This document shows, in pieces, positions 1 to 64,000 of a stretch of DNA of 64,000 nt. The stretch lies in contig NZ_LQYA01000047.1 of assembly GCF_001531445.1 (NCBI RefSeq), positions 38,747-102,746 of the forward strand. Direction: 5' to 3'. The first letter of the stretch is position 1, and every line of letters begins with the position of its first letter. The notes under the pieces are model-generated. The model was not told where the DNA came from. It was given only the letters and a program-made list of their open reading frames with translations, and ran no database searches. Source of the stretch: Sporosarcina koreensis. Lineage in GTDB: Bacteria > Bacillota > Bacilli > Bacillales_A > Planococcaceae. Position numbers and translations under genes: made by a program.

Positions 1-1
1 C

Positions 2-241
2 TTGAACTTGATTGTCGTCCTTTGGCAATCGGCATTGATCATTTCATTTCTTTCGTTCTTTTTCGGCTTATTCACCAAGTCTAAAACGTCTTTGCTAATA
101 AGCTTTTTCACTTCTTTACCGATTGCCTATTATTTTTTCGGAGCTAACAATGCATTTAAACTAATTGCGCTGTTCCCGATTATCACCTTATTGATCATCT
201 ATTTGTTTTATCGGCATGAAAAAAGGAGAGTGGAATCATGA
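2..241 (+). CDS. Small multi-pass membrane protein, possibly 5'-truncated
   Basis: The readable part is 79 residues starting at a TTG at the very edge of the window, so the true start and its ribosome binding site may lie outside. The protein is almost entirely hydrophobic, with about three membrane segments and a short basic tail (YRHEKRRVES). Its stop overlaps the start of the nitronate monooxygenase gene (ATGA), so the two are probably translationally coupled. I do not recognise a family and assign no function. Confidence 0.6.
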   Translation: MNLIVVLWQSALIISFLSFFFGLFTKSKTSLLISFFTSLPIAYYFFGANNAFKLIALFPIITLLIIYLFYRHEKRRVES

Positions 242-1242
242 CCTTTACAGAAACGTTAGGTATTCAACATCCCATCATCCAAGCCCCAATGGCGGGCGTG
301 ACCACGCCGGAATTCGTGGCGGCCGCAGCAGAGGCGGGAGTTTTAGGGTCCATCGGGGCAGGCTATTTATCCGCGGAAGCAACGCGGGATTTCATTCACG
401 AAGTCAAAAAGCTCACAGATAAGCCGTTCGCAGTAAATTTATTCGTACCGGAAAATACGGATATAGACCAAGATCAGCTCCGTCAGGCATACTTAGGATT
501 ACAACCGATCGGTAAAAAGCTCGGGATGCCTTTTTGGAAGGCGCCGCTGTCCGAGCAGTCATTTGCTGGACAAATCGATGTGATCATTGAAGAAGACGTT
601 GGAATCTGCTCCTTCACTTTCGGTTTGCCCGACGAATCGACTGTCCAGAAATTAAAGGAGCATAACATCTACTTGATCGGCACGGCAACGTCAGTCGAAG
701 AAGCCGTTGTAGCCGAACAGGTCGGAATGGACGCAGTCGTCGCGCAAGGAAAGGAAGCAGGTGGGCATCGTGGTTCATTCCTCGGTGAACAGCTCTTGCC
801 GCTCGCGGAACTACTTCCTTCAATCGTCGGGGCTGTCGGCATTCCGGTAATTGCGGCTGGTGGAATCGCTAACCGCGAGCACCTCATACTGCAACTTTCC
901 CGCGGAGCCCAAGCCGTGCAGATCGGCACCGCGCTGCTTGCGGCTGATGAAAGCGGGGCACACCCGCTTTACAAAGAGGCGGTCCTTAAGGCAACCGGGA
1001 ATTGCACCGTGCTTACGAAAGCCTTCTCCGGAAAACCCGCAAGAGGCATCCGAAACGAGTTCATCGACAGGATGGTGAACGTCCCAATCGCACCTTATCC
1101 GTACCAAAACGATTTGACGAAGAAAATCCGGAGCGAAGCAGCAAAGCTTGGAAAACCGGGATTCATGTCCCTTTGGGCGGGGGAGAACGTGCACGAAACA
1201 GTTGTTGGGACTGTCGAGGAGATTATTAAGAAGTTTATATAG
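238..1242 (+). CDS. Nitronate monooxygenase (2-nitropropane dioxygenase family)
   Basis: The 334-residue protein is an FMN-dependent TIM-barrel enzyme expected to oxidise alkyl nitronates in the cytoplasm. It opens with the family signature QAPMAGVTTPEF, has the phosphate/FMN loop AQGKEAGGHRG near residues 168-178 with the family histidine, and IPVIAAGGIANREH followed by GAQAVQIGTALL in the C-terminal half. Length fits the family. The ATG has a good AAAAGGAGAG site and overlaps the upstream stop by four bases. FabK-type enoyl-ACP reductases share this fold, so some doubt about the substrate remains, but the N-terminal motif favours nitronate monooxygenase. Confidence 0.88.
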   Translation: MTFTETLGIQHPIIQAPMAGVTTPEFVAAAAEAGVLGSIGAGYLSAEATRDFIHEVKKLTDKPFAVNLFVPENTDIDQDQLRQAYLGLQPIGKKLGMPFWKAPLSEQSFAGQIDVIIEEDVGICSFTFGLPDESTVQKLKEHNIYLIGTATSVEEAVVAEQVGMDAVVAQGKEAGGHRGSFLGEQLLPLAELLPSIVGAVGIPVIAAGGIANREHLILQLSRGAQAVQIGTALLAADESGAHPLYKEAVLKATGNCTVLTKAFSGKPARGIRNEFIDRMVNVPIAPYPYQNDLTKKIRSEAAKLGKPGFMSLWAGENVHETVVGTVEEIIKKFI

Positions 1243-1244
1243 AG

Positions 1245-1288
1245 AAAAAAGGCATGTGCCGGATCAACCGATCAGTGCATGCTTTTTT
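1245..1288 (+). terminator. Probable rho-independent terminator after nitronate monooxygenase
   Basis: An imperfect hairpin (GGCATG...GATC AACC GATC...GCATGC) directly after the stop codon is followed by TTTTTT. The A-run on the left arm pairs with the T-run. Confidence 0.7.
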
Positions 1289-1374
1289 GTGTTCAATTAA
1301 CAGAAAATAATGATTTAACTACTTTTTTGAAGTATACTAAACATCAAATATCACAAGTTGCTGGAGGAATGACA

Positions 1375-3114
1375 ATGTTGGATTTGCTTGTGATCATGCT
1401 GGAGCGAGTGGGGACGATCGTGGCGGTGGCGTTCATCTTGACGCGCTTCCGCTTCTTTAAAAATATGGTTCACCAAGATTCATTGGACCGGAAGCAGGAA
1501 ATGACGGCCATCCTGTTTTTCGGATTCTTTGGTATCATTGGCACGTATTTCGGGGTGGCGTTCAATACGCATACGCTTCATTTCAATAGTGTTTCCATCG
1601 AATTGACAACGGATGAGGCAATCGCGAATTCGCGGGTCATCGGAATTGTCGTCGCGGGTCTGCTAGGGGGTTATCGGCTTGGCGTCGGAGCTGGGTTGAT
1701 TGCTGGAATCCACCGGATGTCGCTCGGCGGATTTACGGCTATTTCATGCGGCGTCTCAACGATTATTTCCGGATTATTGGCAAGCGCATTTTACAAGCGC
1801 GGAAAGCATATTAAGCCACTGGCCGCTTTCGGTATCGGAGCGTTTGCGGAGACGATTCAGATGGGTCTCATCCTTTTGATCTCCGAGCCGTTTGAAAAAG
1901 CGCTCTCTTTAGTCCAGACGATCGGGTTGCCGATGATTCTTGCGAACGGTATAGGAACAGCCCTTTTCCTACTCATCGTCTACAATGTCATCAGCGACCA
2001 AGAGAAAGCGACCGCCATCCAGGCCCAGAAGTCTTTACGGATCGCTGACCAGACAATCGGCTATTTGCGCAAAGGGATGAATTCGGAAACAGCCCTCGCC
2101 GTCTGCAATATTCTGTTTCGAGAACTGAAACCGAGTGCGGTCGCCATGACGAATAAGACGGATATCCTCGCCCATGTAGGGGTGGCGGATGACCATCACA
2201 AAGCATCAAGCCCCCTTCAGACGCATATTACAAAGAAAGTGCTACAACATGGAGAACTTGTCATCGCCAATGAGGAATCGATTCATTGCGTCCGGGATGA
2301 TTGTCCGTTAGGGGCGGCGGTCATTGCGCCATTGAAATTACGGGATGAGACGATCGGGACATTAAAACTCTATTATCCTTCTGAAAAAGCGATTACGAAT
2401 GTCACGATCGAATTGATTGCCGGGCTCAGCTCCCTTCTGAGCAATCAGCTTGAAATTGCGGAAGCTGACAGGTCGTTCCAGCTTGCCAAAGATGCGGAAA
2501 TTAAAGCATTGCAGGCACAAATCAGCCCGCACTTCCTATTCAATTCTATGAATATCATCGTTTCCTTAATACGGACAAATCCCGATGAAGCGAGAAGGCT
2601 GCTTACATCACTTTCCTATTTCCTCCGTCAAAATCTTGAAGGGACGACTGCCGAGAAAGTAACTTTGGAACAGGAGCTTGCCCATGTAGAAGCCTACTTG
2701 AAGATTGAAGAAGCTCGTTTCATTGATAAGTTGAAAGTATGCATTGATGTAGATCCGTCCATCCTCCAAGAAACGATTCCTCCGCTCACGTTGCAGCCAC
2801 TCGTCGAAAATGCCATCAAGCATGGCATTAAAGATATGGAGAAAAACAGCATCGTGCAAGTGATGATTCAAGATGAAGGAGATGCGATCAGTATACTTGT
2901 CCAAGACAATGGTATGGGGATTGTAAAAGAAAGGCTTCCTCTTCTATGTGCCCATCAAATCGAATCCGACACGGGTACGGGAATGGGACTCTACAATGTA
3001 AATCGTCGGTTACTGATGACATTCGGGAAACAGGCCGCATTGCATATTGAAAGCGAAGTCGAGAACGGCACGGAAATATCTTTCCGAATACCGAAAATGG
3101 GGGTGGGCATATGA
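1375..3114 (+). CDS. lytS: LytS-type sensor histidine kinase
   Basis: The 579-residue membrane kinase has an N-terminal 5TM-5TMR_LYT sensor region (about residues 1-200, with GLLGGYRLGVGAGLIAG), a GAF-like domain (about 220-350), and a His_kinase core. The phospho-acceptor histidine is H386 in QISPHFLFNS. The ATP-binding boxes LVENAIKHG, DNGMGI and GTGMGLYNV follow. The ATG at 1375 is preferred over upstream codons because GGAGG lies 7 nt upstream. The stop overlaps the response regulator start by four bases. LytS/BtsS kinases paired with CstA-family transporters are known to sense extracellular pyruvate, and the neighbour here is such a transporter, so pyruvate sensing is a reasonable inference. 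Confidence 0.9.
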   Translation: MLDLLVIMLERVGTIVAVAFILTRFRFFKNMVHQDSLDRKQEMTAILFFGFFGIIGTYFGVAFNTHTLHFNSVSIELTTDEAIANSRVIGIVVAGLLGGYRLGVGAGLIAGIHRMSLGGFTAISCGVSTIISGLLASAFYKRGKHIKPLAAFGIGAFAETIQMGLILLISEPFEKALSLVQTIGLPMILANGIGTALFLLIVYNVISDQEKATAIQAQKSLRIADQTIGYLRKGMNSETALAVCNILFRELKPSAVAMTNKTDILAHVGVADDHHKASSPLQTHITKKVLQHGELVIANEESIHCVRDDCPLGAAVIAPLKLRDETIGTLKLYYPSEKAITNVTIELIAGLSSLLSNQLEIAEADRSFQLAKDAEIKALQAQISPHFLFNSMNIIVSLIRTNPDEARRLLTSLSYFLRQNLEGTTAEKVTLEQELAHVEAYLKIEEARFIDKLKVCIDVDPSILQETIPPLTLQPLVENAIKHGIKDMEKNSIVQVMIQDEGDAISILVQDNGMGIVKERLPLLCAHQIESDTGTGMGLYNVNRRLLMTFGKQAALHIESEVENGTEISFRIPKMGVGI

Positions 3115-3845
3115 ACCGGAAGATTCGCGTCATTGTCGTGGATGATGAACGATATGCGAGGGAGGAATTGATCTATTTAATTGAACAACAGCCTTTTTTC
3201 CAAGTCGTCGGCGAGGCGGATTCCGGGGAGGCTGCCATCATGCAAACAATTCAACTTCAACCCGACGTTCTGTTTTTGGACGTGGAGATGCCAAAAATGA
3301 ACGGGATGGATGCGGCAAAAGCCTTGGTGGAACTAAAGAAAGTACCCCTTATCGTTTTTGCGACCGCTTATCCGCAATTCGCGGCTGAAGCTTTCCGTAT
3401 CAATGCGGTCGATTATTTGCTAAAGCCGTACGATGAAGCACAAGTAAAGCAAGCGATCATGCGGATCCAGGAAAGATTGATGCCGAATCAAAGCACAGAG
3501 AAAGCATGGACTTTAGGGAAGCTTGCGATCGAGATGGATGGGGAAATCGATTATATCCCGATCCATAAAATCCTCTATATGTTCCGCAACGAAAAAATGA
3601 CGAAGATTGTAACATTGGAAAGGGAGTATGAGTTGCGGATGACGCTGAAGGAGTTGGAAAGCAAATTGACGCCGTTTTCGTTTTTTCGTATCCATAAAGG
3701 CTACCTCGTCAACCTATTGCATGTAAGAAGGTTGACGCCTTGGTTTAACGGAGCTTACCAGCTGGAAGTCGAAGGTCGGAGCGAGAAGCTTTCCGTTAGC
3801 CGGAATTATGTCCGGGATTTGCGGCAACGGCTTGAGCTCTATTAA
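3111..3845 (+). CDS. lytR: LytR/BtsR-type response regulator with LytTR DNA-binding domain
   Basis: The 244-residue regulator has an N-terminal receiver (VVDDERYARE, phosphorylation site D57 in FLDVEMPKMNG, then the conserved T/K positions FATAYPQFA and LLKPYDEAQ). A C-terminal LytTR domain carries FFRIHKGYLVNL. It is the cytoplasmic partner of the kinase encoded just upstream, with a four-base overlap. The likely target is the CstA-type transporter downstream, whose leader holds a direct repeat with the 21-bp spacing expected for a LytTR dimer (3849-3878). Confidence 0.92.
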   Translation: MNRKIRVIVVDDERYAREELIYLIEQQPFFQVVGEADSGEAAIMQTIQLQPDVLFLDVEMPKMNGMDAAKALVELKKVPLIVFATAYPQFAAEAFRINAVDYLLKPYDEAQVKQAIMRIQERLMPNQSTEKAWTLGKLAIEMDGEIDYIPIHKILYMFRNEKMTKIVTLEREYELRMTLKELESKLTPFSFFRIHKGYLVNLLHVRRLTPWFNGAYQLEVEGRSEKLSVSRNYVRDLRQRLELY

Positions 3846-3848
3846 ACT

Positions 3849-3878
3849 TGCATGTTATATCGCCTATCCTGCATGTAA
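3849..3878 (+). promoter_or_regulatory. Candidate LytTR operator upstream of the CstA-type gene
   Basis: Two near-identical 9-mers, TGCATGTTA (3849-3857) and TGCATGTAA (3870-3878), lie in direct orientation exactly 21 bp apart. This is the 9+12 spacing known for LytTR regulators such as BtsR, AgrA and LytR. A TAGAAT -10 candidate at 3903-3908 places the second repeat just upstream of a poor -35, as expected for an activated promoter. Regulation by the adjacent regulator is inference. Confidence 0.6.
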
Positions 3879-3976
3879 ATCTACGATTTGGGCATCTTAC
3901 GATAGAATCGTCCGTTTTTGGAACATTTCCTTTAAACTGAATGAAATCGCTATCATTTGGGGAAGGGGAAACAGAA

Positions 3977-5431
3977 ATGATTACATTTTTATTTGGTATC
4001 GTCTTATTAATTCTCGGGTATTTCACGTACGGAAAATTCATCGAGAAGATGTTTGGGGTGAAGGAAAACCGTGCGACACCTGCGTATACGAGTGGGGACG
4101 GAGTGGACTATGTGCCGATGAGCACGAAGAAAAACTCGCTGATCCAGCTTCTGAACATTGCGGGGGTTGGTCCGATTTTCGGTCCGATCATGGGGGCGCT
4201 TTATGGTCCGGTTGCTTTCATTTGGATTGTGATCGGCGCAATTTTCGCAGGTGCTGTCCATGACTATTTGACGGGGATGATCTCGATCCGTAACCGTGGA
4301 GCTCATTTGCCGGAGCTTGCGGGCAAGTTTTTAGGGAAATTCATGAAACATATTGTAAATGCTTTCGCTATTCTTTTATTGGTGCTCGTTGGAACGGTTT
4401 TCGTTTCCGCACCTGCAGGGTTGCTGTATAACTTGATGAACGGTTGGATGGCAATGGGTATTATCGTTGCACTAATTTTTGCTTATTATATTTTTGCAAC
4501 ACTATTGCCGATCGATAAGATCATCGGCCGTTTCTATCCGATTTTCGGTGCGCTTTTGATTATTAGTGCTGTCGGGGTTGGCGGAATGATGGTCGTCAAA
4601 GGCGTCAGCATTCCTGAGTTGACGTTTGCCAATATGCACCCTGACAAATTGGCGATTTTCCCACTTTTATTCCTAACGATTTCATGCGGTGCATTGTCCG
4701 GTTTCCATGCGACACAATCACCGATCATTTCACGTACGACGCAAAAAGAAGGGCAAGGCCGTAAGATTTTCTACGGCATGATGATTGCAGAGGCGATCAT
4801 CGCGATGATTTGGGCAGCTGCAGGCATGGCGCTGTTCAATGGGTATGGCGGCTTGAGTGAAATGCTGGCTGCAGGCGGTCCTGCGTTGATCGTCAGCGAA
4901 GCTTCCACGATGATGTTGGGCGCGGTTGGTGGAACACTCGCAATTCTCGGTGTCATCATTCTTCCGATCACTTCCGGCGATACGGCTTTCCGTAGTGCAC
5001 GTATGATCATTGCGGACTACTTCAAGATGCCGCAAGTGAAGATGGCAAGCCGTCTTTGGATTGCTGTTCCGATGTTTGTCATTTCCATCGCTTTGACGCA
5101 AGTCGACTTTGACATCCTTTGGCGCTACTTCTCATGGGCGAACCAATCGACAGCGGTGATTGCATTATTTGTAGGTGCGATGTATCTGTTCATTGCACGG
5201 AAGAACTACTGGGTGGCACTCATCCCGGGAACGTTCATGCTAATGGCGACAATGACATATATTTTGAATGCGACGATCGGCTTCGGATTACCGATGAATG
5301 TTGCGTATATTGGGGCGACAGTCATTTCGCTCTTCCTCGTCGTCCTATTTTTCTTAGCAGCGGTTCGGGCACGAGCTGCACAAATTCCTTTGGAAGAAGA
5401 CATTTCCAATTGGAAAGGTGCAATAAACTAA
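3977..5431 (+). CDS. cstA: CstA/BtsT-family transporter, probable pyruvate or peptide uptake
   Basis: The 484-residue integral membrane protein belongs to the carbon starvation protein CstA family. Typical motifs are GVGPIFGPIMGALYGP, AIFAGAVHDYLTGM, SGFHATQSPIISRT and ITSGDTAFRSAR, spread over about 12-14 membrane segments. It matches the shorter subgroup rather than the roughly 600-700 residue enzymes. The start at 3977 has an AAGGGGA site six bases upstream. It follows the LytS/LytR pair with a 131-bp gap holding a LytTR-like direct repeat. By analogy with E. coli BtsSR-BtsT, pyruvate uptake is the likely role, though peptide transport has also been claimed for CstA. Confidence 0.88.
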   Translation: MITFLFGIVLLILGYFTYGKFIEKMFGVKENRATPAYTSGDGVDYVPMSTKKNSLIQLLNIAGVGPIFGPIMGALYGPVAFIWIVIGAIFAGAVHDYLTGMISIRNRGAHLPELAGKFLGKFMKHIVNAFAILLLVLVGTVFVSAPAGLLYNLMNGWMAMGIIVALIFAYYIFATLLPIDKIIGRFYPIFGALLIISAVGVGGMMVVKGVSIPELTFANMHPDKLAIFPLLFLTISCGALSGFHATQSPIISRTTQKEGQGRKIFYGMMIAEAIIAMIWAAAGMALFNGYGGLSEMLAAGGPALIVSEASTMMLGAVGGTLAILGVIILPITSGDTAFRSARMIIADYFKMPQVKMASRLWIAVPMFVISIALTQVDFDILWRYFSWANQSTAVIALFVGAMYLFIARKNYWVALIPGTFMLMATMTYILNATIGFGLPMNVAYIGATVISLFLVVLFFLAAVRARAAQIPLEEDISNWKGAIN

Positions 5432-5444
5432 TTACCATAAAGGA

Positions 5445-5472
5445 AAAGAGGCGGCTGAAGCTGCCTCTTTTT
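5445..5472. terminator. Bidirectional terminator between cstA and the convergent DUF3888 gene
   Basis: AAAGAGGC and GCCTCTTT form perfect arms extended by a wobble inner stem and a TGAA loop, with T-rich tails on both strands. It closes the cstA operon and the convergent minus-strand gene, whose stop codon lies at its edge. Confidence 0.85.
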
Positions 5473-6220
5473 ACATGTACCAAAGCAAGTCGTACTTCAT
5501 CTTTTTCCCACTCTGGCTGTCCTGATCAATGACTTTCCAAATGCCATTCTCTTTCAGGACTTTGTAATAAAAGTTAGTTCCGTCAGCTGTCTTGAACAGG
5601 ATGAAACCTTCATTGCCTTTAACAAAAGTTACCGGATTGATCACATTTTTGTAAGGTGGTTGAATTTCGGTGCTTAGAATATTGATGACAACCTCCTCTG
5701 CGATATGTGCCAGTGAATTGAAGTCATTTTGTTTTTCAGCCTTGTACCGCAACTGGTTGTAATCGTATCGTTCGTATGGCAATAAATTCAAGTGGAACGA
5801 CTGTTTAATATCGATGAGCACTTCTTTATAAAACTTATGGATTTTCTTTTCTTCGTCATCGCCTTCGTGCGTAAAGTCGAGCAGTTTGACACCTTTCGGA
5901 CTTATCTCAAACTGCAGTGTCTCCTTGCCGTATGGCGGGTTCTCCGCGGTTTCGAATGTATTCACTTGCACTTCAACTGTAAAGGAAAATCCGCCTTTCT
6001 CTTCCCGTTGGATAGTCAGTATTTCCGCATCAAACAATCCGTATGATTTATCGTAGCCGTAATAGTCGATGATTCCCTCCGAAATATATGGTGAAAGGAT
6101 TGCCAGCAGTGCATCTTGAGCGGATTGTTGATCGGCCTTGGTCTGTTCCGCTTGGGGTGCAAAAGGTTGGATAAGCAGTGAAATCAATAAGAGTGGAACT
6201 AGGTAACGTAAATGTTTCAA
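5471..6220 (-). CDS. Secreted DUF3888-like protein
   Basis: With a TTG start at 6220 (GGAGG seven bases upstream) the product has 249 residues and begins with a clear signal peptide: KHLR followed by a hydrophobic LVPLLLISLLIQPF stretch and an Ala-rich cleavage region. The N-terminal half contains ALLAILSPYISEGIIDYYG, resembling the DUF3888 domain of Bacillus exported proteins. The C-terminal half has NFYYKVLKENGIWKVID, like lumazine-binding/NTF2-type extracellular domains. No catalytic residues are obvious. It is an exported protein of unknown role, transcribed convergently to cstA. Confidence 0.65.
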   Translation of the reverse strand: MKHLRYLVPLLLISLLIQPFAPQAEQTKADQQSAQDALLAILSPYISEGIIDYYGYDKSYGLFDAEILTIQREEKGGFSFTVEVQVNTFETAENPPYGKETLQFEISPKGVKLLDFTHEGDDEEKKIHKFYKEVLIDIKQSFHLNLLPYERYDYNQLRYKAEKQNDFNSLAHIAEEVVINILSTEIQPPYKNVINPVTFVKGNEGFILFKTADGTNFYYKVLKENGIWKVIDQDSQSGKKMKYDLLWYM

Positions 6221-6359
6221 TAGGGAACCTCCTAACCGGGTTTTGAGCTTATGTTTTCCTACGTAAGTGAAACGATACATGATCCGAAAAATATAGCCGT
6301 AAATGAAAGTAATTGCGCTATAATAGATTCAATTGAAAAAGTGGATATCGGAGGATCAT

Positions 6360-7238
6360 ATGAAGAAATATATTGGTGAAATCGGATTGCTGTTAACAGC
6401 AATCATTTGGGGAAGCGGGTTTGTCGGCAGTGCGGTTGCATTGGATTCCTACACGCCTTATCAAATTTTAGCGGGCAGGTTTCTAATCGGCGCCCTATTA
6501 TTATGTGCCGTTTTTTATAAAAAATTGAAGTGCATTTCAAAAAACACCTTGATCAAAGGGGCTGTTTTAGGCGTTTTCTTATACATAGCATTTGCGTTGC
6601 AAACGGTCGGGCTCCAATTCACAACTCCATCCAAAAATGCATTTTTGACGGCGGTGAATGTGGTCATTGTGCCGTTTATTGGTCTGGCGATTTATAGAAG
6701 GAAACTGGATGTGTTTGAACTCGTCGGCGCTTTTCTTGCGATGTTCGGCGTGGCGGTTCTGTCACTGCAATGGTCAGCGGGACTTAATATCGGCGATTTC
6801 CTTTCGTTTTGCTGTGCCATAGGATTCGCGTTCCATATTTTTTACACATCCCAATTCGTGAAGACTGAAGACCCGATCGCTTTGACGATTGTCCAAATGG
6901 CGACAGCGGCTGTCATCGGCTTCGTCGTTGTGCTGATGAAAGGAGAAATGGCATTCAGCATGCAGCCGGAAGGTTTGTGGTCGTTGCTCTATTTAGGCGT
7001 TTTCTCGACGACGATTGCGTTTTTATTGCAGACCGTGTCACAGAAATTTATTACAGAAACGAAGGCAGCCATCATCCTTTCGACGGAATCATTATGGGGG
7101 ATGATCTTTTCCGTCATTCTCTTGAGCGAAATCCTTACGCTTAAGATGGGGATCGGCGCGGTTTTAATACTTGCTGCGATTATTTTATCGGAAACGAAAT
7201 TAAGTTTTTTAACGAAAGGAAAACAAGTTCAGTTATAG
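6360..7238 (+). CDS. DMT-superfamily (EamA) transporter
   Basis: The 292-residue protein has ten membrane segments arranged as two EamA repeats. The first opens with AIIWGSGFVGSAVALD and the second with FLSFCCAIGFAFHIF, and the ends show LYLGVFSTTIAFLLQ and STESLWGMIFSVILLSE, which are typical of DMT drug/metabolite exporters. The ATG at 6360 has GGAGG five bases upstream. A TATAAT sits at 6319-6324 without a good -35. The substrate cannot be read from the sequence. Confidence 0.88.
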   Translation: MKKYIGEIGLLLTAIIWGSGFVGSAVALDSYTPYQILAGRFLIGALLLCAVFYKKLKCISKNTLIKGAVLGVFLYIAFALQTVGLQFTTPSKNAFLTAVNVVIVPFIGLAIYRRKLDVFELVGAFLAMFGVAVLSLQWSAGLNIGDFLSFCCAIGFAFHIFYTSQFVKTEDPIALTIVQMATAAVIGFVVVLMKGEMAFSMQPEGLWSLLYLGVFSTTIAFLLQTVSQKFITETKAAIILSTESLWGMIFSVILLSEILTLKMGIGAVLILAAIILSETKLSFLTKGKQVQL

Positions 7239-7250
7239 AAAAGATTTTTG

Positions 7251-7281
7251 TTGACCTGTCCCTTAGAGGCAGGTTTAAAGT
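7251..7281 (+). promoter_or_regulatory. MerR-type promoter with 19-bp spacer, ahead of the GyrI-fused MerR gene
   Basis: TTGACC (7251-7256) and TAAAGT (7276-7281) are separated by 19 bp, the long spacer characteristic of promoters controlled by MerR regulators. The spacer holds an imperfect dyad, ACCTGTC...GGCAGGT. Autoregulation by the MerR protein encoded about 140 bp downstream is expected. Confidence 0.6.
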
Positions 7282-7290
7282 AAACAAAAG

Positions 7291-7401
7291 CAGAGGGTGG
7301 CGTTTAGCTGCGACAGGCATAAGACAGATCTGCTAAACGGCGTAATTTGCCGTGCAGCGGAGCTGGCTTATAACCCAAGCAGCTACCACCCGGAGCTGGA
7401 T
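7291..7401 (-). repeat. Dispersed intergenic repeat, copy R1 (in a 5' leader)
   Basis: Read on the minus strand, this stretch shares blocks with the repeats at 43776-43892 and 49946-50085: a CCAGCTCC start, GGGTTATAAG, a GCTGCACGGCAAA block and CTTATGCCTGTCGCA. Its ends form a long imperfect stem (GGGTGG/AGCTGC against GCAGCT/CCACCC). It lies between the MerR-type promoter and the MerR start codon, so it would be transcribed in the leader. Confidence 0.55.
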
Positions 7402-7422
7402 GTGGAAAAAGGGAGGGGAGCT

Positions 7423-8166
7423 ATGCTATCAATCGGGAAAACCGCCTATCTTGTCGGGCTGACAACGAAAGCGATCAAACATTATGAGGAAATCGGGCTT
7501 GTCCAGCCTGCTTATGTGAGTCCGGAGTCGGGGTACCGGTTTTATTCACAAAAAGAACAGCAACAGCTTGTACGGATCAAAACGTTAAGGAATTTCGGCG
7601 TATCCCTTTCCGATATTTTGCGGGAGGGTGATGAACAGATGGAATCATTGTTGATGAACCGAAAAAAAGAAATTGAGCAGGAAATTAACGAGCTGCAAGG
7701 GAAGATGGAAGGAATCGACCAAATATTAAGCAAAGGGGAGAAGGAAATGGAAACACGTATTGTGGAAAGCGAAGGGTTTACAGTAAAAGGGTATGAGGTG
7801 GTAGGTCCTGTTTCAGAGATTCCAGCTGAATGGGATCGGTTAATCAAGGAAATTAATGAGAACGATGTCGTTACAGAAGAATCATTTGGCGTCTGTTTGA
7901 AGATGGAGAACGACATCATCCATTATATTGCGGGACTCAAAAAAGAATTGACGGAAGGATTCCCGGACACGAAAGAGGTTGTCATTCCAGCAGGCAAGTT
8001 CATTGTTGCGAAGGTGGAAGGCGGAATTCCAGGTATCCCGGCCGCGTATGACTACATCATTCAAATGGAGGATATACAACTACGGGATTGCTACGATTTT
8101 GAGCGATATGTCCATCCGGTTGGGGCGACGGAAGACGTTATCGAGATTTGGATGCCGATTGAGTGA
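7423..8166 (+). CDS. MerR-family regulator with GyrI-like ligand domain (BmrR type)
   Basis: The 247-residue protein has an N-terminal MerR winged helix (KTAYLVGLTTKAIKHYEEIGL, residues 5-25, then SGYRFYS), a coiled-coil dimerisation helix (about 75-105), and a GyrI-like effector domain from about residue 109 (ESFGV, PAGKFIVAKVEGG, RYVHPVG). The ATG at 7423 has GGGAGGGG upstream. BmrR-type proteins bind hydrophobic cations and activate exporter genes; the DMT exporter directly upstream is a possible target. The next gene is a free-standing copy of the effector domain. An internal ATG at 7747 with a GGGGAGAAGGA site could also yield that domain alone. Confidence 0.88.
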   Translation: MLSIGKTAYLVGLTTKAIKHYEEIGLVQPAYVSPESGYRFYSQKEQQQLVRIKTLRNFGVSLSDILREGDEQMESLLMNRKKEIEQEINELQGKMEGIDQILSKGEKEMETRIVESEGFTVKGYEVVGPVSEIPAEWDRLIKEINENDVVTEESFGVCLKMENDIIHYIAGLKKELTEGFPDTKEVVIPAGKFIVAKVEGGIPGIPAAYDYIIQMEDIQLRDCYDFERYVHPVGATEDVIEIWMPIE

Positions 8167-8183
8167 GAAGGGAGATAGGAGAA

Positions 8184-8603
8184 ATGGAAACACGTATAGA
8201 ACATGTTGAACAATTTACGGTGAAAGGCTATGAAATGAATGGGCCGGTTACAGAGATTCCGAAGCTATGGGACAAATTGAATGGAATCATCTGTGAAAAG
8301 GGTGCTACTCCTGAAGAGTCTTTCGGGATTACGTTAGGAATGGAGAATGGCAACTTCCACTACTTGGCGGGTATCCATTCGGAATTGGCAGAAGGATTTA
8401 TGGATACGAAGGAATTGTTGATTCCTAGCGGTAAATTTATTGTCGCGAAGGTCGAAGGCGGAGTGGAGGCAATTCCGGCTGCTTTTGATGCACTGATGCG
8501 CAATCCAGATGTGACACTTAGACATAGCTACGGGTTTGAGCTATATATCCATCCAATTGGATCTGAAGGCTATGAAACGGAAGTTTGGGTGGCGATTGAA
8601 TAG
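8184..8603 (+). CDS. Free-standing GyrI-like small-molecule-binding domain protein
   Basis: The 139-residue protein is plainly a tandem duplicate of the C-terminal domain of the MerR protein just upstream. Both begin METRI, then share FTVKGYE, EESFG, GKFIVAKVEGG, IPAA and an HPIG/HPVG near the end. It has its own ribosome binding site (GGAGATAGGAG) and lies 17 bp behind the regulator. GyrI-like stand-alone proteins bind small molecules or hydrolyse some toxins. Here it could compete for, sequester or process the regulator ligand, which is inference. Confidence 0.82.
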   Translation: METRIEHVEQFTVKGYEMNGPVTEIPKLWDKLNGIICEKGATPEESFGITLGMENGNFHYLAGIHSELAEGFMDTKELLIPSGKFIVAKVEGGVEAIPAAFDALMRNPDVTLRHSYGFELYIHPIGSEGYETEVWVAIE

Positions 8604-8609
8604 GGGCAG

Positions 8610-8639
8610 GATCTGGCTTTTAGCCGGGTCTTTTTTTAT
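8610..8639 (+). terminator. Rho-independent terminator after the GyrI-like gene
   Basis: GATCTGGCT and AGCCGGGTC pair with two G-U wobbles around a short loop, followed by TTTTTTT. Confidence 0.8.
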
Positions 8640-8711
8640 TGAGTAATAGTGAATCCAAATGGTGTTCGTTACGTATAGAGAAGTAAACAGATAACGGGGA
8701 GAGGTGTTTAC

Positions 8712-8909
8712 ATGTGGATTATTATTTTTCTACTTCTCATCATATCGCTCTTGTTTGCTGTACTTTACAGTCTATCAACCATTATACAGCAATTAAAAAT
8801 GATATCGGAGCACTTTGATGTGAAAGAAAAGGAAATAGAAGCAGTTACAATAAGTGACGAAGAGATTGAAAAGGAATTGGAAGACGAAGACGAATTCATG
8901 AAGAAATAA
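8712..8909 (+). CDS. Small single-pass membrane protein with acidic tail
   Basis: The 65-residue protein has one N-terminal membrane segment (WIIIFLLLIISLLFAVLY) and a cytoplasmic, strongly acidic helical tail (EEIEKELEDEDEFMKK). A GGGGAGAGG site lies upstream of the ATG. It is 23 bp from the next membrane protein gene and may be cotranscribed with it. No family is recognised. Confidence 0.65.
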   Translation: MWIIIFLLLIISLLFAVLYSLSTIIQQLKMISEHFDVKEKEIEAVTISDEEIEKELEDEDEFMKK

Positions 8910-8932
8910 ATGCATGATGTAGGGGTGGCAGC

Positions 8933-9733
8933 ATGAAAGAAATTTATCGGAAGACATCGATTGCCGGTTTTATTGGTGGAACCGGTTTGATTCTATTTAG
9001 CATTCTATATTATTTTATTTGGTATGAAGGTTTTTCCGTGAATGGCGATGTTTTATTTGAAATAGGGATTGTTGGAGTGTTTTCACTTGGGGCAGGAGTT
9101 TATTTCAAAAAAGCGTACGAAAAGCTGTTGTATCACCCTGTTGTTGAAAGTGAATGGGATATGGAGAACATCGGGGAATTAAATCTGAAACGTGTTCCCT
9201 CGCTCCTGCCGAAATTTGTCCATGTCGATCATAATGGACAGCCGTTGTTTCAAATCCAGCCAACAAAGGGGCAGTTCCGCAGAAACCTTCTCTTCTTTCA
9301 GCTATTTGAAAAAGGGATGATGTTTCCAGTGGACTATGACGTTTCCACAATGGATGGAAATGTTTTGGCGACCTTCCGAATCAAAAACAATGTGAAGGAA
9401 TATGCATTGACGTTAAAGAAACCGGATGGAACGGTCATTGGCCGATACATACAACAATTATCAAAATCAGCGGTGAAAAACCGCGGTACGCTTTATCACT
9501 CGGACGATTCGGTCTGGCGGCAGCTTGAAGCGAAAAATATGGCTGGCGATATCGACGTTACAGATGAGGAAGGCAATCGGACAGCTTCCTATCGCTACGG
9601 CCTGTTCCCTTATGCGACGCTTCCTGCATTTCAAAGTACCGCACATCATGAGCATATTCGTTTTGGGGCGCAAATTTCAACGGAGGAAAAGCTTGCATAT
9701 GTGATGATCTTTTTCTTTTGGTTGGATGGATGA
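8933..9733 (+). CDS. Membrane-anchored protein with a possible tubby/LURP-like beta domain
   Basis: The 266-residue protein has two N-terminal membrane segments (about residues 12-30 and 41-60) followed by a beta-rich soluble part with repeated short strands (HVDHNGQPLFQI, VSTMDGNVLATFRIK, KKPDGTVIGRY, DEEGNRTASYRY). That layout resembles tubby C-terminal-like (LURP-one) domains found in Bacillus membrane proteins, but the match is by eye only. A hydrophobic stretch near the C-terminus may re-enter the membrane. Function is unknown. Confidence 0.55.
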   Translation: MKEIYRKTSIAGFIGGTGLILFSILYYFIWYEGFSVNGDVLFEIGIVGVFSLGAGVYFKKAYEKLLYHPVVESEWDMENIGELNLKRVPSLLPKFVHVDHNGQPLFQIQPTKGQFRRNLLFFQLFEKGMMFPVDYDVSTMDGNVLATFRIKNNVKEYALTLKKPDGTVIGRYIQQLSKSAVKNRGTLYHSDDSVWRQLEAKNMAGDIDVTDEEGNRTASYRYGLFPYATLPAFQSTAHHEHIRFGAQISTEEKLAYVMIFFFWLDG

Positions 9734-9757
9734 AAGTTGGAGTTGATTTTTTAACAT

Positions 9758-9783
9758 ATAAAAAAACCACCAGGTTATGGTGG
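9758..9783 (-). terminator. Terminator of the TagO-like gene (minus strand)
   Basis: On the minus strand CCACC and GGTGG form a stem around a seven-base loop followed by TTTTTT. It lies 14 bp beyond the stop of the minus-strand gene. Confidence 0.7.
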
Positions 9784-9796
9784 GGAAAGTACCTAA

Positions 9797-10768
9797 TTAA
9801 ATTTGTATGAGCAGCAAAATGATTGAAGATAAACAGAGACATGCGCTAGCTAAAAACAAAAAGGCAAGTACTTGTTTCGGTTTCAGGCCAGCACGCAGTA
9901 AACGATAGTGGATTTGACTAGCATCTGCTTGAAAGATAGATTTTCCTTGCACATAACGTTTGGCTATGACAAAGAGATTGTCAAAGATTGGCACTCCCAA
10001 TGCCAAGATGGGAATGAACAATGAGAGGACGGTCGCTTGTTTGAAGACTCCATCCAAGGCGATGACCGCAAGCAAAAAACCAAGGAAACTTGCACCCGCA
10101 TCGCCCATGAAAATCTTGGCAGGTGGCTTGTTGAATCGTAAATAGGCAATAGAAATTCCTACCAGAACAATAGCCATTACGGCGGAATTCGGCTGGCCTT
10201 TTGCCACCGCAACAATAAAAAGCGTAACAGCAGAAATTGCAACAAGCCCACCGGCAAGACCATCCATGCCGTCCGAAAAATTAATGACGGTTGTCACTCC
10301 GAATATCCATAAGATCGTCAAGAGAAATTGAAGAATAAACGGAAGGGTGACATATTCACCCGATAGCGGATTGACGAAACCACTGAAAGTTATTCCCGAA
10401 GCAAAAACTAGAATCGCTGCAGATACTTGCACGACGAATTTCGGGAAGGCAGGAAAGTCCTTTCCTTTCGTTTTATACCAGTCATCAATCGTCCCGATGG
10501 TTAACAGCAATACCCCGCCAGCAAAGATTGCGCCAGTCTCCCAAGTGAACTCTCTAGTAAAAAGAAGATAGACGGAAAAAAAGCCGATAAAAAGTGCGTA
10601 ACTCGCCGTCAGCGGAATTGGTTTACGGTGTAATTTACGTTCAACGTTTTCCTGGGGCTTGTCCACAAAATTGAGCTGGAAAGCGAGCTTTCGCAACGGG
10701 GGAATTAAAGCATAGACAATAAGAAATGACGCAAAAAATGCTAATATGTAAAAGATTTTTCTCACCAC
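9797..10768 (-). CDS. tagO: Undecaprenyl-phosphate N-acetylglucosaminyl-1-phosphate transferase (TagO/WecA family)
   Basis: The 323-residue polytopic enzyme moves a sugar-1-phosphate from a UDP-sugar to undecaprenyl phosphate on the inner face of the membrane. Family motifs are present: LTIGTIDDWYKTKG with the paired aspartates, VINFSDGMDGLAGG, KIFMGDAGASFLGF, and a loop with IHYRLL. This is the first step of wall teichoic acid synthesis in Bacillus and is the tunicamycin target. The ORF starts with tandem GTG codons and I see no convincing ribosome binding site, so the start is uncertain. The product is slightly short for TagO (about 350), which may reflect this. Confidence 0.85.
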   Translation of the reverse strand: MVRKIFYILAFFASFLIVYALIPPLRKLAFQLNFVDKPQENVERKLHRKPIPLTASYALFIGFFSVYLLFTREFTWETGAIFAGGVLLLTIGTIDDWYKTKGKDFPAFPKFVVQVSAAILVFASGITFSGFVNPLSGEYVTLPFILQFLLTILWIFGVTTVINFSDGMDGLAGGLVAISAVTLFIVAVAKGQPNSAVMAIVLVGISIAYLRFNKPPAKIFMGDAGASFLGFLLAVIALDGVFKQATVLSLFIPILALGVPIFDNLFVIAKRYVQGKSIFQADASQIHYRLLRAGLKPKQVLAFLFLASACLCLSSIILLLIQI

Positions 10769-10815
10769 CGTTTTAATAATTTTCTATTAACAGCCATGTC
10801 TAAATAGTAGACGTA

Positions 10816-11289
10816 TTACTTTTTGTTTGGTTCCCCATTTACTTCTGACATTTCCCACTGCATCAGATCGCCCTCTTGCCCATTCTTTTTCATTCCCAAC
10901 CTTTCCAACACTTTTATGGAAGCGAGATTATCGTGTAAACATTCAGCAATGATTTTCTTCACTTTCCCAGTTGCAAATGCCCATTCAATTAGCGCTCCTA
11001 CTGCCTCAGTCGCATATCCTTTTTTTTGCGCAGCGGAAATGATGCCGTAACCGATTTCCACGGTAAGATCGGAAGAAGGCTTTCCTTTAAAGCCGATGTC
11101 GCCGACAATGCTATTCGTTTCTTTATCCATAACGAACCAAACACCCCATCCTAATTGGGTAGCGTCGTTTTGAAGTTCAGCAACATGTTCCCTTACATGA
11201 TCACCTATTTCATAACTCTCGGGCGAAATGGTTGATAGAAATTCAGGTGTGCAAGCGATTACTTTAAGTCTATTTGTATTGATAATCAA
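10816..11289 (-). CDS. GNAT-family N-acetyltransferase (RimJ/RimL type)
   Basis: The 157-residue protein has the acetyl-CoA fold with GYGIISAAQKKGYATEAVGALIEWAF in the pyrophosphate-binding motif A/B region (around residues 85-110) and the C-terminal signature NLASIKVLERLGMKK. A TTG at 11289 with GGGGGA seven bases upstream is preferred over the first TTG. It is divergent from the MerR gene at 11418. The substrate is unknown. Confidence 0.82.
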   Translation of the reverse strand: MIINTNRLKVIACTPEFLSTISPESYEIGDHVREHVAELQNDATQLGWGVWFVMDKETNSIVGDIGFKGKPSSDLTVEIGYGIISAAQKKGYATEAVGALIEWAFATGKVKKIIAECLHDNLASIKVLERLGMKKNGQEGDLMQWEMSEVNGEPNKK

Positions 11290-11361
11290 TGAATATTCCC
11301 CCAATTAAGTCGATGAACTCATTATACTTGAAATTCCTTTCAAGTTCTTTATTATTTTGTG

Positions 11362-11395
11362 TTGACTCTCACGTTACGTCATACTCTATAGTCAA
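11362..11395 (+). promoter_or_regulatory. MerR-type promoter with palindrome and 19-bp spacer
   Basis: TTGACT (11362-11367) and TATAGT (11387-11392) are spaced by exactly 19 bp. The -35 hexamer and AGTCAA at 11390-11395 are inverted copies of one another, giving a dyad centred between the promoter elements. This is the classic architecture of a MerR-activated, autoregulated promoter. It drives the TipAS-type gene starting at 11418. Confidence 0.75.
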
Positions 11396-11417
11396 TAGTG
11401 AAGGGAGGCAGGGAGTT

Positions 11418-12140
11418 ATGAAAGTGAAAGAAGTAGCGGATTTGACCGGTGTGAGTGTGCGCACGCTCCATCATTACGATGAAATCGGTTTACTTGTTCC
11501 GGACAACGTGACGGAGGCGGGCTATCGGGTTTATTCCGATGAAAACTTGACGACCCTCCAGCAAATCTTGTTCTTCCGTGAAGTCGGCTTCCCTTTGAAG
11601 AAAATCAAGGAGCTATTGGATAGTCCATCGTTTAACCGGTTGGAGGCGTTCGAGCTGCAACGCGATATGTTAGTGGCGAAGCGCCGGCAATTGGAAACGA
11701 TGATTGAGACGATCGACAAGACGCTCCAATCTGAGAGAGGAGAAATGACAATGACGAACGAAGAGAGATTTAAAGGATTCGATTTCAGTTCGAATCCTTA
11801 TGAGCAGGAAGCACGTGATCGATGGGGGGATGAAGCGGTCGACAAGGCGAATCAGAACGTTTCGAAATTCGGTGAGAAAGAGCAAGAGGAGATGAATCGG
11901 ATTTATTCCAATCTAGCGGCATTGCGCGGTACTGATCCGGCTGCAGCGGAAGCTCAGGCGGCAATCAGTGATTGGTACATGTTCTTGAATAAAATCGGTG
12001 ACTATTCAATGGAAGCGTTCGCTGGGTTAGGTGAAATGTACGTTGCGGATGAACGGTTTACGAAGAACATCGACCAGTTCGGAGAAGGCTTGGCTGTATT
12101 CATGCGCGATGCGATGAAAGCATATTCAGAAAGTAAATGA
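11418..12140 (+). CDS. MerR-family regulator with TipAS ligand domain (Mta-like)
   Basis: The 240-residue protein has a MerR winged helix (VKEVADLTGVSVRTLHHYDE, residues 3-22, and GYRVYSDENL), a long coiled-coil helix (about 75-110), and a C-terminal TipAS domain with SNPYEQEARDRWG and NKIGDYSMEAFAGLGEMY. TipAS domains bind thiopeptide-like and other drugs and activate multidrug transporters. The ATG has GGGAGG upstream. Its own promoter shows the 19-bp MerR spacer. No exporter is adjacent, so the target may be only itself or lie elsewhere. Confidence 0.9.
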   Translation: MKVKEVADLTGVSVRTLHHYDEIGLLVPDNVTEAGYRVYSDENLTTLQQILFFREVGFPLKKIKELLDSPSFNRLEAFELQRDMLVAKRRQLETMIETIDKTLQSERGEMTMTNEERFKGFDFSSNPYEQEARDRWGDEAVDKANQNVSKFGEKEQEEMNRIYSNLAALRGTDPAAAEAQAAISDWYMFLNKIGDYSMEAFAGLGEMYVADERFTKNIDQFGEGLAVFMRDAMKAYSESK

Positions 12141-12150
12141 CATAATGGCT

Positions 12151-12175
12151 GGCACCTGCGATAATAGCAGGTGCC
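12151..12175 (+). terminator. Hairpin after the TipAS-type gene
   Basis: GGCACCTGC and GCAGGTGCC are perfect nine-base arms around GATAATA. There is no T-run, so it may act as an mRNA 3' structure rather than an intrinsic terminator. Confidence 0.45.
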
Positions 12176-12176
12176 T

Positions 12177-12411
12177 CAGCCTGTTGACAAACGCTCGCAT
12201 CCGTTGTTGAGGCCTACAGGAAGTAGGTCATGCATCCGTTGCCGCAGGACGCGGCGCCCTTAGGATGCCTACCTTATTTGCTCGTCCGCTCATGAACTTT
12301 AGTTCTATTCGCGTCTTCGCTCGACTTCGCGCGGGCTCGCAGGAAGCGAGTCATGCAACCGTCGCCACAGGACGTGGCGCACTTAGGTTGCCTTCCTTGG
12401 CAAGCATTTTC
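12177..12411. repeat. Composite intergenic repeat with two related modules and inverted ends
   Basis: This gene-free stretch is bounded by CAGCCTG (12177-12183) and its inverse CAGGCTG (12405-12411). Inside are two diverged copies of one module, in about 12218-12280 and 12340-12395. Each reads GGAAG..G(G/A)GTCATGCA, then a small stem of the type GCCACAGGACGTGGC, then CTTAGG.TG. No ORF here looks real. It resembles dispersed non-coding repeats of Bacillales chromosomes. The rest of the gap, 12412-12772, holds no gene that I can support; a TATAAT is visible near 12620. Confidence 0.55.
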
Positions 12412-12772
12412 AATCAGGCTGAGGAAATTCCTGCCCATTGCTACTTGCTTTTTGAGCCTAAACATTTATTTTCAAGAAAAGCAAGAAAGTCGGAGCGATT
12501 CGTAGTATAATAGGAAAACCATCGATAGATGAACGATCGTTACTTCCCTGACATCTAGTGCCCACCGCTTTCAGGGGGATTGAAAAATCTTCGGAAAGTG
12601 AAACTCTACGTATAGTTAAAACGTATAATACATATATAGAAAATGCTTGAACTGTCCACACCCCGTATCTTGACTACAACTTAGGGCTTAGAAGGTTTCC
12701 ACCTGTAGACGGTTTAGGTTCCCAAAAAAATTGTACATACTTGTAGAGAGAGATGAGTTAGGGGTTGGAATA

Positions 12773-13369
12773 ATGGGAAAAACAATCTATATCGTACTTA
12801 CTGACACGGGAACATTGTTGTCAAAGGCGATTGGCATGTATACGCGCAAGGATCTGAATCATGCATCCATCGCATTCGACGAGCAATTGACCGAAATTTA
12901 TAGTTTCGGTCGAAAGCAGCAATACAATCCGTTCATAGGTGGATTTGTACGTGAAAATGTTGCGGAAGGCATTTTTCAGGAGGCCGATTGCGCTGTGTAT
13001 CGTTGCGAAGTTTCCGCGGAGGCATATAAGCGGATCCGTCAGAAAATCGTCCAGTTCGAGTTGAATCAAAGTAATTATAAATATAATTTTATCGGTTTGT
13101 TTGGCGTGGCGCTGAATAGAGAGATTCGACGGGAAAGGGCTTTTTTCTGTTCACAATTTGTCGCGACGGTCATGCAGGAGAGCGAGACGCATCGACTGCT
13201 AACGCGGCCTTGCCTGACAATGCCGCATCATCTGGCGTATTTGCCGCATATGGAAATGGTGTATGAAGGCAACTTGAAGTCGTATTTGAATAAGGTAAGA
13301 GGGCCGCAAACGGAACGTCCACTTCGTATGGGACTTTTGAAAAGTCTGGCGTTTCGTCTGCTTGCCTAA
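12773..13369 (+). CDS. Permuted papain-like amidase/peptidase (YiiX/NlpC-P60-like)
   Basis: The 198-residue protein has the circularly permuted NlpC/P60-like arrangement: an early histidine in DLNHASIAFDE (about residue 30) and a later catalytic-type cysteine in RAFFCSQFVATVM (about residue 124). Hydrophobic context around both fits the YiiX/YaeF C92 group, which acts on amide or thioester bonds of lipids or peptides. The ATG has a GGGGTTGG site. It lacks a signal peptide. The assignment is by motif order only; substrate is unknown. Confidence 0.65.
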   Translation: MGKTIYIVLTDTGTLLSKAIGMYTRKDLNHASIAFDEQLTEIYSFGRKQQYNPFIGGFVRENVAEGIFQEADCAVYRCEVSAEAYKRIRQKIVQFELNQSNYKYNFIGLFGVALNREIRRERAFFCSQFVATVMQESETHRLLTRPCLTMPHHLAYLPHMEMVYEGNLKSYLNKVRGPQTERPLRMGLLKSLAFRLLA

Positions 13370-13374
13370 TGTGG

Positions 13375-13402
13375 AAGCTTCTCCGTTACGAGAAGCTTTT
13401 TT
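13375..13402 (+). terminator. Rho-independent terminator after the amidase-like gene
   Basis: AAGCTTCTC and GAGAAGCTT are perfect arms around CGTTAC, followed by TTTT. Confidence 0.88.
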
Positions 13403-13450
13403 CATGTCTTCATGCGATAATGAAAAAAATGATGGGAAAAGGATGACACG

Positions 13451-14647
13451 ATGACGAAAACAATTGATGTACAACTGAATGCGCAAAGTATAGCGGCTTT
13501 TAAAAAGGGCTACCCATTGATTTTGAAAGATGCAGTGATGAATTCGGAAATATTGAAAGAAGAGGGAACAATCATCCGCCTGGTCGATAAATATCGTAAA
13601 TTTATTGCAAAAGGCTATTATGGTAATCAAAACAAAGGGATCGGATGGGTTTTGACGAGGGACGACAACGAAGCAATCGATTTTGTATTTTTTGAATCAA
13701 AGATTGCTGCAGCTATTTCGAGACGGGAGTCTTTCTTCGATGATAACGAGACGACAGCATTCCGCGTCTTCAATGGAGAAGGCGATGGCGTCGGCGGGTT
13801 GACGATCGATTATTTTGATGGCTATTACATGGTGAGCTGGTATAGCGAAGGGATTTATTCCTTGAAGCATCATGTGTATGGCGTGCTGGACAAGCTTGTG
13901 GACTACAAAGCGGTCTATGAGAAAAAACGGTTTGATACGAAAGGCCAATACATCGAGCAGGATGATTTCGTGAAGGGAACTCCTGGCGATTTCCCAATTA
14001 TCGTGAAGGAAAACGGCATGAGCTTCGCCGTCGATTTGAATGACGGCGCCATGACGGGGATTTTCCTTGATCAACGCGATGTCCGTAAAGCGTTGCGGGA
14101 CAAGTATTCAGAAGGCAAGCATGTGCTGAATACATTCTCGTATACAGGTGCGTTTTCGGTTGCCGCGGCTCTTGGCGGTGCACGGGAAACGACGAGTGTC
14201 GATTTGGCGAAGCGCAGTTTGCCGAAGACGATCGAACAGTTCAGTGTGAACGGGATTGACTACGAAGCACAGGACATCAAAGTGATGGACGTGTTCGATT
14301 ATTTCCGTTATGCAAAACGCCATGAATTGAAATTCGACGTGGTTGTATTAGATCCACCAAGCTTCGCACGTTCGAAGAAATATACATTCAGCACAGCGAA
14401 GGACTACCCGGCGCTACTGATGGATGCGATTGCCATTACTGAAAAGAACGGCATTATCATTGCATCGACGAATAATGCAAGCTTCAGCATGAAGAAATTC
14501 AAGACGTTCATCGAGAAAGGATTTGCGGATGCCGGATCGCGCTATAAGATTCTGGAGGAATCTTCATTGCCGAAGGATTTCCGCACAAACCGGGACTTCC
14601 CGGAATTCAATTACTTGAAAGTCGTCATTTTGCAGAAGTTGAAGTAA
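13451..14647 (+). CDS. rlmI: Class I rRNA methyltransferase with N-terminal PUA domain (RlmI-like)
   Basis: The 398-residue protein has an N-terminal PUA-like domain (about residues 1-75), a linker with RVFNGEGDGVGGLTIDYFDG, and a SAM-binding methyltransferase domain with VLNTFSYTGAFSVAA (about 220-235). The catalytic-type motif VVLDPPSFARSKK (about 297-309) is clear. RlmI makes 5-methylcytosine at position 1962 of 23S rRNA. The gene is flanked upstream by a terminator and seems to be monocistronic or paired with the next ORF 30 bp away. Confidence 0.88.
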   Translation: MTKTIDVQLNAQSIAAFKKGYPLILKDAVMNSEILKEEGTIIRLVDKYRKFIAKGYYGNQNKGIGWVLTRDDNEAIDFVFFESKIAAAISRRESFFDDNETTAFRVFNGEGDGVGGLTIDYFDGYYMVSWYSEGIYSLKHHVYGVLDKLVDYKAVYEKKRFDTKGQYIEQDDFVKGTPGDFPIIVKENGMSFAVDLNDGAMTGIFLDQRDVRKALRDKYSEGKHVLNTFSYTGAFSVAAALGGARETTSVDLAKRSLPKTIEQFSVNGIDYEAQDIKVMDVFDYFRYAKRHELKFDVVVLDPPSFARSKKYTFSTAKDYPALLMDAIAITEKNGIIIASTNNASFSMKKFKTFIEKGFADAGSRYKILEESSLPKDFRTNRDFPEFNYLKVVILQKLK

Positions 14648-14677
14648 ATTGGAAGCGATCTCCGTAGGGAATCATTT

Positions 14678-15196
14678 ATGATACAAGTGAAGACATTTAT
14701 TTTAGATCCCAAAATTCAATATCCCGGAATAGTAGGCCAAGAGCTTCTCGAGAACTTTTTCATTGATATTGAAGAGCCGTCTAGGGAGACTGAGCTAAGA
14801 GATATTTTTTCAGGCGGAGGAAATATATATGCCTGCATTCTAATCACTCAAGATGATAAGGTTATTCTAAACGATGAGGTCTTGGAACGTGTCCCTTTGT
14901 ATTGGATCATTTGGGCTGATCTTTTAGAGGATTACCTAGCAATGGAAGACGGAAATGATGTCGTTTCTATAGAACCGTACTTTTCACTTGAGAAAAAAGC
15001 GAATGATACAATTCTTTTAATCTATAGTGGGGGAGTATTTTCTTTCCATCTCCCGGAGAAAGAATTTCTACTTTCCGTTTTACAAGGCGGTATGAATTTC
15101 TTCAGAAAATATCAAGGGTTAAATCCGGGTGCAATTATTGATCATGCGGCGGAAGAAAAAATTAACAGACTGATACCATTAGCGAAGAATCTATAA
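14678..15196 (+). CDS. Conserved-looking protein of unknown function, AT-rich
   Basis: The 172-residue soluble acidic protein has no signal peptide or membrane segment and no motif that I recognise. It is more AT-rich than the methyltransferase gene before it, which may point to transfer. Aromatic-rich stretches (YWIIWADLLEDYLAM) and GGVFSFHLPEKEFLLSVLQGG suggest an alpha/beta fold. It ends at a strong terminator, so it is either the last gene of a two-gene unit with the RlmI homologue or independent. Confidence 0.6.
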   Translation: MIQVKTFILDPKIQYPGIVGQELLENFFIDIEEPSRETELRDIFSGGGNIYACILITQDDKVILNDEVLERVPLYWIIWADLLEDYLAMEDGNDVVSIEPYFSLEKKANDTILLIYSGGVFSFHLPEKEFLLSVLQGGMNFFRKYQGLNPGAIIDHAAEEKINRLIPLAKNL

Positions 15197-15228
15197 ATAA
15201 ATTCTTTTTAAAACGTACGAAATGAGAA

Positions 15229-15258
15229 GCCATCTCCGCATTAGGAGATGGTTTTTTT
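15229..15258 (+). terminator. Rho-independent terminator
   Basis: CCATCTCC and GGAGATGG form perfect arms around GCATTA, followed by TTTTTTT. Confidence 0.88.
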
Positions 15259-15342
15259 CGGCTGTAGCGTACAACATTTCTCATTGCAATTAGTATGAGA
15301 AAGCCTTTCAATAGATAGAAAGAGAAAAAAGGGGGAGAGCCG

Positions 15343-15966
15343 ATGATGATTGAGGCAGTTCTACATGGCGTTATTCTGGCAATTGGACTTATTTTGCCGC
15401 TAGGCGCTCAAAATGTATTTGTGTTCAATCAAGGGGCATTGCAGCCAAAATTGGTAAGAGCACTTCCCGTTGTAGTGACCGCAGGCGTTTGCGACACGAT
15501 TCTAATTGTGGCGGCTGTTTCGGGTGTTTCTTTGCTTATCTTAACTTTCAATTGGTTGGAAACCATTATGTTGGCCGTCGGTATTCTGTTTTTATTGTAT
15601 ATAGGAATCTCTTTATGGCGGAGTATCCCTTCGTCAATGGAGGCCGAAACAGAATGGTTTTCTTCGAAAAAACAAATCTTGTTTGCTGCGTCGGTTTCTT
15701 TACTGAACCCCCATGCAATCATTGATACGATTGGCGTCATCGGGTCGAATGCATTAAGTTATTCGGGAGAGATCCGTGTCGCGTTCACGTTGACGACGAT
15801 CCTCATTTCTTGGTGTTGGTTTTTCGGGCTTGCTCTTGCAGGAAGGTTGCTTGGCAAGATGGATACGAGCGGGAAAGTCATTGGCATGTTGAATAAAATC
15901 TCCGCCGTTGTCGTATGGGCGGTCGCCATCTATATGGCAATCCGGCAACTCGGCAAGTTTTTTTGA
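15343..15966 (+). CDS. LysE/ArgO-family amino acid exporter
   Basis: The 207-residue membrane protein has five to six membrane segments and the LysE-family start LPLGAQNVFVFNQGAL (residues 19-34), then LPVVVTAGVCDTILI and SLLNPHAIIDTIGV. These match LysE/ArgO exporters of lysine and arginine. A GGGGGAGAG site precedes tandem ATG codons at 15343 and 15346. No LysG-type regulator is adjacent. The stop is followed after four bases by a 21-bp-period repeat array. Confidence 0.88.
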   Translation: MMIEAVLHGVILAIGLILPLGAQNVFVFNQGALQPKLVRALPVVVTAGVCDTILIVAAVSGVSLLILTFNWLETIMLAVGILFLLYIGISLWRSIPSSMEAETEWFSSKKQILFAASVSLLNPHAIIDTIGVIGSNALSYSGEIRVAFTLTTILISWCWFFGLALAGRLLGKMDTSGKVIGMLNKISAVVVWAVAIYMAIRQLGKFF

Positions 15967-15970
15967 AAAT

Positions 15971-16075
15971 ATCTATCGAATCGATGGAATTATCTATTAA
16001 ATCCGGGAAGTTATCTATCGAATCCCGCAAGTTATCTATTGAATCTGCAGTTTTATCTATTGAATAATGAGAAAT
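15971..16075 (+). repeat. 21-bp-period array A (five units)
   Basis: Five direct units of exactly 21 bp start at 15971, 15992, 16013, 16034 and 16055. The conserved core is ATCTAT(C/T)GAATC, followed by about ten variable bases usually ending in AAGTT or GTTTT. The array begins four bases after the exporter stop. The same core and period recur in array B at 42170. Confidence 0.9.
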
Positions 16076-16181
16076 ATTACCGAAAAAGGACTTTGTAACT
16101 AATGAATAAAGAATCGTTTTTGTTGTTGCCTGTGTAAGTGCATTTATGAAAATTTAATAAAATGTATAATAATTCAACTAT

Positions 16182-16215
16182 AAAGCCGACGAAACTTACT
16201 ATCGTTGGCTTTTTC
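16182..16215 (+). terminator. Terminator-like hairpin before the Ugp-like operon
   Basis: AAAGCCGACGA and TCGTTGGCTTT pair with one wobble around a nine-base loop, with a T-run after the stem. It lies in the 465-bp gap between the exporter and the solute-binding protein; the rest of the gap carries array A and the likely operon promoter (TTTACA at 16281-16286 and a weak TAACAA 17 bp further). Confidence 0.65.
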
Positions 16216-16431
16216 GTATTCATTTATACAATAGTGGTGCATAGTCGGAATAGTGTCATGCACAGGTACCTTAATAATTCTTTACATTAAGAATATTTCT
16301 GCTTAACAATCACCGCGTAGAATATGAGCTGTAAGAAATCGGAGGAGAAAAGGAGGCAAAGGGCATTTCATACCCGGGTTTATCAATCAATGAGGCTACT
16401 AAACTATCAATTGCTAACTGGAGGAGACAAG

Positions 16432-17730
16432 TTGAAAAACATTGGACGGTTCATCACATTGCTCGTTTTAGTTTTAGTATTAAGCGCATGCGGAGACAAC
16501 CAGGAAGGTACAGGCAGCAAAGATAACAAAGCTTCAGCGGATAGTGGCAGGACGGAAATTACGTATTGGTATGCATTCGGGGATAAGATCGGGGAAAACA
16601 ATGAGAATTTAGTTAAAATGTTTAACGATTCACAAGATAAAATTTTGGTGAAAGCGGAATTCCAAGGCGGATATGGCGACCTTCATTCCAAAACGCAAGC
16701 GGCTTTTGCAGCGAAAAATGCACCGGAAGTTACGTTGAATGAAATCGCATCGATGGGTGTATTCGCACGTTCGGGTATGACGGAAAACTTGACACCGTTC
16801 ATTGAAAACGACAGTGACGTTAATTTGGAGGACTTCAATCCTGGCCTGATGGGCAACTCGTATGTGGACGGCAACATCTACGGGCTTCCGTATTTGCGGA
16901 GCACGCCAATCCTCTACATGAACGCTTCTATGTTGAAGGAAGCGGGTCTTGACCCGGCAGGCCCGAAAAACTGGAAGGAATTTGAGGAATATTTACGGGC
17001 ATTGACAGTTGATGGACAGAGTGTCGGCATGAGCATGCCTGTAGGAATTTGGTATTTTGAGGCATTCGTTGGAGCGGGCGGCGAGGATATGTTAGCATCC
17101 GACGATTCTGAAGTGACATTCAATGGAACAGCTGGGGTAGAAGCGCTGGAATTTTGGAAACGCCTTGCAGAAGAAGGCATCTTGAAAATCCATGCTGGTG
17201 ATGAAGCCGCTGCACAAGCAACACAGGACTTTGCAAACGGCCGATCTGCAATGATGTTTACATCCACTGCAAACCTGACGCAGAACTTGGCGATTGCAGA
17301 GGAGAACGGATTTGAACTGAACACGGCATTCATGCCATCAAATAAAACGAGCGGTGTACCGACGGGCGGTGCAAACCTTGTCATGACGGCTGGGCTGTCG
17401 CCTGAAAAACAGCAAGCCGCTTGGGAATTCATCAAATGGATGACAGCGAAAGAACAGACAATCTATGCGAGTAAATACACAGGCTATTTGCCAAGCCGAC
17501 TGTCCGCAATTGATTCGGAAGAGATGCAAAGCTTGTATGAGGAAATTCCTCAATACAAAGTGGCTGTCGACCAATTGCAATATGGAAAAGCTCGCCCGAT
17601 GGCGGAAGCCTATCCGGAAATTTCGACGATATTGGCAGATGAAATTACGAGAAGCTTATTGGAGCCGGATCTGTCACCAAAAGACGCGCTGGATAAAGCA
17701 GCTGAATTGGCGAACCCCCTCTTACAATAA
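16432..17730 (+). CDS. ugpB: ABC transporter solute-binding lipoprotein, UgpB-like
   Basis: The 432-residue lipoprotein starts at a TTG with GGAGG seven bases upstream. It has a signal peptide ending in the lipobox LSAC (Cys at about residue 20) and is anchored outside the cell. The mature part follows the UgpB pattern: ITYWYAFGDK at the start, AAKNAPEV, then GLPYLRSTPILYMNASM, matching the STPVLYYNK region of E. coli UgpB, and TGYLPSRLSAI near the end. UgpB binds sn-glycerol-3-phosphate or glycerophosphodiesters. A phosphatase, the ATPase and two permeases follow in one operon. A sugar substrate remains possible. Confidence 0.82.
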   Translation: MKNIGRFITLLVLVLVLSACGDNQEGTGSKDNKASADSGRTEITYWYAFGDKIGENNENLVKMFNDSQDKILVKAEFQGGYGDLHSKTQAAFAAKNAPEVTLNEIASMGVFARSGMTENLTPFIENDSDVNLEDFNPGLMGNSYVDGNIYGLPYLRSTPILYMNASMLKEAGLDPAGPKNWKEFEEYLRALTVDGQSVGMSMPVGIWYFEAFVGAGGEDMLASDDSEVTFNGTAGVEALEFWKRLAEEGILKIHAGDEAAAQATQDFANGRSAMMFTSTANLTQNLAIAEENGFELNTAFMPSNKTSGVPTGGANLVMTAGLSPEKQQAAWEFIKWMTAKEQTIYASKYTGYLPSRLSAIDSEEMQSLYEEIPQYKVAVDQLQYGKARPMAEAYPEISTILADEITRSLLEPDLSPKDALDKAAELANPLLQ

Positions 17731-17793
17731 TCCGATTCGGGAAGATGGGCAATCGGGCTCCCTCTTCCTGTTTTCGTAAAGGAGACGATCACA

Positions 17794-18612
17794 TTGAACT
17801 GGATGACGAAAGTGAAAGTGGCGATTTTCGATATGGACGGGACGTTGTATCAGGACGATGCTTTTTTAGGACGGTACGTAACGTATTTATTAGATGGAGT
17901 AATGGATGAAGAGGAAATAGCAATAGCCGTATCTGAAGCCTACGATATTTTAGACGGCAGTCATACTGTAAAGCTTGGCCATTTCTTTGATCGGGAACAA
18001 CATATCTTCTATGAGCATGACCAATTCCTGCCAACGAACTGTTACTCCTGGGAAGGCAAGAAGCATGAAAATCCATTGGAGGAAAATGCCTCGCTTTTGT
18101 TTATCGGAGATCCGTGGGGAGTCGCCAATCAATGCGCCGAAAAATATGGCATTCCTCGTGAAAGCAGAGCGGAAGCATTTGAAAAAGTACGTTATGAAAT
18201 GATTGAAGATCCATTTAAAATCAGACTCCATGCGCCTCTATTCGATAGCATCACCGCACTTGGAATAAAGAAAAAAATATTTATGACAAATACACCGGGG
18301 GATACCGGCCCTGCTTTCGTTACGTATTTGAATATCGGATCGGTATTTGATGATTATGTGTTTGACGCGAAAAAGCCGCTCGGAATGGAAACGATCGTGA
18401 AAGGTCTATTGAAAGAAGGATACGAACCGGACGAAATACTTTCCATCGGGGATAATCCATACAATGACTTGGCGCCGGTACGGAAACTGGGAGGACGGAC
18501 TTGCCTCATTTCACCGTACACACATTTTGGAATGCAAGAGTGGGATCACACTGTCAAAACTGTGGAAGAGTTAGCGGATTTCTTGCACCAATCATCCGTT
18601 GTAAAGCTATAA
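17794..18612 (+). CDS. HAD-superfamily phosphatase embedded in the Ugp-like operon
   Basis: The 272-residue HAD hydrolase has motif I FDMDGTLYQDD (nucleophile and acid aspartates near residues 13 and 15), a T in motif II (IFMTNTPGD), a lysine in DAKKPLG and motif IV SIGDNPYNDLAPV. The helical cap is large. A TTG start with AAAGGAG upstream is used here. It sits between the binding protein and the ATPase, and a cytoplasmic phosphatase there suggests that the imported substrate is phosphorylated, consistent with a Ugp-type system. A specific substrate is not shown by sequence. Confidence 0.8.
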   Translation: MNWMTKVKVAIFDMDGTLYQDDAFLGRYVTYLLDGVMDEEEIAIAVSEAYDILDGSHTVKLGHFFDREQHIFYEHDQFLPTNCYSWEGKKHENPLEENASLLFIGDPWGVANQCAEKYGIPRESRAEAFEKVRYEMIEDPFKIRLHAPLFDSITALGIKKKIFMTNTPGDTGPAFVTYLNIGSVFDDYVFDAKKPLGMETIVKGLLKEGYEPDEILSIGDNPYNDLAPVRKLGGRTCLISPYTHFGMQEWDHTVKTVEELADFLHQSSVVKL

Positions 18613-18633
18613 AGCGAAAAGGAGATGAACGGA

Positions 18634-19725
18634 ATGGCTGAAATCAGATTAGTGAACATCGTGAAAAAGTTCGATGAGGATACAGTGGTAAACAATTTGA
18701 ATCTTACAATCGAGGACGGCTCATTCACTGTCATCGTTGGTCCCTCGGGCTGTGGGAAATCGACGACGCTTCGGATGATTGCCGGGTTGGAAACACCGAC
18801 GAGCGGTGAAATATGGATTGGCGATGAATGCGTGACGAATATGGAGCCAGGCAAGCGGAATATCGCAATGGTGTTCCAAAACTATGCCCTTTATCCGACG
18901 ATGACGGTGCGGAAAAATATCGAATTCGGCCTTGTGAATAAAAAAGTGCAGAAAGCGGAGCGTGATTCTTTAATTCAGGAAATCAGCGATATCGTCGGTT
19001 TGACGGATCATTTGGATAAGAAGCCACATCAATTGTCGGGTGGGCAAAGGCAACGGGTCGCATTGGCGAGGGCAATGGTGAAAAAGCCGAAAGTCTTCAT
19101 CTTGGATGAACCACTTTCCAATTTGGACGCTAAACTGAGAGGGCAGATGAGACGTGAACTGATTCAGTTGCATAAGCGTTTGGGCACGACGTTCGTCTAC
19201 GTAACCCATGATCAAGTCGAGGCAATGTCGATGGGGGATCAAATCATCCTTCTCGATAAAGGCGTTACGCAACAAATGGATTCTCCTATGAATATGTACC
19301 ATGATCCGAATAATGTATTCACCGCTGAATTCATCGGCACCCCACCTATGAATATTCTCGAACGCGGACATTTGAATGCCGTTTTACCGACGTTATTTGA
19401 AGATGTGAAATATGTCGGGTTCAAGCCGGAGCATGCGGAAATCATTGCTGGCTCGGAAGAAAGACAAGATCATGTCGTTTTGAAAAGTGAGATATTGACG
19501 ACGGAAACATTAGGCGCGGAAACAATTTACACAGTGTCGAACGCTGCTGGCATGATGAATGTCAAAAGATTCGACACGCCAATCGAGGAGACGAATGATG
19601 TGCAAATCGCCATTCCATACGAAAAGCTGTATTTCTTCGACGGACAGGAAGAACGGATCCGTTTCATCGAAATAGACAGAACGGCTCCACAACAACCGAA
19701 GCCGGTACTTGTTGGAGGCGTCTAA
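18634..19725 (+). CDS. ugpC: ABC transporter ATPase, UgpC/MalK-like
   Basis: The 363-residue ATPase has Walker A GPSGCGKSTT (about 37-46), Q-loop FQNYALYPTMTV, signature LSGGQRQRVALARAM, Walker B VFILDEPLSNLDAKLR and the H-loop VYVTHDQVEAM, then a C-terminal MalK-type TOBE/regulatory domain. It energises the two permeases that follow. The second ATG at 18634 is chosen because AAAAGGAG lies nine bases upstream of it and touches the first ATG. Confidence 0.92.
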   Translation: MAEIRLVNIVKKFDEDTVVNNLNLTIEDGSFTVIVGPSGCGKSTTLRMIAGLETPTSGEIWIGDECVTNMEPGKRNIAMVFQNYALYPTMTVRKNIEFGLVNKKVQKAERDSLIQEISDIVGLTDHLDKKPHQLSGGQRQRVALARAMVKKPKVFILDEPLSNLDAKLRGQMRRELIQLHKRLGTTFVYVTHDQVEAMSMGDQIILLDKGVTQQMDSPMNMYHDPNNVFTAEFIGTPPMNILERGHLNAVLPTLFEDVKYVGFKPEHAEIIAGSEERQDHVVLKSEILTTETLGAETIYTVSNAAGMMNVKRFDTPIEETNDVQIAIPYEKLYFFDGQEERIRFIEIDRTAPQQPKPVLVGGV

Positions 19726-19726
19726 G

Positions 19727-20662
19727 ATGACATTGGCAAATAGTAACGAGACGTTACATCGTAAACGCGAGCAATCAGCGCTTTCTGCTTTAAACTGGGT
19801 GGCGGTCAGGCCTTACATGATGATTTTTCCAGCAATCATCGTGTTTACGCTTTTCTTCCTTTATCCGATCGGCTATATGATTTATTTAAGTTTCCATGAT
19901 TGGAACTTCGTCAGCCCGGATAAGGACTACGTCGGATTTTCCAATTTTACTGCCTTGCTGCAAGACGCGAAATTCCAGCAAGTGTTGCGAAATACCTTCA
20001 TGTATTCGTTCGCGACGGTGTCATTGACGATCAGCATCTCTTTGTTATTGGCCCTTTGGTTGAATAAAAAAGGGGCGATGTACGGATTTGTACAAGGGGC
20101 GATCTTCAGTCCGCATATCATTTCTCTCGTATCGATCTCAATGCTTTGGATGTGGATTATGGATACGGATTACGGGCTGTTGAATTGGTTTTTGAATCTA
20201 TTTGGCATCTCCAACATCCCTTGGCTGACAGACCCGAAAACGTCGTTGCTGTCGCTCATCATCGTGGCGGTTTGGAAAGGAATCGGCTATTACACGCTTA
20301 TATTCATCGCAGGTTTGCAAAGCATTCCGAAAGACATTTACGAAGCGGCAGCGCTTGACGACACGAGCAAGGTACGGACCTTTTTCAAATTAACGTTGCC
20401 GATGCTGTCGCCGACATTGTTCTTCTTGACCATTATTGGCTTGATCGGCTCATTCCAAGTGTTCGAAACGATTTCGATCATGACGAAAGGCGGACCGATA
20501 AATTCGACGAATACGATCGTTTATTACATTTATGAAAACGGCTTCCGTTTCTTTAAAATCGGCTACGCTTCGACAGCGGGTGTCATATTGCTGTTAGTCG
20601 TAGGTGTATTCACAATCATTTATTTCAAACTGCTGTCACGGAAAGTCCATTACCAATCATGA
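19727..20662 (+). CDS. ugpA: ABC transporter permease, UgpA-like
   Basis: The 311-residue permease has six membrane segments and a MalF/UgpA-type N-terminus. The EAA loop reads IYEAAALDDTSKVRTFFKLTLP, with the conserved EAAxxDxA..F..I.LP pattern. GGPINSTNTIVYYIYENGF is typical of the UgpA/MsmF group. The start lies one base after the ATPase stop, with GGAGG upstream. It pairs with the next permease to form the membrane channel. Confidence 0.9.
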   Translation: MTLANSNETLHRKREQSALSALNWVAVRPYMMIFPAIIVFTLFFLYPIGYMIYLSFHDWNFVSPDKDYVGFSNFTALLQDAKFQQVLRNTFMYSFATVSLTISISLLLALWLNKKGAMYGFVQGAIFSPHIISLVSISMLWMWIMDTDYGLLNWFLNLFGISNIPWLTDPKTSLLSLIIVAVWKGIGYYTLIFIAGLQSIPKDIYEAAALDDTSKVRTFFKLTLPMLSPTLFFLTIIGLIGSFQVFETISIMTKGGPINSTNTIVYYIYENGFRFFKIGYASTAGVILLLVVGVFTIIYFKLLSRKVHYQS

Positions 20663-20675
20663 AAGGTAGGAAGAC

Positions 20676-21500
20676 ATGAAGAGAAATCCGATTTGGATGG
20701 TCGTCAATGGAATCGGCTTGGTACTACTCATTTGCATTTTTGCGCTGCCGTTCGTCTGGATGATCTCCACCTCCTTTAAAACGTTAGGAGAAACGATGAC
20801 CTTCCCGCCGAAATGGATTCCGAACCAATTGTTGTGGGAGAACTTTTCAAAAGCATGGAATTCAGGACCGTTTCTTAAGTATTTGATGAATAGCACGATC
20901 GTCTCCGTCGGCATTCTCATTTTACAATTTGCAACGATCATTCCCGCGGCATACGCATTTGCACGCTATCGATTCAAAGGGAGCAATTTTTTCTTCGGAG
21001 TCACTATGATTACGCTGATGATTCCAACACAACTCATATTTCTTCCGGTCTATTTGCAGATGAGTTCATGGGGACTTTTGGATACGCTGTGGGCTTTAAT
21101 ATTGCCGTTTGCGTCAAGTGCGTTCGGAATTTTCCTGTTACGCCAGTCGTTCAAGCAAGTTCCGGAAGAGTTGTTGGAAGCCGCTCGGTTAGATCAGGCC
21201 AGTGAATGGAAGATTATTATGAAAATCATGGTGCCGATGGCGAAGCCTGTCCTCATTACGTTCGGAATGTTCAGCTTCATCGCGCATTGGAATGATTATT
21301 TCTGGCCGCTCGTTATGACGACGACCGATGCTTCTCGCACGCTACCACTTGGAATTACAAAGCTGCGCGAAGTGGATGGCGGTGTTGCTTGGAATATCTT
21401 GATGGCGGGGAACCTCATATTGGTCATCCCAATCCTATTTATTTTCTTTTTTGCCCAAAGGCAGATTATTCGAGCGTTTATTTATACGGGTGTGAAATAA
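20676..21500 (+). CDS. ugpE: ABC transporter permease, UgpE-like
   Basis: The 274-residue permease has six membrane segments. It shows the UgpE/MalG features PFVWMISTSFKT near the N-terminus, LLRQSFKQVPEELLEAARLD in the EAA loop, and HWNDYFWPLVMTT in the last periplasmic loop. It lies 13 bp behind the partner permease. The gene completes a UgpB-HAD-C-A-E order. Confidence 0.9.
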   Translation: MKRNPIWMVVNGIGLVLLICIFALPFVWMISTSFKTLGETMTFPPKWIPNQLLWENFSKAWNSGPFLKYLMNSTIVSVGILILQFATIIPAAYAFARYRFKGSNFFFGVTMITLMIPTQLIFLPVYLQMSSWGLLDTLWALILPFASSAFGIFLLRQSFKQVPEELLEAARLDQASEWKIIMKIMVPMAKPVLITFGMFSFIAHWNDYFWPLVMTTTDASRTLPLGITKLREVDGGVAWNILMAGNLILVIPILFIFFFAQRQIIRAFIYTGVK

Positions 21501-21545
21501 AAAAACAGCTTAGATCTAGTGAATTCCATGAAAGCGGGTGAGCAA

Positions 21546-22511
21546 ATGGAACAGTTGATGATTTCGTTTGTCATCCCTTCCTACAATGAGGCGGGGAATA
21601 TTGCTAACGTGATGAAGGCAATTAAAGATGAAATGGTGCAGCAGCAAATGGCCTATGAAGTGCTGTTCGTCGATGACGGCAGCACGGACGGGACAATGAT
21701 TGAAATAAGGGATATCCAATATATGCACCCGGAAGCTGAATATGTTTCATTCACACGGAATTTTGGAAAAGAGGCTGCAATCATAGCTGGACTGCAGCAT
21801 GCAAAAGGGCATGCAGTCATTTTAATGGATGCTGATTTACAGCATCCTCCCGCGTTAATATCCGAGCTATTGAAAGGCTTTGAAGAGGGCTATGATCAAG
21901 TGATCGCGAAGCGCAACCGGAAAGGGGATTCCCGTCTACGTTCGCTGCTATCGAGCACTTATTACCGCTTTGTCAATAAAGCGATTGACGTTCAATTGAA
22001 TGATGGGGAAGGTGATTTCCGGTTGCTGAGCAGGAGGGCAGTGGACTCGCTTTTATTGCTTAGCGAAGGCAATCGTTTTTCAAAAGGGCTGTATGCTTGG
22101 ATTGGATTGGAACAGAAGACGATTACTTATGAAAATGTCGCGCGCGAACATGGGGAGACGAAATGGTCTTTTTCGAAGCTGTTGAACTATGCAATCGACG
22201 GAATTGTTTCTTTTAACACGAAACCGTTGCGTCTTTGTATGTACATCGGCTTAGCGACATTGACTGCGGCATTTGTTTATATTTTCGTCACTCTTGTCGG
22301 CATTTTTCTGCACGGGGTGGCGGTGCCCGGGTATTTCACGACGATTTCCGCTGTCCTTTTCTTAGGTGGGGTGCAATTGCTGTCACTCGGAATCATCGGT
22401 GAATACATCGGAAGGATCTACAATGAAACGAAAAAGCGCCCGCATTATTTAGTCAAGCAGACGAGCATCGAATTGAAAAGGGAAGGAAAGGCGACCATTC
22501 ATGGCTCGTGA
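21546..22511 (+). CDS. csbB: Bactoprenol-linked glycosyltransferase (CsbB/GtrB type)
   Basis: The 321-residue family 2 glycosyltransferase has FVIPSYNEAGNI, LFVDDGSTDGT, the DXD-type motif LMDADLQHPP, and two C-terminal membrane segments (about 230-255 and 265-290), as in GtrB/CsbB/DPM1-like enzymes. These move a sugar from a nucleotide donor to undecaprenyl phosphate on the inner face. The ATG at 21546 with GGTGAG is preferred to two upstream starts. It overlaps the GtrA-family gene, and a YfhO gene follows. Confidence 0.9.
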   Translation: MEQLMISFVIPSYNEAGNIANVMKAIKDEMVQQQMAYEVLFVDDGSTDGTMIEIRDIQYMHPEAEYVSFTRNFGKEAAIIAGLQHAKGHAVILMDADLQHPPALISELLKGFEEGYDQVIAKRNRKGDSRLRSLLSSTYYRFVNKAIDVQLNDGEGDFRLLSRRAVDSLLLLSEGNRFSKGLYAWIGLEQKTITYENVAREHGETKWSFSKLLNYAIDGIVSFNTKPLRLCMYIGLATLTAAFVYIFVTLVGIFLHGVAVPGYFTTISAVLFLGGVQLLSLGIIGEYIGRIYNETKKRPHYLVKQTSIELKREGKATIHGS

Positions 22512-22869
22512 GTTCAATTTGTTTTTCATCGTAGGCGTCGTAAATACGGGCATTTACTACGGCCTCTATTTGGGCGGATTGCACGCATTGCATCTGCAAT
22601 ATGTGATTGCCCATTTTGCCGCAGTCGTCATAAGCATGGCGGTCTCCTTTTTGTTAAATAGCTACTTCACATTCGGTGTGAAGCCGACATGGAAAAAGTT
22701 CTTCCTGTTTCCGGTCACCCAATTGGTGAATATCGGCGTGACATTCATTGTCCTCTATGTTTTAGTCGAGTGGCTGCGCATGAATAGCAGTATCGCACCG
22801 CTCGCCGCCATGGTCGTGACCGTACCGATAACGTTCATTGTCACAGGGAGGGTGCTAAAAGCTGCATGA
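22501..22869 (+). CDS. gtcA: GtrA-family flippase-like membrane protein
   Basis: The 122-residue protein has four membrane segments and the GtrA-family pattern FFIVGVVNTGIYYG at the start and FLLNSYFTFG in the middle. GtrA/GtcA proteins are thought to flip undecaprenyl-phosphate-linked sugars across the membrane. It overlaps both neighbours (11 bp with csbB, 4 bp with yfhO), so the three are tightly coupled. Confidence 0.88.
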   Translation: MAREFNLFFIVGVVNTGIYYGLYLGGLHALHLQYVIAHFAAVVISMAVSFLLNSYFTFGVKPTWKKFFLFPVTQLVNIGVTFIVLYVLVEWLRMNSSIAPLAAMVVTVPITFIVTGRVLKAA

Positions 22870-25466
22870 ATAGACAAAGGACATATCAATGGATCGTTAT
22901 ATGGGGAGCTAGCCTAGTCATCGCGGTCTTGAGCCATTTTTTCTTTTTGACGGAATTTTTCAAAGGACGTTATATGACAGGGTTGAACGACGGTCTGTCC
23001 CAAATGATCCCGTTCAAGTATTTTCTTTATAATTTGTACACGAGCGGAGAGTTTTTCTACTCGGAAAGCTTTGGGCTGGGCGGCGGCGTTTTCTCACAGC
23101 TTGGTTATTATTTTTCGACGTCGCTCGTATTTGTCGTCACCGTGCTCGTAACGTTCTTACTTGAGAAAATCGGAGTCATTTCGACCCCAGACCTGTTTTA
23201 CTGGGCAAATACGCTCATTGTCATTAGCATTTTGCGGATGACGTGCATTATTGCACTCACTACATATTATTTTAAAACAATCCGTTTCCAAGGAGTTCCG
23301 GCATTTCTAGGGGCGGTCCTTTACGGAACGAGTGTCATTTATTTTAGACATGTTACCTATTGGGAATTCTTTGCCGATGCAATGCTGTTCTTTCCATTGT
23401 TGCTGATCGGCGTAGAAAAAATTATGCGAAATGGGAAGAGCGCCATATTCATCGGGGCAGTTGCACTGAATATGATCGACAATTTCTATTTCGCGTATGT
23501 GAATTTTTTGCTCGCATTTTTGTACATCCTTTTCCGTTGGCTATTCCCGCTTTTCATTGAAGAGACAGAGAAGGGGAAGCAGTTAAAGCTGTTTCTCGTC
23601 GGAGGCATTGCCGGGGCGGGAATCAGCGCTCCGTTTTTCATACCGTCTGTTTACGGGTATTTGAACAATTACAGACCGGCATACGAGGATGCCATTCCAC
23701 TCGTCGGGGCGGTTGATAACTTGCTGCTTCACGGAAGGATTGTCATCCTGCCTGCTTTCGTATTACTTTGCCTGTTGATGACTCCACTTTATAAAAACCG
23801 TGCATTCCGGTTTTTTGCTAGCAGTACAATTGTGTCATGCATCCTGCATTATAGCCCTTTTGTTGGCAGTATGTTCAACGGCTTTTCCGCGCCGCAATAC
23901 CGATGGGAGCATTATCTTTCTCTTGCAGCAGGAGGTACGGCGGCAGCGGCGCTTCAACAGTTGCGCACGTTACGGTTGAAAGATATCATCTTCCCTGCAA
24001 TCGTTGCAACGGGACTATATATATTGTTTTACACGTTCGATCCGAAACTTAAAATCCGAATATACGAGTCCTATTTGATTATTTGCGCGGGAATCACGAT
24101 TGCAATGTTCTTTGTTTTCATTTGGAATAAAAAGCGGTGGGCGACATGGGTCATTATTTCATTTCTTTTATTCACAACAGTGCTCACAGCGAATATGTTC
24201 CAAGAAGAGAAGCTGACGTATCGGGACAATGGGAAAAATAAAGGGCCTGCATATGGCATCACCCGGGAGTATATGGAGAGTGAGCAGTACTACGGTGTGG
24301 ATCAGCGGGCTTTAATCCGGAAAGTGCAAGCAACTGAAAAAAATCCCCTCGCCAGGTTTGACTGGATGATTGAAACGAGGAACAATACGCCGATTGTCCA
24401 GGATTTCAATGGAATGAGTGTGTATTCGAGCATTTTAAACAAACATCTATTGTTCTTTTATTTGCACGACCTCCACATCGATATGAGGCGGGAGAGTGTC
24501 AGCAGATATGGCTCTCTCGGCGATCGAGCGAATCTATATAGCATTTTGAATGGAGGCTATGCGATTCGGAAGGACGGAGGAGATCCGGTTCCGTTTGGGT
24601 TTACTGAAATTGCGAGGGAAGGCAAGTACCAGGCGTATAGAAATGATTACCTCCTTCCATTCGCCCGGACGACTTCGACTCTATATTCCGAAGAAAATCT
24701 TGAAAATGCACCCGCGCTCGTAAAAGAGCATGCGATGCTGAAAGGAATCATTTTGCCTGACATCGAAGGGGAGGAAATTCCTGAGCTAGAGAATAACGTT
24801 AACGAAGTCACGTTTGAACCTGTGAATGCAACGTATGAGGATGGGATGTTGCATGTGGCGGATGGAGAGGGGGGGCTCGACGTCGTCATGGGGGAAATGG
24901 ATTTGAAGGAGGACAGTTTCCTGTCGTTCTTCATTAAGCGGAAAACAAACGACAAGGATTTCACGTTGAAAGTGAACGGGTTCACAACCGAACGGAAGGA
25001 TAATGATTCCATTTACCGGACGAATGTCAACGATTTGACGATCAGAGTACCGTCCGAGGAACGGATTGCCATCCGGGTGCCGATAGGGAAGTATGACCTG
25101 CGCGATTTCTCATTGTATACGGAAGACTATTCATTGCTGAAAGCAGTGAAAGAACAAAGCGACCGAGAAGCCCCTATCGAAGTGGAATGGAGCGGCAGCA
25201 AGGCGAAAATCGAATTGGACAATCAAAAAGGGGATTCTCATATCGTCCTCCCGATTCCATTTGAAAAAGGGTGGACTGCGAAACGGAACGGGGAGAAAAC
25301 ACCAATCCTACAGGCGAATTACGCCTTTACGGGCATCGAACTCCAGAGCGGGAAGAACGAAATCGTATTGACCTATTACCCACCTTATTTCTGGCCAGCA
25401 GTTGGGATCAGCCTCTTGTCGATCTTGTTTTCCGTTTATTGGAGTAGGAGAAGCAGAAAAGTATGA
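22866..25466 (+). CDS. yfhO: YfhO-family GT-C glycosyltransferase-like membrane protein
   Basis: The 866-residue protein has about 12-13 N-terminal membrane segments (to about residue 430), an outer domain, and a last membrane segment near the C-terminus followed by a basic tail (YWSRRSRKV). It shows the YfhO-type start TGLNDGLSQMIPFKYF with an acidic residue in the first outer loop. In B. subtilis YfhO takes the sugar that CsbB loaded and GtcA flipped, and puts it on lipoteichoic acid. The CsbB-GtcA-YfhO order here matches that three-component scheme; the polymer modified is inferred. Confidence 0.88.
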   Translation: MNRQRTYQWIVIWGASLVIAVLSHFFFLTEFFKGRYMTGLNDGLSQMIPFKYFLYNLYTSGEFFYSESFGLGGGVFSQLGYYFSTSLVFVVTVLVTFLLEKIGVISTPDLFYWANTLIVISILRMTCIIALTTYYFKTIRFQGVPAFLGAVLYGTSVIYFRHVTYWEFFADAMLFFPLLLIGVEKIMRNGKSAIFIGAVALNMIDNFYFAYVNFLLAFLYILFRWLFPLFIEETEKGKQLKLFLVGGIAGAGISAPFFIPSVYGYLNNYRPAYEDAIPLVGAVDNLLLHGRIVILPAFVLLCLLMTPLYKNRAFRFFASSTIVSCILHYSPFVGSMFNGFSAPQYRWEHYLSLAAGGTAAAALQQLRTLRLKDIIFPAIVATGLYILFYTFDPKLKIRIYESYLIICAGITIAMFFVFIWNKKRWATWVIISFLLFTTVLTANMFQEEKLTYRDNGKNKGPAYGITREYMESEQYYGVDQRALIRKVQATEKNPLARFDWMIETRNNTPIVQDFNGMSVYSSILNKHLLFFYLHDLHIDMRRESVSRYGSLGDRANLYSILNGGYAIRKDGGDPVPFGFTEIAREGKYQAYRNDYLLPFARTTSTLYSEENLENAPALVKEHAMLKGIILPDIEGEEIPELENNVNEVTFEPVNATYEDGMLHVADGEGGLDVVMGEMDLKEDSFLSFFIKRKTNDKDFTLKVNGFTTERKDNDSIYRTNVNDLTIRVPSEERIAIRVPIGKYDLRDFSLYTEDYSLLKAVKEQSDREAPIEVEWSGSKAKIELDNQKGDSHIVLPIPFEKGWTAKRNGEKTPILQANYAFTGIELQSGKNEIVLTYYPPYFWPAVGISLLSILFSVYWSRRSRKV

Positions 25467-25498
25467 GGTTGTGCTAATGAAGAGCGATGGGTTCGAAT

Positions 25499-25534
25499 TG
25501 TAGAGTTTCTGCCACTGTGCAGAAATTCTACATC
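25499..25534. terminator. Hairpin between convergent yfhO and SGNH genes
   Basis: TGTAGAGTTTCTGC and GCAGAAATTCTACA pair with one mismatch around CACTGT. There is no clear T-run, but the position between two convergent genes fits a bidirectional 3' structure. Confidence 0.55.
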
Positions 25535-25567
25535 CCCCGTAATCGCAAGTATCCATTGGTTAATCTC

Positions 25568-26266
25568 TTAGATACCATTCAAAATAGAAATTGGGGAAAT
25601 CGCATGTCTGATCACATTGGCGTATTCATCCGAAACAATTCTTGCTCCTGCGCTGTTCAGATGTATGCCATCTAATGTTAGTTTCAGACCACGCCGTTTT
25701 GACATTTGATCAATTCTGTCAGTTCTTTTATAGAAGAAAACATCCAACATGACACGAAACGGATTGGTGGTAATATAAGCCGAACTATCCTCATTAGCTA
25801 ATGCTCTTTCAAAGACTGCATGGAGATCTAAATAATGTACGTGCATCTTTTCGCCTATCGATTTGATCAGCAGCCCTAATTCTTTAACTTCCTTATTGGA
25901 AGGGTTATCAAAATGTTCACCAACAAGAGCCGGTGAAACCAACACTACCAACTTGGATGAAGACACGACGAAATCCACTACCTGTTGGTAAACCTCTTTG
26001 AATTCCCCAAGATCTTGGACTACTGGTTGCGCCTGAACCTTCAGAAGCTTTGAATACACGTCATTTGTACCAATCCAAACAAATGCCAAATCAAAATCAT
26101 CATCTAATCCAGTCTTTGTTAAACGACTAGAAAGACTTTTTACCGTCTCCCCGGGTTTTCCGAGATTCACAAACGAATCCCTTGGAAAACTCTCCTTTAA
26201 CATATTTGCAAATGAAACACCTGGACGCCCCTCAGTTAAACTGTCACCAATTAATGCGATCTTCAT
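25568..26266 (-). CDS. SGNH/GDSL-family esterase
   Basis: The 232-residue hydrolase has the GDSL block ALIGDSLTEG with Ser9, an oxyanion glycine/asparagine pair in NLGKPGET and WIGTNDVY, and the C-terminal DGIHLNSAGARI with the catalytic Asp and His. No signal peptide is visible, so it is cytoplasmic. Targets of such enzymes include acyl esters of sugars and lipids. The ATG lies one base after the stop of the disrupted tetR frame, so the two were probably an operon under TetR control. Confidence 0.85.
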   Translation of the reverse strand: MKIALIGDSLTEGRPGVSFANMLKESFPRDSFVNLGKPGETVKSLSSRLTKTGLDDDFDLAFVWIGTNDVYSKLLKVQAQPVVQDLGEFKEVYQQVVDFVVSSSKLVVLVSPALVGEHFDNPSNKEVKELGLLIKSIGEKMHVHYLDLHAVFERALANEDSSAYITTNPFRVMLDVFFYKRTDRIDQMSKRRGLKLTLDGIHLNSAGARIVSDEYANVIRHAISPISILNGI

Positions 26267-26267
26267 G

Positions 26268-26784
26268 TCATTTTCCCCTTTTCTTTATTGAACTTAAAAA
26301 AATGGTAATTGCTAGTTCAAATAAAGGCTCAAGTGACTGTAATGGCTGTGTATTCGTCAATTGGCATAGTCCCCCAAGCCAAGTCCCTAATAGTGCGGTC
26401 CATTCATCTACGTTCCCGTTTTCAAACTTTTTGACTGATTCCGGTGATGAATTAGGATTGGCGGCCAATTCCTGTCCTGCCATTAGCAGAGGCGTTTGAT
26501 AATTGTACATGTTTAGCCATCATGTACCATTTTTCAGCGGCTGACGAATAGTTTGGTTCGTTTTCCATCCATTTGGTATACCATTCATGCATGGAATTCT
26601 GCGCAAATAGTACAAACAACTTTTCCTTGTTTTCAAAGTGATAGTAGATGTGACCTTTGCTGTATCCAGAAGCTTTAGCAATACCTCCAACCGAGGTCTG
26701 ATTGTAGCCATTCAGTGAAAACAATTCAAAAGCTTTTCCCCTAATAATTCGTTTTGCCTCTTCGCTGTCATAACGCCTACTCAA
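26268..26784 (-). pseudogene. TetR-family regulator, frameshifted
   Basis: The N-terminal frame (TTG start at 26784 with AAGGAG upstream) encodes a TetR helix-turn-helix: GKAFELFSLNGYNQTSVGGIAKASGYSKGHIYYHFENKEKL, described here in pieces as FELFSLNGYNQTS and GHIYYHFENKEKL. At about 26510-26520, after WYMMAKH, reading must move into another frame to continue as YNQTPLLMAGQELAANP to the stop at 26268. Restoring a CATATG from CATG (two bases) would join the frames. Either a genuine inactivating deletion or a sequence error explains this. The first-frame product would stop after about 110 residues. Confidence 0.75.
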
Positions 26785-26895
26785 TCCATAAAGATCTCCT
26801 TCCATTAAATTGAACGACTGTTCCAATTCTAGTTTATTACTTATTTATCCAAATGGGAAGACAGGTGATTGATTTTTCGATGGATTTATATAAGT

Positions 26896-26925
26896 AAAAA
26901 AGAGCAACAAGTTATGTTGCTCTTC
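26896..26925 (-). terminator. Minus-strand rho-independent terminator
   Basis: On the minus strand AAGAGCAACA and TGTTGCTCTT are perfect ten-base arms around a five-base loop, followed by TTTT. It lies beyond a second, larger hairpin downstream of the metallophosphoesterase gene. Confidence 0.8.
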
Positions 26926-26937
26926 CTAAAGTAAAGA

Positions 26938-26985
26938 ACACAAAACAAGGCTGGGAAAATTGATTAACTAAGCCTTGTTTTGTGT
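26938..26985 (-). terminator. Long perfect hairpin downstream of the metallophosphoesterase gene
   Basis: ACACAAAACAAGGCT and AGCCTTGTTTTGTGT are perfect 15-base arms around an 18-base loop. It begins 13 bp after the stop of the minus-strand gene and precedes a conventional terminator, so it may protect the mRNA end or act as a first terminator. Confidence 0.6.
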
Positions 26986-26997
26986 AAATGCTTTGCT

Positions 26998-27834
26998 TTA
27001 TTGTACAAGTGATGACAGCAATGAGACGGTGCAATTACAGTCTTCATTGATGCCTTTCGCGTCCGTACGGTGTTTGAAATGATTCATATTTTCATAAATT
27101 AAGGTCGCGTTCTGCTTCAGCGCCTCATCATCCAAATCAATGGATGACACGACGATTTGCTCATCCTGTATTTCAATGACGCGGAATGATTGCTCATCTA
27201 AACAAGCTGCTGTTTGAACGAATGTCCAGTTATTCTCTTGCACGATCGAATCGCAATGCATGTGACCATTGAAATACATGCCGATGCCTTTCTTTTGTTC
27301 CAACAATCTTCGCATATCAATGCTTTGATGGATGGATCCGTTATTTAGCTCCGAACCTTTCGTCGTGTTGTGCACAGGATGATGCGCAAACACGAGTAAC
27401 GGCTTTTCCCCTGAATTTTGAATGACATGCTCGAACCATTCCAGTTGCTCGTCATCTATCCAGCCGCCCCAGCATTCATAATCCAATTCCCGAGCTGTGT
27501 CCAAAAATGCCAAAACTGCCTGCTCCGTCTCGAATGAATGGTATTGTTTCTGTCCCGTCAAAGCGAGAAGCTCCTGTTTCGTCAATGAGTAATTGTCATG
27601 ATTCCCTAAGACGTGGATGAATTCTTGGGAATCGCCGATCAATGAATAGATATTGTTCAATTCATGCGCCATGCCGTAATTCGTTAAATCACCGAGAGAC
27701 ACGTGCAAACGTGCGTCGATCGCCAAAAACTGATCGATGAATTCTTTGTAAAACGAAGCCCGCGCCTCCAACAAACCCGGTACTCTTTCATCGATTGCCG
27801 GATAATGCAAATCACTGAACAATGCAATTTTCAA
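26998..27834 (-). CDS. Calcineurin-like metallophosphoesterase
   Basis: The 278-residue protein carries all five metallophosphoesterase blocks in order: FSDLHYP (residues 6-12), SLGDLTNYG (46-54), LGNHDNYS, FAHHPVHN and NGHMHCD. It therefore has a complete two-metal site. It lacks a signal peptide. The substrate may be a cyclic nucleotide or phosphodiester, but nothing in the sequence decides this. It is a single gene with two hairpins after it. Confidence 0.85.
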   Translation of the reverse strand: MKIALFSDLHYPAIDERVPGLLEARASFYKEFIDQFLAIDARLHVSLGDLTNYGMAHELNNIYSLIGDSQEFIHVLGNHDNYSLTKQELLALTGQKQYHSFETEQAVLAFLDTARELDYECWGGWIDDEQLEWFEHVIQNSGEKPLLVFAHHPVHNTTKGSELNNGSIHQSIDMRRLLEQKKGIGMYFNGHMHCDSIVQENNWTFVQTAACLDEQSFRVIEIQDEQIVVSSIDLDDEALKQNATLIYENMNHFKHRTDAKGINEDCNCTVSLLSSLVQ

Positions 27835-27929
27835 TGGAATGCTCCTCTCAATATGGATTCGACTTCATCATACCGGCTGAATGTAAAGCACATATGGCTA
27901 TCTTGTTAATAGAGTGTAAAATCAGTCAC

Positions 27930-28340
27930 TTACAACTCCCTCAGCTCCTCATTCAGTTTCGCTGCTTGCTTCCTGAAGTACATGTAGAAGGAGAGCCAAA
28001 TGACCGTATAAAACATAATGAAAATGCCAAGCATGCCGATGAATCCTTTCACTGTGAACGGAATCCATCCAATGACGAAGGCGACGATGAAATACAAAAC
28101 CGACACACAAATGAAATGCAAAGTTGTTTGCACAGGCAACGTCAGTTTTTCATTTTCGAATAGCAACGGCGTCACTGTAAAGAACCAGCCGCAAAAGACG
28201 GTGCCGAGTGCGTTTTTAGAAAGAATCGCTGCATCTAGCATATCCTTTTCTCCCAAATAGCTGACCAATAATATCGTAACGAGTGCCAGAAACGAGCCGA
28301 AGAAGATGCCCAATATGCTTCTCGTCAAGAATGTTTTCAT
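27930..28340 (-). CDS. DUF3021 membrane protein, partner of the LytTR regulator
   Basis: The 136-residue protein has four membrane segments and a basic C-terminal tail (YFRKQAAKLNEELREL). It matches the DUF3021 layout that is nearly always encoded next to a stand-alone LytTR regulator. Its start overlaps the regulator stop by four bases (ATGA). In similar LytTR regulatory systems the membrane partner restrains the regulator, which is an inference here. Confidence 0.8.
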   Translation of the reverse strand: MKTFLTRSILGIFFGSFLALVTILLVSYLGEKDMLDAAILSKNALGTVFCGWFFTVTPLLFENEKLTLPVQTTLHFICVSVLYFIVAFVIGWIPFTVKGFIGMLGIFIMFYTVIWLSFYMYFRKQAAKLNEELREL

Positions 28341-28795
28341 CCATTTTTCCTCCTGTTCATTTTCAGAGCTTCCTTGATGCCACTCACGTATGTCCGTGAC
28401 ACATATTCCTTCGCTCCTGATTTGAAGTGGACGACTAGCGTACCGTTGAAAGAGGCTTCGAATCGGCTCAGCTCATGAAGATTGGCGATGACCGATTTTG
28501 AAAGCCTGATGAATTTCGTTGCAGGCAGCATTTCCTCAAGCTCATATAGCTTCTCTTTCAATGAAAAGGAGCCGGCAGCAGTGACCGCCACGACGCCTTC
28601 CTTTTCAGTATGGAAGTAATGAATTTCATCAGGCTTCAAAATATGCTGCATCTCGCCGTCTCGTCCGACGAGAAATTCCGTTTTCTTCCCCTTCAAAAAA
28701 TCAAGAATCTCCTTTATCGAATCATCCACTTCAAAGCAATGGATCGTCACTTTTGTCTCCTCGTAAATTTCATCAATGTCCAGTGAAACTTTCAT
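28337..28795 (-). CDS. Stand-alone LytTR DNA-binding regulator
   Basis: The 152-residue regulator lacks a receiver domain. A short N-terminal part (about 1-50) precedes a full LytTR domain with EIHYFHTEKEGVVAVTA and TKFIRLSKSVIANLHELSRFE. The ATG at 28795 is preferred, with GGAGGAG upstream, and overlaps the permease stop by 23 bp. It is encoded with an ABC transporter and a DUF3021 protein. A direct repeat with LytTR spacing lies upstream of the operon (30415-30445). Confidence 0.85.
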   Translation of the reverse strand: MKVSLDIDEIYEETKVTIHCFEVDDSIKEILDFLKGKKTEFLVGRDGEMQHILKPDEIHYFHTEKEGVVAVTAAGSFSLKEKLYELEEMLPATKFIRLSKSVIANLHELSRFEASFNGTLVVHFKSGAKEYVSRTYVSGIKEALKMNRRKNG

Positions 28796-29588
28796 TCCGC
28801 ACATCTCCTCCTCGGTTCCTATTAGTAGGATACCATTTGAAAGAAGATTTTCGCAGACTATTTCCAAAACGTAAGACCAGGAGAGAAATTGCTGTAATAA
28901 TTACGATATAGCCGATAGAAATAAACGTCGCACTGTTCCATTCCAACTGTCCGTTCCACACCGTGATGAAGAGTTGATTCATATGATAGAGCGGGTTGAA
29001 ATCAGCAATAATTTGCACGAACTTTGGCATCATAGCAATCGGCATCGTAAAACCGCCTGTGAACATGACGACTTGAAAGATGACAATGGAGAAAACGAGC
29101 GCGCCATTCAAGCTTGTGAATAAAGAGTAGATTGCTGAAGAAATTATGAGCAAGGCTGCATTGAATATCATGAACGTTCCGAATGCCAAGATGAAATTGG
29201 TCGGTTCGAATGAAAGATCATAAGCGATCATGCCGATGAAGAATACTAGGAAATAGCCGAGACTCGTAATGATGATTGACCTTAAAATATTCGACAACAG
29301 CAATGTCCTTTTCGGCACAGGCGATAAAATAATACGCTTTTCCACGCTAGTCGTCCGGTTCATCACCTGGTCAAACCCGAATGCGAAAAAGACGACGCCG
29401 AACGTGATCAGTAAAATGAAAGAAGGGGTGTACGTTTCCGCGTAACTGAGATTCCCGGCATACGTGGCATCCCCGAAAAGCTGCCCCATGAACAAATAGG
29501 TGACCGGTGGAACGATGATCGTGAACACCATATAAAAAATTTCCCGTGTAAACATAAGCAAGTCGTACTTCAATTGAGTCGCTAACAT
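28773..29588 (-). CDS. ABC-2 type transporter permease
   Basis: The 271-residue protein has six membrane segments in the ABC-2 arrangement, with VEKRIILSPVPKRTLLLSNI in the first cytoplasmic loop and FTGGFTMPIAMMPKFVQIIADFNPLYHM in the region that typifies ABC-2 permeases, described here by its central MPIAMMPKFVQ. It works with the ATPase encoded 12 bp upstream. Such exporters move drugs, peptides or envelope intermediates; no substrate gene is adjacent. Confidence 0.85.
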   Translation of the reverse strand: MLATQLKYDLLMFTREIFYMVFTIIVPPVTYLFMGQLFGDATYAGNLSYAETYTPSFILLITFGVVFFAFGFDQVMNRTTSVEKRIILSPVPKRTLLLSNILRSIIITSLGYFLVFFIGMIAYDLSFEPTNFILAFGTFMIFNAALLIISSAIYSLFTSLNGALVFSIVIFQVVMFTGGFTMPIAMMPKFVQIIADFNPLYHMNQLFITVWNGQLEWNSATFISIGYIVIITAISLLVLRFGNSLRKSSFKWYPTNRNRGGDVRNESFTGH

Positions 29589-29600
29589 AGTAATTCCTCC

Positions 29601-30320
29601 TTAAATGGATACCTTTGATAGATAAAATTCATTGATCGATTTAAATCCTGTGGATAAAATCCCTTCCGTGGAATCAAAGATTTCATTGACACCGTCGTTT
29701 AACAGCATCACTTTATCGCAATACATTTCGACTTCGTCCATATTATGTGTCGTCAAAATAACCGTGCCGCCCGTGCGTTTGTTATAGTCGGTAATATATG
29801 TCCAAAGCATATTCCGCATATGTGGATCGAGCCCGGTCGTCGGTTCATCCAAAATGAGCATTTTCGGTTCGGATAAGAAGGCGATTGCCAAACTGACGAT
29901 TTGCTTCCATCCGCCGGATAGCTTGTCAAAATATTTCTTTCGATGCGGTTGAAGCTTGAAGTCGGAGACGATCTGTTCAATATCGACCGGCGATTTGTAA
30001 TACGCTTTGAACAGCTTTAGCAATTCGACGACTTTCAACGTTTTGTAAAATTGTGTCGGTTGCAGAACGGCTGATATGTCTTTCCGTACATGTTCAAGTT
30101 GGTTAGTCGATAAAGTTCGAAGCTCTTTATCGAACAATAGAACATTCCCTTCGTCATACGGCTTCAACGTCATTAGGATTTCAAGGAACGTTGATTTTCC
30201 TGCCCCATTTTTGCCGATAACCCCGATGACTTCTCCAGCGTTCGCTGTGAAGTCAATTCCTCGTAAGACTTTGTTCTCCCCATATACCTTTTGCAAATTA
30301 CTGACACGCACAATTTCCAT
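29601..30320 (-). CDS. ABC transporter ATPase (exporter type)
   Basis: The 239-residue ATPase has Walker A GKNGAGKST (about 37-45), signature LSGGWKQ, Walker B KMLILDEPTTGLDPHMR and the H-loop ILTTHNMDE. The signature has W in place of the usual Q/M. A start at 30320 with GGAGGG and proper spacing is preferred to a start 42 codons upstream. It is the first gene of an operon with the permease, LytTR regulator and DUF3021 protein. Confidence 0.88.
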   Translation of the reverse strand: MEIVRVSNLQKVYGENKVLRGIDFTANAGEVIGVIGKNGAGKSTFLEILMTLKPYDEGNVLLFDKELRTLSTNQLEHVRKDISAVLQPTQFYKTLKVVELLKLFKAYYKSPVDIEQIVSDFKLQPHRKKYFDKLSGGWKQIVSLAIAFLSEPKMLILDEPTTGLDPHMRNMLWTYITDYNKRTGGTVILTTHNMDEVEMYCDKVMLLNDGVNEIFDSTEGILSTGFKSINEFYLSKVSI

Positions 30321-30354
30321 TTGCAATCCCTCCGTAGCTGTTCTTTGTACTCTT

Positions 30355-30360
30355 ACTATA
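30355..30360 (-). promoter_or_regulatory. Candidate -10 box of the ABC-LytTR operon
   Basis: TATAGT on the minus strand, without a good -35 at 17 bp, would start transcription near 30348, 28 nt before the ATPase start codon. The weak -35 fits an activator-dependent promoter. Confidence 0.4.
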
Positions 30361-30414
30361 TCCAGCCAATCCGGATCGGTCTGCCGTTTTTCGATGACAG
30401 GTCGTTTTTCCGCG

Positions 30415-30445
30415 GTCAGTTGCAAAAAAGCATCCGTCAGTTGCA
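30415..30445 (-). promoter_or_regulatory. Candidate LytTR operator: perfect 10-bp direct repeat, 21-bp spacing
   Basis: GTCAGTTGCA occurs twice in direct orientation at 30415-30424 and 30436-30445, exactly 21 bp apart (TGCAACTGAC on the minus strand). The spacing is that of LytTR dimers. It lies about 95 bp upstream of the operon that encodes a LytTR regulator, in a 267-bp gap with no gene. Confidence 0.6.
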
Positions 30446-30587
30446 TTTGAAGGTGACGTTCTTGGAGTATTGCTCGAGTTCGAGGTGATTATGCTCGTCT
30501 TGGGACCTTTGACTCGTCATAGGGAAGTTGATGATGAAGGGAAATGGAGAATCCCTGTTGAATTAAGACTAAGATGGAGGTGGCTTT

Positions 30588-31403
30588 ATGGTTTCATTAA
30601 AACCAATCAGACGAAGCAAACTAAGGATATTAATAGGGAAGAAAGTATATAGATTGAAACGATATGGTGAATGGTTGTTTGATGGGAAAAAGTATGCGCG
30701 CAAAATAGTAGATGATAAGCTGCCCTTCATTATCAAAAAGCACCGGACCCCTCTGCTAAGGCAATTGAAGGATGTCGATATGCAATTACAAAGGAATAAA
30801 ATCATTAACTTACAAATCGCCGTAAAACGATTGCATAAGGTCATTATTGAACCGGGGGAAACTTTTTCATACTGGCGACTCATCGGCAATACGACGAAGC
30901 GGAAAGGGTATGTCGAAGGCATGATTCTCCATTACGGAAAAGTGACTGTCGGGACAGGTGGAGGGCTTTGCCAACTGTCGAACCTCATTTATTGGATCAC
31001 GCTGCATACGCCGTTGATCGTAACGGAGCGCTATCGTCACAGTTACGACGTATTTCCCGATTCGAGGAGAAGCCAGCCATTCGGCAGCGGGGCGACGTGT
31101 GCTTACAATTATTTGGATTTACAAATAAAGAACGAAACGCACACGCCATATCAACTGAATGTCTATTTGACGGATACGCATTTAAACGGGGAGTGGCGTT
31201 CGATTGCACTTGCGACCCGGACGTATAAGATCTACGAGAAAGATCATCATTTCACGAGGGAATTATGGGGCGGTTATGTCCGTCATAATTCGATTTTTCG
31301 GAAAGTATACGACGCAGACGGGAACCAGATCGATGATGAATTCGTCACAGAGAATCATGCGATAACAATGTATGAACCATTTCTTACATACGAGGGGGAA
31401 TGA
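30588..31403 (+). CDS. VanW-family protein
   Basis: The 271-residue protein contains the VanW domain: PGETFSYWRLIGNTTKRKGY, then GGGLCQLSNLIYWITLHTPL, ERYRHSYDVFPD and GSGATCAYNYLDLQI. It is the short form without the extracellular G5-type repeats and has no signal peptide. VanW genes occur in some vancomycin clusters, but a biochemical role has not been shown. GGAGGTGG precedes the ATG. The gene heads a compact run with tmrB and grpB homologues (3-bp and overlapping junctions). Confidence 0.88.
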   Translation: MVSLKPIRRSKLRILIGKKVYRLKRYGEWLFDGKKYARKIVDDKLPFIIKKHRTPLLRQLKDVDMQLQRNKIINLQIAVKRLHKVIIEPGETFSYWRLIGNTTKRKGYVEGMILHYGKVTVGTGGGLCQLSNLIYWITLHTPLIVTERYRHSYDVFPDSRRSQPFGSGATCAYNYLDLQIKNETHTPYQLNVYLTDTHLNGEWRSIALATRTYKIYEKDHHFTRELWGGYVRHNSIFRKVYDADGNQIDDEFVTENHAITMYEPFLTYEGE

Positions 31404-31406
31404 GAA

Positions 31407-31946
31407 ATGATTGTCATGATCAATGGGGCGTTTGGTGTCGGAAAGACATCCGTTGCGAATGAACTGCTGAACAGATTGGAAGGAGCGATGCTGTTTGACC
31501 CAGAAGAGGTCGGATTCATGCTGAGGCATATCATTTCGGAGGATGTAAAGCTGGAAGATGAGAAAACGGGAGATTTTCAAGACTTGGAAATGTGGAAACC
31601 ATTGACGGTCGAAGTGGCAAGACAGTTACGTGAGACTTATGGCAAGGATTTGATCGTGCCGATGACAATTTACAATAAGGACTACTTCGATGCAATTCGT
31701 CGCGGGTTTTTACAAATTGACCCTGAAACGTATCACTTCTGTTTGACTGCAAAAAAGGAAACGATCCATGAACGGTTGCTGGAACGCGGAGAAGATAAAG
31801 GCAATTGGTGCTTCATGCAGACGGATAAATGTCTCGCTGGCTTTGAAGATGCGTGCTTTGAGAAATTTATTTCGACGGAAGATGCCGGAATCGAAGAGAT
31901 TGCCGAATTCATTTGCAAAGAAATCGGGGTGAGGTTAACATGTTAG
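31407..31946 (+). CDS. tmrB: TmrB-like ATP-binding protein (tunicamycin resistance family)
   Basis: The 179-residue P-loop protein has Walker A NGAFGVGKTSVA (residues 6-17), then FDPEEVGFMLR, LIVPMTIYNKDYF and NWCFMQTDKC. All of these align by eye with B. subtilis TmrB, which binds tunicamycin and gives resistance. It lies in an operon-like run between a VanW protein and a GrpB protein. Gene-family resemblance is strong, but actual tunicamycin resistance here is inference. Confidence 0.8.
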   Translation: MIVMINGAFGVGKTSVANELLNRLEGAMLFDPEEVGFMLRHIISEDVKLEDEKTGDFQDLEMWKPLTVEVARQLRETYGKDLIVPMTIYNKDYFDAIRRGFLQIDPETYHFCLTAKKETIHERLLERGEDKGNWCFMQTDKCLAGFEDACFEKFISTEDAGIEEIAEFICKEIGVRLTC

Positions 31947-32479
31947 GTCTGAATAAAGATGTAGTCGCATTAACTCCGTACCGCCAAGAATGGAAAGAGC
32001 TTTTCGAGCGGGAGAAGGCATTATTGGATTCGCTGATCGGTGAGCATATAGTAGACATTCAACATATCGGAAGCACGGCAATCGAAGGGATTGCAGCGAA
32101 GCCTATGCTCGATGTCCTAATCGGCGTCAGGTCTATGGATGATGTAGAGAAATTCGATAAGTACCAATTGAGGGACGCGGACATTTATCATTTAGGTCGT
32201 GTTGAAATAGAAGGAAAGGCAGTGTTCGCCAAGTTCTCCGATTTGGAGGAATTGACGAAGACGCATGTCTATCATGTCGTTGAATACGGTGGTGACTGGT
32301 GGAAGCAACATACGCTTTTCAGGGATTATTTGAATGAACATCCAGACATCGCGTGGAAATATGAATCATTAAAAAAGGAATTGGCGTTGAAATACCCCGA
32401 CAATGAACGGCAATATGCAGAAGCAAAGAAAGTGTTTGTGGATGAGGTATTGAAGTTAGCTATGGCGAATGGACAATAG
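31940..32479 (+). CDS. GrpB-family (UPF0157) nucleotidyltransferase-fold protein
   Basis: The 179-residue protein has the GrpB pattern: LTPYRQEWKELFEREKALL, then HIGSTAIEGIAAKPMLDVLIGV with the polymerase-beta-like GS...D.D arrangement, and LFRDYLNEHPDIAWKYE. The ATG at 31940, with GGGGTGAGG upstream, overlaps the tmrB stop. Substrates of GrpB proteins are unknown; several are fused to or neighbour CoA-biosynthesis or antibiotic-modifying proteins. Confidence 0.85.
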   Translation: MLGLNKDVVALTPYRQEWKELFEREKALLDSLIGEHIVDIQHIGSTAIEGIAAKPMLDVLIGVRSMDDVEKFDKYQLRDADIYHLGRVEIEGKAVFAKFSDLEELTKTHVYHVVEYGGDWWKQHTLFRDYLNEHPDIAWKYESLKKELALKYPDNERQYAEAKKVFVDEVLKLAMANGQ

Positions 32480-32501
32480 AAAGCTGAAAGGGGTATCGCC
32501 A

Positions 32502-33206
32502 ATGATTACAGGTATTCCACAACATATCGCTATTATGATGGATGGAAATGGACGATGGGGCAAGCAAAAAGGACTTACTAGAAGTCAAGGGCATTTTGCC
32601 GGTTCTAAAACGATGGAAAATATTATTATGGACTCCTTAGATATAGGTATTAACGTGTTAACCTTATATGCATTCTCCTCTGAAAACTGGAAAAGGCCTC
32701 AAAAAGAAGTTCAGTATTTAATGGATTTACCTGCAAAGTTTTTTAAGGAAAAGTTGCCTGAATTCATGGAGAAAAATATACGGATATGCGTTTCAGGGGA
32801 TATTGAGAAGTTGCCAATGCATACTAAATCAGCTGTTCAATCAGCAGTAAAGGCAACGGAAAATAACGATTCGTTAGTTGTTAATTTTGCATTAAATTAT
32901 GGCGGAAGAAATGAAATTATTTTTGCTGTAAAAGCAATCATAGGTGATATTAAGGAATCTAAATTAAAGATAAATAATATTAATGAAGAGTTAATTGATG
33001 GTTTTCTTTACACAAGTGGCTTACCCGATCCTGATATCATTATTAGAACTGGGGGAGAAAAGAGGATTAGTAATTTTTTGCTATGGCAATCTTCTAAATC
33101 TGAATTGTGGTTTACAGATACTTATTTTCCGGATTTTAATAAAGAGTTATTGCTTCAAGCGATTAATGAGGTTCAAGAAAGAAAGAGCTACCAAGCTAGG
33201 CTATGA
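32502..33206 (+). CDS. Isoprenyl transferase, UppS paralogue, AT-rich
   Basis: The 234-residue cis-prenyltransferase has the P-loop MMDGNGRWGKQKG (Asp near residue 15), LYAFSSENWKRP, VNFALNYGGRNEI, the RTGGEKRISNFLLWQ block and a C-terminal FTDTYFPDF. In canonical UppS these last two read RTSGE and YTExxWPDF-like, so this copy is diverged. The gene is clearly richer in A+T than its neighbours, which suggests transfer. It is not in the usual uppS-cdsA context, so it is probably an additional enzyme for undecaprenyl or a shorter prenyl chain. Confidence 0.85.
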   Translation: MITGIPQHIAIMMDGNGRWGKQKGLTRSQGHFAGSKTMENIIMDSLDIGINVLTLYAFSSENWKRPQKEVQYLMDLPAKFFKEKLPEFMEKNIRICVSGDIEKLPMHTKSAVQSAVKATENNDSLVVNFALNYGGRNEIIFAVKAIIGDIKESKLKINNINEELIDGFLYTSGLPDPDIIIRTGGEKRISNFLLWQSSKSELWFTDTYFPDFNKELLLQAINEVQERKSYQARL

Positions 33207-33269
33207 AGTGGAATGTACTATTTGGTTATATTCAAAACAAACTTCAGAAAAAACGCGGAGGCAAACATC

Positions 33270-34034
33270 ATGAGAGCAGTTAAACAACTTGTACATTTCG
33301 GCTGGCAGCAGGCCCTTTCCTGTTTGTTCCCGGTCGTTATTTTTGCCTCTTTGGCGCTGACGAAAGTCATACCGCTTCCTTTCCTTCCCCGATATGACTG
33401 GCTTCTAATCATTTGCATTCTCATGCAATGGTGGATGTTGCGTTCAGGGCTGGAAACAAAAGACGAACTAAAAGTAATTACCCTGTTCCACTTGATTGGA
33501 TTAACTCTTGAAATCTTCAAAGTGAATATGGGTTCCTGGTCTTATCCGGAGGAAGGGTATTTTAAAATTTTCGGTGTTCCTTTGTACAGCGGCTTCATGT
33601 ACGCGAGTGTAGCGAGTTATCTATGTCAAGCCTGGAGAAGACTGGACGTCGATCTCATTAAATGGCCTCCTTTTTGGATCGTAGTGCCTCTCGCATCTGC
33701 AATCTATTTGAACTTTTTCACCCACCATTATTGGATCGACATTCGTTGGTGGTTGTCTGCGCTTGTCATCATCGTCTTTTGGAAATCATGGGTGAGTTAT
33801 AAAGTGAATGGAACTCAATATCGGATGCCTATTGCACTTTCATTTGTCCTCATTGGATTTTTTATATGGGTAGCTGAAAATATCGCAACGTTCTTCGGCG
33901 CATGGCAATATCCAAATCAAACGGATGCATGGAGCCTCGTTCACTTAGGAAAGGTGAGTTCATGGCTTTTATTAGTGATTGTCAGCTTCCTCATTGTCGC
34001 AACGTTGAAGCAGGTGAAAGGGAAGTCGCATTAA
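33270..34034 (+). CDS. yoaT: DUF817-family membrane protein (YoaT-like)
   Basis: The 254-residue protein has about eight membrane segments and DUF817 features FKVNMGSWSYPEEGYFKIFGVPLYSGFMYASV (central part SWSYPEEGYFKIFGVPLYSG) and WIDIRWW, then ENIATFFGAWQYP. The ATG at 33270 has GGAGG eight bases upstream. The family is widespread in Bacillales but has no known function. It stands 63 bp behind the UppS paralogue. Confidence 0.85.
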   Translation: MRAVKQLVHFGWQQALSCLFPVVIFASLALTKVIPLPFLPRYDWLLIICILMQWWMLRSGLETKDELKVITLFHLIGLTLEIFKVNMGSWSYPEEGYFKIFGVPLYSGFMYASVASYLCQAWRRLDVDLIKWPPFWIVVPLASAIYLNFFTHHYWIDIRWWLSALVIIVFWKSWVSYKVNGTQYRMPIALSFVLIGFFIWVAENIATFFGAWQYPNQTDAWSLVHLGKVSSWLLLVIVSFLIVATLKQVKGKSH

Positions 34035-34117
34035 TCTTAACAAACACTTTACATCATACTTTATCCCTATGACCTATAATCGTAATTGACTATAGATCAA
34101 TAAGGGGATGCTATGAT

Positions 34118-35854
34118 TTGAGAATGACAGTCGGGAAAAAGTTATGGGTTGGTTTTTTAGCGATTCTATCAATCGTTCTGTTAGTCGGCGCATCCGGATT
34201 ATGGGCCTTATCCAAATTGGATGGAGAGTACCGTTATTTAATTGACGACAAAATTAACAATGTCGTGCTTCTGGAACAATTATTATCAGCCCAACATGCC
34301 GATGCGAAAAACATCCGGGGTTACATCATTTACAAAGATCAATTATATGTCGAACAACGAAATGAAATTATGGATGCTATTAAAACAAAAATAAAAATGT
34401 TAGATCAATCAATACATACGACATCTGCCCGTCAGATCATGAAAGAAGTGAAAGAGACATCCAAAAGTGCTGAGCAAATAAGTGAACTGATTATCCGTGA
34501 TGTACAGGCGGGCAATATAAAAAACGCGATGGATTTGGCAAAAGAGGTTTCATTTTATCAGGAAGAGGTTTCCGTTAATCTTCAGCAGCTTATTCAACAG
34601 CAAGAAGCGGAACAGGAACATACGGAAGAACAGCTACAAACCGTCTTGAAGTGGATATATATGCTGATTGGGGGCTTGATCGGCACTGCGGTCGTGACAA
34701 GTATCGCGATTGCCCGAATCATCAGCCGCAGTATTGCTCGACCAGTTCGGAAGATGACGGCTTCCCTTACACAAATAGCAAACGGCGATTTAACAGCTGG
34801 GCCGATTACTGTACGAAACAAAGATGAAATAGGAGAGATGGCCGCCGCGCTGAATGGGATGACGGAAGATTTGAGAGTCATATTGACAACTGTTAAAGAA
34901 TCCGCTGTTCAGCTTGCCACTCATGCAGAGGAATTGTCCGCAAGCTCGGAAGAAAGTCTTGCCGCCTCGGAAACCGTTGCCGAAATAACTGAACGGAATT
35001 TGATGGCGAGTGATGTCCAAGTAGCAAAAGTGAATGAGTCTACTCGTTCCTTAACTGAAATGCTTCAAGGGATTGACCGAATCAGTGAAGATAATGAAAG
35101 GATGCACATTGCATCTACAGAAGTTACAGAGCTAGTTGCGAATGGAGCGTCACGAATGAAAGAAGTGACAGAGCAAATGGGGAAAATCAGCTTGTCCATT
35201 CAAGCGTCGGCCAACACGATCGGTCAACTGGCGGCTCACTCAGAAAAAATTCGTGAAGTGACATCAGTCATCACGACGATGGCAGAGCAGACGAACTTAT
35301 TGGCGCTGAATGCGGCAATTGAAGCTGCTCGAGCGGGGGAACATGGCAAAGGGTTCGCTGTAGTTGCGGAGGAAGTGCGCCAACTTGCAGACCAATCGAA
35401 GCGTTCTGCCGGACATATCGGTCGAATGATTGATGAGATGATAAGTGACGTGGAAAGAACGATCATGAGCTCTGAAGAAGGCAGTTCATTTATTGCCAAA
35501 GGGCGGGAGTTATCGGAAAGCACGGGTGATGTGTTTCAACGGATCGAACGTGCGGCAATTATTATGAATGGTGCGATGAATGCTGTCACGACGAATATTA
35601 AGGGAGTCCGGTCAATGACGGACATCGTATCTGCTGAATCGCAAAGCGTACAGGATCTCGCTATGCAATCTTCAGCAGAAGCCCAATCAGCAAATGCCGC
35701 GACAGAGGAACAGCTATCCGCGAATTCCGACATATCCTTACATGCACAGACGTTGGCCATTCTAGCGGATCGTCTACTTGGCGATGTGAATCGGTTTAGG
35801 ATATCTGAAGAACTAAACATAGGGGGAGTTACTGGTGAGAGCAATCATATTTGA
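34118..35854 (+). CDS. Methyl-accepting chemotaxis protein
   Basis: The 578-residue receptor has a membrane segment at about 9-31, a roughly 145-residue helical sensor resembling a four-helix bundle (32-177), a second membrane segment at about 178-203, HAMP (about 203-256) and a long signalling coiled coil. The hairpin tip [27 protein letters not shown] (core [17 protein letters not shown]) is intact near 395-420. The TTG start has GGGG upstream. It ends 20 bp inside the next gene. The ligand is unknown, and no che genes are adjacent. Confidence 0.92.
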
Positions 35855-36479
35855 TTTTGATGGGACATTGGCGAATACATTGCCAATCTGTTATTACGCA
35901 TTTCAAAGCGTGTTTAAAAGGTTTGATAATAGAGAGATTACACCAAGTGAAATTCTAGTGATGTTTGGCCCTTCAGAAGTTGGCATTATTAGAGAAAATC
36001 TTTTAAACCCTCATAAGGAAGAGGCGATTGAATATTTCTATCAACAATACTCACAGTTCCATAAAGACCTAGTGGAAGTTAATCAAGACATACATGAGTT
36101 GGTTACGTCTTTAAAAGGGGCGGATATAAAGTTGGGGATTTTCACGGGCAAGGCAAAAAGAAGCTTGGACATTTCCTTGAAACAATTATATATGGAAGGG
36201 TTGTTTGACGTCATCATAACTGGCGATGACGTATGCAATGCAAAGCCTGATCCAGAAGGGCTATTGAAAGCTTTATCTATATTAGACGTGAAAAACTCCG
36301 AAGCGATTTTTGTTGGTGATAGTGATGCAGATGTAATTGCCGGAAAGCAATCCGGTGTTTTTACAATTGGCGTTCAATGGCTGCCTGAATATCAAACTGC
36401 AGCATTTAGCGAACAACCAAATCTGCTGATTAGTAGCGTGATGGAATTTGAGAATTACATAAAGGTGGGGACCAAATGA
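35835..36479 (+). CDS. HAD-superfamily hydrolase (phosphoglycolate phosphatase-like)
   Basis: The 214-residue protein has motif [15 protein letters not shown] (residues 3-16), motif [11 protein letters not shown], the lysine KPDPEG and motif [19 protein letters not shown]. The cap is the small helical type of Gph/PpaX enzymes. A GTG start with AGGGGGAG upstream lies inside the chemoreceptor stop region. Base composition is more AT-rich than the receptor gene. Its start of the next gene overlaps by four bases, so it forms a pair with the Nudix gene. Confidence 0.85.
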
Positions 36480-37093
36480 GTACGCGATGGTTGGATTGGG
36501 CAAAAAGGATTCAGGCATTGTCCCAGTCAGGGTTGGCGTTTTCGAAGGATATTTATGATATCGAGCGCTATGAGGAGTTTCGTAAAATCAGCGTAGAGAT
36601 TATGGCGGCCTATACCGATCTTGACATGAATAAAATTGAAGGCTTGTTTACGAATGAAACTGGCTATCAAACGCCAAAAGTGGACGTCCGAGGCGTCGTT
36701 TTTAAAGATGGCCAACTATTAATGGTGAAAGAAAATATTGATGATAAATGGGCGTTGCCGGGTGGGTTCTGTGATATTGGATTGTCCCCTTCCGAGAATG
36801 TAGTGAAGGAAATTAAAGAGGAATCTGGATACGATGTGATCCCTGTGAAATTAATTGCCATTTTGGATAAAAACAAGCATCCGCATCCTCCTGAACCATA
36901 CCATTACTATAAGATTTTCATTTTATGTGAAATTATTGGAGGAGAGTCCGCTGTAGGGCCAGAAACGAATCAAGTCGAGTTCTTTTCTGAGAACAATTTG
37001 CCTCCGCTTTCTACGAATCGAAATACTGAGTCGCAAATAAAAACAATGTTTGAATTCTTTAGGGAACCTGAAAAGGAAACGATTTTTGAGTGA
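36476..37093 (+). CDS. Nudix hydrolase with N-terminal Nudix_N domain
   Basis: The 205-residue protein has an N-terminal helical domain (about 1-60, WLDWAKRIQALSQSGLAF) of the type found ahead of Bacillus YjhB-like ADP-ribose/dinucleotide hydrolases. A Nudix box follows: GGFCDIGLSPSENVVKEIKEESGY (key glutamates in KEIKEESG). It acts on a nucleoside diphosphate linked to another moiety. The start overlaps the HAD gene by four bases, and a terminator follows. Confidence 0.88.
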   Translation: MSTRWLDWAKRIQALSQSGLAFSKDIYDIERYEEFRKISVEIMAAYTDLDMNKIEGLFTNETGYQTPKVDVRGVVFKDGQLLMVKENIDDKWALPGGFCDIGLSPSENVVKEIKEESGYDVIPVKLIAILDKNKHPHPPEPYHYYKIFILCEIIGGESAVGPETNQVEFFSENNLPPLSTNRNTESQIKTMFEFFREPEKETIFE

Positions 37094-37116
37094 TTCGTTT
37101 GTAAGTTCTGTAATTT

Positions 37117-37147
37117 GACCGTTCAATGGCTAGAACGGTTTTTTTTG
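37117..37147 (+). terminator. Rho-independent terminator after the HAD-Nudix pair
   Basis: GACCGTTC and GAACGGTT form the stem around CAATGGCTA-like loop bases, followed by TTTTTT. Confidence 0.85.
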
Positions 37148-37237
37148 TTCGTAACCGATTCTCAAACTTAAGGAAACTATCAATAGGCTGCATCGTATAT
37201 GTACTGTCGATGAACTATTAATGCGAGGAGAATGATT

Positions 37238-38428
37238 ATGGCTATAGATTTACATGCATTTATCCCTCATTTGAACGAGGAAAGCCTGTCCACCTACTGG
37301 CCGGAATTCCAAGTGGGTGCGTATGCGTTGTACACAGATGAAACTGTGTATTTGTTTCATCATCCTGCCTATCCTGGTACAGAACAATCTTTTGTACAAC
37401 TTCCATGGAGTGAGGAGTTTGCTGGGAATACGTCGATTTTGTTTCATGATTATCCGACTGCCATCGTTCAAATGGACAGCGGTATGGATGAGAACCGTTT
37501 ATACGCAGTGCTTGCGCATGAGTTGTTCCATGGTTTTCAGTATGTGAAAGGGGAGTCAAGGTTCCCTGATGAAGTGTTGGGCATCACGTATCCGCTAGTT
37601 GCTGAAAACGTGGATTTGCGTCAACAGGAGCGGCTGCATTTGTACAATGCTGTTACCGCGACGGAGGCAGAAAAAAGAAAACATCACCTGAACCAATTCA
37701 TTTTGTATCGGGAGAAAAGGGCAGAGGTCATCGGTCCGTATATGAAATATGAACAGTTGATTGAAACAGTTGAAGGCCCTGCATTTTATGTTGAATTGAA
37801 TGCGTATGTTGCAAGGAGCGGTGCGCGAAAGGATGAAGAGATCCGGTCTTCTGGGGAGCTGTTGCTTGATATAGTAGACTCCACCAGGCATCTGCGTAGG
37901 AGTTGCTACGGCTCAGGGCTATTCATTTGTTTACTGTTAGATGAATTATATTCTGGATGGCAAGCGGATTTCATGCAATCCGAGCTGACGTTATACGAGT
38001 ATTTCAGAAAGTTTGTCGAATCTGTACACGAAAAGCTAGTGGCGAGTGATTCAGCAGTGGATATCGGTGAACTCGTCTCTACTATAATGAACGAGCGAGA
38101 TGAAGGGATCACTGACTCTCTCCAGCGGGCTAACTATGTACTTACCATTCATGGGGAAATCAGAGTTACAGGAATTGACCCGATGAACATCATCGCCAAT
38201 GGAAAAAAAGTGCTGCACCAGAATTTTGTTCGTTTGAAGATGAATGAACAGGATTATCTAGTGCAACAGCCAGTCATTGCATTGCTGGAAGATAGCATTT
38301 TCCGTTGCAAGCATGTGCAAATCCCGTTGAATGAAAAGCCGTATGTAGTAGATGGGCAAATCATGATTCCGGGCGTCGGAATAATAAAAGGCCGATTGGA
38401 TGAAGTGGAATCAAATTTGTGGTTATAA
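37238..38428 (+). CDS. Putative zinc metallopeptidase-like protein (HExxH), family unknown
   Basis: The 396-residue soluble protein has a HELFH motif at residues 94-98 in a hydrophobic context (YAVLAHELFHGFQYV), which is a typical zinc-protease active site. A downstream glutamate in PLVAENVD could be the third ligand. The C-terminal quarter looks beta-rich (ILPG-like turns, VDGQIMIPGVGIIKG). There is no signal peptide. I cannot place it in a named peptidase family. The second ATG at 37238 is chosen because GAGGAG is too close to the first. Confidence 0.65.
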   Translation: MAIDLHAFIPHLNEESLSTYWPEFQVGAYALYTDETVYLFHHPAYPGTEQSFVQLPWSEEFAGNTSILFHDYPTAIVQMDSGMDENRLYAVLAHELFHGFQYVKGESRFPDEVLGITYPLVAENVDLRQQERLHLYNAVTATEAEKRKHHLNQFILYREKRAEVIGPYMKYEQLIETVEGPAFYVELNAYVARSGARKDEEIRSSGELLLDIVDSTRHLRRSCYGSGLFICLLLDELYSGWQADFMQSELTLYEYFRKFVESVHEKLVASDSAVDIGELVSTIMNERDEGITDSLQRANYVLTIHGEIRVTGIDPMNIIANGKKVLHQNFVRLKMNEQDYLVQQPVIALLEDSIFRCKHVQIPLNEKPYVVDGQIMIPGVGIIKGRLDEVESNLWL

Positions 38429-38568
38429 CATGGTCGTCTGCACATAGGCAATGCCATTCCACTACCAGTAGAATCTCCTATTCAACCAATAGTTGATAGG
38501 CGGTTAGAAAGCGATATGCTACGCTGAATGTACAGTGCGCGCTGAAACTCATTGGGGAGGTAGTTGGG

Positions 38569-39489
38569 ATGTTGGATACATTAAAGGTTGGGAGCTTTAT
38601 TTCAAAGCTCCGGAAAGAAAAAGACTGGACGCAAATGGAATTGGCGGATCGCCTAAACGTAAGTCATCAAGCTGTTTCGAAATGGGAGCGTGGTGATTCG
38701 TTGCCGGATATCGGAACGGTGATGCAAATTGGGCATATTTTTGGGGTGTCAGTCGATGAGTTGATGAATGGGGGAGCCGACAAGGGAAGCTCGACTTATA
38801 TCCATAATCTTGGCAGGATAATGACAGGAATTACTGAAAATCGTCGAGAGGAAGTTGCTCAGATGATCAATACGGGGAAAGCGGATATGGAAGGGCTCAT
38901 TGAAGTGGCGCCATTACTAAAGGCAAGCGAGTTGGCAGAAGTGACGGAACGAGTGGACAAGCGGTTATTCAATCAGGATTTGATTGTACGGTTGGCTCCG
39001 TTTGTCGAAACTGAGTTGCTGGATGGTTTGGTGACAGAAGCGATGGAAGACGATGTCGATATGAAATTTGTTCAAAAACTTTCTCCGTTCGTCAGCAGAG
39101 AAGCGTTGCGACGTTTAGTTGACAAAGCAAATAAGGATGGAATGGATTTGAATGTCGTTGTCCGCCTGGCACCGTTTATCGGGAAGGAAACCGTAGATGA
39201 ACTCATTGAGCAAGCGATAGATGAAGGGATTGAATGGAATCTCATCGTCCGCTTGGCACCCTTCTGCAGTAAGGAAAAATTAATGAGCTTAGTAGAACGG
39301 ACTGTGGATGGCAAGTTGGATTCGAGTTGTCTCATTTCACTTGCGCCTTTTCTCGGAAGGGAATCTCTGAAACGGCTTGTGGATGAAAAGGAAATTGGCA
39401 ATATGGATCCGGAAACGATTGCGCGATTGGCGCCTTTTGTTGATAAAGCGACACTAAGCGGATGGATTCAAGCGTTATTGGTAAAGTGA
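38569..39489 (+). CDS. XRE-family regulator with seven 29-residue helical repeats
   Basis: The 306-residue protein starts with an XRE helix-turn-helix (LRKEKDWTQMELADRLNVSH, QAVSKWERGDSLPDI). From about residue 112 it consists of seven tandem units of 28-29 residues with the consensus (I/V)VRLAPFV..E.L..LV..A...G.D, ending at the C-terminus. The repeated RLAPF turn suggests a right-handed helical solenoid that could bind a peptide or protein. It has a GGGGAGG site. The repeat part has no family name that I know with certainty. Confidence 0.85.
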   Translation: MLDTLKVGSFISKLRKEKDWTQMELADRLNVSHQAVSKWERGDSLPDIGTVMQIGHIFGVSVDELMNGGADKGSSTYIHNLGRIMTGITENRREEVAQMINTGKADMEGLIEVAPLLKASELAEVTERVDKRLFNQDLIVRLAPFVETELLDGLVTEAMEDDVDMKFVQKLSPFVSREALRRLVDKANKDGMDLNVVVRLAPFIGKETVDELIEQAIDEGIEWNLIVRLAPFCSKEKLMSLVERTVDGKLDSSCLISLAPFLGRESLKRLVDEKEIGNMDPETIARLAPFVDKATLSGWIQALLVK

Positions 39490-39572
39490 GAGGCGAAGCA
39501 GCACTGTCAAACGGTGCTGTTTTTTGTCGTGTTTTGAACGTGTGAATTGTCTGGTAAGTGTGAATGAGCGCA

Positions 39573-39581
39573 TGGTATAAT
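39573..39581 (+). promoter_or_regulatory. Extended -10 promoter of the Hol_Tox-like toxin mRNA
   Basis: TGGTATAAT is a perfect -10 with the TGN extension. The start would be near 39588, giving a leader of about 87 nt before the toxin GTG. There is no good -35. Confidence 0.55.
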
Positions 39582-39674
39582 GTGAGAATAATAAGCATAG
39601 TTTTCAAGGGCGGTCAGCATCCCATAGTTGTAACAACATTCCAGTCTATTATAGATGGAAGGGGGTGCTGTAAA

Positions 39675-39764
39675 GTGACTACAGTCGAAGCAATAATCGT
39701 CATGATTAGTTTTTCTACACTAATCGTAGCAGTGATTGCACTAGTATTGTCACAAAAGAAATAA
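39675..39764 (+). CDS. Putative holin-like type I toxin, 29 residues
   Basis: The peptide begins VTTVEAIIVMISFSTLIVAV (GTG start) and ends ALVLSQKK. It has one membrane segment and a short basic tail and fits the Hol_Tox family of small toxins (Mxx(Y/F)EALxxMIxFxTLIVALI...KK). A strong GGAAGGGGG site lies eight bases upstream of the GTG. Its stop codon is inside the left arm of a bidirectional hairpin, and an antisense promoter lies beyond it, which is the layout of type I toxin-antitoxin loci. Membrane insertion would damage the cell if the antisense RNA failed. Confidence 0.7.
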   Translation: MTTVEAIIVMISFSTLIVAVIALVLSQKK

Positions 39765-39802
39765 TCCACCCTTGAGTTTTTAGCGGACTCGGGTGGATTA
39801 TT
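39760..39802. terminator. Bidirectional terminator shared by toxin mRNA and antisense RNA
   Basis: AATAATCCACCC (39760-39771) and GGGTGGATTATT (39791-39802) are perfect arms with an inner GAGT/ACTC pairing. T-rich stretches follow on both strands (ATTTCTTTT on minus). It contains the toxin stop codon. Confidence 0.75.
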
Positions 39803-39902
39803 TCCTGACGTGACGCTGATCCCCAAATGGAAACCATGTCTATTGAAGTTCCGCAATGATGCTACAACATCGTTGCGGTCCTTTTTACTATATCCATTCT
39901 AT
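39765..39902 (-). ncRNA. Predicted antisense antitoxin RNA of the Hol_Tox locus
   Basis: An extended -10 on the minus strand (TGTTATAAT, the hexamer at 39909-39914) would start an RNA near 39902. It would run about 130-140 nt through a stable stem (arms 39851-39861 and 39868-39878) and end at the shared hairpin 39760-39802, so that its 3' part is complementary to the toxin mRNA 3' end. This convergent design is known for Fst/par-type and Bacillus type I systems. The RNA itself is inferred. Confidence 0.5.
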
Positions 39903-39984
39903 ATTGACATTATAACAAATAGAGTTTTCAAAGTCTATTAATTGAAATAATTTAAATCTGCACGAGTGAGTAGGGGGAAGTGGG

Positions 39985-40524
39985 ATGTTCATTCAAAATG
40001 AACGGTTAACGATACGGGAACTGGTTGATGCGGATAAGTCCTTGTTAGTAAAATGGTTGTCCGATCCTGAGGTTCTCCAGTTTTATGAGGGGCGAGATCG
40101 TCCGTTGGATTTGGCGCAAGTCGAAAAGGATTTTTACGGGGAAGCGGACGGTGAAACAAGATGCCTCATTTTGTACAACGAGGTGCCGATTGGGTATGTG
40201 CAGTTCTATCCGGTCGGGGAAGAGGAAAGGCAGATTTATGGCTATTCAGATTCATCGGAAATCCTCTACGGGATGGACCAGTTCATTGGCGAACCTGTCT
40301 TTTGGAATAAAGGAATCGGTACGCAACTTGTCGAAATGATCGTTGCGTATTTATTGACTGACAAAAAAGCAGAACGCATTGTCATGGATCCGCAAACATG
40401 GAATGAGAGGGCGATCCGCTGTTATGAGAAGTGCGGTTTCAAGAAAGTGAAGTTGTTGCCGAAGCATGAATGGCATGAAGGGGAGTTCCGGGATTGCTGG
40501 CTGATTGAATATGTCAGGGAGTGA
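39985..40524 (+). CDS. Aminoglycoside 6'-N-acetyltransferase-like GNAT protein
   Basis: The 179-residue protein resembles the AAC(6')-Ie domain: KWLSDPEVLQFYEGRD, VPIGYVQFYPV, the very close YGMDQFIGEP followed by WNKGIGT, and then DPQTWNERAIRCYEKCGFKK and LPKHEWHEGEFRDCWLIEY. These stretches match the bifunctional enzyme of staphylococci and enterococci by eye. The expected reaction is acetyl-CoA-dependent modification of the 6' amino group of aminoglycosides. Whether this chromosomal form gives resistance is unknown. It is 4 bp from a Nudix gene. Confidence 0.78.
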   Translation: MFIQNERLTIRELVDADKSLLVKWLSDPEVLQFYEGRDRPLDLAQVEKDFYGEADGETRCLILYNEVPIGYVQFYPVGEEERQIYGYSDSSEILYGMDQFIGEPVFWNKGIGTQLVEMIVAYLLTDKKAERIVMDPQTWNERAIRCYEKCGFKKVKLLPKHEWHEGEFRDCWLIEYVRE

Positions 40525-40528
40525 AGTA

Positions 40529-40924
40529 GTGCATCCGAGAAATCGAGGTTCTGCCGTTGTTATCGAGGACGATAAAGTAGCGGTCATTAAGAGGTGTCGT
40601 GAGGGAGAGGAATATTATGTGTTCCCGGGCGGCGGTATTGAAGACGGTGAAACCCCTGAACATGCAACAATTCGGGAAGCATTCGAGGAGTTAGGTGTGC
40701 AGATTGAAGTAATAGAATGTCTTGGAATTGTTGAGTTCAATGGCGAGCAACACTATTTCATAGCGAAAATAGTTGGCGGGGAATTTGGAACAGGACAAGG
40801 TGAGGAATACGACGAAATTCGTAGTCATGGATTATATGAACCGATTTGGATACAGATTGCTGCACTCGACTCGTTGGATGTCCGGCCCATGCGGATTGCA
40901 AAGAAATTGATGGAACGAATGTAA
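40529..40924 (+). CDS. Nudix hydrolase
   Basis: The 131-residue protein has a Nudix box GGGIEDGETPEHATIREAFEELG (key residues REAFEELG near position 55) and little else. A GTG start at 40529 with AGGGAG at good spacing is preferred over a TTG and ATG upstream that would overlap the acetyltransferase. Substrate is unknown. It belongs to a run of small modifying enzymes (GNAT, Nudix, nucleotidyltransferase, Nudix). Confidence 0.85.
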   Translation: MHPRNRGSAVVIEDDKVAVIKRCREGEEYYVFPGGGIEDGETPEHATIREAFEELGVQIEVIECLGIVEFNGEQHYFIAKIVGGEFGTGQGEEYDEIRSHGLYEPIWIQIAALDSLDVRPMRIAKKLMERM

Positions 40925-40951
40925 ATTTAAAAATAGTTGGAGGAACTAGGG

Positions 40952-41668
40952 ATGAGAAGGATGAAAAGAATGAAAGCACTATTTGCAGCAAAACGATTTG
41001 TCGACGAATACTTCCCTCACTGCCAGGCAGCGATTCTTGCAGGAAGCGTTGTTAGGGGAGAAGAAACTCTTACATCTGATCTGGATATTGTTATTTTTGA
41101 CAATCAAATTGACGGAGCCTATCGCGAATCCCGCATTGAATACAACTGGCCGATTGAAGTATTTGTACATTCTTTGACTTCCTATAAGACCTATTTCCGC
41201 TCCGATGTTGAAAGGGCACGTCCCTCATTACCGAAAATGGTTGCGGAAGGAATTGTTTTAGTGGATACCGGAATTCTATCACTCATTAAAAATGAAGCCG
41301 CAGAGCTGTTGAATGAAGGGCCGGCACCATGGTCGGAACAGACTTTGATGGTAAAGCGGTATATGCTGACAGACGCGCTTGGCGATTTAATAGGAACGCA
41401 AAATGAGGCAGAAGCGCTCTTCATCGCCAATACACTTGCCGAAGCGATCCATGAATTTGTGCTTCGAACGAACGGACAGTGGATCGGTGCCTCCAAATGG
41501 ATTATTCGGGCACTGAAACAATACGACGAGGATTTTGCAGATCGATTTGTGATGGCATTTGATGCGTTTTATAAGACCGGCAATCGTGATGGTATCATCA
41601 AAATAACAGACGAAGTGTTAGCGCCATTTGGCGGGAGATTATTTGAAGGATATACTGCTGGGAAATGA
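40952..41668 (+). CDS. Nucleotidyltransferase-fold protein
   Basis: The 238-residue protein has the polymerase-beta nucleotidyltransferase motif AGSVVRGEETLTSDLDIVIF (GS...D.D, residues about 31-50). A second acidic residue is in IEVFVHS (E then H). A mainly helical C-terminal domain follows (about 100-238), as in aminoglycoside adenylyltransferases and related proteins. The ATG at 40952 has GGAGG eight bases upstream. It probably transfers a nucleotide to a small molecule or protein; a drug target is suggested only by neighbours. Confidence 0.78.
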   Translation: MRRMKRMKALFAAKRFVDEYFPHCQAAILAGSVVRGEETLTSDLDIVIFDNQIDGAYRESRIEYNWPIEVFVHSLTSYKTYFRSDVERARPSLPKMVAEGIVLVDTGILSLIKNEAAELLNEGPAPWSEQTLMVKRYMLTDALGDLIGTQNEAEALFIANTLAEAIHEFVLRTNGQWIGASKWIIRALKQYDEDFADRFVMAFDAFYKTGNRDGIIKITDEVLAPFGGRLFEGYTAGK

Positions 41669-41678
41669 GGGGGCGGCA

Positions 41679-42182
41679 ATGACGGTTACGTATGTGGATT
41701 GGGGCGGACATCAATTGAAGCTCACGTGGATGCATGGTCTAATACCAGAGCGAGAATTCATCACAAGCGTTCACGCATTTTGTTTTCATGAGGAGAAGCT
41801 GCTCATGGTTAATTTGAATGATCGAGGTTGGGATTTTCCAGGGGGGCATATCGAGGATGGCGAAACGGCGGAAGCTTGTATCTGTCGCGAAGTTACGGAG
41901 GAAGCTTATGTGACTGGCAAGTGTACGCTTTTGGGCGCCATTGAAGTGAACCACGAAGAAAATCCGTTATGGAATGAAACAAGCCCCTATCCAAAAGTGG
42001 GCTATCAAGTGTTTTATCGTATGGATATTAAGGAACTCCTGCCGTTTGAAGCGGGTTTTGAATCATCAGAGCGGATACTGATTCGACCGGAAGAGGCAGC
42101 CCTCTACCATAAGGGATGGCAGAAAGGCTTTGATGCGATTATGGATGCGGCGCTACATGTGAATGGGTTATCTATTGAATAA
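41679..42182 (+). CDS. Nudix hydrolase, C-terminus built from a repeat unit
   Basis: The 167-residue protein has a Nudix box GGHIEDGETAEACICREVTEEAY with the REVTEE core. The ATG at 41679 has GAGGGGG upstream, 10 bp after the nucleotidyltransferase stop. The last codons and the stop (LSIE, stop) lie in the first unit of the 21-bp-period array B, so the repeat supplies the end of the protein. Substrate is unknown. Confidence 0.85.
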   Translation: MTVTYVDWGGHQLKLTWMHGLIPEREFITSVHAFCFHEEKLLMVNLNDRGWDFPGGHIEDGETAEACICREVTEEAYVTGKCTLLGAIEVNHEENPLWNETSPYPKVGYQVFYRMDIKELLPFEAGFESSERILIRPEEAALYHKGWQKGFDAIMDAALHVNGLSIE

Positions 42183-42274
42183 TGATAACTATCTATTGAA
42201 TACAGGAAGTTATCTATTGAATATCCGGAGTTATCTATCGAATAAAGAAAGTTATCTATTGAATCTCGAGTTTT
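42170..42274 (+). repeat. 21-bp-period array B (five units)
   Basis: Five direct units of exactly 21 bp start at 42170, 42191, 42212, 42233 and 42254. The core is ATCTAT(T/C)GAAT(A/C) followed by about ten variable bases, ending mostly in GTT. It is the same core as array A, 26 kb away. The first unit contains the stop codon of the Nudix gene. Confidence 0.9.
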
Positions 42275-42324
42275 ATCACCAAAACGGGACCTTTGCTCTA
42301 CGAAAAATTAATGGGGTGGCTTGA

Positions 42325-42777
42325 ATGAAAATACGAAAATTGCAGTATGGAGAGATTCCGCCATATGAATTGCTCCTGCTCGCAGATCCTTCTCGTGCTC
42401 TTGTAGAAGCGTATATAGCGGAAGGCGAATGTTATGTTGCCGAGGAGAACAGGGAAAGCATTGGCGTTTTTGTAGTAGTGGCATTATCCAAAAATACCAT
42501 TGAGATTAAAAACATCGCAGTTCGCGAAGATCGGCAAGGGCAGGGGCTAGGGAAGAAATTGCTGCACCAGGCAATTGAGGTCGCGAAAAGCAACGGCTAT
42601 GCGCATATTGAAATTGGAACGGGCAATTCAAGTATAGGTCAGCTTGCGCTCTATCAGAAATGCGGTTTTCGCATTTCAAGTGTGATCAAAGACTTCTTCG
42701 TAGAGCATTACGACGAAATCATCATGGAGAACGGCATTCAGTGTAGGGATATGATTCGACTTAGGTTGCAAATTTAG
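42325..42777 (+). CDS. GNAT-family N-acetyltransferase
   Basis: The 150-residue acetyltransferase has IKNIAVREDRQGQGLGKKLLHQAIEVAK with the acetyl-CoA motif RQGQGLGKKLL (about 70-80), then LALYQKCGFRIS near the C-terminus. It lies 3 bp before the MccF-like peptidase gene and could be cotranscribed with it. MccE-type acetyltransferases and MccF peptidases both detoxify microcin C-like compounds in other bacteria, but the link here is only by position. Confidence 0.82.
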   Translation: MKIRKLQYGEIPPYELLLLADPSRALVEAYIAEGECYVAEENRESIGVFVVVALSKNTIEIKNIAVREDRQGQGLGKKLLHQAIEVAKSNGYAHIEIGTGNSSIGQLALYQKCGFRISSVIKDFFVEHYDEIIMENGIQCRDMIRLRLQI

Positions 42778-42798
42778 AAAATGAAAGAAGGAATTATG

Positions 42799-43764
42799 AT
42801 GAGAATACCAGAGAAGTTAGAACGGGGAGATGAGATAAGGATCATTGCACCGAGTCGAAGTGCAAGCATTCTATCCGAGGAAGGCGTTCAAATTGCTAAG
42901 GAACAGTTGGAGAACTTGGGGTTTGTCGTTTCATTCGGCAAACATGTCTTTGAGAAAGATCTTCAAAACTCCACTTCTATTCAGCAAAGGGTGGAGGATT
43001 TGCATGAAGCGTTTGCTGATAAACATGTAAAAGGCATATTGACGGTTATTGGCGGGTTCAATTCAAATGAGCTTCTCCCTTACATTGACTACGAATTACT
43101 AAAAGAAAATCCGAAAATTTTCTGCGGATACAGCGATATTACAGCTATCGGAACAGCAATATCGACGCAATGTGGTTTTGTTACATACTCAGGACCTCAT
43201 TTCTCAAGTTTTCAAATGAAAAAGGCGCAGGAATACCAAACCCATTTCTTTAAACAATGTCTCATGCAAGAGGAGCCATTTGAGTTGAAGCCATCTGAAC
43301 AATGGAGTGATGATGCTTGGTATTTGGATCAGGAAAACCGGGTCTTTGAGAAGACGGTTTGGAAGATGTATAACGAGGGGACAGCGAGCGGCGAGCTATG
43401 GGGCGGCAATTTATGCACATTGAATTTGCTGCAAGGAACAAAGTACATGCCAAGTGTCGGGAATGCGATTCTTTTTATCGAAGATGATGAAATGACGATC
43501 CCTGAAACGTTTGCGAGAGATGTAACCTCTTTATTGCAAAATGCGCAGTCCATAAAGGCTCTCGTCATTGGCAGATTTCAACGAGCATCGAAAATGACAG
43601 AAGAACAATTGCTGTTCATTCTCGATAAACATCCATTATTGAAGGAAATTCCGGTTTTATACGACGTGGATTTCGGCCATACGCAGCCGATGTTTACATT
43701 CCCGCTTGGTGGAGAGGCGCAGGTGGATGCTGTGAATGGTTTATTGAAACTGATGAGGTTTTAA
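42799..43764 (+). CDS. LD-carboxypeptidase / MccF-like peptidase (S66 family)
   Basis: The 321-residue protein has RGDEIRIIAPSRSASIL at the start, the Ser nucleophile in FCGYSDITAIGTA, GELWGGNLCTLNLLQGT, the catalytic Glu region FIEDDEM and the His in DVDFGHTQPMFTFPLG. This is the MccF subgroup of S66, which cleaves peptide-nucleotide antibiotics such as processed microcin C, rather than the murein-recycling LdcA subgroup. The ATG at 42799 is favoured by its spacing from AAGGA. Subgroup assignment is by motif resemblance. Confidence 0.85.
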   Translation: MRIPEKLERGDEIRIIAPSRSASILSEEGVQIAKEQLENLGFVVSFGKHVFEKDLQNSTSIQQRVEDLHEAFADKHVKGILTVIGGFNSNELLPYIDYELLKENPKIFCGYSDITAIGTAISTQCGFVTYSGPHFSSFQMKKAQEYQTHFFKQCLMQEEPFELKPSEQWSDDAWYLDQENRVFEKTVWKMYNEGTASGELWGGNLCTLNLLQGTKYMPSVGNAILFIEDDEMTIPETFARDVTSLLQNAQSIKALVIGRFQRASKMTEEQLLFILDKHPLLKEIPVLYDVDFGHTQPMFTFPLGGEAQVDAVNGLLKLMRF

Positions 43765-43775
43765 GAGTGAATTTT

Positions 43776-43892
43776 GTCCAGCTCCAGCGGCTTGATGCTC
43801 GGGTCATAAGTCAAAGCTGCTGCGCGGCAAAGGGCGCCACTTCGCATCTTTGCCTTATGCCTGTCGCATCTGGGCAAGCCGCTTCCGCTTTT
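43776..43892 (+). repeat. Dispersed intergenic repeat, copy R2
   Basis: The sequence starts GTCCAGCTCCAGCGGCT and ends CAAGCCGCTTCCGC, whose ends are inverted relative to each other (AGCGGCTTG and CAAGCCGCT). Inner blocks GGGTCATAAG, CTTATGCC and CATCTGG are shared with R1 (7291-7401) and R3 (49946-50085). It fills most of a 211-bp gene-free gap. Confidence 0.7.
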
Positions 43893-43975
43893 CGATGTCA
43901 CAATTCTGTCGGGAGACAAACAGTCATTTTCCCATTACGCTGAAGGTATGAAGTTTCCGTGAGGGGGTTGCTGTA

Positions 43976-44362
43976 GTGAGGCGATTGTTGATTGCAGTGC
44001 TTCTGTCTACCGCTGTAATGATGACGGGTTGTGTGTATGAGTATACGGAAGAGGACGGCTACCGGATGTCGGTCATCAATGAAGGGTTTCCTGTTCCGAA
44101 AAATGCCTATGAGCTGAAGCCGGAAGACTGCACGACGGAAATAGCGAAGTCGGCGAAGTATAAGTTAAAGGGCATCGGGGATGAAGAGGGCACTCCGCCA
44201 GCAGATTATTTGGAGGAGATCCAAAGATGGGGATGGACCGAGCTTGAAGACAAACGGGTTGGCCATGTTCATTACTATGAGAAAAAGGGCAAAATCATGT
44301 CGCTCATCATTCAGGAAAATGTATTTGATGTGTTTGAAATGAGTGATGATGTGGAGTTATGA
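43976..44362 (+). CDS. Small lipoprotein of unknown function
   Basis: The 128-residue protein has a signal peptide (RRLLIAVLLSTAVMMTGC) with a lipobox ending at Cys19, so it is predicted to be anchored outside the membrane. The mature part is short, with LKPEDCTTEIAKSAKYKLKG and WGWTELEDKRVGH. A GTG start has GAGGGGG upstream. No domain is recognised. A terminator follows directly. Confidence 0.7.
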   Translation: MRRLLIAVLLSTAVMMTGCVYEYTEEDGYRMSVINEGFPVPKNAYELKPEDCTTEIAKSAKYKLKGIGDEEGTPPADYLEEIQRWGWTELEDKRVGHVHYYEKKGKIMSLIIQENVFDVFEMSDDVEL

Positions 44363-44365
44363 TGG

Positions 44366-44402
44366 GGATGAAGACGAATTGAGTCTTCATCCTCTGTTTT
44401 TT
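44366..44402 (+). terminator. Rho-independent terminator after the lipoprotein gene
   Basis: GATGAAGAC and GTCTTCATC are perfect arms around a short GAATTGA loop, followed by CCTCTGTTTTTT. Confidence 0.82.
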
Positions 44403-44497
44403 AGTTTGAGACGAATTTGGATATAGTCATCCGTACACCTTCCGCATGGATGGTTTTAATGATATAATATACATATTAAAGGAAGGGGATGGTAAAA

Positions 44498-44878
44498 GTG
44501 GTGGAATCGGAAAAAATCACGATCAATATGAACGTCGTCGATTTGGGGAAAGTCGATCTATTAGTTGAACAAGGGTTTTATTCCAATAGGACAGATTTCA
44601 TCAGGACTGCAATTCGCAGTCAATTGGAAACACATGCTGATGAAGTCAAGGACATCGTAATTAGGAAATCGTATATCGTAGGGGTAGTGCGATATGGACG
44701 AAAAGAGTTAGAAAAACTTCGTGATTCAAGGACGAAGATTGATGTGAAAGTTGCGGGATTGCTAGTGATTGCCGAGGATGTCGATGCGGAACTTGTACAA
44801 CAGACATTGGCTTCGGTGCAGGTAAGAGGTGTGTTGAAAGCGAATCCGGAAGTGAAATCGGCTATATTGGGGCTTTGA
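44498..44878 (+). CDS. Ribbon-helix-helix-type protein with C-terminal extension
   Basis: The 126-residue protein begins ESEKITINMNVVDLGKVDLLVEQGFYSNRTDFIRTAIRSQLE, here read as a ribbon-helix-helix: a strand KITINMNV, then a helix and YSNRTDFIRTAIRSQL. The C-terminal 70 residues (VVRYGRKELEKLRDSRTKIDVKVAG) are a second domain that resembles ligand-binding parts of NikR-like or CopG antitoxins without clear metal ligands. A GTG at 44498 has GGAAGGGG at good spacing. It is upstream of a toxin-antitoxin pair but separate from it. Confidence 0.7.
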   Translation: MVESEKITINMNVVDLGKVDLLVEQGFYSNRTDFIRTAIRSQLETHADEVKDIVIRKSYIVGVVRYGRKELEKLRDSRTKIDVKVAGLLVIAEDVDAELVQQTLASVQVRGVLKANPEVKSAILGL

Positions 44879-44936
44879 AAGACGAAATAACTAAAAGTTC
44901 GAACAGGTAATAATAATCAGAGGGGAAGTGATCGCG

Positions 44937-45237
44937 ATGGCAATGGATAATTTTCAGGTCAATTTGCCAAAAACATTTTTACCTTTTATCAATCAGGCCG
45001 AGGGTAAAAACTTGGATGCAAACAAAGGTTAAGCTTACATTGGCGATTGGAATGTATGTTGAAAAACAAGTTACATTGGCGCGGGCTGCTGAACTAGCTG
45101 AAACTAATTTGGCTGACTTCATTGACATTCTAAAATCAAAAAAAATTCCATGGTTAGAGTACTCTGAAGAAAGTTTTCACGATGACCTCCACGCGATTAG
45201 TGAGTTGTTGTCTTTGGAAGAGGAGTCTCATGAGTAA
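44937..45237 (+). pseudogene. UPF0175-family antitoxin, frameshifted
   Basis: The first frame starts at 44937 (GAGGGGAAG upstream) with MDNFQVNLPKTFLPFINQAE and stops at 45030-45032. The second frame continues from about 45016 as VKLTLAIGMYVEKQVTLARAAELAE and NLADFIDILKSKKIPWLEYSEE, the diagnostic UPF0175 C-terminal half. Together they give a protein of about 98 residues, normal for the family. One extra base near AAAGG at 45024-45029 explains the break. An ATG at 45016 could start the second half alone. Its stop overlaps the DUF3368 toxin start. Confidence 0.72.
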
Positions 45238-45730
45238 GGTCATCATTAATTCAACCCCGGTTATTAGTCTATCCATCATTGGGAAATTACATTTTATTGC
45301 TGAACTGTTTGATGAAGTGTATGTTCCTGAAGCAGTCTATCGAGAAATTGTCCATGGTAAGTCAACTCGTCAATATGGCAGTGAAGAATTGAAACATTTA
45401 ATCGAGATAGGCACTTTCCGGAGTATACAAGTAGAGAACAATAAATTAGTGGATACGCTATATGGAAAGTTGCATGAAGGTGAATTAGAAGTGATTGTTA
45501 GTGCGAAAGAAACGGGAATACAAAATGTCCTACTTGATGAGCGTGCTGCTAGATCTTTAGCGAAGACTCTTTTACTTCGTCCAATCGGCACGGTTGGTAT
45601 GCTTTTGCTTGCTAAAAGGAAGGGGAAGATTGAACATTTGAACCCTTTTTTGGATGTATTGATTGACGAGGGAATTTTCCTTTCCAAATCACTTTATTCA
45701 CAAGTTCTTCACGAGGCAGGAGAAGAATAA
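45230..45730 (+). CDS. DUF3368 PIN-like toxin
   Basis: The 166-residue protein has the PIN-like layout: IINSTPVISLSIIGKL with an N/S in place of the first PIN aspartate, as usual in DUF3368, then EVYVPEAVYREIV, GELEVIVSAKE (acidic), NVLLDERAARSLAK (acidic) and IGTVGMLLLAKRKG. It pairs with UPF0175 antitoxins. The start lies in the antitoxin 3' end, eight bases before its stop. It is intact while the antitoxin frame is broken. Confidence 0.82.
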   Translation: MSKVIINSTPVISLSIIGKLHFIAELFDEVYVPEAVYREIVHGKSTRQYGSEELKHLIEIGTFRSIQVENNKLVDTLYGKLHEGELEVIVSAKETGIQNVLLDERAARSLAKTLLLRPIGTVGMLLLAKRKGKIEHLNPFLDVLIDEGIFLSKSLYSQVLHEAGEE

Positions 45731-45769
45731 AAATTGTTTTGTTTATCCATGAATATGAGTTGAGGGATA

Positions 45770-45828
45770 AAGAATGCTTGCGTAACTTTGTATATAGTGT
45801 TGCGCAAGCATTCTTCTTTCTTTTTATT
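45770..45828 (+). terminator. Terminator after the toxin gene
   Basis: AAGAATGCTTGCG and CGCAAGCATTCTT are perfect 13-base arms around a 20-base loop, then a T-rich CTTTCTTTTT. Confidence 0.82.
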
Positions 45829-45846
45829 ACGAAAAAAAATTGCAAG

Positions 45847-46242
45847 TTATTGTGATTTCCCTAAAACGACTCGGATTCTTTCATACTTTTCGTCTTCGCT
45901 ATTATATTCAAAAAATCCAAGCTGATTCCCCCAAGGGTCAGAGAAAGTTCCCCATTTGACAGGAACCTCCTCCCTGGAATGAAGGTCGAAGTGTTTCACT
46001 CCTAATTCTTCTTGAATCCGTGTGCGCTCCTCTTCAATGTCAACCACCCCTAAGCGAATCGGACCGGAATTTATGGAAGGATCCCCGTCTGCAACTTGTA
46101 GCCAACAACCAGGTAGGAGCTCCCATTCAGCGAATCCTTCATGTGGAAGAAAATCTGGTTCTCTTTTGAGCAAGGTTGTATACCATTGTTGCCCTTTTGC
46201 AAATTCTGATACACGAACTTGTATCGTCATTTCATAAATCAT
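45847..46242 (-). CDS. VOC (glyoxalase/bleomycin-resistance fold) protein
   Basis: The 131-residue protein has the VOC pattern: KGQQWYTTLLKREPDFLPHEGFAEWEL (start AKGQQWYTTLLKREPDF), LGVVDIEEERTRI, and the C-terminal TFSDPWGNQLGFFEY. It may bind or modify a small metabolite. It is the last of four closely spaced minus-strand genes with DinB, another VOC and a toroid protein. Confidence 0.8.
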   Translation of the reverse strand: MIYEMTIQVRVSEFAKGQQWYTTLLKREPDFLPHEGFAEWELLPGCWLQVADGDPSINSGPIRLGVVDIEEERTRIQEELGVKHFDLHSREEVPVKWGTFSDPWGNQLGFFEYNSEDEKYERIRVVLGKSQ

Positions 46243-46260
46243 TTAATCACCTTTCCGCTA

Positions 46261-46731
46261 TTATTCAAACAACGCAACTTCAGGATCTTTTCCGACACAA
46301 TGCACAAGCATGGCATGCAGCTGCCCGCGGTGGTGATAAAGGTGGGAAGAGATTTCTAACAGCCATTCAAACCGCGTATAGGAAACACCCCAGTACGAAG
46401 TCGTCGTTTGCACCAGTTCATCCTCTGTATAATTGAGATAGCGGTTTTCCAATAAAGCAAAGTTGGCCATCAGGGCTTCCTTCATTTCAGCTAAGGTATG
46501 AAGGGGATTAGAGGTATAAAAGGTGCTCATCTGATCCTCGGTTGCTTCATCTGAAATGAGCAGATCTGCCTTGCAAATCAATGACAGATGGGCTAACAGC
46601 TGCCCGATGGAAAACTTGTTTTCCGTTGGCTGGACTTCTAAATCGCTCGGCTCTACTTTGTCCATGATGTCAGTGATGGATCGCAATGCCAGCGAGATTT
46701 GATTCAAAGTTGCTTTTACGTATTCATTCAT
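46261..46731 (-). CDS. DinB-family protein
   Basis: The 156-residue four-helix protein has the metal-binding histidines of the DinB fold: FSIGQLLAHLSLICKAD near residue 48 and ISSHLYHHRGQLHAML near residues 129-137. DinB-like proteins are possible thiol-dependent transferases; the substrate of this one is unknown. It lies between two VOC genes on the minus strand. Confidence 0.82.
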   Translation of the reverse strand: MNEYVKATLNQISLALRSITDIMDKVEPSDLEVQPTENKFSIGQLLAHLSLICKADLLISDEATEDQMSTFYTSNPLHTLAEMKEALMANFALLENRYLNYTEDELVQTTTSYWGVSYTRFEWLLEISSHLYHHRGQLHAMLVHCVGKDPEVALFE

Positions 46732-46755
46732 ATTGTCACCTGTTCTTTCTAAAAG

Positions 46756-47103
46756 CTAATAGGAGCAGACCTCTACACAGTTGCCATCGGGATCTTTAGT
46801 AATGAAATATTTCGCTCCATTTTCCATTATATCGCTTACCTCAGCACTGCAAGATGCAAGATGCTCATGTGCTTTCTCAATGGATGCAGTATACAAGCTG
46901 AAAAGGCTATATTTCCTTTGTAAAGTAAGTTCATGTTGATTAATAAACAGCGTGACAGATGTGTCTCCGAAAGTTATTGCTTGATAGATTCCATTGTCAT
47001 CCTTCCACCCGGGTTTTCCACCTAACACATCCACATACCAGTTACGGGCTTTTTCAAGATTTTTCACGGGGATGAAGACCGTATCAATTTTTTCAAATAG
47101 CAT
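46756..47103 (-). CDS. VOC-family protein
   Basis: The 115-residue protein starts FEKIDTVFIPVKNLEKARNWYVDVLGGKPGW, read as FIPVKNLEKARNWYVDVLG, and ends ITKDPDGNCVEV, both typical of VOC proteins. The metal ligands of glyoxalase I are not fully conserved. Its function is unknown. Confidence 0.8.
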   Translation of the reverse strand: MLFEKIDTVFIPVKNLEKARNWYVDVLGGKPGWKDDNGIYQAITFGDTSVTLFINQHELTLQRKYSLFSLYTASIEKAHEHLASCSAEVSDIMENGAKYFITKDPDGNCVEVCSY

Positions 47104-47120
47104 ATATTTAAATGCTCCTT

Positions 47121-48014
47121 TTAAGAAAATGCATCGAATTCCCTCAGCACCCTCAAATTATCAAGTGTCAGCACACCGCTCCATTCCTGCTTCGCGATTT
47201 CCCAAACATCTTCATAACGACCCCATGCCCATGTCGGCTTCCAACTGCCATCTTCCGCTTGATTGGAAGCAAGATGATGGATGTTAGCAGGGATGATTTC
47301 CTGAAAGTCCTCATATAGAAAAGACGTCGGGACATATACGACTTGAAGGGGAAGCAGGCAATAGTCATGCCATTTTACCGGGTCCGTTGTCACGCTATGG
47401 TGAGCAATCTCACGCACACTGGCAGCAATCTTTTCGGCTTCTTCCGAAGGCAATTCCTTCATTAATTTCACCAAGCATTGCAATTCATGAAAGTCGTTCG
47501 TCGCCTCTTCGTTGATATACGCAACTGCATGTGCAGTCAATTTTTCCAGAAAATCCTCGGGGACAAGTCCTTTGTAATGATGAAGCAATCCTGTCATTTC
47601 AGCGCTCGGATTTCCCCATGGCCAATCGCCGCCATAATTCCACCAGATGGCACGCGGCGCTGTCTCCACTTCCTTCGGGACAATTTCCCATCCCATCTTC
47701 TCTTCGTCAAATGTATTAAGTGCATATTGAATCGCGCGTTGCACCATCGCATCTGATTCGTCTGCTCCAATGCGAATCAAATGCTGAAGCCCAATCGTCG
47801 TTGCCAACGCTGAAGAAGCCTCGCATCTGAAATCAGGTTCCAATCCATTTCCGAAACCGCCATCTTCATTTTGATAAAGCGTTAATTCCTCCAATACCTG
47901 CTCGCGGCTGCCATTTTCAAATTCGAATGCGAATAATGCTTTTTCCAATGGACGTGCTTTTGATTTGAGAAATTCCGTGGCTTGTAGATATTGTTCATTT
48001 GATATCTTTTCCAT
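47121..48014 (-). CDS. Alpha/alpha-toroid protein, prenyltransferase-like repeats
   Basis: The 297-residue soluble protein has QW-like repeats: LYQNEDGGFGNGLEPDF (about residues 47-63) and LASNQAEDGSWKPTWAWGRY near the C-terminus. These resemble the terpene cyclase/protein prenyltransferase toroid, but the catalytic aspartate motif is absent. It is a conserved-type hypothetical. The ATG at 48014 is chosen over a GTG four codons upstream. Confidence 0.68.
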   Translation of the reverse strand: MEKISNEQYLQATEFLKSKARPLEKALFAFEFENGSREQVLEELTLYQNEDGGFGNGLEPDFRCEASSALATTIGLQHLIRIGADESDAMVQRAIQYALNTFDEEKMGWEIVPKEVETAPRAIWWNYGGDWPWGNPSAEMTGLLHHYKGLVPEDFLEKLTAHAVAYINEEATNDFHELQCLVKLMKELPSEEAEKIAASVREIAHHSVTTDPVKWHDYCLLPLQVVYVPTSFLYEDFQEIIPANIHHLASNQAEDGSWKPTWAWGRYEDVWEIAKQEWSGVLTLDNLRVLREFDAFS

Positions 48015-48186
48015 AGGGATCCCCACTTTCGAGATGAATTATTGATTATGGATACTTTCGCTATAGCCTTCTATAAATCCTTCCAATACAAAGTTTATTG
48101 GGCAGATTTTTAATGTACGGGTGAGTCTGACTTGTCCGAACCGGCTGTTAGCTAGACCTCAAAACAAAAATCCTTCCGTGAAAAAT

Positions 48187-48221
48187 AAAAAAGATGAAGG
48201 AGCAATTTCCTTCATCTTTTT
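48187..48221. terminator. Terminator beside the dacB-like gene
   Basis: AAGATGAAGG and CCTTCATCTT form perfect arms around a short loop, with T-rich tails on both strands. It lies just past the minus-strand stop at 48229. Confidence 0.8.
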
Positions 48222-48228
48222 ATCTTCA

Positions 48229-49752
48229 TTAAAACTCATATTCCGCAAGCACTTTCGCAATCGCATCTTCAATTGGTGTAACAGGACCGGTAATATAATT
48301 GTTAATCATGACCGAGAAGATCAGTTCCGTGCCGTCTTTCGCAGTAACATAACCGGAAAGGGTGGAGACGCCTGTAATGGAGCCAGTTTTTGCGGTAACG
48401 TTCCCAGCGGTCAATCCATCACCCATCCGGTTCCGGAGCGTACCGCCGACCATCCGTTCAGGATTCCCTGCAATTGGCAGGGACGCCTCGAATACAGGGA
48501 ACCAGCTTTTCCCTTGAATAGTATAGAGTAAATTCGTTAATTCCTCTGCTGAAACGAGGTTTTTATGGGACATGCCGGAGCCGTCACGTAGAACAACGGT
48601 ATCCGTGTTGACGCCGAATTGCTTCAGCTTCTCCTTCATGACCGCAAGTCCCGCGTCCCAGCTACCTTCACCACTTTGCACTTTCCCCATTTCCTTCACC
48701 AATGTTTCCGCATGTCCGTTGTTGCTCAACTTCATGAATGGAATGAAAAGCTCTTTCAGCGGCATCGATTTTTTTGAAGCAAGGACAGTTGCGCCGCTCG
48801 GTGTGACACCCGTTTTCGTTCCACCATTACCGACAATCTGGATACCTTCCGCTTTAAGCGATTTTTGGAAAACATCAAGTGCCAGCATGGAAGGGTCCCA
48901 AACAGCGGACCAAGATTGGGAGCGCGTGCCGTCGAGCGGCATTTTCCCTTCGATGATGATCCGGTTCGTTCCATGTTCACGTGCAATGGAAATGCTCTTC
49001 TTTTCCCCTTTCGCGACAGTTGTTGCGTTATTGACGATTACGACAGAATCTGTCTCCGGAGTGAGTGTCACTTTCGGGTGTTCTCCTGCTTTATTGCCAG
49101 CATTCACTTCTACAATGACAGTTCCCGCATCATAGTCTTCGTTCGGAGACAGCGTCAATGCAGAAACTTGTGCACCGACATAATTATGCTCATCCGACCA
49201 GTTCAAATCCTGTGAATAGCGGACATCATCATACCAGCTGTCGTCAGCGATCAAGCTGCCATTGATCTTATTGATCCCTTTCGCCTTTAAGTCCTTAGCG
49301 AATTGGTCCAAATCCTTTTTCATCAACGTCGGGTCGCCTTTCCCTTTCAGATAAAGATTGCCGTGTATCATTTTCCCCTTCACTTCACCGTCCGTCAGCA
49401 CTTCTGTAGAGAACTGATGGTCAGGACCCAATATGTCCAGTGCCGTCGAACCTGTCAGCAATTTCATATTGGAAGCAGGGCGCAGGCGGATGTCGCCAAA
49501 GTGTGAAAAGATTGCTTCACCTGTATCTGCTTTCCGTACACTGACCCCTGTAATTCCCCCTTGGAGCTTCGAGTCTTTCAGTATTGCTTGTAACTTTTGG
49601 TCTAAGGTTGTCGAATCAATGGATGCTACGGGAGTCGTATCCCCGGATGCGGCGACAGATGAAAGAGTTCCTTCATGTGTTACCGGAAATAAGGCGATCA
49701 AAGCAACGATCGTTGCTAGGAAGGCCCTTTTGAGAAAACAGTGCTGTTTCAT
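48229..49752 (-). CDS. dacB: D-alanyl-D-alanine carboxypeptidase/endopeptidase (PBP4 family, S13)
   Basis: The 507-residue exported protein has a signal peptide (RAFLATIVALIALFPVTH) and the three S13 motifs: SNMK in RPASNMKLLTG, S.N in DGSGMSHKNLV, and KTG in VTAKTGSITGVS. A large inserted domain follows the SxxK. It trims or cuts peptidoglycan cross-links outside the membrane, like B. subtilis DacC. The start is uncertain: ATG at 49752 is chosen, with GTGAG upstream, but a GTG four codons earlier is possible. Confidence 0.88.
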   Translation of the reverse strand: MKQHCFLKRAFLATIVALIALFPVTHEGTLSSVAASGDTTPVASIDSTTLDQKLQAILKDSKLQGGITGVSVRKADTGEAIFSHFGDIRLRPASNMKLLTGSTALDILGPDHQFSTEVLTDGEVKGKMIHGNLYLKGKGDPTLMKKDLDQFAKDLKAKGINKINGSLIADDSWYDDVRYSQDLNWSDEHNYVGAQVSALTLSPNEDYDAGTVIVEVNAGNKAGEHPKVTLTPETDSVVIVNNATTVAKGEKKSISIAREHGTNRIIIEGKMPLDGTRSQSWSAVWDPSMLALDVFQKSLKAEGIQIVGNGGTKTGVTPSGATVLASKKSMPLKELFIPFMKLSNNGHAETLVKEMGKVQSGEGSWDAGLAVMKEKLKQFGVNTDTVVLRDGSGMSHKNLVSAEELTNLLYTIQGKSWFPVFEASLPIAGNPERMVGGTLRNRMGDGLTAGNVTAKTGSITGVSTLSGYVTAKDGTELIFSVMINNYITGPVTPIEDAIAKVLAEYEF

Positions 49753-49945
49753 TAAAATGCTCACATCCTTTCATCCTTTGTATTCGATTGTACTTCAACT
49801 TATATAAGGTGGGTAGGTTAAAATACAGAAAATTAGGAATTGAAGCGTTTTACCTATGACGTGTAGTCGTTATTAATTATATGTTTGGAGATGTTTAGTT
49901 CATACATTCGATGGTGGAATTAACATGTTGCGAAGAACGCGAAAT

Positions 49946-50085
49946 GCGGAAGCGGCTCATCCAGATGCCACAGGCAAAGCCGTCACGTAGAACGGCTTTT
50001 GCGAGCAAAAGCGAAGCGTTGGGAGCAATGACGCCACGTAGCAACCTCGACTTATGACCCGAGCATCTAGCCGCTGGAGCTGGAC
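49946..50085 (-). repeat. Dispersed intergenic repeat, copy R3
   Basis: Read on the minus strand it starts GTCCAGCTCCAGCGGCT, continues GATGCTCGGGTCATAAGTC and ends GAGCCGCTTCCGC, like R2 at 43776. Its middle contains a strong hairpin around GCTTTTGC/GCAAAAGC. It fills the middle of the 386-bp gene-free gap 49753-50138; the remainder shows no gene. Confidence 0.7.
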
Positions 50086-50138
50086 AAGTGGTTCATGTAG
50101 AATAAAGTATATTCATAATTTAAGGAAGTGTCGGCGAA

Positions 50139-50840
50139 ATGAAGTTCACTTTGTCACCTTTGGGAGATCAAGCCATTGTCATCGAGGTCGGCAAAAAGAT
50201 TGATATATCATCCGAGCGAAAAGTGAAAGCGATTGTTTCTCGGTTGGAAGCAGGATCACCGTCTTGGATGATTGAATACATACCTGCCTATACGACGGTC
50301 ACGCTTATTTATGCACTACAGGAATTCAGTAAAGAGGACAGTCCATACGGAGCGGTTTGCGAGCGAATTCGAGAGTTGCTGAAAGATGTGAAAGAAGCGA
50401 AAGCTGTTCAGCAAAAGATCGTCAATATTCCTGTTGTGTATGGCGGTGAATATGGCCCAGATCTGGATTTTGTGGCGCAACAAAATGGTTTGACAGTGGA
50501 TGAAGTCATTGAAATCCATACATCGGGCGATTATACAGTGTATATGATTGGCTTTGCGCCAGGCTTCCCGTTTATCGGTGGCATGTCGGAACGGATTGCC
50601 GCTCCTAGACGAAAGACACCGCGATTGAAGATTCCCGCCCGATCGGTAGGAATAGCAGGAATGCAGACTGGGGTTTATCCAATCGAAACGCCGGGGGGCT
50701 GGCAACTGATCGGCAGGACGCCGCTTGAGCTTTTCTTACCGACAGAGGATCCTCCAAGCCTATTGGCGGCGGGGAATAAAATAAAGTTTTACAAGATTAC
50801 GAGTGAAGAGTATGAAGGCTTGAGAGGTGGCGCGGATTGA
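50139..50840 (+). CDS. pxpB: 5-oxoprolinase subunit PxpB
   Basis: The 233-residue protein has the PxpB/KipI features: SPLGDQAIVIEVG at the start, VYGGEYGPDLDFVA, MIGFAPGFPFIGGM, and PRLKIPARSVGIAGMQTGVYPIETPGGWQLIGRTP in the core (KIPARSVGIAG). With PxpC and PxpA it forms an ATP-dependent enzyme that opens 5-oxoproline (pyroglutamate) to glutamate. It overlaps pxpC by four bases. Confidence 0.92.
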   Translation: MKFTLSPLGDQAIVIEVGKKIDISSERKVKAIVSRLEAGSPSWMIEYIPAYTTVTLIYALQEFSKEDSPYGAVCERIRELLKDVKEAKAVQQKIVNIPVVYGGEYGPDLDFVAQQNGLTVDEVIEIHTSGDYTVYMIGFAPGFPFIGGMSERIAAPRRKTPRLKIPARSVGIAGMQTGVYPIETPGGWQLIGRTPLELFLPTEDPPSLLAAGNKIKFYKITSEEYEGLRGGAD

Positions 50841-51829
50841 TTGAGATTAGTAAACCGGGTCTTCATGACACTGTGCAAGATTTAGGAAGGCATGGGTACC
50901 AAACATTCGGTGTCATAGCGGGCGGCGCCATGGATCCGTACGCTCATCGGATCGCGAATCTACTAGTCGGCAATGAGGAGACGGAAGCAACCCTTGAAAT
51001 GACACTCGTCGGTCCTCGGCTTTTATTTAAGGAAGATGGATTGATCGCCATTTGTGGCGGCGATTTAACACCAACAATGGAAGGCTTGCCAGTACCGATG
51101 TGGCGACCGGTGTTCATTCGAAAGGGGAGCGAATTGCGGTTCGGAGCAACAAAGGAAGGGTGCAGGGCGTACTTAGCAGTTGCGGGAGGGCTTGATGTGC
51201 CGATTGTGCTTGGAAGCCGGTCGACGTACGTGAAGGCGGGGCTTGGCGGGTTGGATGGGAGGGCGTTGATCAAGGGAGATGTCGTTCAAGTTATGTCGGC
51301 ATCTGGGTTGGCTGAGGTAATGAAGAAGAGGCTTTCTTCTGATGCATCATTTCGTGCAGCGGATTGGCAGATCGCTCAGAAGTTTCTACCTACCCTATCA
51401 AACCATTATGAAATACGAGTCATGCGCGGCAGGCAGTATGCGTTATTCGATGAAGCAAGCCGACATCGTTTTTGGAATGAACCATTCACCGTCAGTTCAC
51501 AGTCTGATCGGATGGGCTACCGAATCAATGGTCCTGCTTTGCATCTGGAAGAGGCGGAGGAAATGATTTCGGAAGCAGTTACATATGGATCCATCCAAGT
51601 ACCGGCGGATGGAAACCCGATTATTTTGGCGGCGGATCGGCAGACGACGGGCGGTTATCCGAAAATAGGGCAACTTTCTTCGATTGATTTCACAAAGCTT
51701 GCACAGGCGAAGGCGGGGGACCAGCTTTTATTCAAGGAAGTGACGATCGAGGAATCGCATCGTCTTTTTACGAAGCAGGAAATGAATTTGAAGGTTTTGC
51801 TTGCAGCGATACGGAATAGATTTAGTTAG
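50837..51829 (+). CDS. pxpC: 5-oxoprolinase subunit PxpC
   Basis: The 330-residue biotin-dependent-carboxylase-like subunit starts [16 protein letters not shown] and has [54 protein letters not shown] start with AGAGGTGG upstream overlaps the pxpB stop. In B. subtilis the homologue was first named KipA; the enzyme role came later. Confidence 0.92.
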
Positions 51830-51840
51830 GAGTGGGTGTA

Positions 51841-52611
51841 ATGGCATTTGTAGTCGACTTGAATTGTGATATGGGCGAAAGCTTCGGCGCATATGTAATG
51901 GGGAATGACACAGCGATTTTGGAGACGATTACGTCAGCGAATATTGCTTGCGGCTTCCATGCGGGCGATCCGTCGACGATGCGGAGAACAGTGCGGATGG
52001 CGTTTGAAAAAAACGTTGGCATCGGCGTCCATCCGGGTTTGCACGACGTAGTCGGATTCGGGCGGAGGGAGATGGCGATTTCAGCTGAGGAAGCGTTCGA
52101 TTTGGTTGTCTATCAAATAGGGGCTTTGTATGGATTTGTCAGGGCAGAAGGCGGGCGTTTGCAGCATGTGAAGCCACATGGCGCGCTCTATAATATGGCC
52201 GCCGTGAACCGGGATTTATCGGATTCGATTGCGGAGGCTGTCTATAAAGTGGATCCGGAACTAATCCTCTTCGGGCTTGCGGGCAGCGAGCTTGTGATGG
52301 CGGGGGAGCGAATCGGTTTGAAGGTGGCGCATGAAGTGTTTGCAGATCGGACTTATCAAGCGGACGGATCGTTGACGTCTCGACGGGAAGCAAATGCATT
52401 GATTACCGACCCCGAAGCCGCCATCCGTCAAATCGTCCGGATGGTGAAGGAAGGCAAAGTCCGCGCAACGAATGGGACAGATGTGACAATGAAGGCAGAT
52501 ACGATTTGCATTCATGGGGATGGGAAGACGGCGGTGGAGTTTGCGAGGGTGATACCGGGTGCTTTGAAGAGGGAAGGGATTGGAGTAAGGAAGATCGGCG
52601 ACTTTCTATGA
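51841..52611 (+). CDS. pxpA: 5-oxoprolinase subunit PxpA (LamB/YcsF family)
   Basis: The 256-residue protein has [12 protein letters not shown] at the N-terminus, [46 protein letters not shown] and [14 protein letters not shown]. These are the conserved metal/phosphate-binding loops of PxpA. The ATG at 51841 has GGAGTGGG upstream. Gene order is B-C-A, with gaps of a few bases. Confidence 0.92.
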
Positions 52612-52780
52612 ATGATTTAATGTCAGATGGAGTAGAAATCCTTTGTCATAAGTATAGATGAACATTCAAAGAGGAGAGTCATATACAAGGGGGCAATTTG
52701 GTATTGTACTGAGATGAAGTAATTAAATATAACTTCAGCGGAAACTGATGGAGAATTTTTGGTTACAAGGAAGTGATTAG

Positions 52781-53335
52781 TTGAAGATTGATGGAAAAAA
52801 TGTAATTCTTTCAAGATTTACTCCGGATGATTTGGATTTTATCTGTGAACTTGAATGCAATAAAGATATTTGGTTATTTGAAGAATTTATTGAATCAGAT
52901 ATGAAAGTCGTTAGAGAAACGTACCTAAAAAAGATGACTTCTCAGCATAGTTTTGATTTTGTTGTCAAAAGCACTATAGATGGAGATGTTAAACCAATTG
53001 GACTGGCCCAAATTTGGCGTTATGTTGAGCATAGAAAAAGTTGGGAGATTGGTTTTGCTATTCATCCTACTTACCAAAGAAACGGTTTTGGGTATGAAGC
53101 AACGAGACTTTTAATAGAGTTTGCATTCGAGAGCTTACAAGCACATAAAGTAGTTGGAATGTGTAATTGTAACAATCTTAAATCAATAAGAGTAATGGAG
53201 AGCTTGGGCATGAGAAGAGAGGGGACATTTCAAGAAGAATTGTTTTGGAATAACCAATGGCATGATCAACATTTTTATTCAATACTGGAAAAAGAGTATT
53301 TAAATATATCAACGAAACAAAACCACCTCGCTTAA
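52781..53335 (+). CDS. GNAT-family N-acetyltransferase (RimJ/RimL type), AT-rich
   Basis: The 184-residue protein has the RimL layout: ILSRFTPDDLDFICE, WEIGFAIHPTYQRNGFGYEATRLLIEFAFE (acetyl-CoA loop YQRNGFGYEA) and NNLKSIRVMESLGMRREG. A TTG start has AAGGAAGTG upstream. The gene and its upstream 170 bp are distinctly richer in A+T than the pxp operon, which suggests recent acquisition. The substrate is unknown. Confidence 0.83.
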   Translation: MKIDGKNVILSRFTPDDLDFICELECNKDIWLFEEFIESDMKVVRETYLKKMTSQHSFDFVVKSTIDGDVKPIGLAQIWRYVEHRKSWEIGFAIHPTYQRNGFGYEATRLLIEFAFESLQAHKVVGMCNCNNLKSIRVMESLGMRREGTFQEELFWNNQWHDQHFYSILEKEYLNISTKQNHLA

Positions 53336-53356
53336 ATAAAACGAAGTGGTTTTATT
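53317..53356. terminator. Bidirectional terminator between GNAT and YebC-family genes
   Basis: AACCACCTCG and CGAAGTGGTT pair with one mismatch around an AT-rich loop, with T-rich tails on both strands. It overlaps the GNAT stop codon. Confidence 0.75.
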
Positions 53357-53358
53357 AT

Positions 53359-54078
53359 TTATTCTCCTAAATCAACATTATGATAAACTTGCTGAACATC
53401 TTCCAAGTCATCCAACGCATCGATCATTTTTTCGAATAGCGCCTGTGCGTCAGCGTCCAACGTGACATCATTATGCGCGAGCATTGTCAATTCGGCTACG
53501 GAGAATTCCGTGATGCCGGCATCTTTCAACGCTTCCTGCACGGCGTGGAATTGGTCCGGTTCCGCATAGACGATAACAGTGTCTTCTTCTTCCAAAATAT
53601 CGCGGACTTCGACGTCTGCTTCCATTAAGAGTTCCAACACTTCATCTGCAGTTTTGCCTTCCAAGCCGAAAACAGCAGTTGCATCGAACATATACGCAAC
53701 GGAACCGCTGACGCCCATGTTGCCGCCGTTTTTCCCGAATGCTGCACGCACTTCGGAAGCGGTGCGGTTGACGTTATTTGTAAGCGCGTCGACGATGACC
53801 ATCGAGCCGTTCGGGCCGAAGCCTTCGTAGCGAAGCTCGTCATAGTTTTCCTCTGCGCCGCCTTTTGCCTTCTCGATTGCGCGGTCAATGATCGCTTTTG
53901 GTACGTTGTATGTTTTTGCACGCTCGATGACCATTTTAAGATTTTGGTTCGTCTCTGGATCAGGGTCACCCTGTTTTGCTGCTACATATAATTCACGGCC
54001 GAACTTTGCGTAAATACGGCTTGTATTCGCATCCTTCGAAGCCTTCTTTTCTTTAATGTTATTCCATTTACGGCCCAT
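53359..54078 (-). CDS. yeeI: YebC/PmpR family protein (YeeI type)
   Basis: The 239-residue protein begins [20 protein letters not shown], which is the YeeI subgroup rather than canonical YebC (AGHSKW). It has [13 protein letters not shown], the [19 protein letters not shown] region and [16 protein letters not shown]. Family members were described as regulators and more recently as factors that help ribosomes through difficult peptide stretches. The second ATG is used, since the MGRKW start is conserved. Confidence 0.88.
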
Positions 54079-54192
54079 TCTCATTCACTCGCTTTCAGTC
54101 TGAGCATTCATTTCATCAAGCAATTATACACCCGTTGCATGAATGCTGACAAGTGAAAAATCCTTAAATTGGAATGTGGAATGAACCGGAAA

Positions 54193-54255
54193 AAGAGTTC
54201 TCGTTCTTTCTAGAAGAGTTCTCATTTATCTCAGAAAAGATCTCAAATCTTTCTC
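54193..54255 (-). repeat. 21-bp-period array E (three units)
   Basis: Three direct units of exactly 21 bp start at 54193, 54214 and 54235. On the plus strand the core is AAGAGTTCTC (A/T-degenerate in the third), so GAGAACTCTT on the minus strand, followed by variable bases. The array abuts and partly overlaps the stop codon of the minus-strand FNR-like gene at 54254-54256. The third unit is more diverged. Confidence 0.7.
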
Positions 54256-54958
54256 AAACAAGCAACAATGCATCCATATCCACAATTTCAATCTCCCGCT
54301 GACTATGTTGCCGAATCCATCCCGCATCTTCGAATTCCGCGAGCTTCCGGCTGATTGTTTCGGGTGAAGTTCCGATATGCGATGCCAAGTCTTTCCGGGT
54401 CATCGGCAGTTTGATGCGGCTCGAATTCCGTTCCTCAGCGAGATCGGCAAGGTACATGGCGATCCGTGTGTCTGTCGTTTCCATGGCAATCCGTGCTGCC
54501 TGCTTCTCTGTTTTTGCGAGTCGGTTGGAGAACTCGCCGAGAACTTTGAGTGAGATTGCGGGGTATTTCAATAAAAACGTCTGGAAATCCTCACGATTCA
54601 TGACGCAAAGTTCCACTTTCCCCATCGCTTCCGCGTATGCATCATGCACCGTTTCGTTGAATAAAGAAAGTTCCCCCGTGAAGTCGCCGGGTTCCAAGAT
54701 CCGTACCAATTGCTCCTTGCCACTCTCTGATAGGCGATAGATTTTCACGCGGCCTTTATGAATGATGTACAAGCCGTCCGACGTATCTCCCTCATGGTAG
54801 ATCGTATGGCCGCGGGGATGGCTCACCGAATTCGTATGCTTGATGATTTCACTCATTTCCGAAGGATTGAGATGGTTGAAAATCGGTACGATGGAGATGC
54901 ACATTTTCTGCATCTCCACCGAACCATCACCGTGTCCGCAATGTCCGTTGTCTGTCAT
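54254..54958 (-). CDS. Crp/Fnr-family regulator, FNR-like, with His/Cys N-terminus
   Basis: The 234-residue protein has an N-terminal NGHCGHGDG segment with Cys7 and Cys20, a cyclic-nucleotide-type beta roll (HTIYHEGDTSDGLYIIHKG, FTGELSLFNE), Cys118 at the position of E. coli FNR Cys122, a dimerisation helix, and a helix-turn-helix with SHIGTSPETISRKLAEFE. The recognition residues E..SR equal those of FNR, which reads TTGAT-like half sites. It is last in an operon with a P-type ATPase and a CopZ-like protein. The cysteines could hold an Fe-S cluster or a metal; this is inference. Confidence 0.85.
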   Translation of the reverse strand: MTDNGHCGHGDGSVEMQKMCISIVPIFNHLNPSEMSEIIKHTNSVSHPRGHTIYHEGDTSDGLYIIHKGRVKIYRLSESGKEQLVRILEPGDFTGELSLFNETVHDAYAEAMGKVELCVMNREDFQTFLLKYPAISLKVLGEFSNRLAKTEKQAARIAMETTDTRIAMYLADLAEERNSSRIKLPMTRKDLASHIGTSPETISRKLAEFEDAGWIRQHSQREIEIVDMDALLLV

Positions 54959-54971
54959 CCTCTTTCACTCC

Positions 54972-56861
54972 TTATTCCGCTACTAGTTCCCGTCCGAAGT
55001 GTTGTCGTTTCACCGACTTTCTCTTAGTATAGCGTATTAACCGGATGGCGTTCAAAATAACGAGTAGGACGCTCAATTCATGAATCAGCATGCCGGAAGC
55101 GAGGAATATTTTGCCGAGCATCACGCCTGCAAGTAGCAATGCGACAGTGCCAACTGCGAAGAATGTGTTTTGTTTCATATTGCGGACGGTCGCCTTCGCG
55201 AGTGAATACGCGTGTGAAAATCGGTCGAGACGGTCCGCCATGAGAACGACGTCAGCCGTTTCCATTGAAATGTCCGTTCCGCCTTCGCCCATCGCAAGGC
55301 CGATATCCGCAGTCGCGATTGCGGGAGCATCGTTAATGCCGTCGCCTGCCATGGCAACGCGGTGTCCGGCGCCTTTCAATTGTTGGATCATCGCAACTTT
55401 ATCCTCAGGCAATAGTTCTGCATGCACTTGATCCAATCCCAATTGTGCACCGACAAGTTCCGCAGTATGGCGGTTGTCGCCTGTCAGCATGATGATCTGT
55501 TTGACGCCGCTTGCCCGTAGTTCGCGGATTGCATCAGCCGCTTCAGGACGAATCCGATCCGCGATTGACAGAACCCCAGCAATTTTGCCGTTGATGCTTG
55601 CGAAGATAGCGGTGTTCCCGGCTTTTTCGCGAGCGATTGCGTAATCGGCAATTTCTTTATCAATTGCTACTCCTTCAGCGATCATCAATTTGCGGTTGCC
55701 GATTGCAAGCCGTTTCCCTTGGATAGTGGCCCGGATGCCGTTCCCTTTGATCACTTCGGCGTTTTCGGGTTCATTGCTCAGCTCAAGTCCTTGGCGCTTT
55801 GCTTCTTTGACGATCGTTTGGCCAAGGTGGTGTTCAGAAATCATTTCTGCTTCCGCGACGAGACGAAGGAGGTCCGTTTTGTCGATGCCGATTGCGTGAA
55901 TGTCCGTAACTTCCGGCTTCCCGCGTGTTAGTGTGCCGGTTTTGTCAAAGACGACCGTATCGATTTTCGCGAGCTTTTCCATAATGTCGCCGCCTTTGAT
56001 GAGGACGCCGTGACGTGCGCCGTTGCCGATTCCTGCGACGATTGAAACGGGTGCGGAGATGACGAGCGCTCCAGGACAAGCGATGACGAGAAATGTGAGT
56101 GTCATTTCAATGTTTCTTGTGAATAAATAGACGAGGGCAGAAAGCACGACGATTGCGGGCGTGTAAATATTGGCGAAGCGGTCGAGGAATTTTTCCGTTT
56201 TCGATTGGGATTCTTGCGCTTCTTCCACAAGTTCGATGATGCGCGCGAACGTTGTATCATCACCGACGCGTTCCGCAATCACTTCGATGAACCCGTTATC
56301 AACGATTGTTCCGCTGAAGACACGGTCGTCGACAGCTTTCGCAGCGGGGACGGATTCTCCAGTGATCGCTGCTTCGTTCAATGTTGCATTCCCTGTCACA
56401 ATCCGCCCGTCGATCGCTACTTTCTCACCGGATCGGATGATGACGCGGTCGTCTTCCTCAACGTCATCGACTGAAATCGTCATCGTTTCGCCCCCGCGGA
56501 TGACTGTCGCTTCGAGTGGCGCCATGTCGACGAGCGCTCTCAGTGAAGAACGTGTTTTTTCAAGCGTGCGTGCTTCGAGATAGGCGCCGAATAAAAACAG
56601 GAAGGTCACTGCCGCAGATTCGACGTATTCGCCGATGAATAACGCACCGATAACAGCGATTGTCACTAATAGTTCAATGCTAAACGCCTTCATTTTCAAT
56701 GCTTTGAACGCTTTAAAAGCGATCGGCATGCCTGCCAAGACCGTTGCGATTATGAGCATTGCTTGTCGCCACTCGTGAAACCCTGCAAGATGGAGCCCAA
56801 TCGCCGCCGTGAGCAGCATGCCTGTCACGGCGGTAATTTTGGAAGTTCGTTTTGCATTCAT
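54972..56861 (-). CDS. Heavy-metal P1B-type ATPase with an unusual CPG motif
   Basis: The 629-residue pump lacks an N-terminal metal-binding domain. It has TGES (168-171), the phosphorylation site DKTGT (D306), the SEHHLGQ motif with the HP-equivalent histidines, GDGINDAPA and HELSVLLVILNAIRLI in the last segment. The membrane metal-site motif reads CPG (262-264) where Cu and Zn pumps have CPC. AAAGGAGTG precedes the ATG. It sits between a CopZ-like chaperone and the FNR-like gene on the minus strand. Metal identity is open. Confidence 0.9.
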   Translation of the reverse strand: MNAKRTSKITAVTGMLLTAAIGLHLAGFHEWRQAMLIIATVLAGMPIAFKAFKALKMKAFSIELLVTIAVIGALFIGEYVESAAVTFLFLFGAYLEARTLEKTRSSLRALVDMAPLEATVIRGGETMTISVDDVEEDDRVIIRSGEKVAIDGRIVTGNATLNEAAITGESVPAAKAVDDRVFSGTIVDNGFIEVIAERVGDDTTFARIIELVEEAQESQSKTEKFLDRFANIYTPAIVVLSALVYLFTRNIEMTLTFLVIACPGALVISAPVSIVAGIGNGARHGVLIKGGDIMEKLAKIDTVVFDKTGTLTRGKPEVTDIHAIGIDKTDLLRLVAEAEMISEHHLGQTIVKEAKRQGLELSNEPENAEVIKGNGIRATIQGKRLAIGNRKLMIAEGVAIDKEIADYAIAREKAGNTAIFASINGKIAGVLSIADRIRPEAADAIRELRASGVKQIIMLTGDNRHTAELVGAQLGLDQVHAELLPEDKVAMIQQLKGAGHRVAMAGDGINDAPAIATADIGLAMGEGGTDISMETADVVLMADRLDRFSHAYSLAKATVRNMKQNTFFAVGTVALLLAGVMLGKIFLASGMLIHELSVLLVILNAIRLIRYTKRKSVKRQHFGRELVAE

Positions 56862-56876
56862 AGTCCTTCACTCCTT

Positions 56877-57098
56877 TCATGAGATTTTTTGTGAAATGAT
56901 CGGATAACCGAGCCCGGAAACTGTTTTTGCGATTGTATCCGCGGCGATTTTACTTTCATCAAATTGGGCTCTTACTTTTCCCGAGTTGAACAGTACTTTC
57001 GCTTCCTCCACACCGTCCAATTTTTTCAAAGCGCCTTCAATCTTCTTGATGCAAGACGGGCAAGTCAGCGGTTCCAAGTTCAATACGATTTTTTTCAT
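56877..57098 (-). CDS. CopZ-like metallochaperone (HMA domain)
   Basis: The 73-residue protein is a single HMA domain with the metal site EPLTCPSCIKKIEGAL (CxxC at about 13-16), then LDGVEEAKVLFNSGKVRAQF and GLGYPI. It resembles CopZ but has PSC in place of GAC in the binding loop. It is the first gene of the operon with the ATPase and FNR-like regulator and could deliver metal to a pump that lacks its own HMA domain. GGAGGTAGAGG precedes the ATG. Confidence 0.87.
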   Translation of the reverse strand: MKKIVLNLEPLTCPSCIKKIEGALKKLDGVEEAKVLFNSGKVRAQFDESKIAADTIAKTVSGLGYPIISQKIS

Positions 57099-57139
57099 TT
57101 TCCTCTACCTCCATGGTTTGTTTTGTTCTTCTTGACTAC

Positions 57140-57145
57140 ATCATA
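57140..57145 (-). promoter_or_regulatory. -10 box of the copZ-like operon
   Basis: TATGAT on the minus strand, with no good -35 at 17 bp (AGGTTT), predicts a start at about 57133, 35 nt before the first start codon. A weak -35 is typical of FNR-activated promoters. Confidence 0.5.
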
Positions 57146-57167
57146 GGGCGTTTTCCGAAATGAAACC

Positions 57168-57181
57168 TTGACCCCCGTCAA
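57168..57181 (-). promoter_or_regulatory. FNR-type dyad TTGAC-N4-GTCAA, centred at -41.5
   Basis: TTGACCCCCGTCAA is a perfect five-base inverted repeat with the four-base gap of FNR operators (consensus TTGAT-N4-ATCAA). Its centre, 57174.5, is exactly 41.5 bp upstream of the start predicted from the TATGAT box, which is the class II activation position. The FNR-like protein at 54254-54958 has the ExxSR recognition helix, so autoactivation of the operon is likely. Confidence 0.65.
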
Positions 57182-57288
57182 GTTTTGGCTTTTTATACAA
57201 GTGAAAGTGCCTTATACTATAAGTGAACAAAGAAATTTGCTATATAAGATAGACTGAGCGCGGCGAGGGAGATTGAAGAGTGCCTTAA

Positions 57289-57338
57289 TTTCTGCGAAAA
57301 CGCAGAAATACGGCAAATCGAACTCTGCGTGGTTCGAT
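57289..57338 (+). promoter_or_regulatory. Two hairpins with competing pairing in the purC-like leader
   Basis: TTTCTGCG/CGCAGAAA (57289-57308, loop AAAA) is followed by ATCGAAC/GTTCGAT (57317-57338). The second loop contains CTGCG, which can pair with the CGCAG of the first stem. The arrangement could switch between structures, 35 bp before the coding sequence. It resembles no riboswitch that I know. Confidence 0.35.
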
Positions 57339-57372
57339 TCACTACATTTTCGAATGGAAAGGAAACGTGGTC

Positions 57373-58053
57373 ATGGAACTTGTATATAAAGGGAAGACGA
57401 AAGACGTTTATAAATTGGAAGATGGCAATGTGTTATTGAAATTCAAAGATGACGTGACTGGGGAAGACGGCGTGTTCGATCCGGGAGCGAATACAGTCGG
57501 ATTGACGATTGAAGGTGCAGGGCAATCGGGCTTGCGCATGACGAAATTCTTTTTTGAGAAGTTGGCGGATAAAGGAATTCCGACGCATTATATCGATGCG
57601 GATATCGAGAATGCGACAATGACAGTGAAGCCGGCGACCGTATTTGGGAAAGGGCTTGAAGTCATCTGCCGTTTCCGCGCAGTAGGAAGTTTCTTGCGTC
57701 GTTATGGGGCATATTGCGAAGAAGGACAACCTTTGGATGCATTCGTGGAAGTGACAATTAAAGATGACGACCGCAATGACCCGCCGATCACGAAGGATGC
57801 TTTGGCACAGCTCGATATTTTGACGGAAGACGAATATATGGTTTTAGAGAAGTTGACGAAGGAAATTTCAATCGTCGTGAAAGAGGAGCTTGCGGAGAAA
57901 GGGCTCGAGCTATACGACATCAAGCTTGAATTCGGTCGTGATCCTGAAGGAAATATGATGCTGATTGACGAAATTTCAGGTGGCAATATGCGTGTGTATA
58001 AAGATGGCGTTTATATCGCACCGCTCGATCTTGAGAAATTGATGTTCAATTAA
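57373..58053 (+). CDS. purC: SAICAR synthetase-like protein (PurC family)
   Basis: The 226-residue protein has [30 protein letters not shown] (start [13 protein letters not shown]), [29 protein letters not shown] and [30 protein letters not shown]. It follows the PurC fold, which joins CAIR and aspartate in purine synthesis. It lies alone, without other pur genes. Several Bacillales have such a solitary copy besides the pur-operon copy; a separate specialised role cannot be excluded. The ATG at 57373 has AAAGGA upstream. Confidence 0.83.
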
Positions 58054-58196
58054 TGTAAAAGGAAACCGCTGTTCATCCGAGAAAGGGGGATGGATAGTGG
58101 TTTTTGTATATGACAAGTCGACGGGAAAAATTTCCACTACTAAATCCTTACCAGTTGGGCATGCTTGGCAGGAATAAATGTGGAGGAGGAACTTTA

Positions 58197-58754
58197 GTGA
58201 AGTACAAACTCTTAGTCGTCTTACTACTTAGCATCATTCTCGTAGTCGCGGGATGCGGGAATGCCAAACAAAAGGTGCCTGTCAGCGGGGAACAGATGGA
58301 ATCGATCATTGCGCCTTTATTGAACACGGAAGGGAAGGAAATCGGTGAAGTGACATTGGTTCAGGAGACGGAAGGAGTGCTCATCAATGTGCAGGCAGAG
58401 AATTTACCGCCGGGAACACATGGCATCCATATCCATGAAACCGGTGTTTGTACAGCACCCGAATTCACTTCCGCTGGTGCCCACTTTAATCCGACCGGGA
58501 AGGAACATGGCTTCAATAATCCAAAAGGCTTCCATCTAGGTGATTTGCCGAATATAGAAGTCCCGGACGACGGGAAAGTGTCCATTAAGCTGACGACAGC
58601 TGAAATCACATTGAAGAAAGGCCAAGCAAATTCCATTCTTGATAAGGACGGAAGCGCAATCGTCATTCACGAAAAGGCGGATGACTACAAAACAGATCCG
58701 GCAGGGGATTCTGGTGCACGAATCGCCTGCGCAGCAATTACAGGGAAGAAATAG
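58197..58754 (+). CDS. sodC: Cu/Zn superoxide dismutase-family lipoprotein (YojM-like)
   Basis: The 185-residue lipoprotein has a signal peptide ending in VVAGC (Cys19). The SOD domain has GTHGIHIHETGVC with the copper histidines, SAGAHFNPTGKEHG and HLGDLPNIEV with zinc ligands, and AIVIHEKADDY and GDSGARIACA near the end. Both Cys of the disulfide (GVC and ACA) are present. It would remove superoxide outside the membrane. A GTG start has GGAGGA upstream. Confidence 0.88.
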   Translation: MKYKLLVVLLLSIILVVAGCGNAKQKVPVSGEQMESIIAPLLNTEGKEIGEVTLVQETEGVLINVQAENLPPGTHGIHIHETGVCTAPEFTSAGAHFNPTGKEHGFNNPKGFHLGDLPNIEVPDDGKVSIKLTTAEITLKKGQANSILDKDGSAIVIHEKADDYKTDPAGDSGARIACAAITGKK

Positions 58755-58755
58755 A

Positions 58756-58793
58756 AAAACCGGTACCGCGCACTTGTTGCGTGGACCGGTTTT
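58756..58793. terminator. Bidirectional terminator between sodC and the alcohol dehydrogenase remnant
   Basis: AAAACCGGT and ACCGGTTTT are perfect arms with a further inner CCGCGCAC/GCGTGG pairing, and T or A runs on both strands. Confidence 0.8.
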
Positions 58794-58798
58794 CATGT

Positions 58799-59937
58799 TT
58801 ATGGTTTTAATATCACTTTAATGCATTCATCCTCATGCTCGTAGAAATGATGATAAGCAGCGGCTGCTTCCTCGATCGGTACGACATGCGAAATGATTTC
58901 AGTTGGATCAAATTCGCCCTTAGTAATCTTATCGAATAATGTAGGCATGTAATGGATGACAGGAGCTTGCCCCATCTTCAATGTAATATTACGCTCAAAC
59001 ATATTGCCGAGCGGAAACATGTTATAAAGCGATCCGTAAACGCCGGTCAGTTGGATTGTACCGAATTTGCGCACAGCTTGGTGGCCGATTTCAATGGCGC
59101 TCAATGTCCCGCCTTGCATTTTCAGCTTTTGTCCGACCTTTTCCGCGACATTCTTCTTTCCGTCCATCCCGACACAATCGATGACGATGTCGACGCCGCC
59201 GTGGGTGAGTTCTTTAATATGTGCGCCCATATTGTCATAGTCGTCAAAATTGAAAGCTTCGACTTTATTCATCTTAACGGCGTGGTTTAGCCGATAAGGG
59301 ACATGGTCGATGGCGATGACGCGTTTCGCACCTTTCATCCAAGCGAATTTCTGCGCCATCAAGCCGACAGGACCGCATCCTAAAACAGCAACAGTATCAC
59401 CTTTTTTCACGCCTGCATGTTCCACGCTCCAATACGCCGTCGGCAGCACATCGGACATGAACAGAAGTGCCTCGTCCGGCAGTTCGCAAGACTCAGGATG
59501 ACAAATGGCGCGAAATTGCCGTAAGGAACACGTAAATATTCTGCCTGTCCACCTGGATACTCTCCGTAGCGTTCTGTAAATCCTAAATAACCGCCCGTGT
59601 CGACATGAGGATTTGGGTTGGAATTATCACATTGGCTCTCCATCTCATGCTCGCAATAAAAACAGTGACCGCACGAAACGTTGAACGGAATGACGACACG
59701 ATCGCCTTTTTTCACTTTTGTCACATTCGGACCGGTTTCCACGACAATCCCCATCGGTTCATGGCCGATAACATAGTCTTTATGCGTAGGTAGTGCGCCT
59801 AAATAGATATGCAGGTCGGATCCACAAATGGCCGTCGACGTCACCTTGATAATAATATCGTCTGGCTTCTCGATTTTCGGAGCTTCAACGTTCTTCACTT
59901 GGATGTCTTTCACGCCTTGGTACGTTACAGCTTTCAT
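58799..59937 (-). pseudogene. Zinc-dependent alcohol/formaldehyde dehydrogenase, frameshifted
   Basis: The first frame (from 59937) encodes the GroES-like domain with catalytic zinc ligands ICGSDLH and GHEPMG and the structural cysteines CGHCFYCEHEMESQC. The second frame (to 58799) encodes the NAD fold with VAVLGCGPVGLMAQ and ends at ECIKVILKP. They join at about 59510-59530, where restoring one C in CATCCTGAG gives PESCELPDEALLFMSD. One missing base thus splits a normal gene of about 380 residues, similar to glutathione-independent formaldehyde dehydrogenases. Mutation or sequencing error cannot be told apart. Confidence 0.82.
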
Positions 59938-60008
59938 TCGAACTCCTCCTTATCTCTCTGCTCTCACGCTTATATTCCCCGGAACAGACAGATATAGTCC
60001 TGAAAGAG

Positions 60009-61139
60009 TCATTGCAAGAAAAAATTCTCTGTATAATACGGCTGCGATTTTTCATTGAAAGCGACACCGATGCCGAGATGACTATAATCTTTTATTAAAA
60101 TATTTTCACGATGCCCTTTTGAATTCATGAGACCTTCATGAGCGAAAATACTGCTCGATTGGCCGTATGCTAAATTTTCACCCGCTCTGCGGAATTTAAT
60201 ATGATCCTCTTTCATCCGGTCGAAAGGCGACAGCCCTTGTAAATTATCATGGCTGAAATAATCATTGATTGCCATATCGAGGCTATGTTTGCGAGCCGTT
60301 TCGGCAATCGCATCATCCCATCGCAAAATGGAGCGACCGTGACGTACACGGGCGGCGTTCGTCAAATCGTAAAGCTGCAGTTCGAACCCATTGCGCAAAG
60401 ACACATCTCCGCCTGCATACATTCCGGATTTCCGCTGTTCGAGTGCTGTCGTAATGAGCTGGACGGCAGTTACCGTATCGTTTTGATGAATGTCGTAAAA
60501 CACATACATATAGACATCCCCGGATTTAAAAAGGTCCATCCCTTCATTCTCTTGAAGGACATAAATGTTCAGGCCTTTCCGGATCTCCTTCAACGGTTCG
60601 CCATACGCTTTCCGGACGTCGGCTTTCGGTGTTCCGTACTGGATGCCCGCTTTCGAAGAAATAAGATCGTCGTTCGTGTAAATGGCATTCACTTTCCAGT
60701 TTTCGTCGAATGAAATCATGACGAAGTTTTGGTAATCCTCGTGGTACGTGAACCATTCAGTTCCGTATTCATTCAATGAATGGCTTTTTGGCTCGCCAAG
60801 TTCGGCTTTCACCTGGTTTTCAGTCGCTCCGAGCTCGATATTATGAATGGACATGACAGAGTGATCAGGTTTATCCAATTTTGGCTTTGCGACTTTGTCG
60901 GGAATCAGCTGTTCTACTTCGGATGTTTTCGAAGATATATAAAGGAAAATTTTATCGGCTGTGTTGAATATGGAATCCATTGCGGAAGCAACCGGTTCTT
61001 TCTCCCATATGGCTTCTAGCTTTTCATCAATCGGATTGAGGAAGGAAAGGTCGATATATTTCGAAACTGGCTCTTCCCATAAAGGTTTTGCAAGATAAAG
61101 TGCAACTATGAAAATGATGAATAGTAAAATCCGCTTCAC
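60009..61139 (-). CDS. ylbC: CAP/SCP-domain protein with CAP-associated N-domain (YlbC-like)
   Basis: The 376-residue protein has an N-terminal membrane anchor or signal (RILLFIIFIVALYLAKPLW), a CAP-associated domain in two repeats (IELGATENQVKAELGEPKS and IQYGTPKADVRKAYGEPLK), and a CAP domain (LTNAARVRHGRSILRWDDA, HSLDMAINDYFSHDN, HRENILIKDYSHLGIGVA) with the paired histidines. Homologues are exported, function unknown; YlbC is spore-formation associated in B. subtilis. Confidence 0.85.
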   Translation of the reverse strand: MKRILLFIIFIVALYLAKPLWEEPVSKYIDLSFLNPIDEKLEAIWEKEPVASAMDSIFNTADKIFLYISSKTSEVEQLIPDKVAKPKLDKPDHSVMSIHNIELGATENQVKAELGEPKSHSLNEYGTEWFTYHEDYQNFVMISFDENWKVNAIYTNDDLISSKAGIQYGTPKADVRKAYGEPLKEIRKGLNIYVLQENEGMDLFKSGDVYMYVFYDIHQNDTVTAVQLITTALEQRKSGMYAGGDVSLRNGFELQLYDLTNAARVRHGRSILRWDDAIAETARKHSLDMAINDYFSHDNLQGLSPFDRMKEDHIKFRRAGENLAYGQSSSIFAHEGLMNSKGHRENILIKDYSHLGIGVAFNEKSQPYYTENFFLQ

Positions 61140-61267
61140 GGAAATCGCCTCCTATCTATTATTGTACCCGCTGAAGGTACGATAGATACAGTGCGACCCA
61201 TTGATAGTTTGAGTCCGGGCAGAAAGGCGGTATACTGGTAGAACAATATTGGATCGGAGCATCGCAA

Positions 61268-62146
61268 ATGAAATTGACGAAGAAAATGCAAAGTGCGCTA
61301 GTAATGGAGAAAAAAATAGGGTTGTTTAAATGCCCAATCTGTTCTGCGGAAATGGAAATGGAGGAGCATTCACGCCTCATCTGCCGGAATCTGCACTCGT
61401 TTGATTTGGCCAAAAGCGGTTATGTCAATTTGGCGCCGCAAGCCCATTCGACGAAATATGATAAATCGCTGTTCGAAGCGAGGACTGCCGTCATGGATAG
61501 CGGTTTTTTTGGACCTGTTCTTGACAATATCATCGCCCGTTTAAATACGCATTTGGATGGAATGGAACGTCCTGTTCTCTTGGATGCTGGCTGCGGCGAA
61601 GGAACCCATTTACATAAAGTTCATTCACGAATGCAACCGGGAACTGTCGGCATCGGCATTGATTTGGCGAAGGAGGGAATCGTCGCAGCTTCGAAGACGT
61701 ATCCAGGCATCGTTTGGAGTGTAGCGGATCTCGCTGCCATGCCATTTGCGGATTCGAGTATGGATGCGATCGTAAATATTTTATCACCTGCAAATTATGC
61801 GGAATTCAACCGGCTGTTGAATCCAGGAAGCATATTGGTGAAAATCGTACCGGAAACCGGGTACTTGCAGGAACTGCGGGAAGTCTTCTACGACGGTAAG
61901 CAGCAGAAAGAGGAGGCCGACCCGGTAGCGCGGTTCCGCGAACAGTTCGATGTTGTGGAGTCCGAACGGTTGACGTACTTATTTGAATTGCCTGAAGCGC
62001 TGCTCGCCCCATTGATCCGCATGACGCCGCTGACATGGAATGCGAGTGAGCAGCGAATCGGCGAGGTGCTTGCGATGGGAATGAAGGAGATTACGATTGA
62101 TTTGCGGGTGATAGCGGGTGTTCGACGGGCGGGGGAAATTGGTTGA
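61268..62146 (+). CDS. rlmA: RlmA-type 23S rRNA (guanine-N1) methyltransferase
   Basis: The 292-residue protein has an N-terminal zinc finger (FKCPICSAEM, LICRNLHSFDLAKSGYVNL), which is typical of RlmA, and a SAM domain with VLLDAGCGEGTHLHKV (about residues 100-115), GIGIDLAKEGI, and VNILSPANYAEFNRLLNPG. It would methylate G745 or G748 in helix 35 of 23S rRNA, at the tunnel; RlmA(II) activity is linked to macrolide/tylosin resistance. An ATG with CGGAG upstream is used. An array of 21-bp repeats starts at its stop codon. Confidence 0.87.
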   Translation: MKLTKKMQSALVMEKKIGLFKCPICSAEMEMEEHSRLICRNLHSFDLAKSGYVNLAPQAHSTKYDKSLFEARTAVMDSGFFGPVLDNIIARLNTHLDGMERPVLLDAGCGEGTHLHKVHSRMQPGTVGIGIDLAKEGIVAASKTYPGIVWSVADLAAMPFADSSMDAIVNILSPANYAEFNRLLNPGSILVKIVPETGYLQELREVFYDGKQQKEEADPVARFREQFDVVESERLTYLFELPEALLAPLIRMTPLTWNASEQRIGEVLAMGMKEITIDLRVIAGVRRAGEIG

Positions 62147-62228
62147 GTGGTGATAAACCTGTTTTGAGTGGTGATAACGTAGCCATGAGTGGTGATAACA
62201 TCGTCCTGAGTGGTGATAACCGGGAATT
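62145..62228 (+). repeat. 21-bp-period array C (four units)
   Basis: Four direct units of exactly 21 bp start at 62145, 62166, 62187 and 62208. The core is GAGTGGTGATAAC (13 bases; third to last base varies in the first unit), followed by eight variable bases. It overlaps the last two bases of the rlmA stop and ends 24 bp before a small gene. Confidence 0.9.
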
Positions 62229-62251
62229 TCATGGGGAAGGGGAGAGGGCAG

Positions 62252-62350
62252 ATGTTTAGTGGAATAAGCTCCGTTCCAAGCTGGTTTTATATGATGGCGT
62301 TCGTAGTTGTCATATTGCTCGTCATCTTTATTGAATGGAAAACACGATAG
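62252..62350 (+). CDS. Small membrane protein, 32 residues
   Basis: The ORF runs from ATG (62252) to TAG and encodes SSVPSWFYMMAFVVVILLVI plus the basic tail EWKTR. It has one membrane segment and a strong GGGGAGAGG site. It lies directly between array C and the pentapeptide gene, ten bases ahead of the latter. Translation signals and hydrophobicity argue that it is real. Function is unknown. Confidence 0.6.
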   Translation: MFSGISSVPSWFYMMAFVVVILLVIFIEWKTR

Positions 62351-62360
62351 GAGGGTTCGT

Positions 62361-63011
62361 ATGGGAGCGAAAAAAGACAAGCGTGTAAGACCGAAACTGT
62401 CGACGGAACATGAGTTGTTGAGGCCTTCCGATATATGGAGCCGGGACAGATTTATTGAAAAAGCAAGATTTGAAGGCGGTACAATGCCGGGAGCGGAGGG
62501 CGAGCGCCTCGTTTTCGATAATTGCGTGTTCAAGGATATGTCATTTGCGAATAGCGATTGGAGAGGTGTGGAATTCGTCGATGTTTTATTCCAAACATGC
62601 GACTTTTCGAACGTCCAAATGGAAAACGTCATGTTCCATCGTTGTGAAATCCTCAATTCAAAGTTAACGGGAGCGGATTTGGCCAATTCCAATTTGGGGC
62701 ATCTATTAATGAAGGAAAGTGACATCCGTTACGCTAACTTCAATTTTTCGGGAATGAAAGAAGTGGAGTTCGCGGGATGCAACTTGGAGGATAGCGATTT
62801 TTACGAATGCGATTTCAAGCAGGTCCGATTTGAAAAGTGCAAGCTCGACGATGCGAATTTTTCGGAAACTGATCTGGATGGCGTGGACTTATCCGACAAT
62901 ACATATGAGCGCATCGAAGTGACAGTGCCGAAAATTGCAGGATGCATCGTTTCGGCGGAGCAGGCGCTCGGATTTGCACGCGCGCTCGGTCTGACGGTGA
63001 AGGATGATTAA
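62361..63011 (+). CDS. Pentapeptide-repeat protein
   Basis: The 216-residue protein has an N-terminal lead of about 45 residues, then about 20 pentapeptide units of the A(D/N)LXX type from FDNCVFKDMSFANSDWRG to ANFSETDLDGVDLSDNTYE, which form a right-handed beta helix. Repeats are of the YjcF/McbG-like mixed kind, without clear gyrase-mimic surface signs. A short helical tail follows (EQALGFARALGL). The ATG at 62361 has GGAGGG upstream. Its role is unknown. Confidence 0.85.
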   Translation: MGAKKDKRVRPKLSTEHELLRPSDIWSRDRFIEKARFEGGTMPGAEGERLVFDNCVFKDMSFANSDWRGVEFVDVLFQTCDFSNVQMENVMFHRCEILNSKLTGADLANSNLGHLLMKESDIRYANFNFSGMKEVEFAGCNLEDSDFYECDFKQVRFEKCKLDDANFSETDLDGVDLSDNTYERIEVTVPKIAGCIVSAEQALGFARALGLTVKDD

Positions 63012-63055
63012 TGTTATACTGAAAAGACATTTGACAAAGAAAGAGTGGCCAAAGC

Positions 63056-63517
63056 ATGCTTACATTCGAACAAAAACAGCAAATCATTGAGTCATTTCCT
63101 GAACTGACGCGGAAAGAAGTGTCGATGAAACGGCTCAATTATCATTATGAGGACAGCTTGTATGACAAAACGGTCGTCGTGCAACATCTTCATCCGAACG
63201 GCAATGGATTTGTCTACGTGGAGGGGATTCCGGGCTATGAGACGGATGATCGTGGGCTTGTCAATATCCGGGAAGCGTCGGAAGAAGAATTGAAGAAGAC
63301 AATTCTCGACGCCATTCGTGCACTGTCCACTGAGGAAGAGGAAGAAGAGCCGGTCGAGGAAGTATGGGTGAATGAGCAAGGCCAAAAGCTGACGTTGCTT
63401 GAGGAAGAAGGCTTTTTCAATATTTATCACGGTTACAACCTGGAAGAAGGCTTCGGTGATTACAAGGAAGCTGCGGATTATTTGAAGGAAGAGAACTTCA
63501 AGCTTAGCAAGGGGTGA
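63056..63517 (+). CDS. Conserved-type hypothetical protein, acidic
   Basis: The 153-residue cytoplasmic protein has LTFEQKQQIIESFPELTRKEVSMKRLNYHY at the start and a long acidic stretch STEEEEEEPVEEVW in the middle, then LTLLEEEGFFNIYHGYNLEEGF. It is typical of Bacillales hypothetical genes. No motif points to a role. It lies seven bases before a small membrane gene. Confidence 0.7.
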   Translation: MLTFEQKQQIIESFPELTRKEVSMKRLNYHYEDSLYDKTVVVQHLHPNGNGFVYVEGIPGYETDDRGLVNIREASEEELKKTILDAIRALSTEEEEEEPVEEVWVNEQGQKLTLLEEEGFFNIYHGYNLEEGFGDYKEAADYLKEENFKLSKG

Positions 63518-63523
63518 CGCCAA

Positions 63524-63658
63524 ATGAAGGGGAGAACACTTGTCATCGGACTCGTCGTCTTTGTCCTGGCAGTCGTCGCAGTCATCTATTTTGCGATGAT
63601 GGCACAGTTTGATAAAGATCAAAAAGAAGACTCGATAACAACTACAATTGTGGATTAA
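63524..63658 (+). CDS. Small membrane protein, 44 residues
   Basis: The ORF has RTLVIGLVVFVLAVVAVIYF as a single membrane segment and a polar tail (MMAQFDKDQKEDSITTTIVD). AAGGGGTGA lies at the right distance before the ATG, and a strong terminator follows. It is probably cotranscribed with the upstream hypothetical gene. Confidence 0.62.
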   Translation: MKGRTLVIGLVVFVLAVVAVIYFAMMAQFDKDQKEDSITTTIVD

Positions 63659-63663
63659 AAAGA

Positions 63664-63717
63664 AAAGCTGTCGTCGCTGTAAGGGAGGAAACTCCTTTAC
63701 GTGAAGACAGCTTTTTT
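63664..63717 (+). terminator. Rho-independent terminator with inner hairpin
   Basis: AAAGCTGTC and GACAGCTTT form the outer stem, with an inner GTAAGGGAG/CTCCTTTAC stem, followed by TTTTTT. Confidence 0.85.
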
Positions 63718-63729
63718 ACTAATTGAAAA

Positions 63730-63813
63730 GATATCGATCAATTGCAAGGGGATATCGATTATTTCCCAAGGTATATCAATCATTTCCCGAGATATATGGT
63801 CATTTTGGGACTT
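63730..63813. repeat. 21-bp-period array D (four units)
   Basis: Units of exactly 21 bp start at 63730, 63751, 63772 and 63793, with core (G/T)ATATCGAT(T/C)ATTTCCC and a more diverged fourth unit. It lies between two convergent terminators rather than at a stop codon. ORFs through it on both strands are repeats translated in frame and are not considered genes. Confidence 0.75.
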
Positions 63814-63835
63814 AAGGTCCACGCGATTCAAACAA

Positions 63836-63882
63836 AAAACTGGTTGCAAAAACAGGCAAACGCTGTTTTGCAACCAGTTTTT
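63836..63882. terminator. Bidirectional terminator before the MMPL tail
   Basis: AAACTGGTTGCAAAA and TTTTGCAACCAGTTT are near-perfect arms with an additional CAG/CTG inner pair. T-runs follow on both strands. It closes the minus-strand transporter gene. Confidence 0.82.
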
Positions 63883-63889
63883 CAGAGGG

Positions 63890-64000
<111 letters not shown>

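What the first reader, a model, noticed from the sequence alone, without database searches (positions are those of the whole stretch)
15971..16075. A family of arrays with an exact 21-bp period right after stop codons (array A)
Five units of 21 bp start four bases after the LysE-type stop. Taken with arrays B, C, D and E, the window holds five loci with the same period but with four different core sequences. A and B share ATCTAT(C/T)GAAT. Twenty-one bp is two DNA turns, so units face the same side, and it is also seven codons, but stop codons in the frames exclude coding. The fixed 11-13 base core plus 8-10 variable bases, and the position at gene ends, suggest a 3'-end element (RNA stability, termination, antisense or protein binding). 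I know no named family that fits.
Basis: seen in the sequence. Interest (0 to 1): 0.85.

Follow-up and report, generated by a model that had tools for sequence, protein, structure and literature searches.

The report
Phased 21-bp intergenic arrays with caps
The repeats are real and belong to a published but unexplained class of bacterial DNA repeats with a constant unit size; here they resolve into short, oriented elements (usually four or five 21-base units plus a distinct end unit) that look like docking strips for a DNA-binding protein rather than signals in the RNA of the neighbouring gene.

Summary
Confirmed: the window holds five intergenic arrays with a 21-bp period; no other period from 12 to 39 stands out. 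The 451 kb sampled of this genome (genus Sporosarcina, inferred) hold many more, nearly all at 20 or 21 bp, with several core sequences. The kind is known: constant-size (20-21 or 52 nt), variable-sequence tandem repeats were described by Subirana and Messeguer (PMC8161180), function unknown.
New here: units are a 13-bp core plus about 8 freer bases. Arrays A, B and E end in a conserved cap one period after the last unit. Thirty loci fetched by the cap alone have TATC at exactly -21, -42, -63, -84, -105 in 28, 27, 25, 22, 15, then 2 at -126. Cores change less than spacers at orthologous sites (42 of 260 against 77 of 160). Two loci switched core type between species. Orientation to genes is random (6 sense, 7 antisense); RNA-folding and terminator tests are negative.
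Best reading: a double-stranded-DNA element, a cooperative phased protein-binding strip tolerated at gene ends. A 3'-end RNA element is not supported. No binding protein was identified.

The parts
15969..16073 (+). Array A: five 21-bp units, core TTATCTATYGAAT + 8 freer bases, starting 2 nt after the lysE-type stop
16074..16101 (+). Cap of array A (ATATTACCGAAAAAGGACTTTGTAACTA), in phase with the units; a divergent copy
42168..42272 (+). Array B: five units of the same core between a NUDIX and a GNAT gene; the NUDIX stop TAA (42180-42182) lies in unit 1
42273..42302 (+). Cap of array B (TTATCACCAAAACGGGACCTTTGCTCTACG)
54193..54245 (+). Array C: 2-3 weak units, core AGTTCTCRTTYC read on +, between a Crp-type gene and yebC, both on -; relatives have 3-8 units of this core near yebC
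62144..62219 (-). Array D: four units, core TTATCACCRCTYA read on -, starting at the rlmA-like gene's stop (62144-62146), inside an apparent operon
63731..63793 (+). Array E: three units, core WTATCGRTCAWTT, between convergent genes
63794..63823 (+). Cap of array E (ATATGGTCATTTTGGGACTTAAGGTCCACG), 3' half like that of the A/B caps

Best explanation
Each array is a double-stranded-DNA element. Every unit offers one asymmetric binding core of about 13 bp; the 20- or 21-bp spacing puts successive cores on the same face of the helix, two turns apart, so that a sequence-specific protein can bind cooperatively as a short filament. In the A and E families the strip is usually four or five sites long and ends on a longer cap site whose 3' half both families share. 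Because orientation to genes is random, the bound strip probably acts on the DNA itself (local nucleoid architecture, supercoil or transcription insulation between genes) and is kept in 3' flanks because promoters and coding DNA exclude it. Shown: anatomy, exact phasing, narrow unit count, cap, slower change of core than spacer, random orientation, presence at orthologous sites. Inferred: that a protein binds, that binding is cooperative, and the architectural or insulating role.
For: Spacing is nearly exact although spacers change freely: A family 120 of 121 steps are 21 (20-22 allowed in chaining); exact core pairs with start-to-start distance 14-44: 98 of 99 at 21 or 42 in six genomes, one at 20; GC family 86 of 87 steps under 30 bp are 21. 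Thirty loci fetched by the cap alone (30 of the 55 places; 20 distinct loci): TATC at -21, -42, -63, -84, -105, -126 in 28, 27, 25, 22, 15, 2, and never more than 1 at offsets of 1-3 bases; 22 of 30 have 4 or 5 units in a row. In five same-family orthologous pairs among those loci, units placed by distance from the cap, core differs at 42 of 260 and spacer at 77 of 160 positions, Fisher 4e-12. A and D cores are rare outside arrays in 451 kb: 2 of 38 and 1 of 12 solo, none intergenic. Orientation: 12 convergent, 6 sense, 7 antisense, 2 divergent.
Against: No binding protein was found, and none was searched for. One protein can hardly read cores as different as TTATCTATYGAAT and CTTTGGACGCG, so several are needed. 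Other cores do occur solo by the rule: E 8 of 27 (7 intergenic), p20 15 of 32 (13 intergenic), C 7 of 10 (3 intergenic), p20b 10 of 29 (3 intergenic), GC 4 of 42 (1 intergenic); decayed arrays are a likely but untested reason. Spacing is not perfect: the GATCATAAA core is mostly at 20 in Sporosarcina, with a few steps of 18, 19 or 21, and mostly at 21 in three genomes of another genus. The narrow unit count holds for A and E; GC arrays run to 17 units. The cap clade is small (9 of 220 genomes), so independent events are fewer than rows.
Confidence: 0.5

Rival explanations
1. Selfish or passively kept satellites: units multiply by slippage and spread by unequal or ectopic recombination; the host gains nothing and the core persists because the amplifying machinery needs it.
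For: Sister genomes (93.6% identity over 188 kb of aligned blocks) differ by whole units in 20/21-bp steps, e.g. 2 against 15 GC units at one site. Core type switched at two orthologous loci. Distribution is patchy: caps in 9 of 220 family genomes, A core in 7 of 61 genomes.
Against: Plain slippage would not by itself give a conserved core inside the unit, exact spacing after the spacer has diverged, a count of mostly 4-5, or a distinct cap.
Confidence: 0.27
2. RNA element: the transcribed array acts at mRNA 3' ends (stability, termination, antisense) or as a small-RNA sponge, as the published authors also suggest.
For: B and D lie between closely spaced same-strand genes and are probably transcribed; Subirana and Messeguer report that 52-nt repeats of B. 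coagulans are transcribed.
Against: Orientation random; no structure on either strand; no Rfam match at the arrays at gathering score; terminators equally common with and without arrays; of strong terminator candidates more lie between stop and array than beyond it (12 against 7 convergent, 7 against 2 co-directional), so many arrays would not be transcribed from that gene (inference).
Confidence: 0.13
3. One end of a mobile element or a recombination site: several tandem transposase or recombinase sites plus a terminal site, like Tn7-type ends (recalled).
For: Polarity, small number of sites, conserved terminal unit, occupation of the same site by different arrays, and apparent whole-array replacement.
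Against: No inverted partner, target duplication or associated gene was noticed, but none was searched for systematically; several arrays are inherited at the same sites across species. The empty sites seen at rlmA are too diverged to show a duplication.
Confidence: 0.06
4. Coding heptapeptide repeats.
For: 21 is seven codons; 34 of 34 A arrays have an open frame over their units.
Against: 59 of 143 A units have a stop in the LSIExxx frame. In the frame TAT CTA TYG AAT the most variable core bases inside it (positions 9 and 6) are second codon positions while third positions are 97% or more fixed, the reverse of coding. Sister families have period 20.
Confidence: 0.02

Closest known systems
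Constant-size, variable-sequence noncoding tandem repeats of bacteria, 20-21-nt class (Subirana and Messeguer; PMC8161180, parts 1-4 of 5 read; their J Bacteriol 2020 paper e00229-20 seen only as a reference)
   Same: Repeat of 20-21 nt in many species, several families per genome with the same length and different sequence, constant and variable parts within a repeat, mostly noncoding, few in the B. subtilis group, function unknown; the authors also noted two helical turns and proposed a polymerising protein.
   Different: I found there no core/spacer divergence test, cap, unit-count limit, orientation test or core switching, and no Sporosarcina (0 hits in the main text for 'spacer', 'terminal', 'orientation', 'intergenic', 'Sporosarcina'). 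Families here are shared by several species.
REP/BIME clusters of enterobacteria (recalled)
   Same: Many intergenic copies at gene ends, also inside operons.
   Different: REP units are palindromic hairpins; these units are asymmetric and not structured beyond chance.
Iterons of plasmid origins and ParR/centromere repeats (recalled)
   Same: Asymmetric direct repeats about 20-22 bp apart bound cooperatively: what this most likely works like.
   Different: Dozens of chromosomal copies with several cores. Ten proteins near the window arrays gave no Rep or Par family in Pfam; other neighbours were not annotated.
CRISPR arrays
   Same: Conserved repeat, variable spacer, fixed period, aberrant end unit.
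   Different: Unit is 20-21 bp, spacers about 8 bp and partly kept between orthologs; whole units are gained and lost inside arrays (D and p20 alignments).

Membership tests
20-21-nt constant-size tandem repeats (Subirana and Messeguer) | Repeat size constant at 20-21 nt (+/-1) | tested here: met
20-21-nt constant-size tandem repeats (Subirana and Messeguer) | At least four repeats | tested here: inconclusive
   A and B have 5, D has 4; E has 3 plus cap and C 2-3; their SATFIND program was not run
20-21-nt constant-size tandem repeats (Subirana and Messeguer) | Several families per genome, same length, different sequence | tested here: met
[quoted passage not shown]
   none of the listed arrays of 451 kb inside a predicted gene; 1 of 65 (a GC array) inside a predicted 378-nt ORF
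20-21-nt constant-size tandem repeats (Subirana and Messeguer) | Species-specific families (usual in the paper, with stated exceptions; not defining) | tested here: not met
   A core in 7 genomes of the genus, GATCATAAA core in 11
REP/BIME | Palindromic, hairpin-forming unit | tested here: not met
   z +0.5 to +2.0 on both strands of A, B, D, E
REP/BIME | Linked RAYT (TnpA_REP) transposase | not tested
   no search was made
CRISPR array | New spacers added at a leader end | tested here: not met
   D and two p20 alignments show whole units gained or lost inside the array; GC and C cases are ambiguous as to place
Iteron/partition arrays | Cognate Rep or Par protein binds the repeats | not testable with these tools
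   needs biochemistry
Known Rfam RNA family | Match at or above gathering score | tested here: not met
   only two Bacillaceae-1 RNAs elsewhere in the window

The most novel reading that the evidence does not exclude
The A and E arrays are one modular chromosomal element: about five phased binding sites closed by a cap whose 5' half goes with the repeat family (mostly ACC with A, GTC with E) and whose 3' half is common. Whole cassettes are exchanged at a fixed chromosomal address (A in one, E in the other of two sister genomes), so the address, not the core, is what is conserved. This implies a set of paralogous array-binding proteins sharing one cap or anchor factor: an addressable protein-filament system on bacterial chromosomes.
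Probability: 0.3. Interest if true: 0.8.

Novelty: new variant of a known kind. Interest (0 to 1): 0.56.

Why it matters
Why some bacterial genomes hold many repeats of one fixed size but unrelated sequence was left open by the authors who described them. The anatomy found here (core, free spacer, narrow unit count, cap, random orientation, interchangeable cores) bears on their two ideas, small RNA and nucleoid protein, and favours the second. It also gives a defined bait of about 135 bp with which a binding protein can be sought.

Tried and rejected
Terminator replacement: a crude scan gave terminators at 2 of 20 convergent ends with arrays against 15 of 28 without; a fold-based scan at six settings gave no difference (p 0.08 to 1). 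Rejected. A first version stopped with an error after printing its tables and was also negative.

CRISPR-like spacer replacement was suspected from high spacer divergence between G032 and G033, but alignments showed whole-unit gains and losses misaligning orthologous units. therefore compares some non-orthologous units, counts some loci several times, and picks units by their core.

(52 caps; TATC at -21 to -126 in 48, 46, 43, 38, 25, 2; 12 orthologous pairs, core 145 of 624, spacer 207 of 384, cap 24 of 252) was my first cap-anchored test, but many of its loci had been fetched by the A core, so it is not free of selection. One search repeats it on the 30 cap-fetched loci only; I rely on that.

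A third 'switch' locus flagged (locus 18) is an artefact of a second cap-like site without A or E units, and was dropped. Donor of the replaced array in G032: similar units occur with 0-3 mismatches in 7 of 12 genomes searched, so no single donor could be named.

Wider survey: 75 non-Sporosarcina yebC loci, 20 stretches of other genera of the family (326 kb; 21: 2, 41: 2, 34: 1), 20 stretches of other Bacilli families (359 kb) and E. coli K-12 (200 kb); the last two gave no intergenic array at 20-22. At most 20 kb per genome in the stretches, so absence is weak.

Literature: ten searches. That the cap, unit count and switching are unreported rests on these and only; the J Bacteriol 2020 paper was not held and no supplements were read.

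Full report
CHECK OF THE OBSERVATION. The array is there. Five units fill 15969-16073, 2 nt after the LysE-type stop, and a distinct sixth unit follows in phase. In the 64-kb window only period 21, of all periods 12-39, passes 62% identity over 63 nt; 50 local shuffles give none at 21. Arrays B, D and E are as clear or nearly so; C is weak.

EXTENT. In 450,858 bases of the same genome the raw hits by period (12-60) are 20: 7, 21: 20, 40: 14, 41: 1, 42: 18, 60: 5, and one each at 39 and 48. With a threshold of 0.60, merged, and outside predicted genes: 20: 11, 21: 20, 40-42: 10, 39: 1. Twenty syntenic loci from 20 congeners (392 kb): 21: 21, 20: 1, 40-42: 13, 52: 1. Five named Sporosarcina loci (104 kb): 21: 2, 22: 1, 40-42: 3. 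Seventy-five named loci of other Bacillales (1.44 Mb): 21: 24, 20: 2, a second class at 51-53: 13 (two of these look like coding repeats), and 12 others at 12, 25, 33, 36, 39, 41 and 42 (all). Relatives hold the same period with other cores. Two of the three sampled contigs were chosen because they held A arrays, so densities are not unbiased. The genus is inferred from the window's YebC being 98% identical to that of Sporosarcina thermotolerans.

ANATOMY. Each family has one asymmetric core of about 9-14 bp followed by less constrained bases: for A, positions 2-5, 7-8 and 10-13 carry 1.75-2.0 bits and positions 15-19 at most 0.25 (units there were selected by core). Spacing is almost exact. 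The A count is 4 or 5 in 32 of 34 arrays. A and E arrays end in a cap one period after the last unit, consensus WTATC(ACC or GTC)AWWTCRKGACYTTNNRMCTA. Searching the cap alone in 220 family genomes gave 55 places in 9 genomes, all of this genus, and none for the reversed control. Thirty of the 55 were fetched (20 distinct loci): 29 have an A or E unit within 2 mismatches at -21 (the pattern was learned on such arrays, but these loci were chosen by the cap only); TATC stands at exactly -21, -42, -63, -84, -105 in 28, 27, 25, 22, 15 and at -126 in 2. A shift of +4 scores 4, 2, 2, 0, 1, which is the second TATC of A units with C at position 9; other shifts never exceed 1. The one exception, L302, has an E unit one base out of phase. 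GC-rich arrays often end in CTTTGGACGCGATT, perhaps their own cap; not tested.

SELECTION. Among the cap-fetched loci, five same-family orthologous pairs with units placed by distance from the cap differ at 42 of 260 core and 77 of 160 spacer positions (Fisher 4e-12). The larger sets that are not free of core selection agree: 145 of 624 against 207 of 384 (which includes one A/E switch pair), and for A 67 of 884 against 215 of 544. Sister genomes show whole-unit gains and losses of 20 or 21 bp.

SAME SITE, OTHER CORE. After the rlmA-like gene, 5 of 21 genomes have GGTGATAA arrays, 2 have weaker GTTGATAA arrays, 1 has an unrelated core and 13 have only a short gap before the next gene. Of 36 capped-array loci, 12 have more than one member; at two of them the family differs between genomes: one is A in G000, G004, G036, G033 and G234 and E in G032, whose flanks are 91-94% identical to those of G033 and G234; the other is A in G000 and G234 and E in G032 and G033.

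POSITION AND ORIENTATION. In own-genome gaps of 120 nt or more, arrays sit in 10 of 26 convergent, 20 of 118 co-directional and 5 of 53 divergent gaps; in co-directional gaps 18 of 20 are nearer the stop (Wilcoxon 4e-4), 5 of 20 within 10 nt of it. Of 35 ortholog clusters of capped arrays, 27 had both neighbours called: 12 convergent, 6 sense, 7 antisense, 2 divergent. Convergent gaps have two 3' ends, so this may be no more than avoidance of promoters. Ten proteins near the window arrays fall in unrelated Pfam families or none; neighbours elsewhere were only read by eye. Gene calls come from a simple ORF and codon-usage caller of mine, so some neighbours may be wrong.

WHAT IT IS NOT. Not structured RNA, no Rfam family at gathering score, no difference in terminator frequency. 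Coding is unlikely: 59 of 143 A units have a stop in the LSIExxx frame, and period-20 families exist. Such arrays can still be called as ORFs: my caller made one from an E array, MDTDHFPTFIDHFP....

KNOWN WORK. Subirana and Messeguer (PMC8161180; parts 1-4 of 5 read) report that in 176 Bacillus genomes most tandem repeats are 20-21 nt (781 cases) or 51-53 nt (1886 cases), constant in size and variable in sequence, with several families per genome and short conserved sequences, and suggest a polymerising nucleoid protein or small RNAs. PMC6749651 was read in part 1 of 5, PMC8625621 as passages. The window arrays fall in this kind. The cap, the narrow unit count, the core-over-spacer conservation, the random orientation and the core switching were not found in the texts I could read.

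VERDICT. A known, unexplained kind of DNA, with a new and well-defined variant. The evidence favours a dsDNA protein-binding strip over an RNA signal; the protein and its purpose remain to be found.

Noticed in passing
window 12213-12279 and 12336-12402 (-): Two Rfam Bacillaceae-1 RNAs (RF01690) in tandem, 74 and 71 bits.
   Followed up: no
L094:14011-14920, L099:19557-20221, L101:5474-5824, L110:11852-12263, L111:10751-11157, L131:10794-11187, L164:3325-3538, L167:2123-2631: Second class of intergenic arrays with period 52-53 bp in other Bacillales, several with inverted repeats inside the unit as read by eye; matches the published 52-nt class.
   Followed up: partly
L126:3007-3148 and L168:17128-17215: 25-bp arrays built on the palindrome TGTACCAGGTACA or close variants in Rossellomorea.
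   Followed up: no
G063 contig C1 and G014 contig C1: E-type arrays are one-sided with respect to dnaA: by my reading of the listed places 14 of 15 on one side in G063, eight of them within 150 kb of dnaA, and 9 of 11 in G014, on the other replichore. Terminus assumed opposite dnaA.
   Followed up: partly
G000:C235 and G000:C152, contig starts: Two of three sampled contigs begin inside 21-bp arrays, so the assembly may break at them and arrays may be undercounted.
   Followed up: no
G164, G167, G169 (another genus of the family): The GATCATAAA core has mostly period 20 in Sporosarcina but mostly 21 in these three genomes.
   Followed up: partly
G000:C152:12410-12789: A 39-bp tandem array, best lag identity 0.94, of other make-up.
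   Followed up: no
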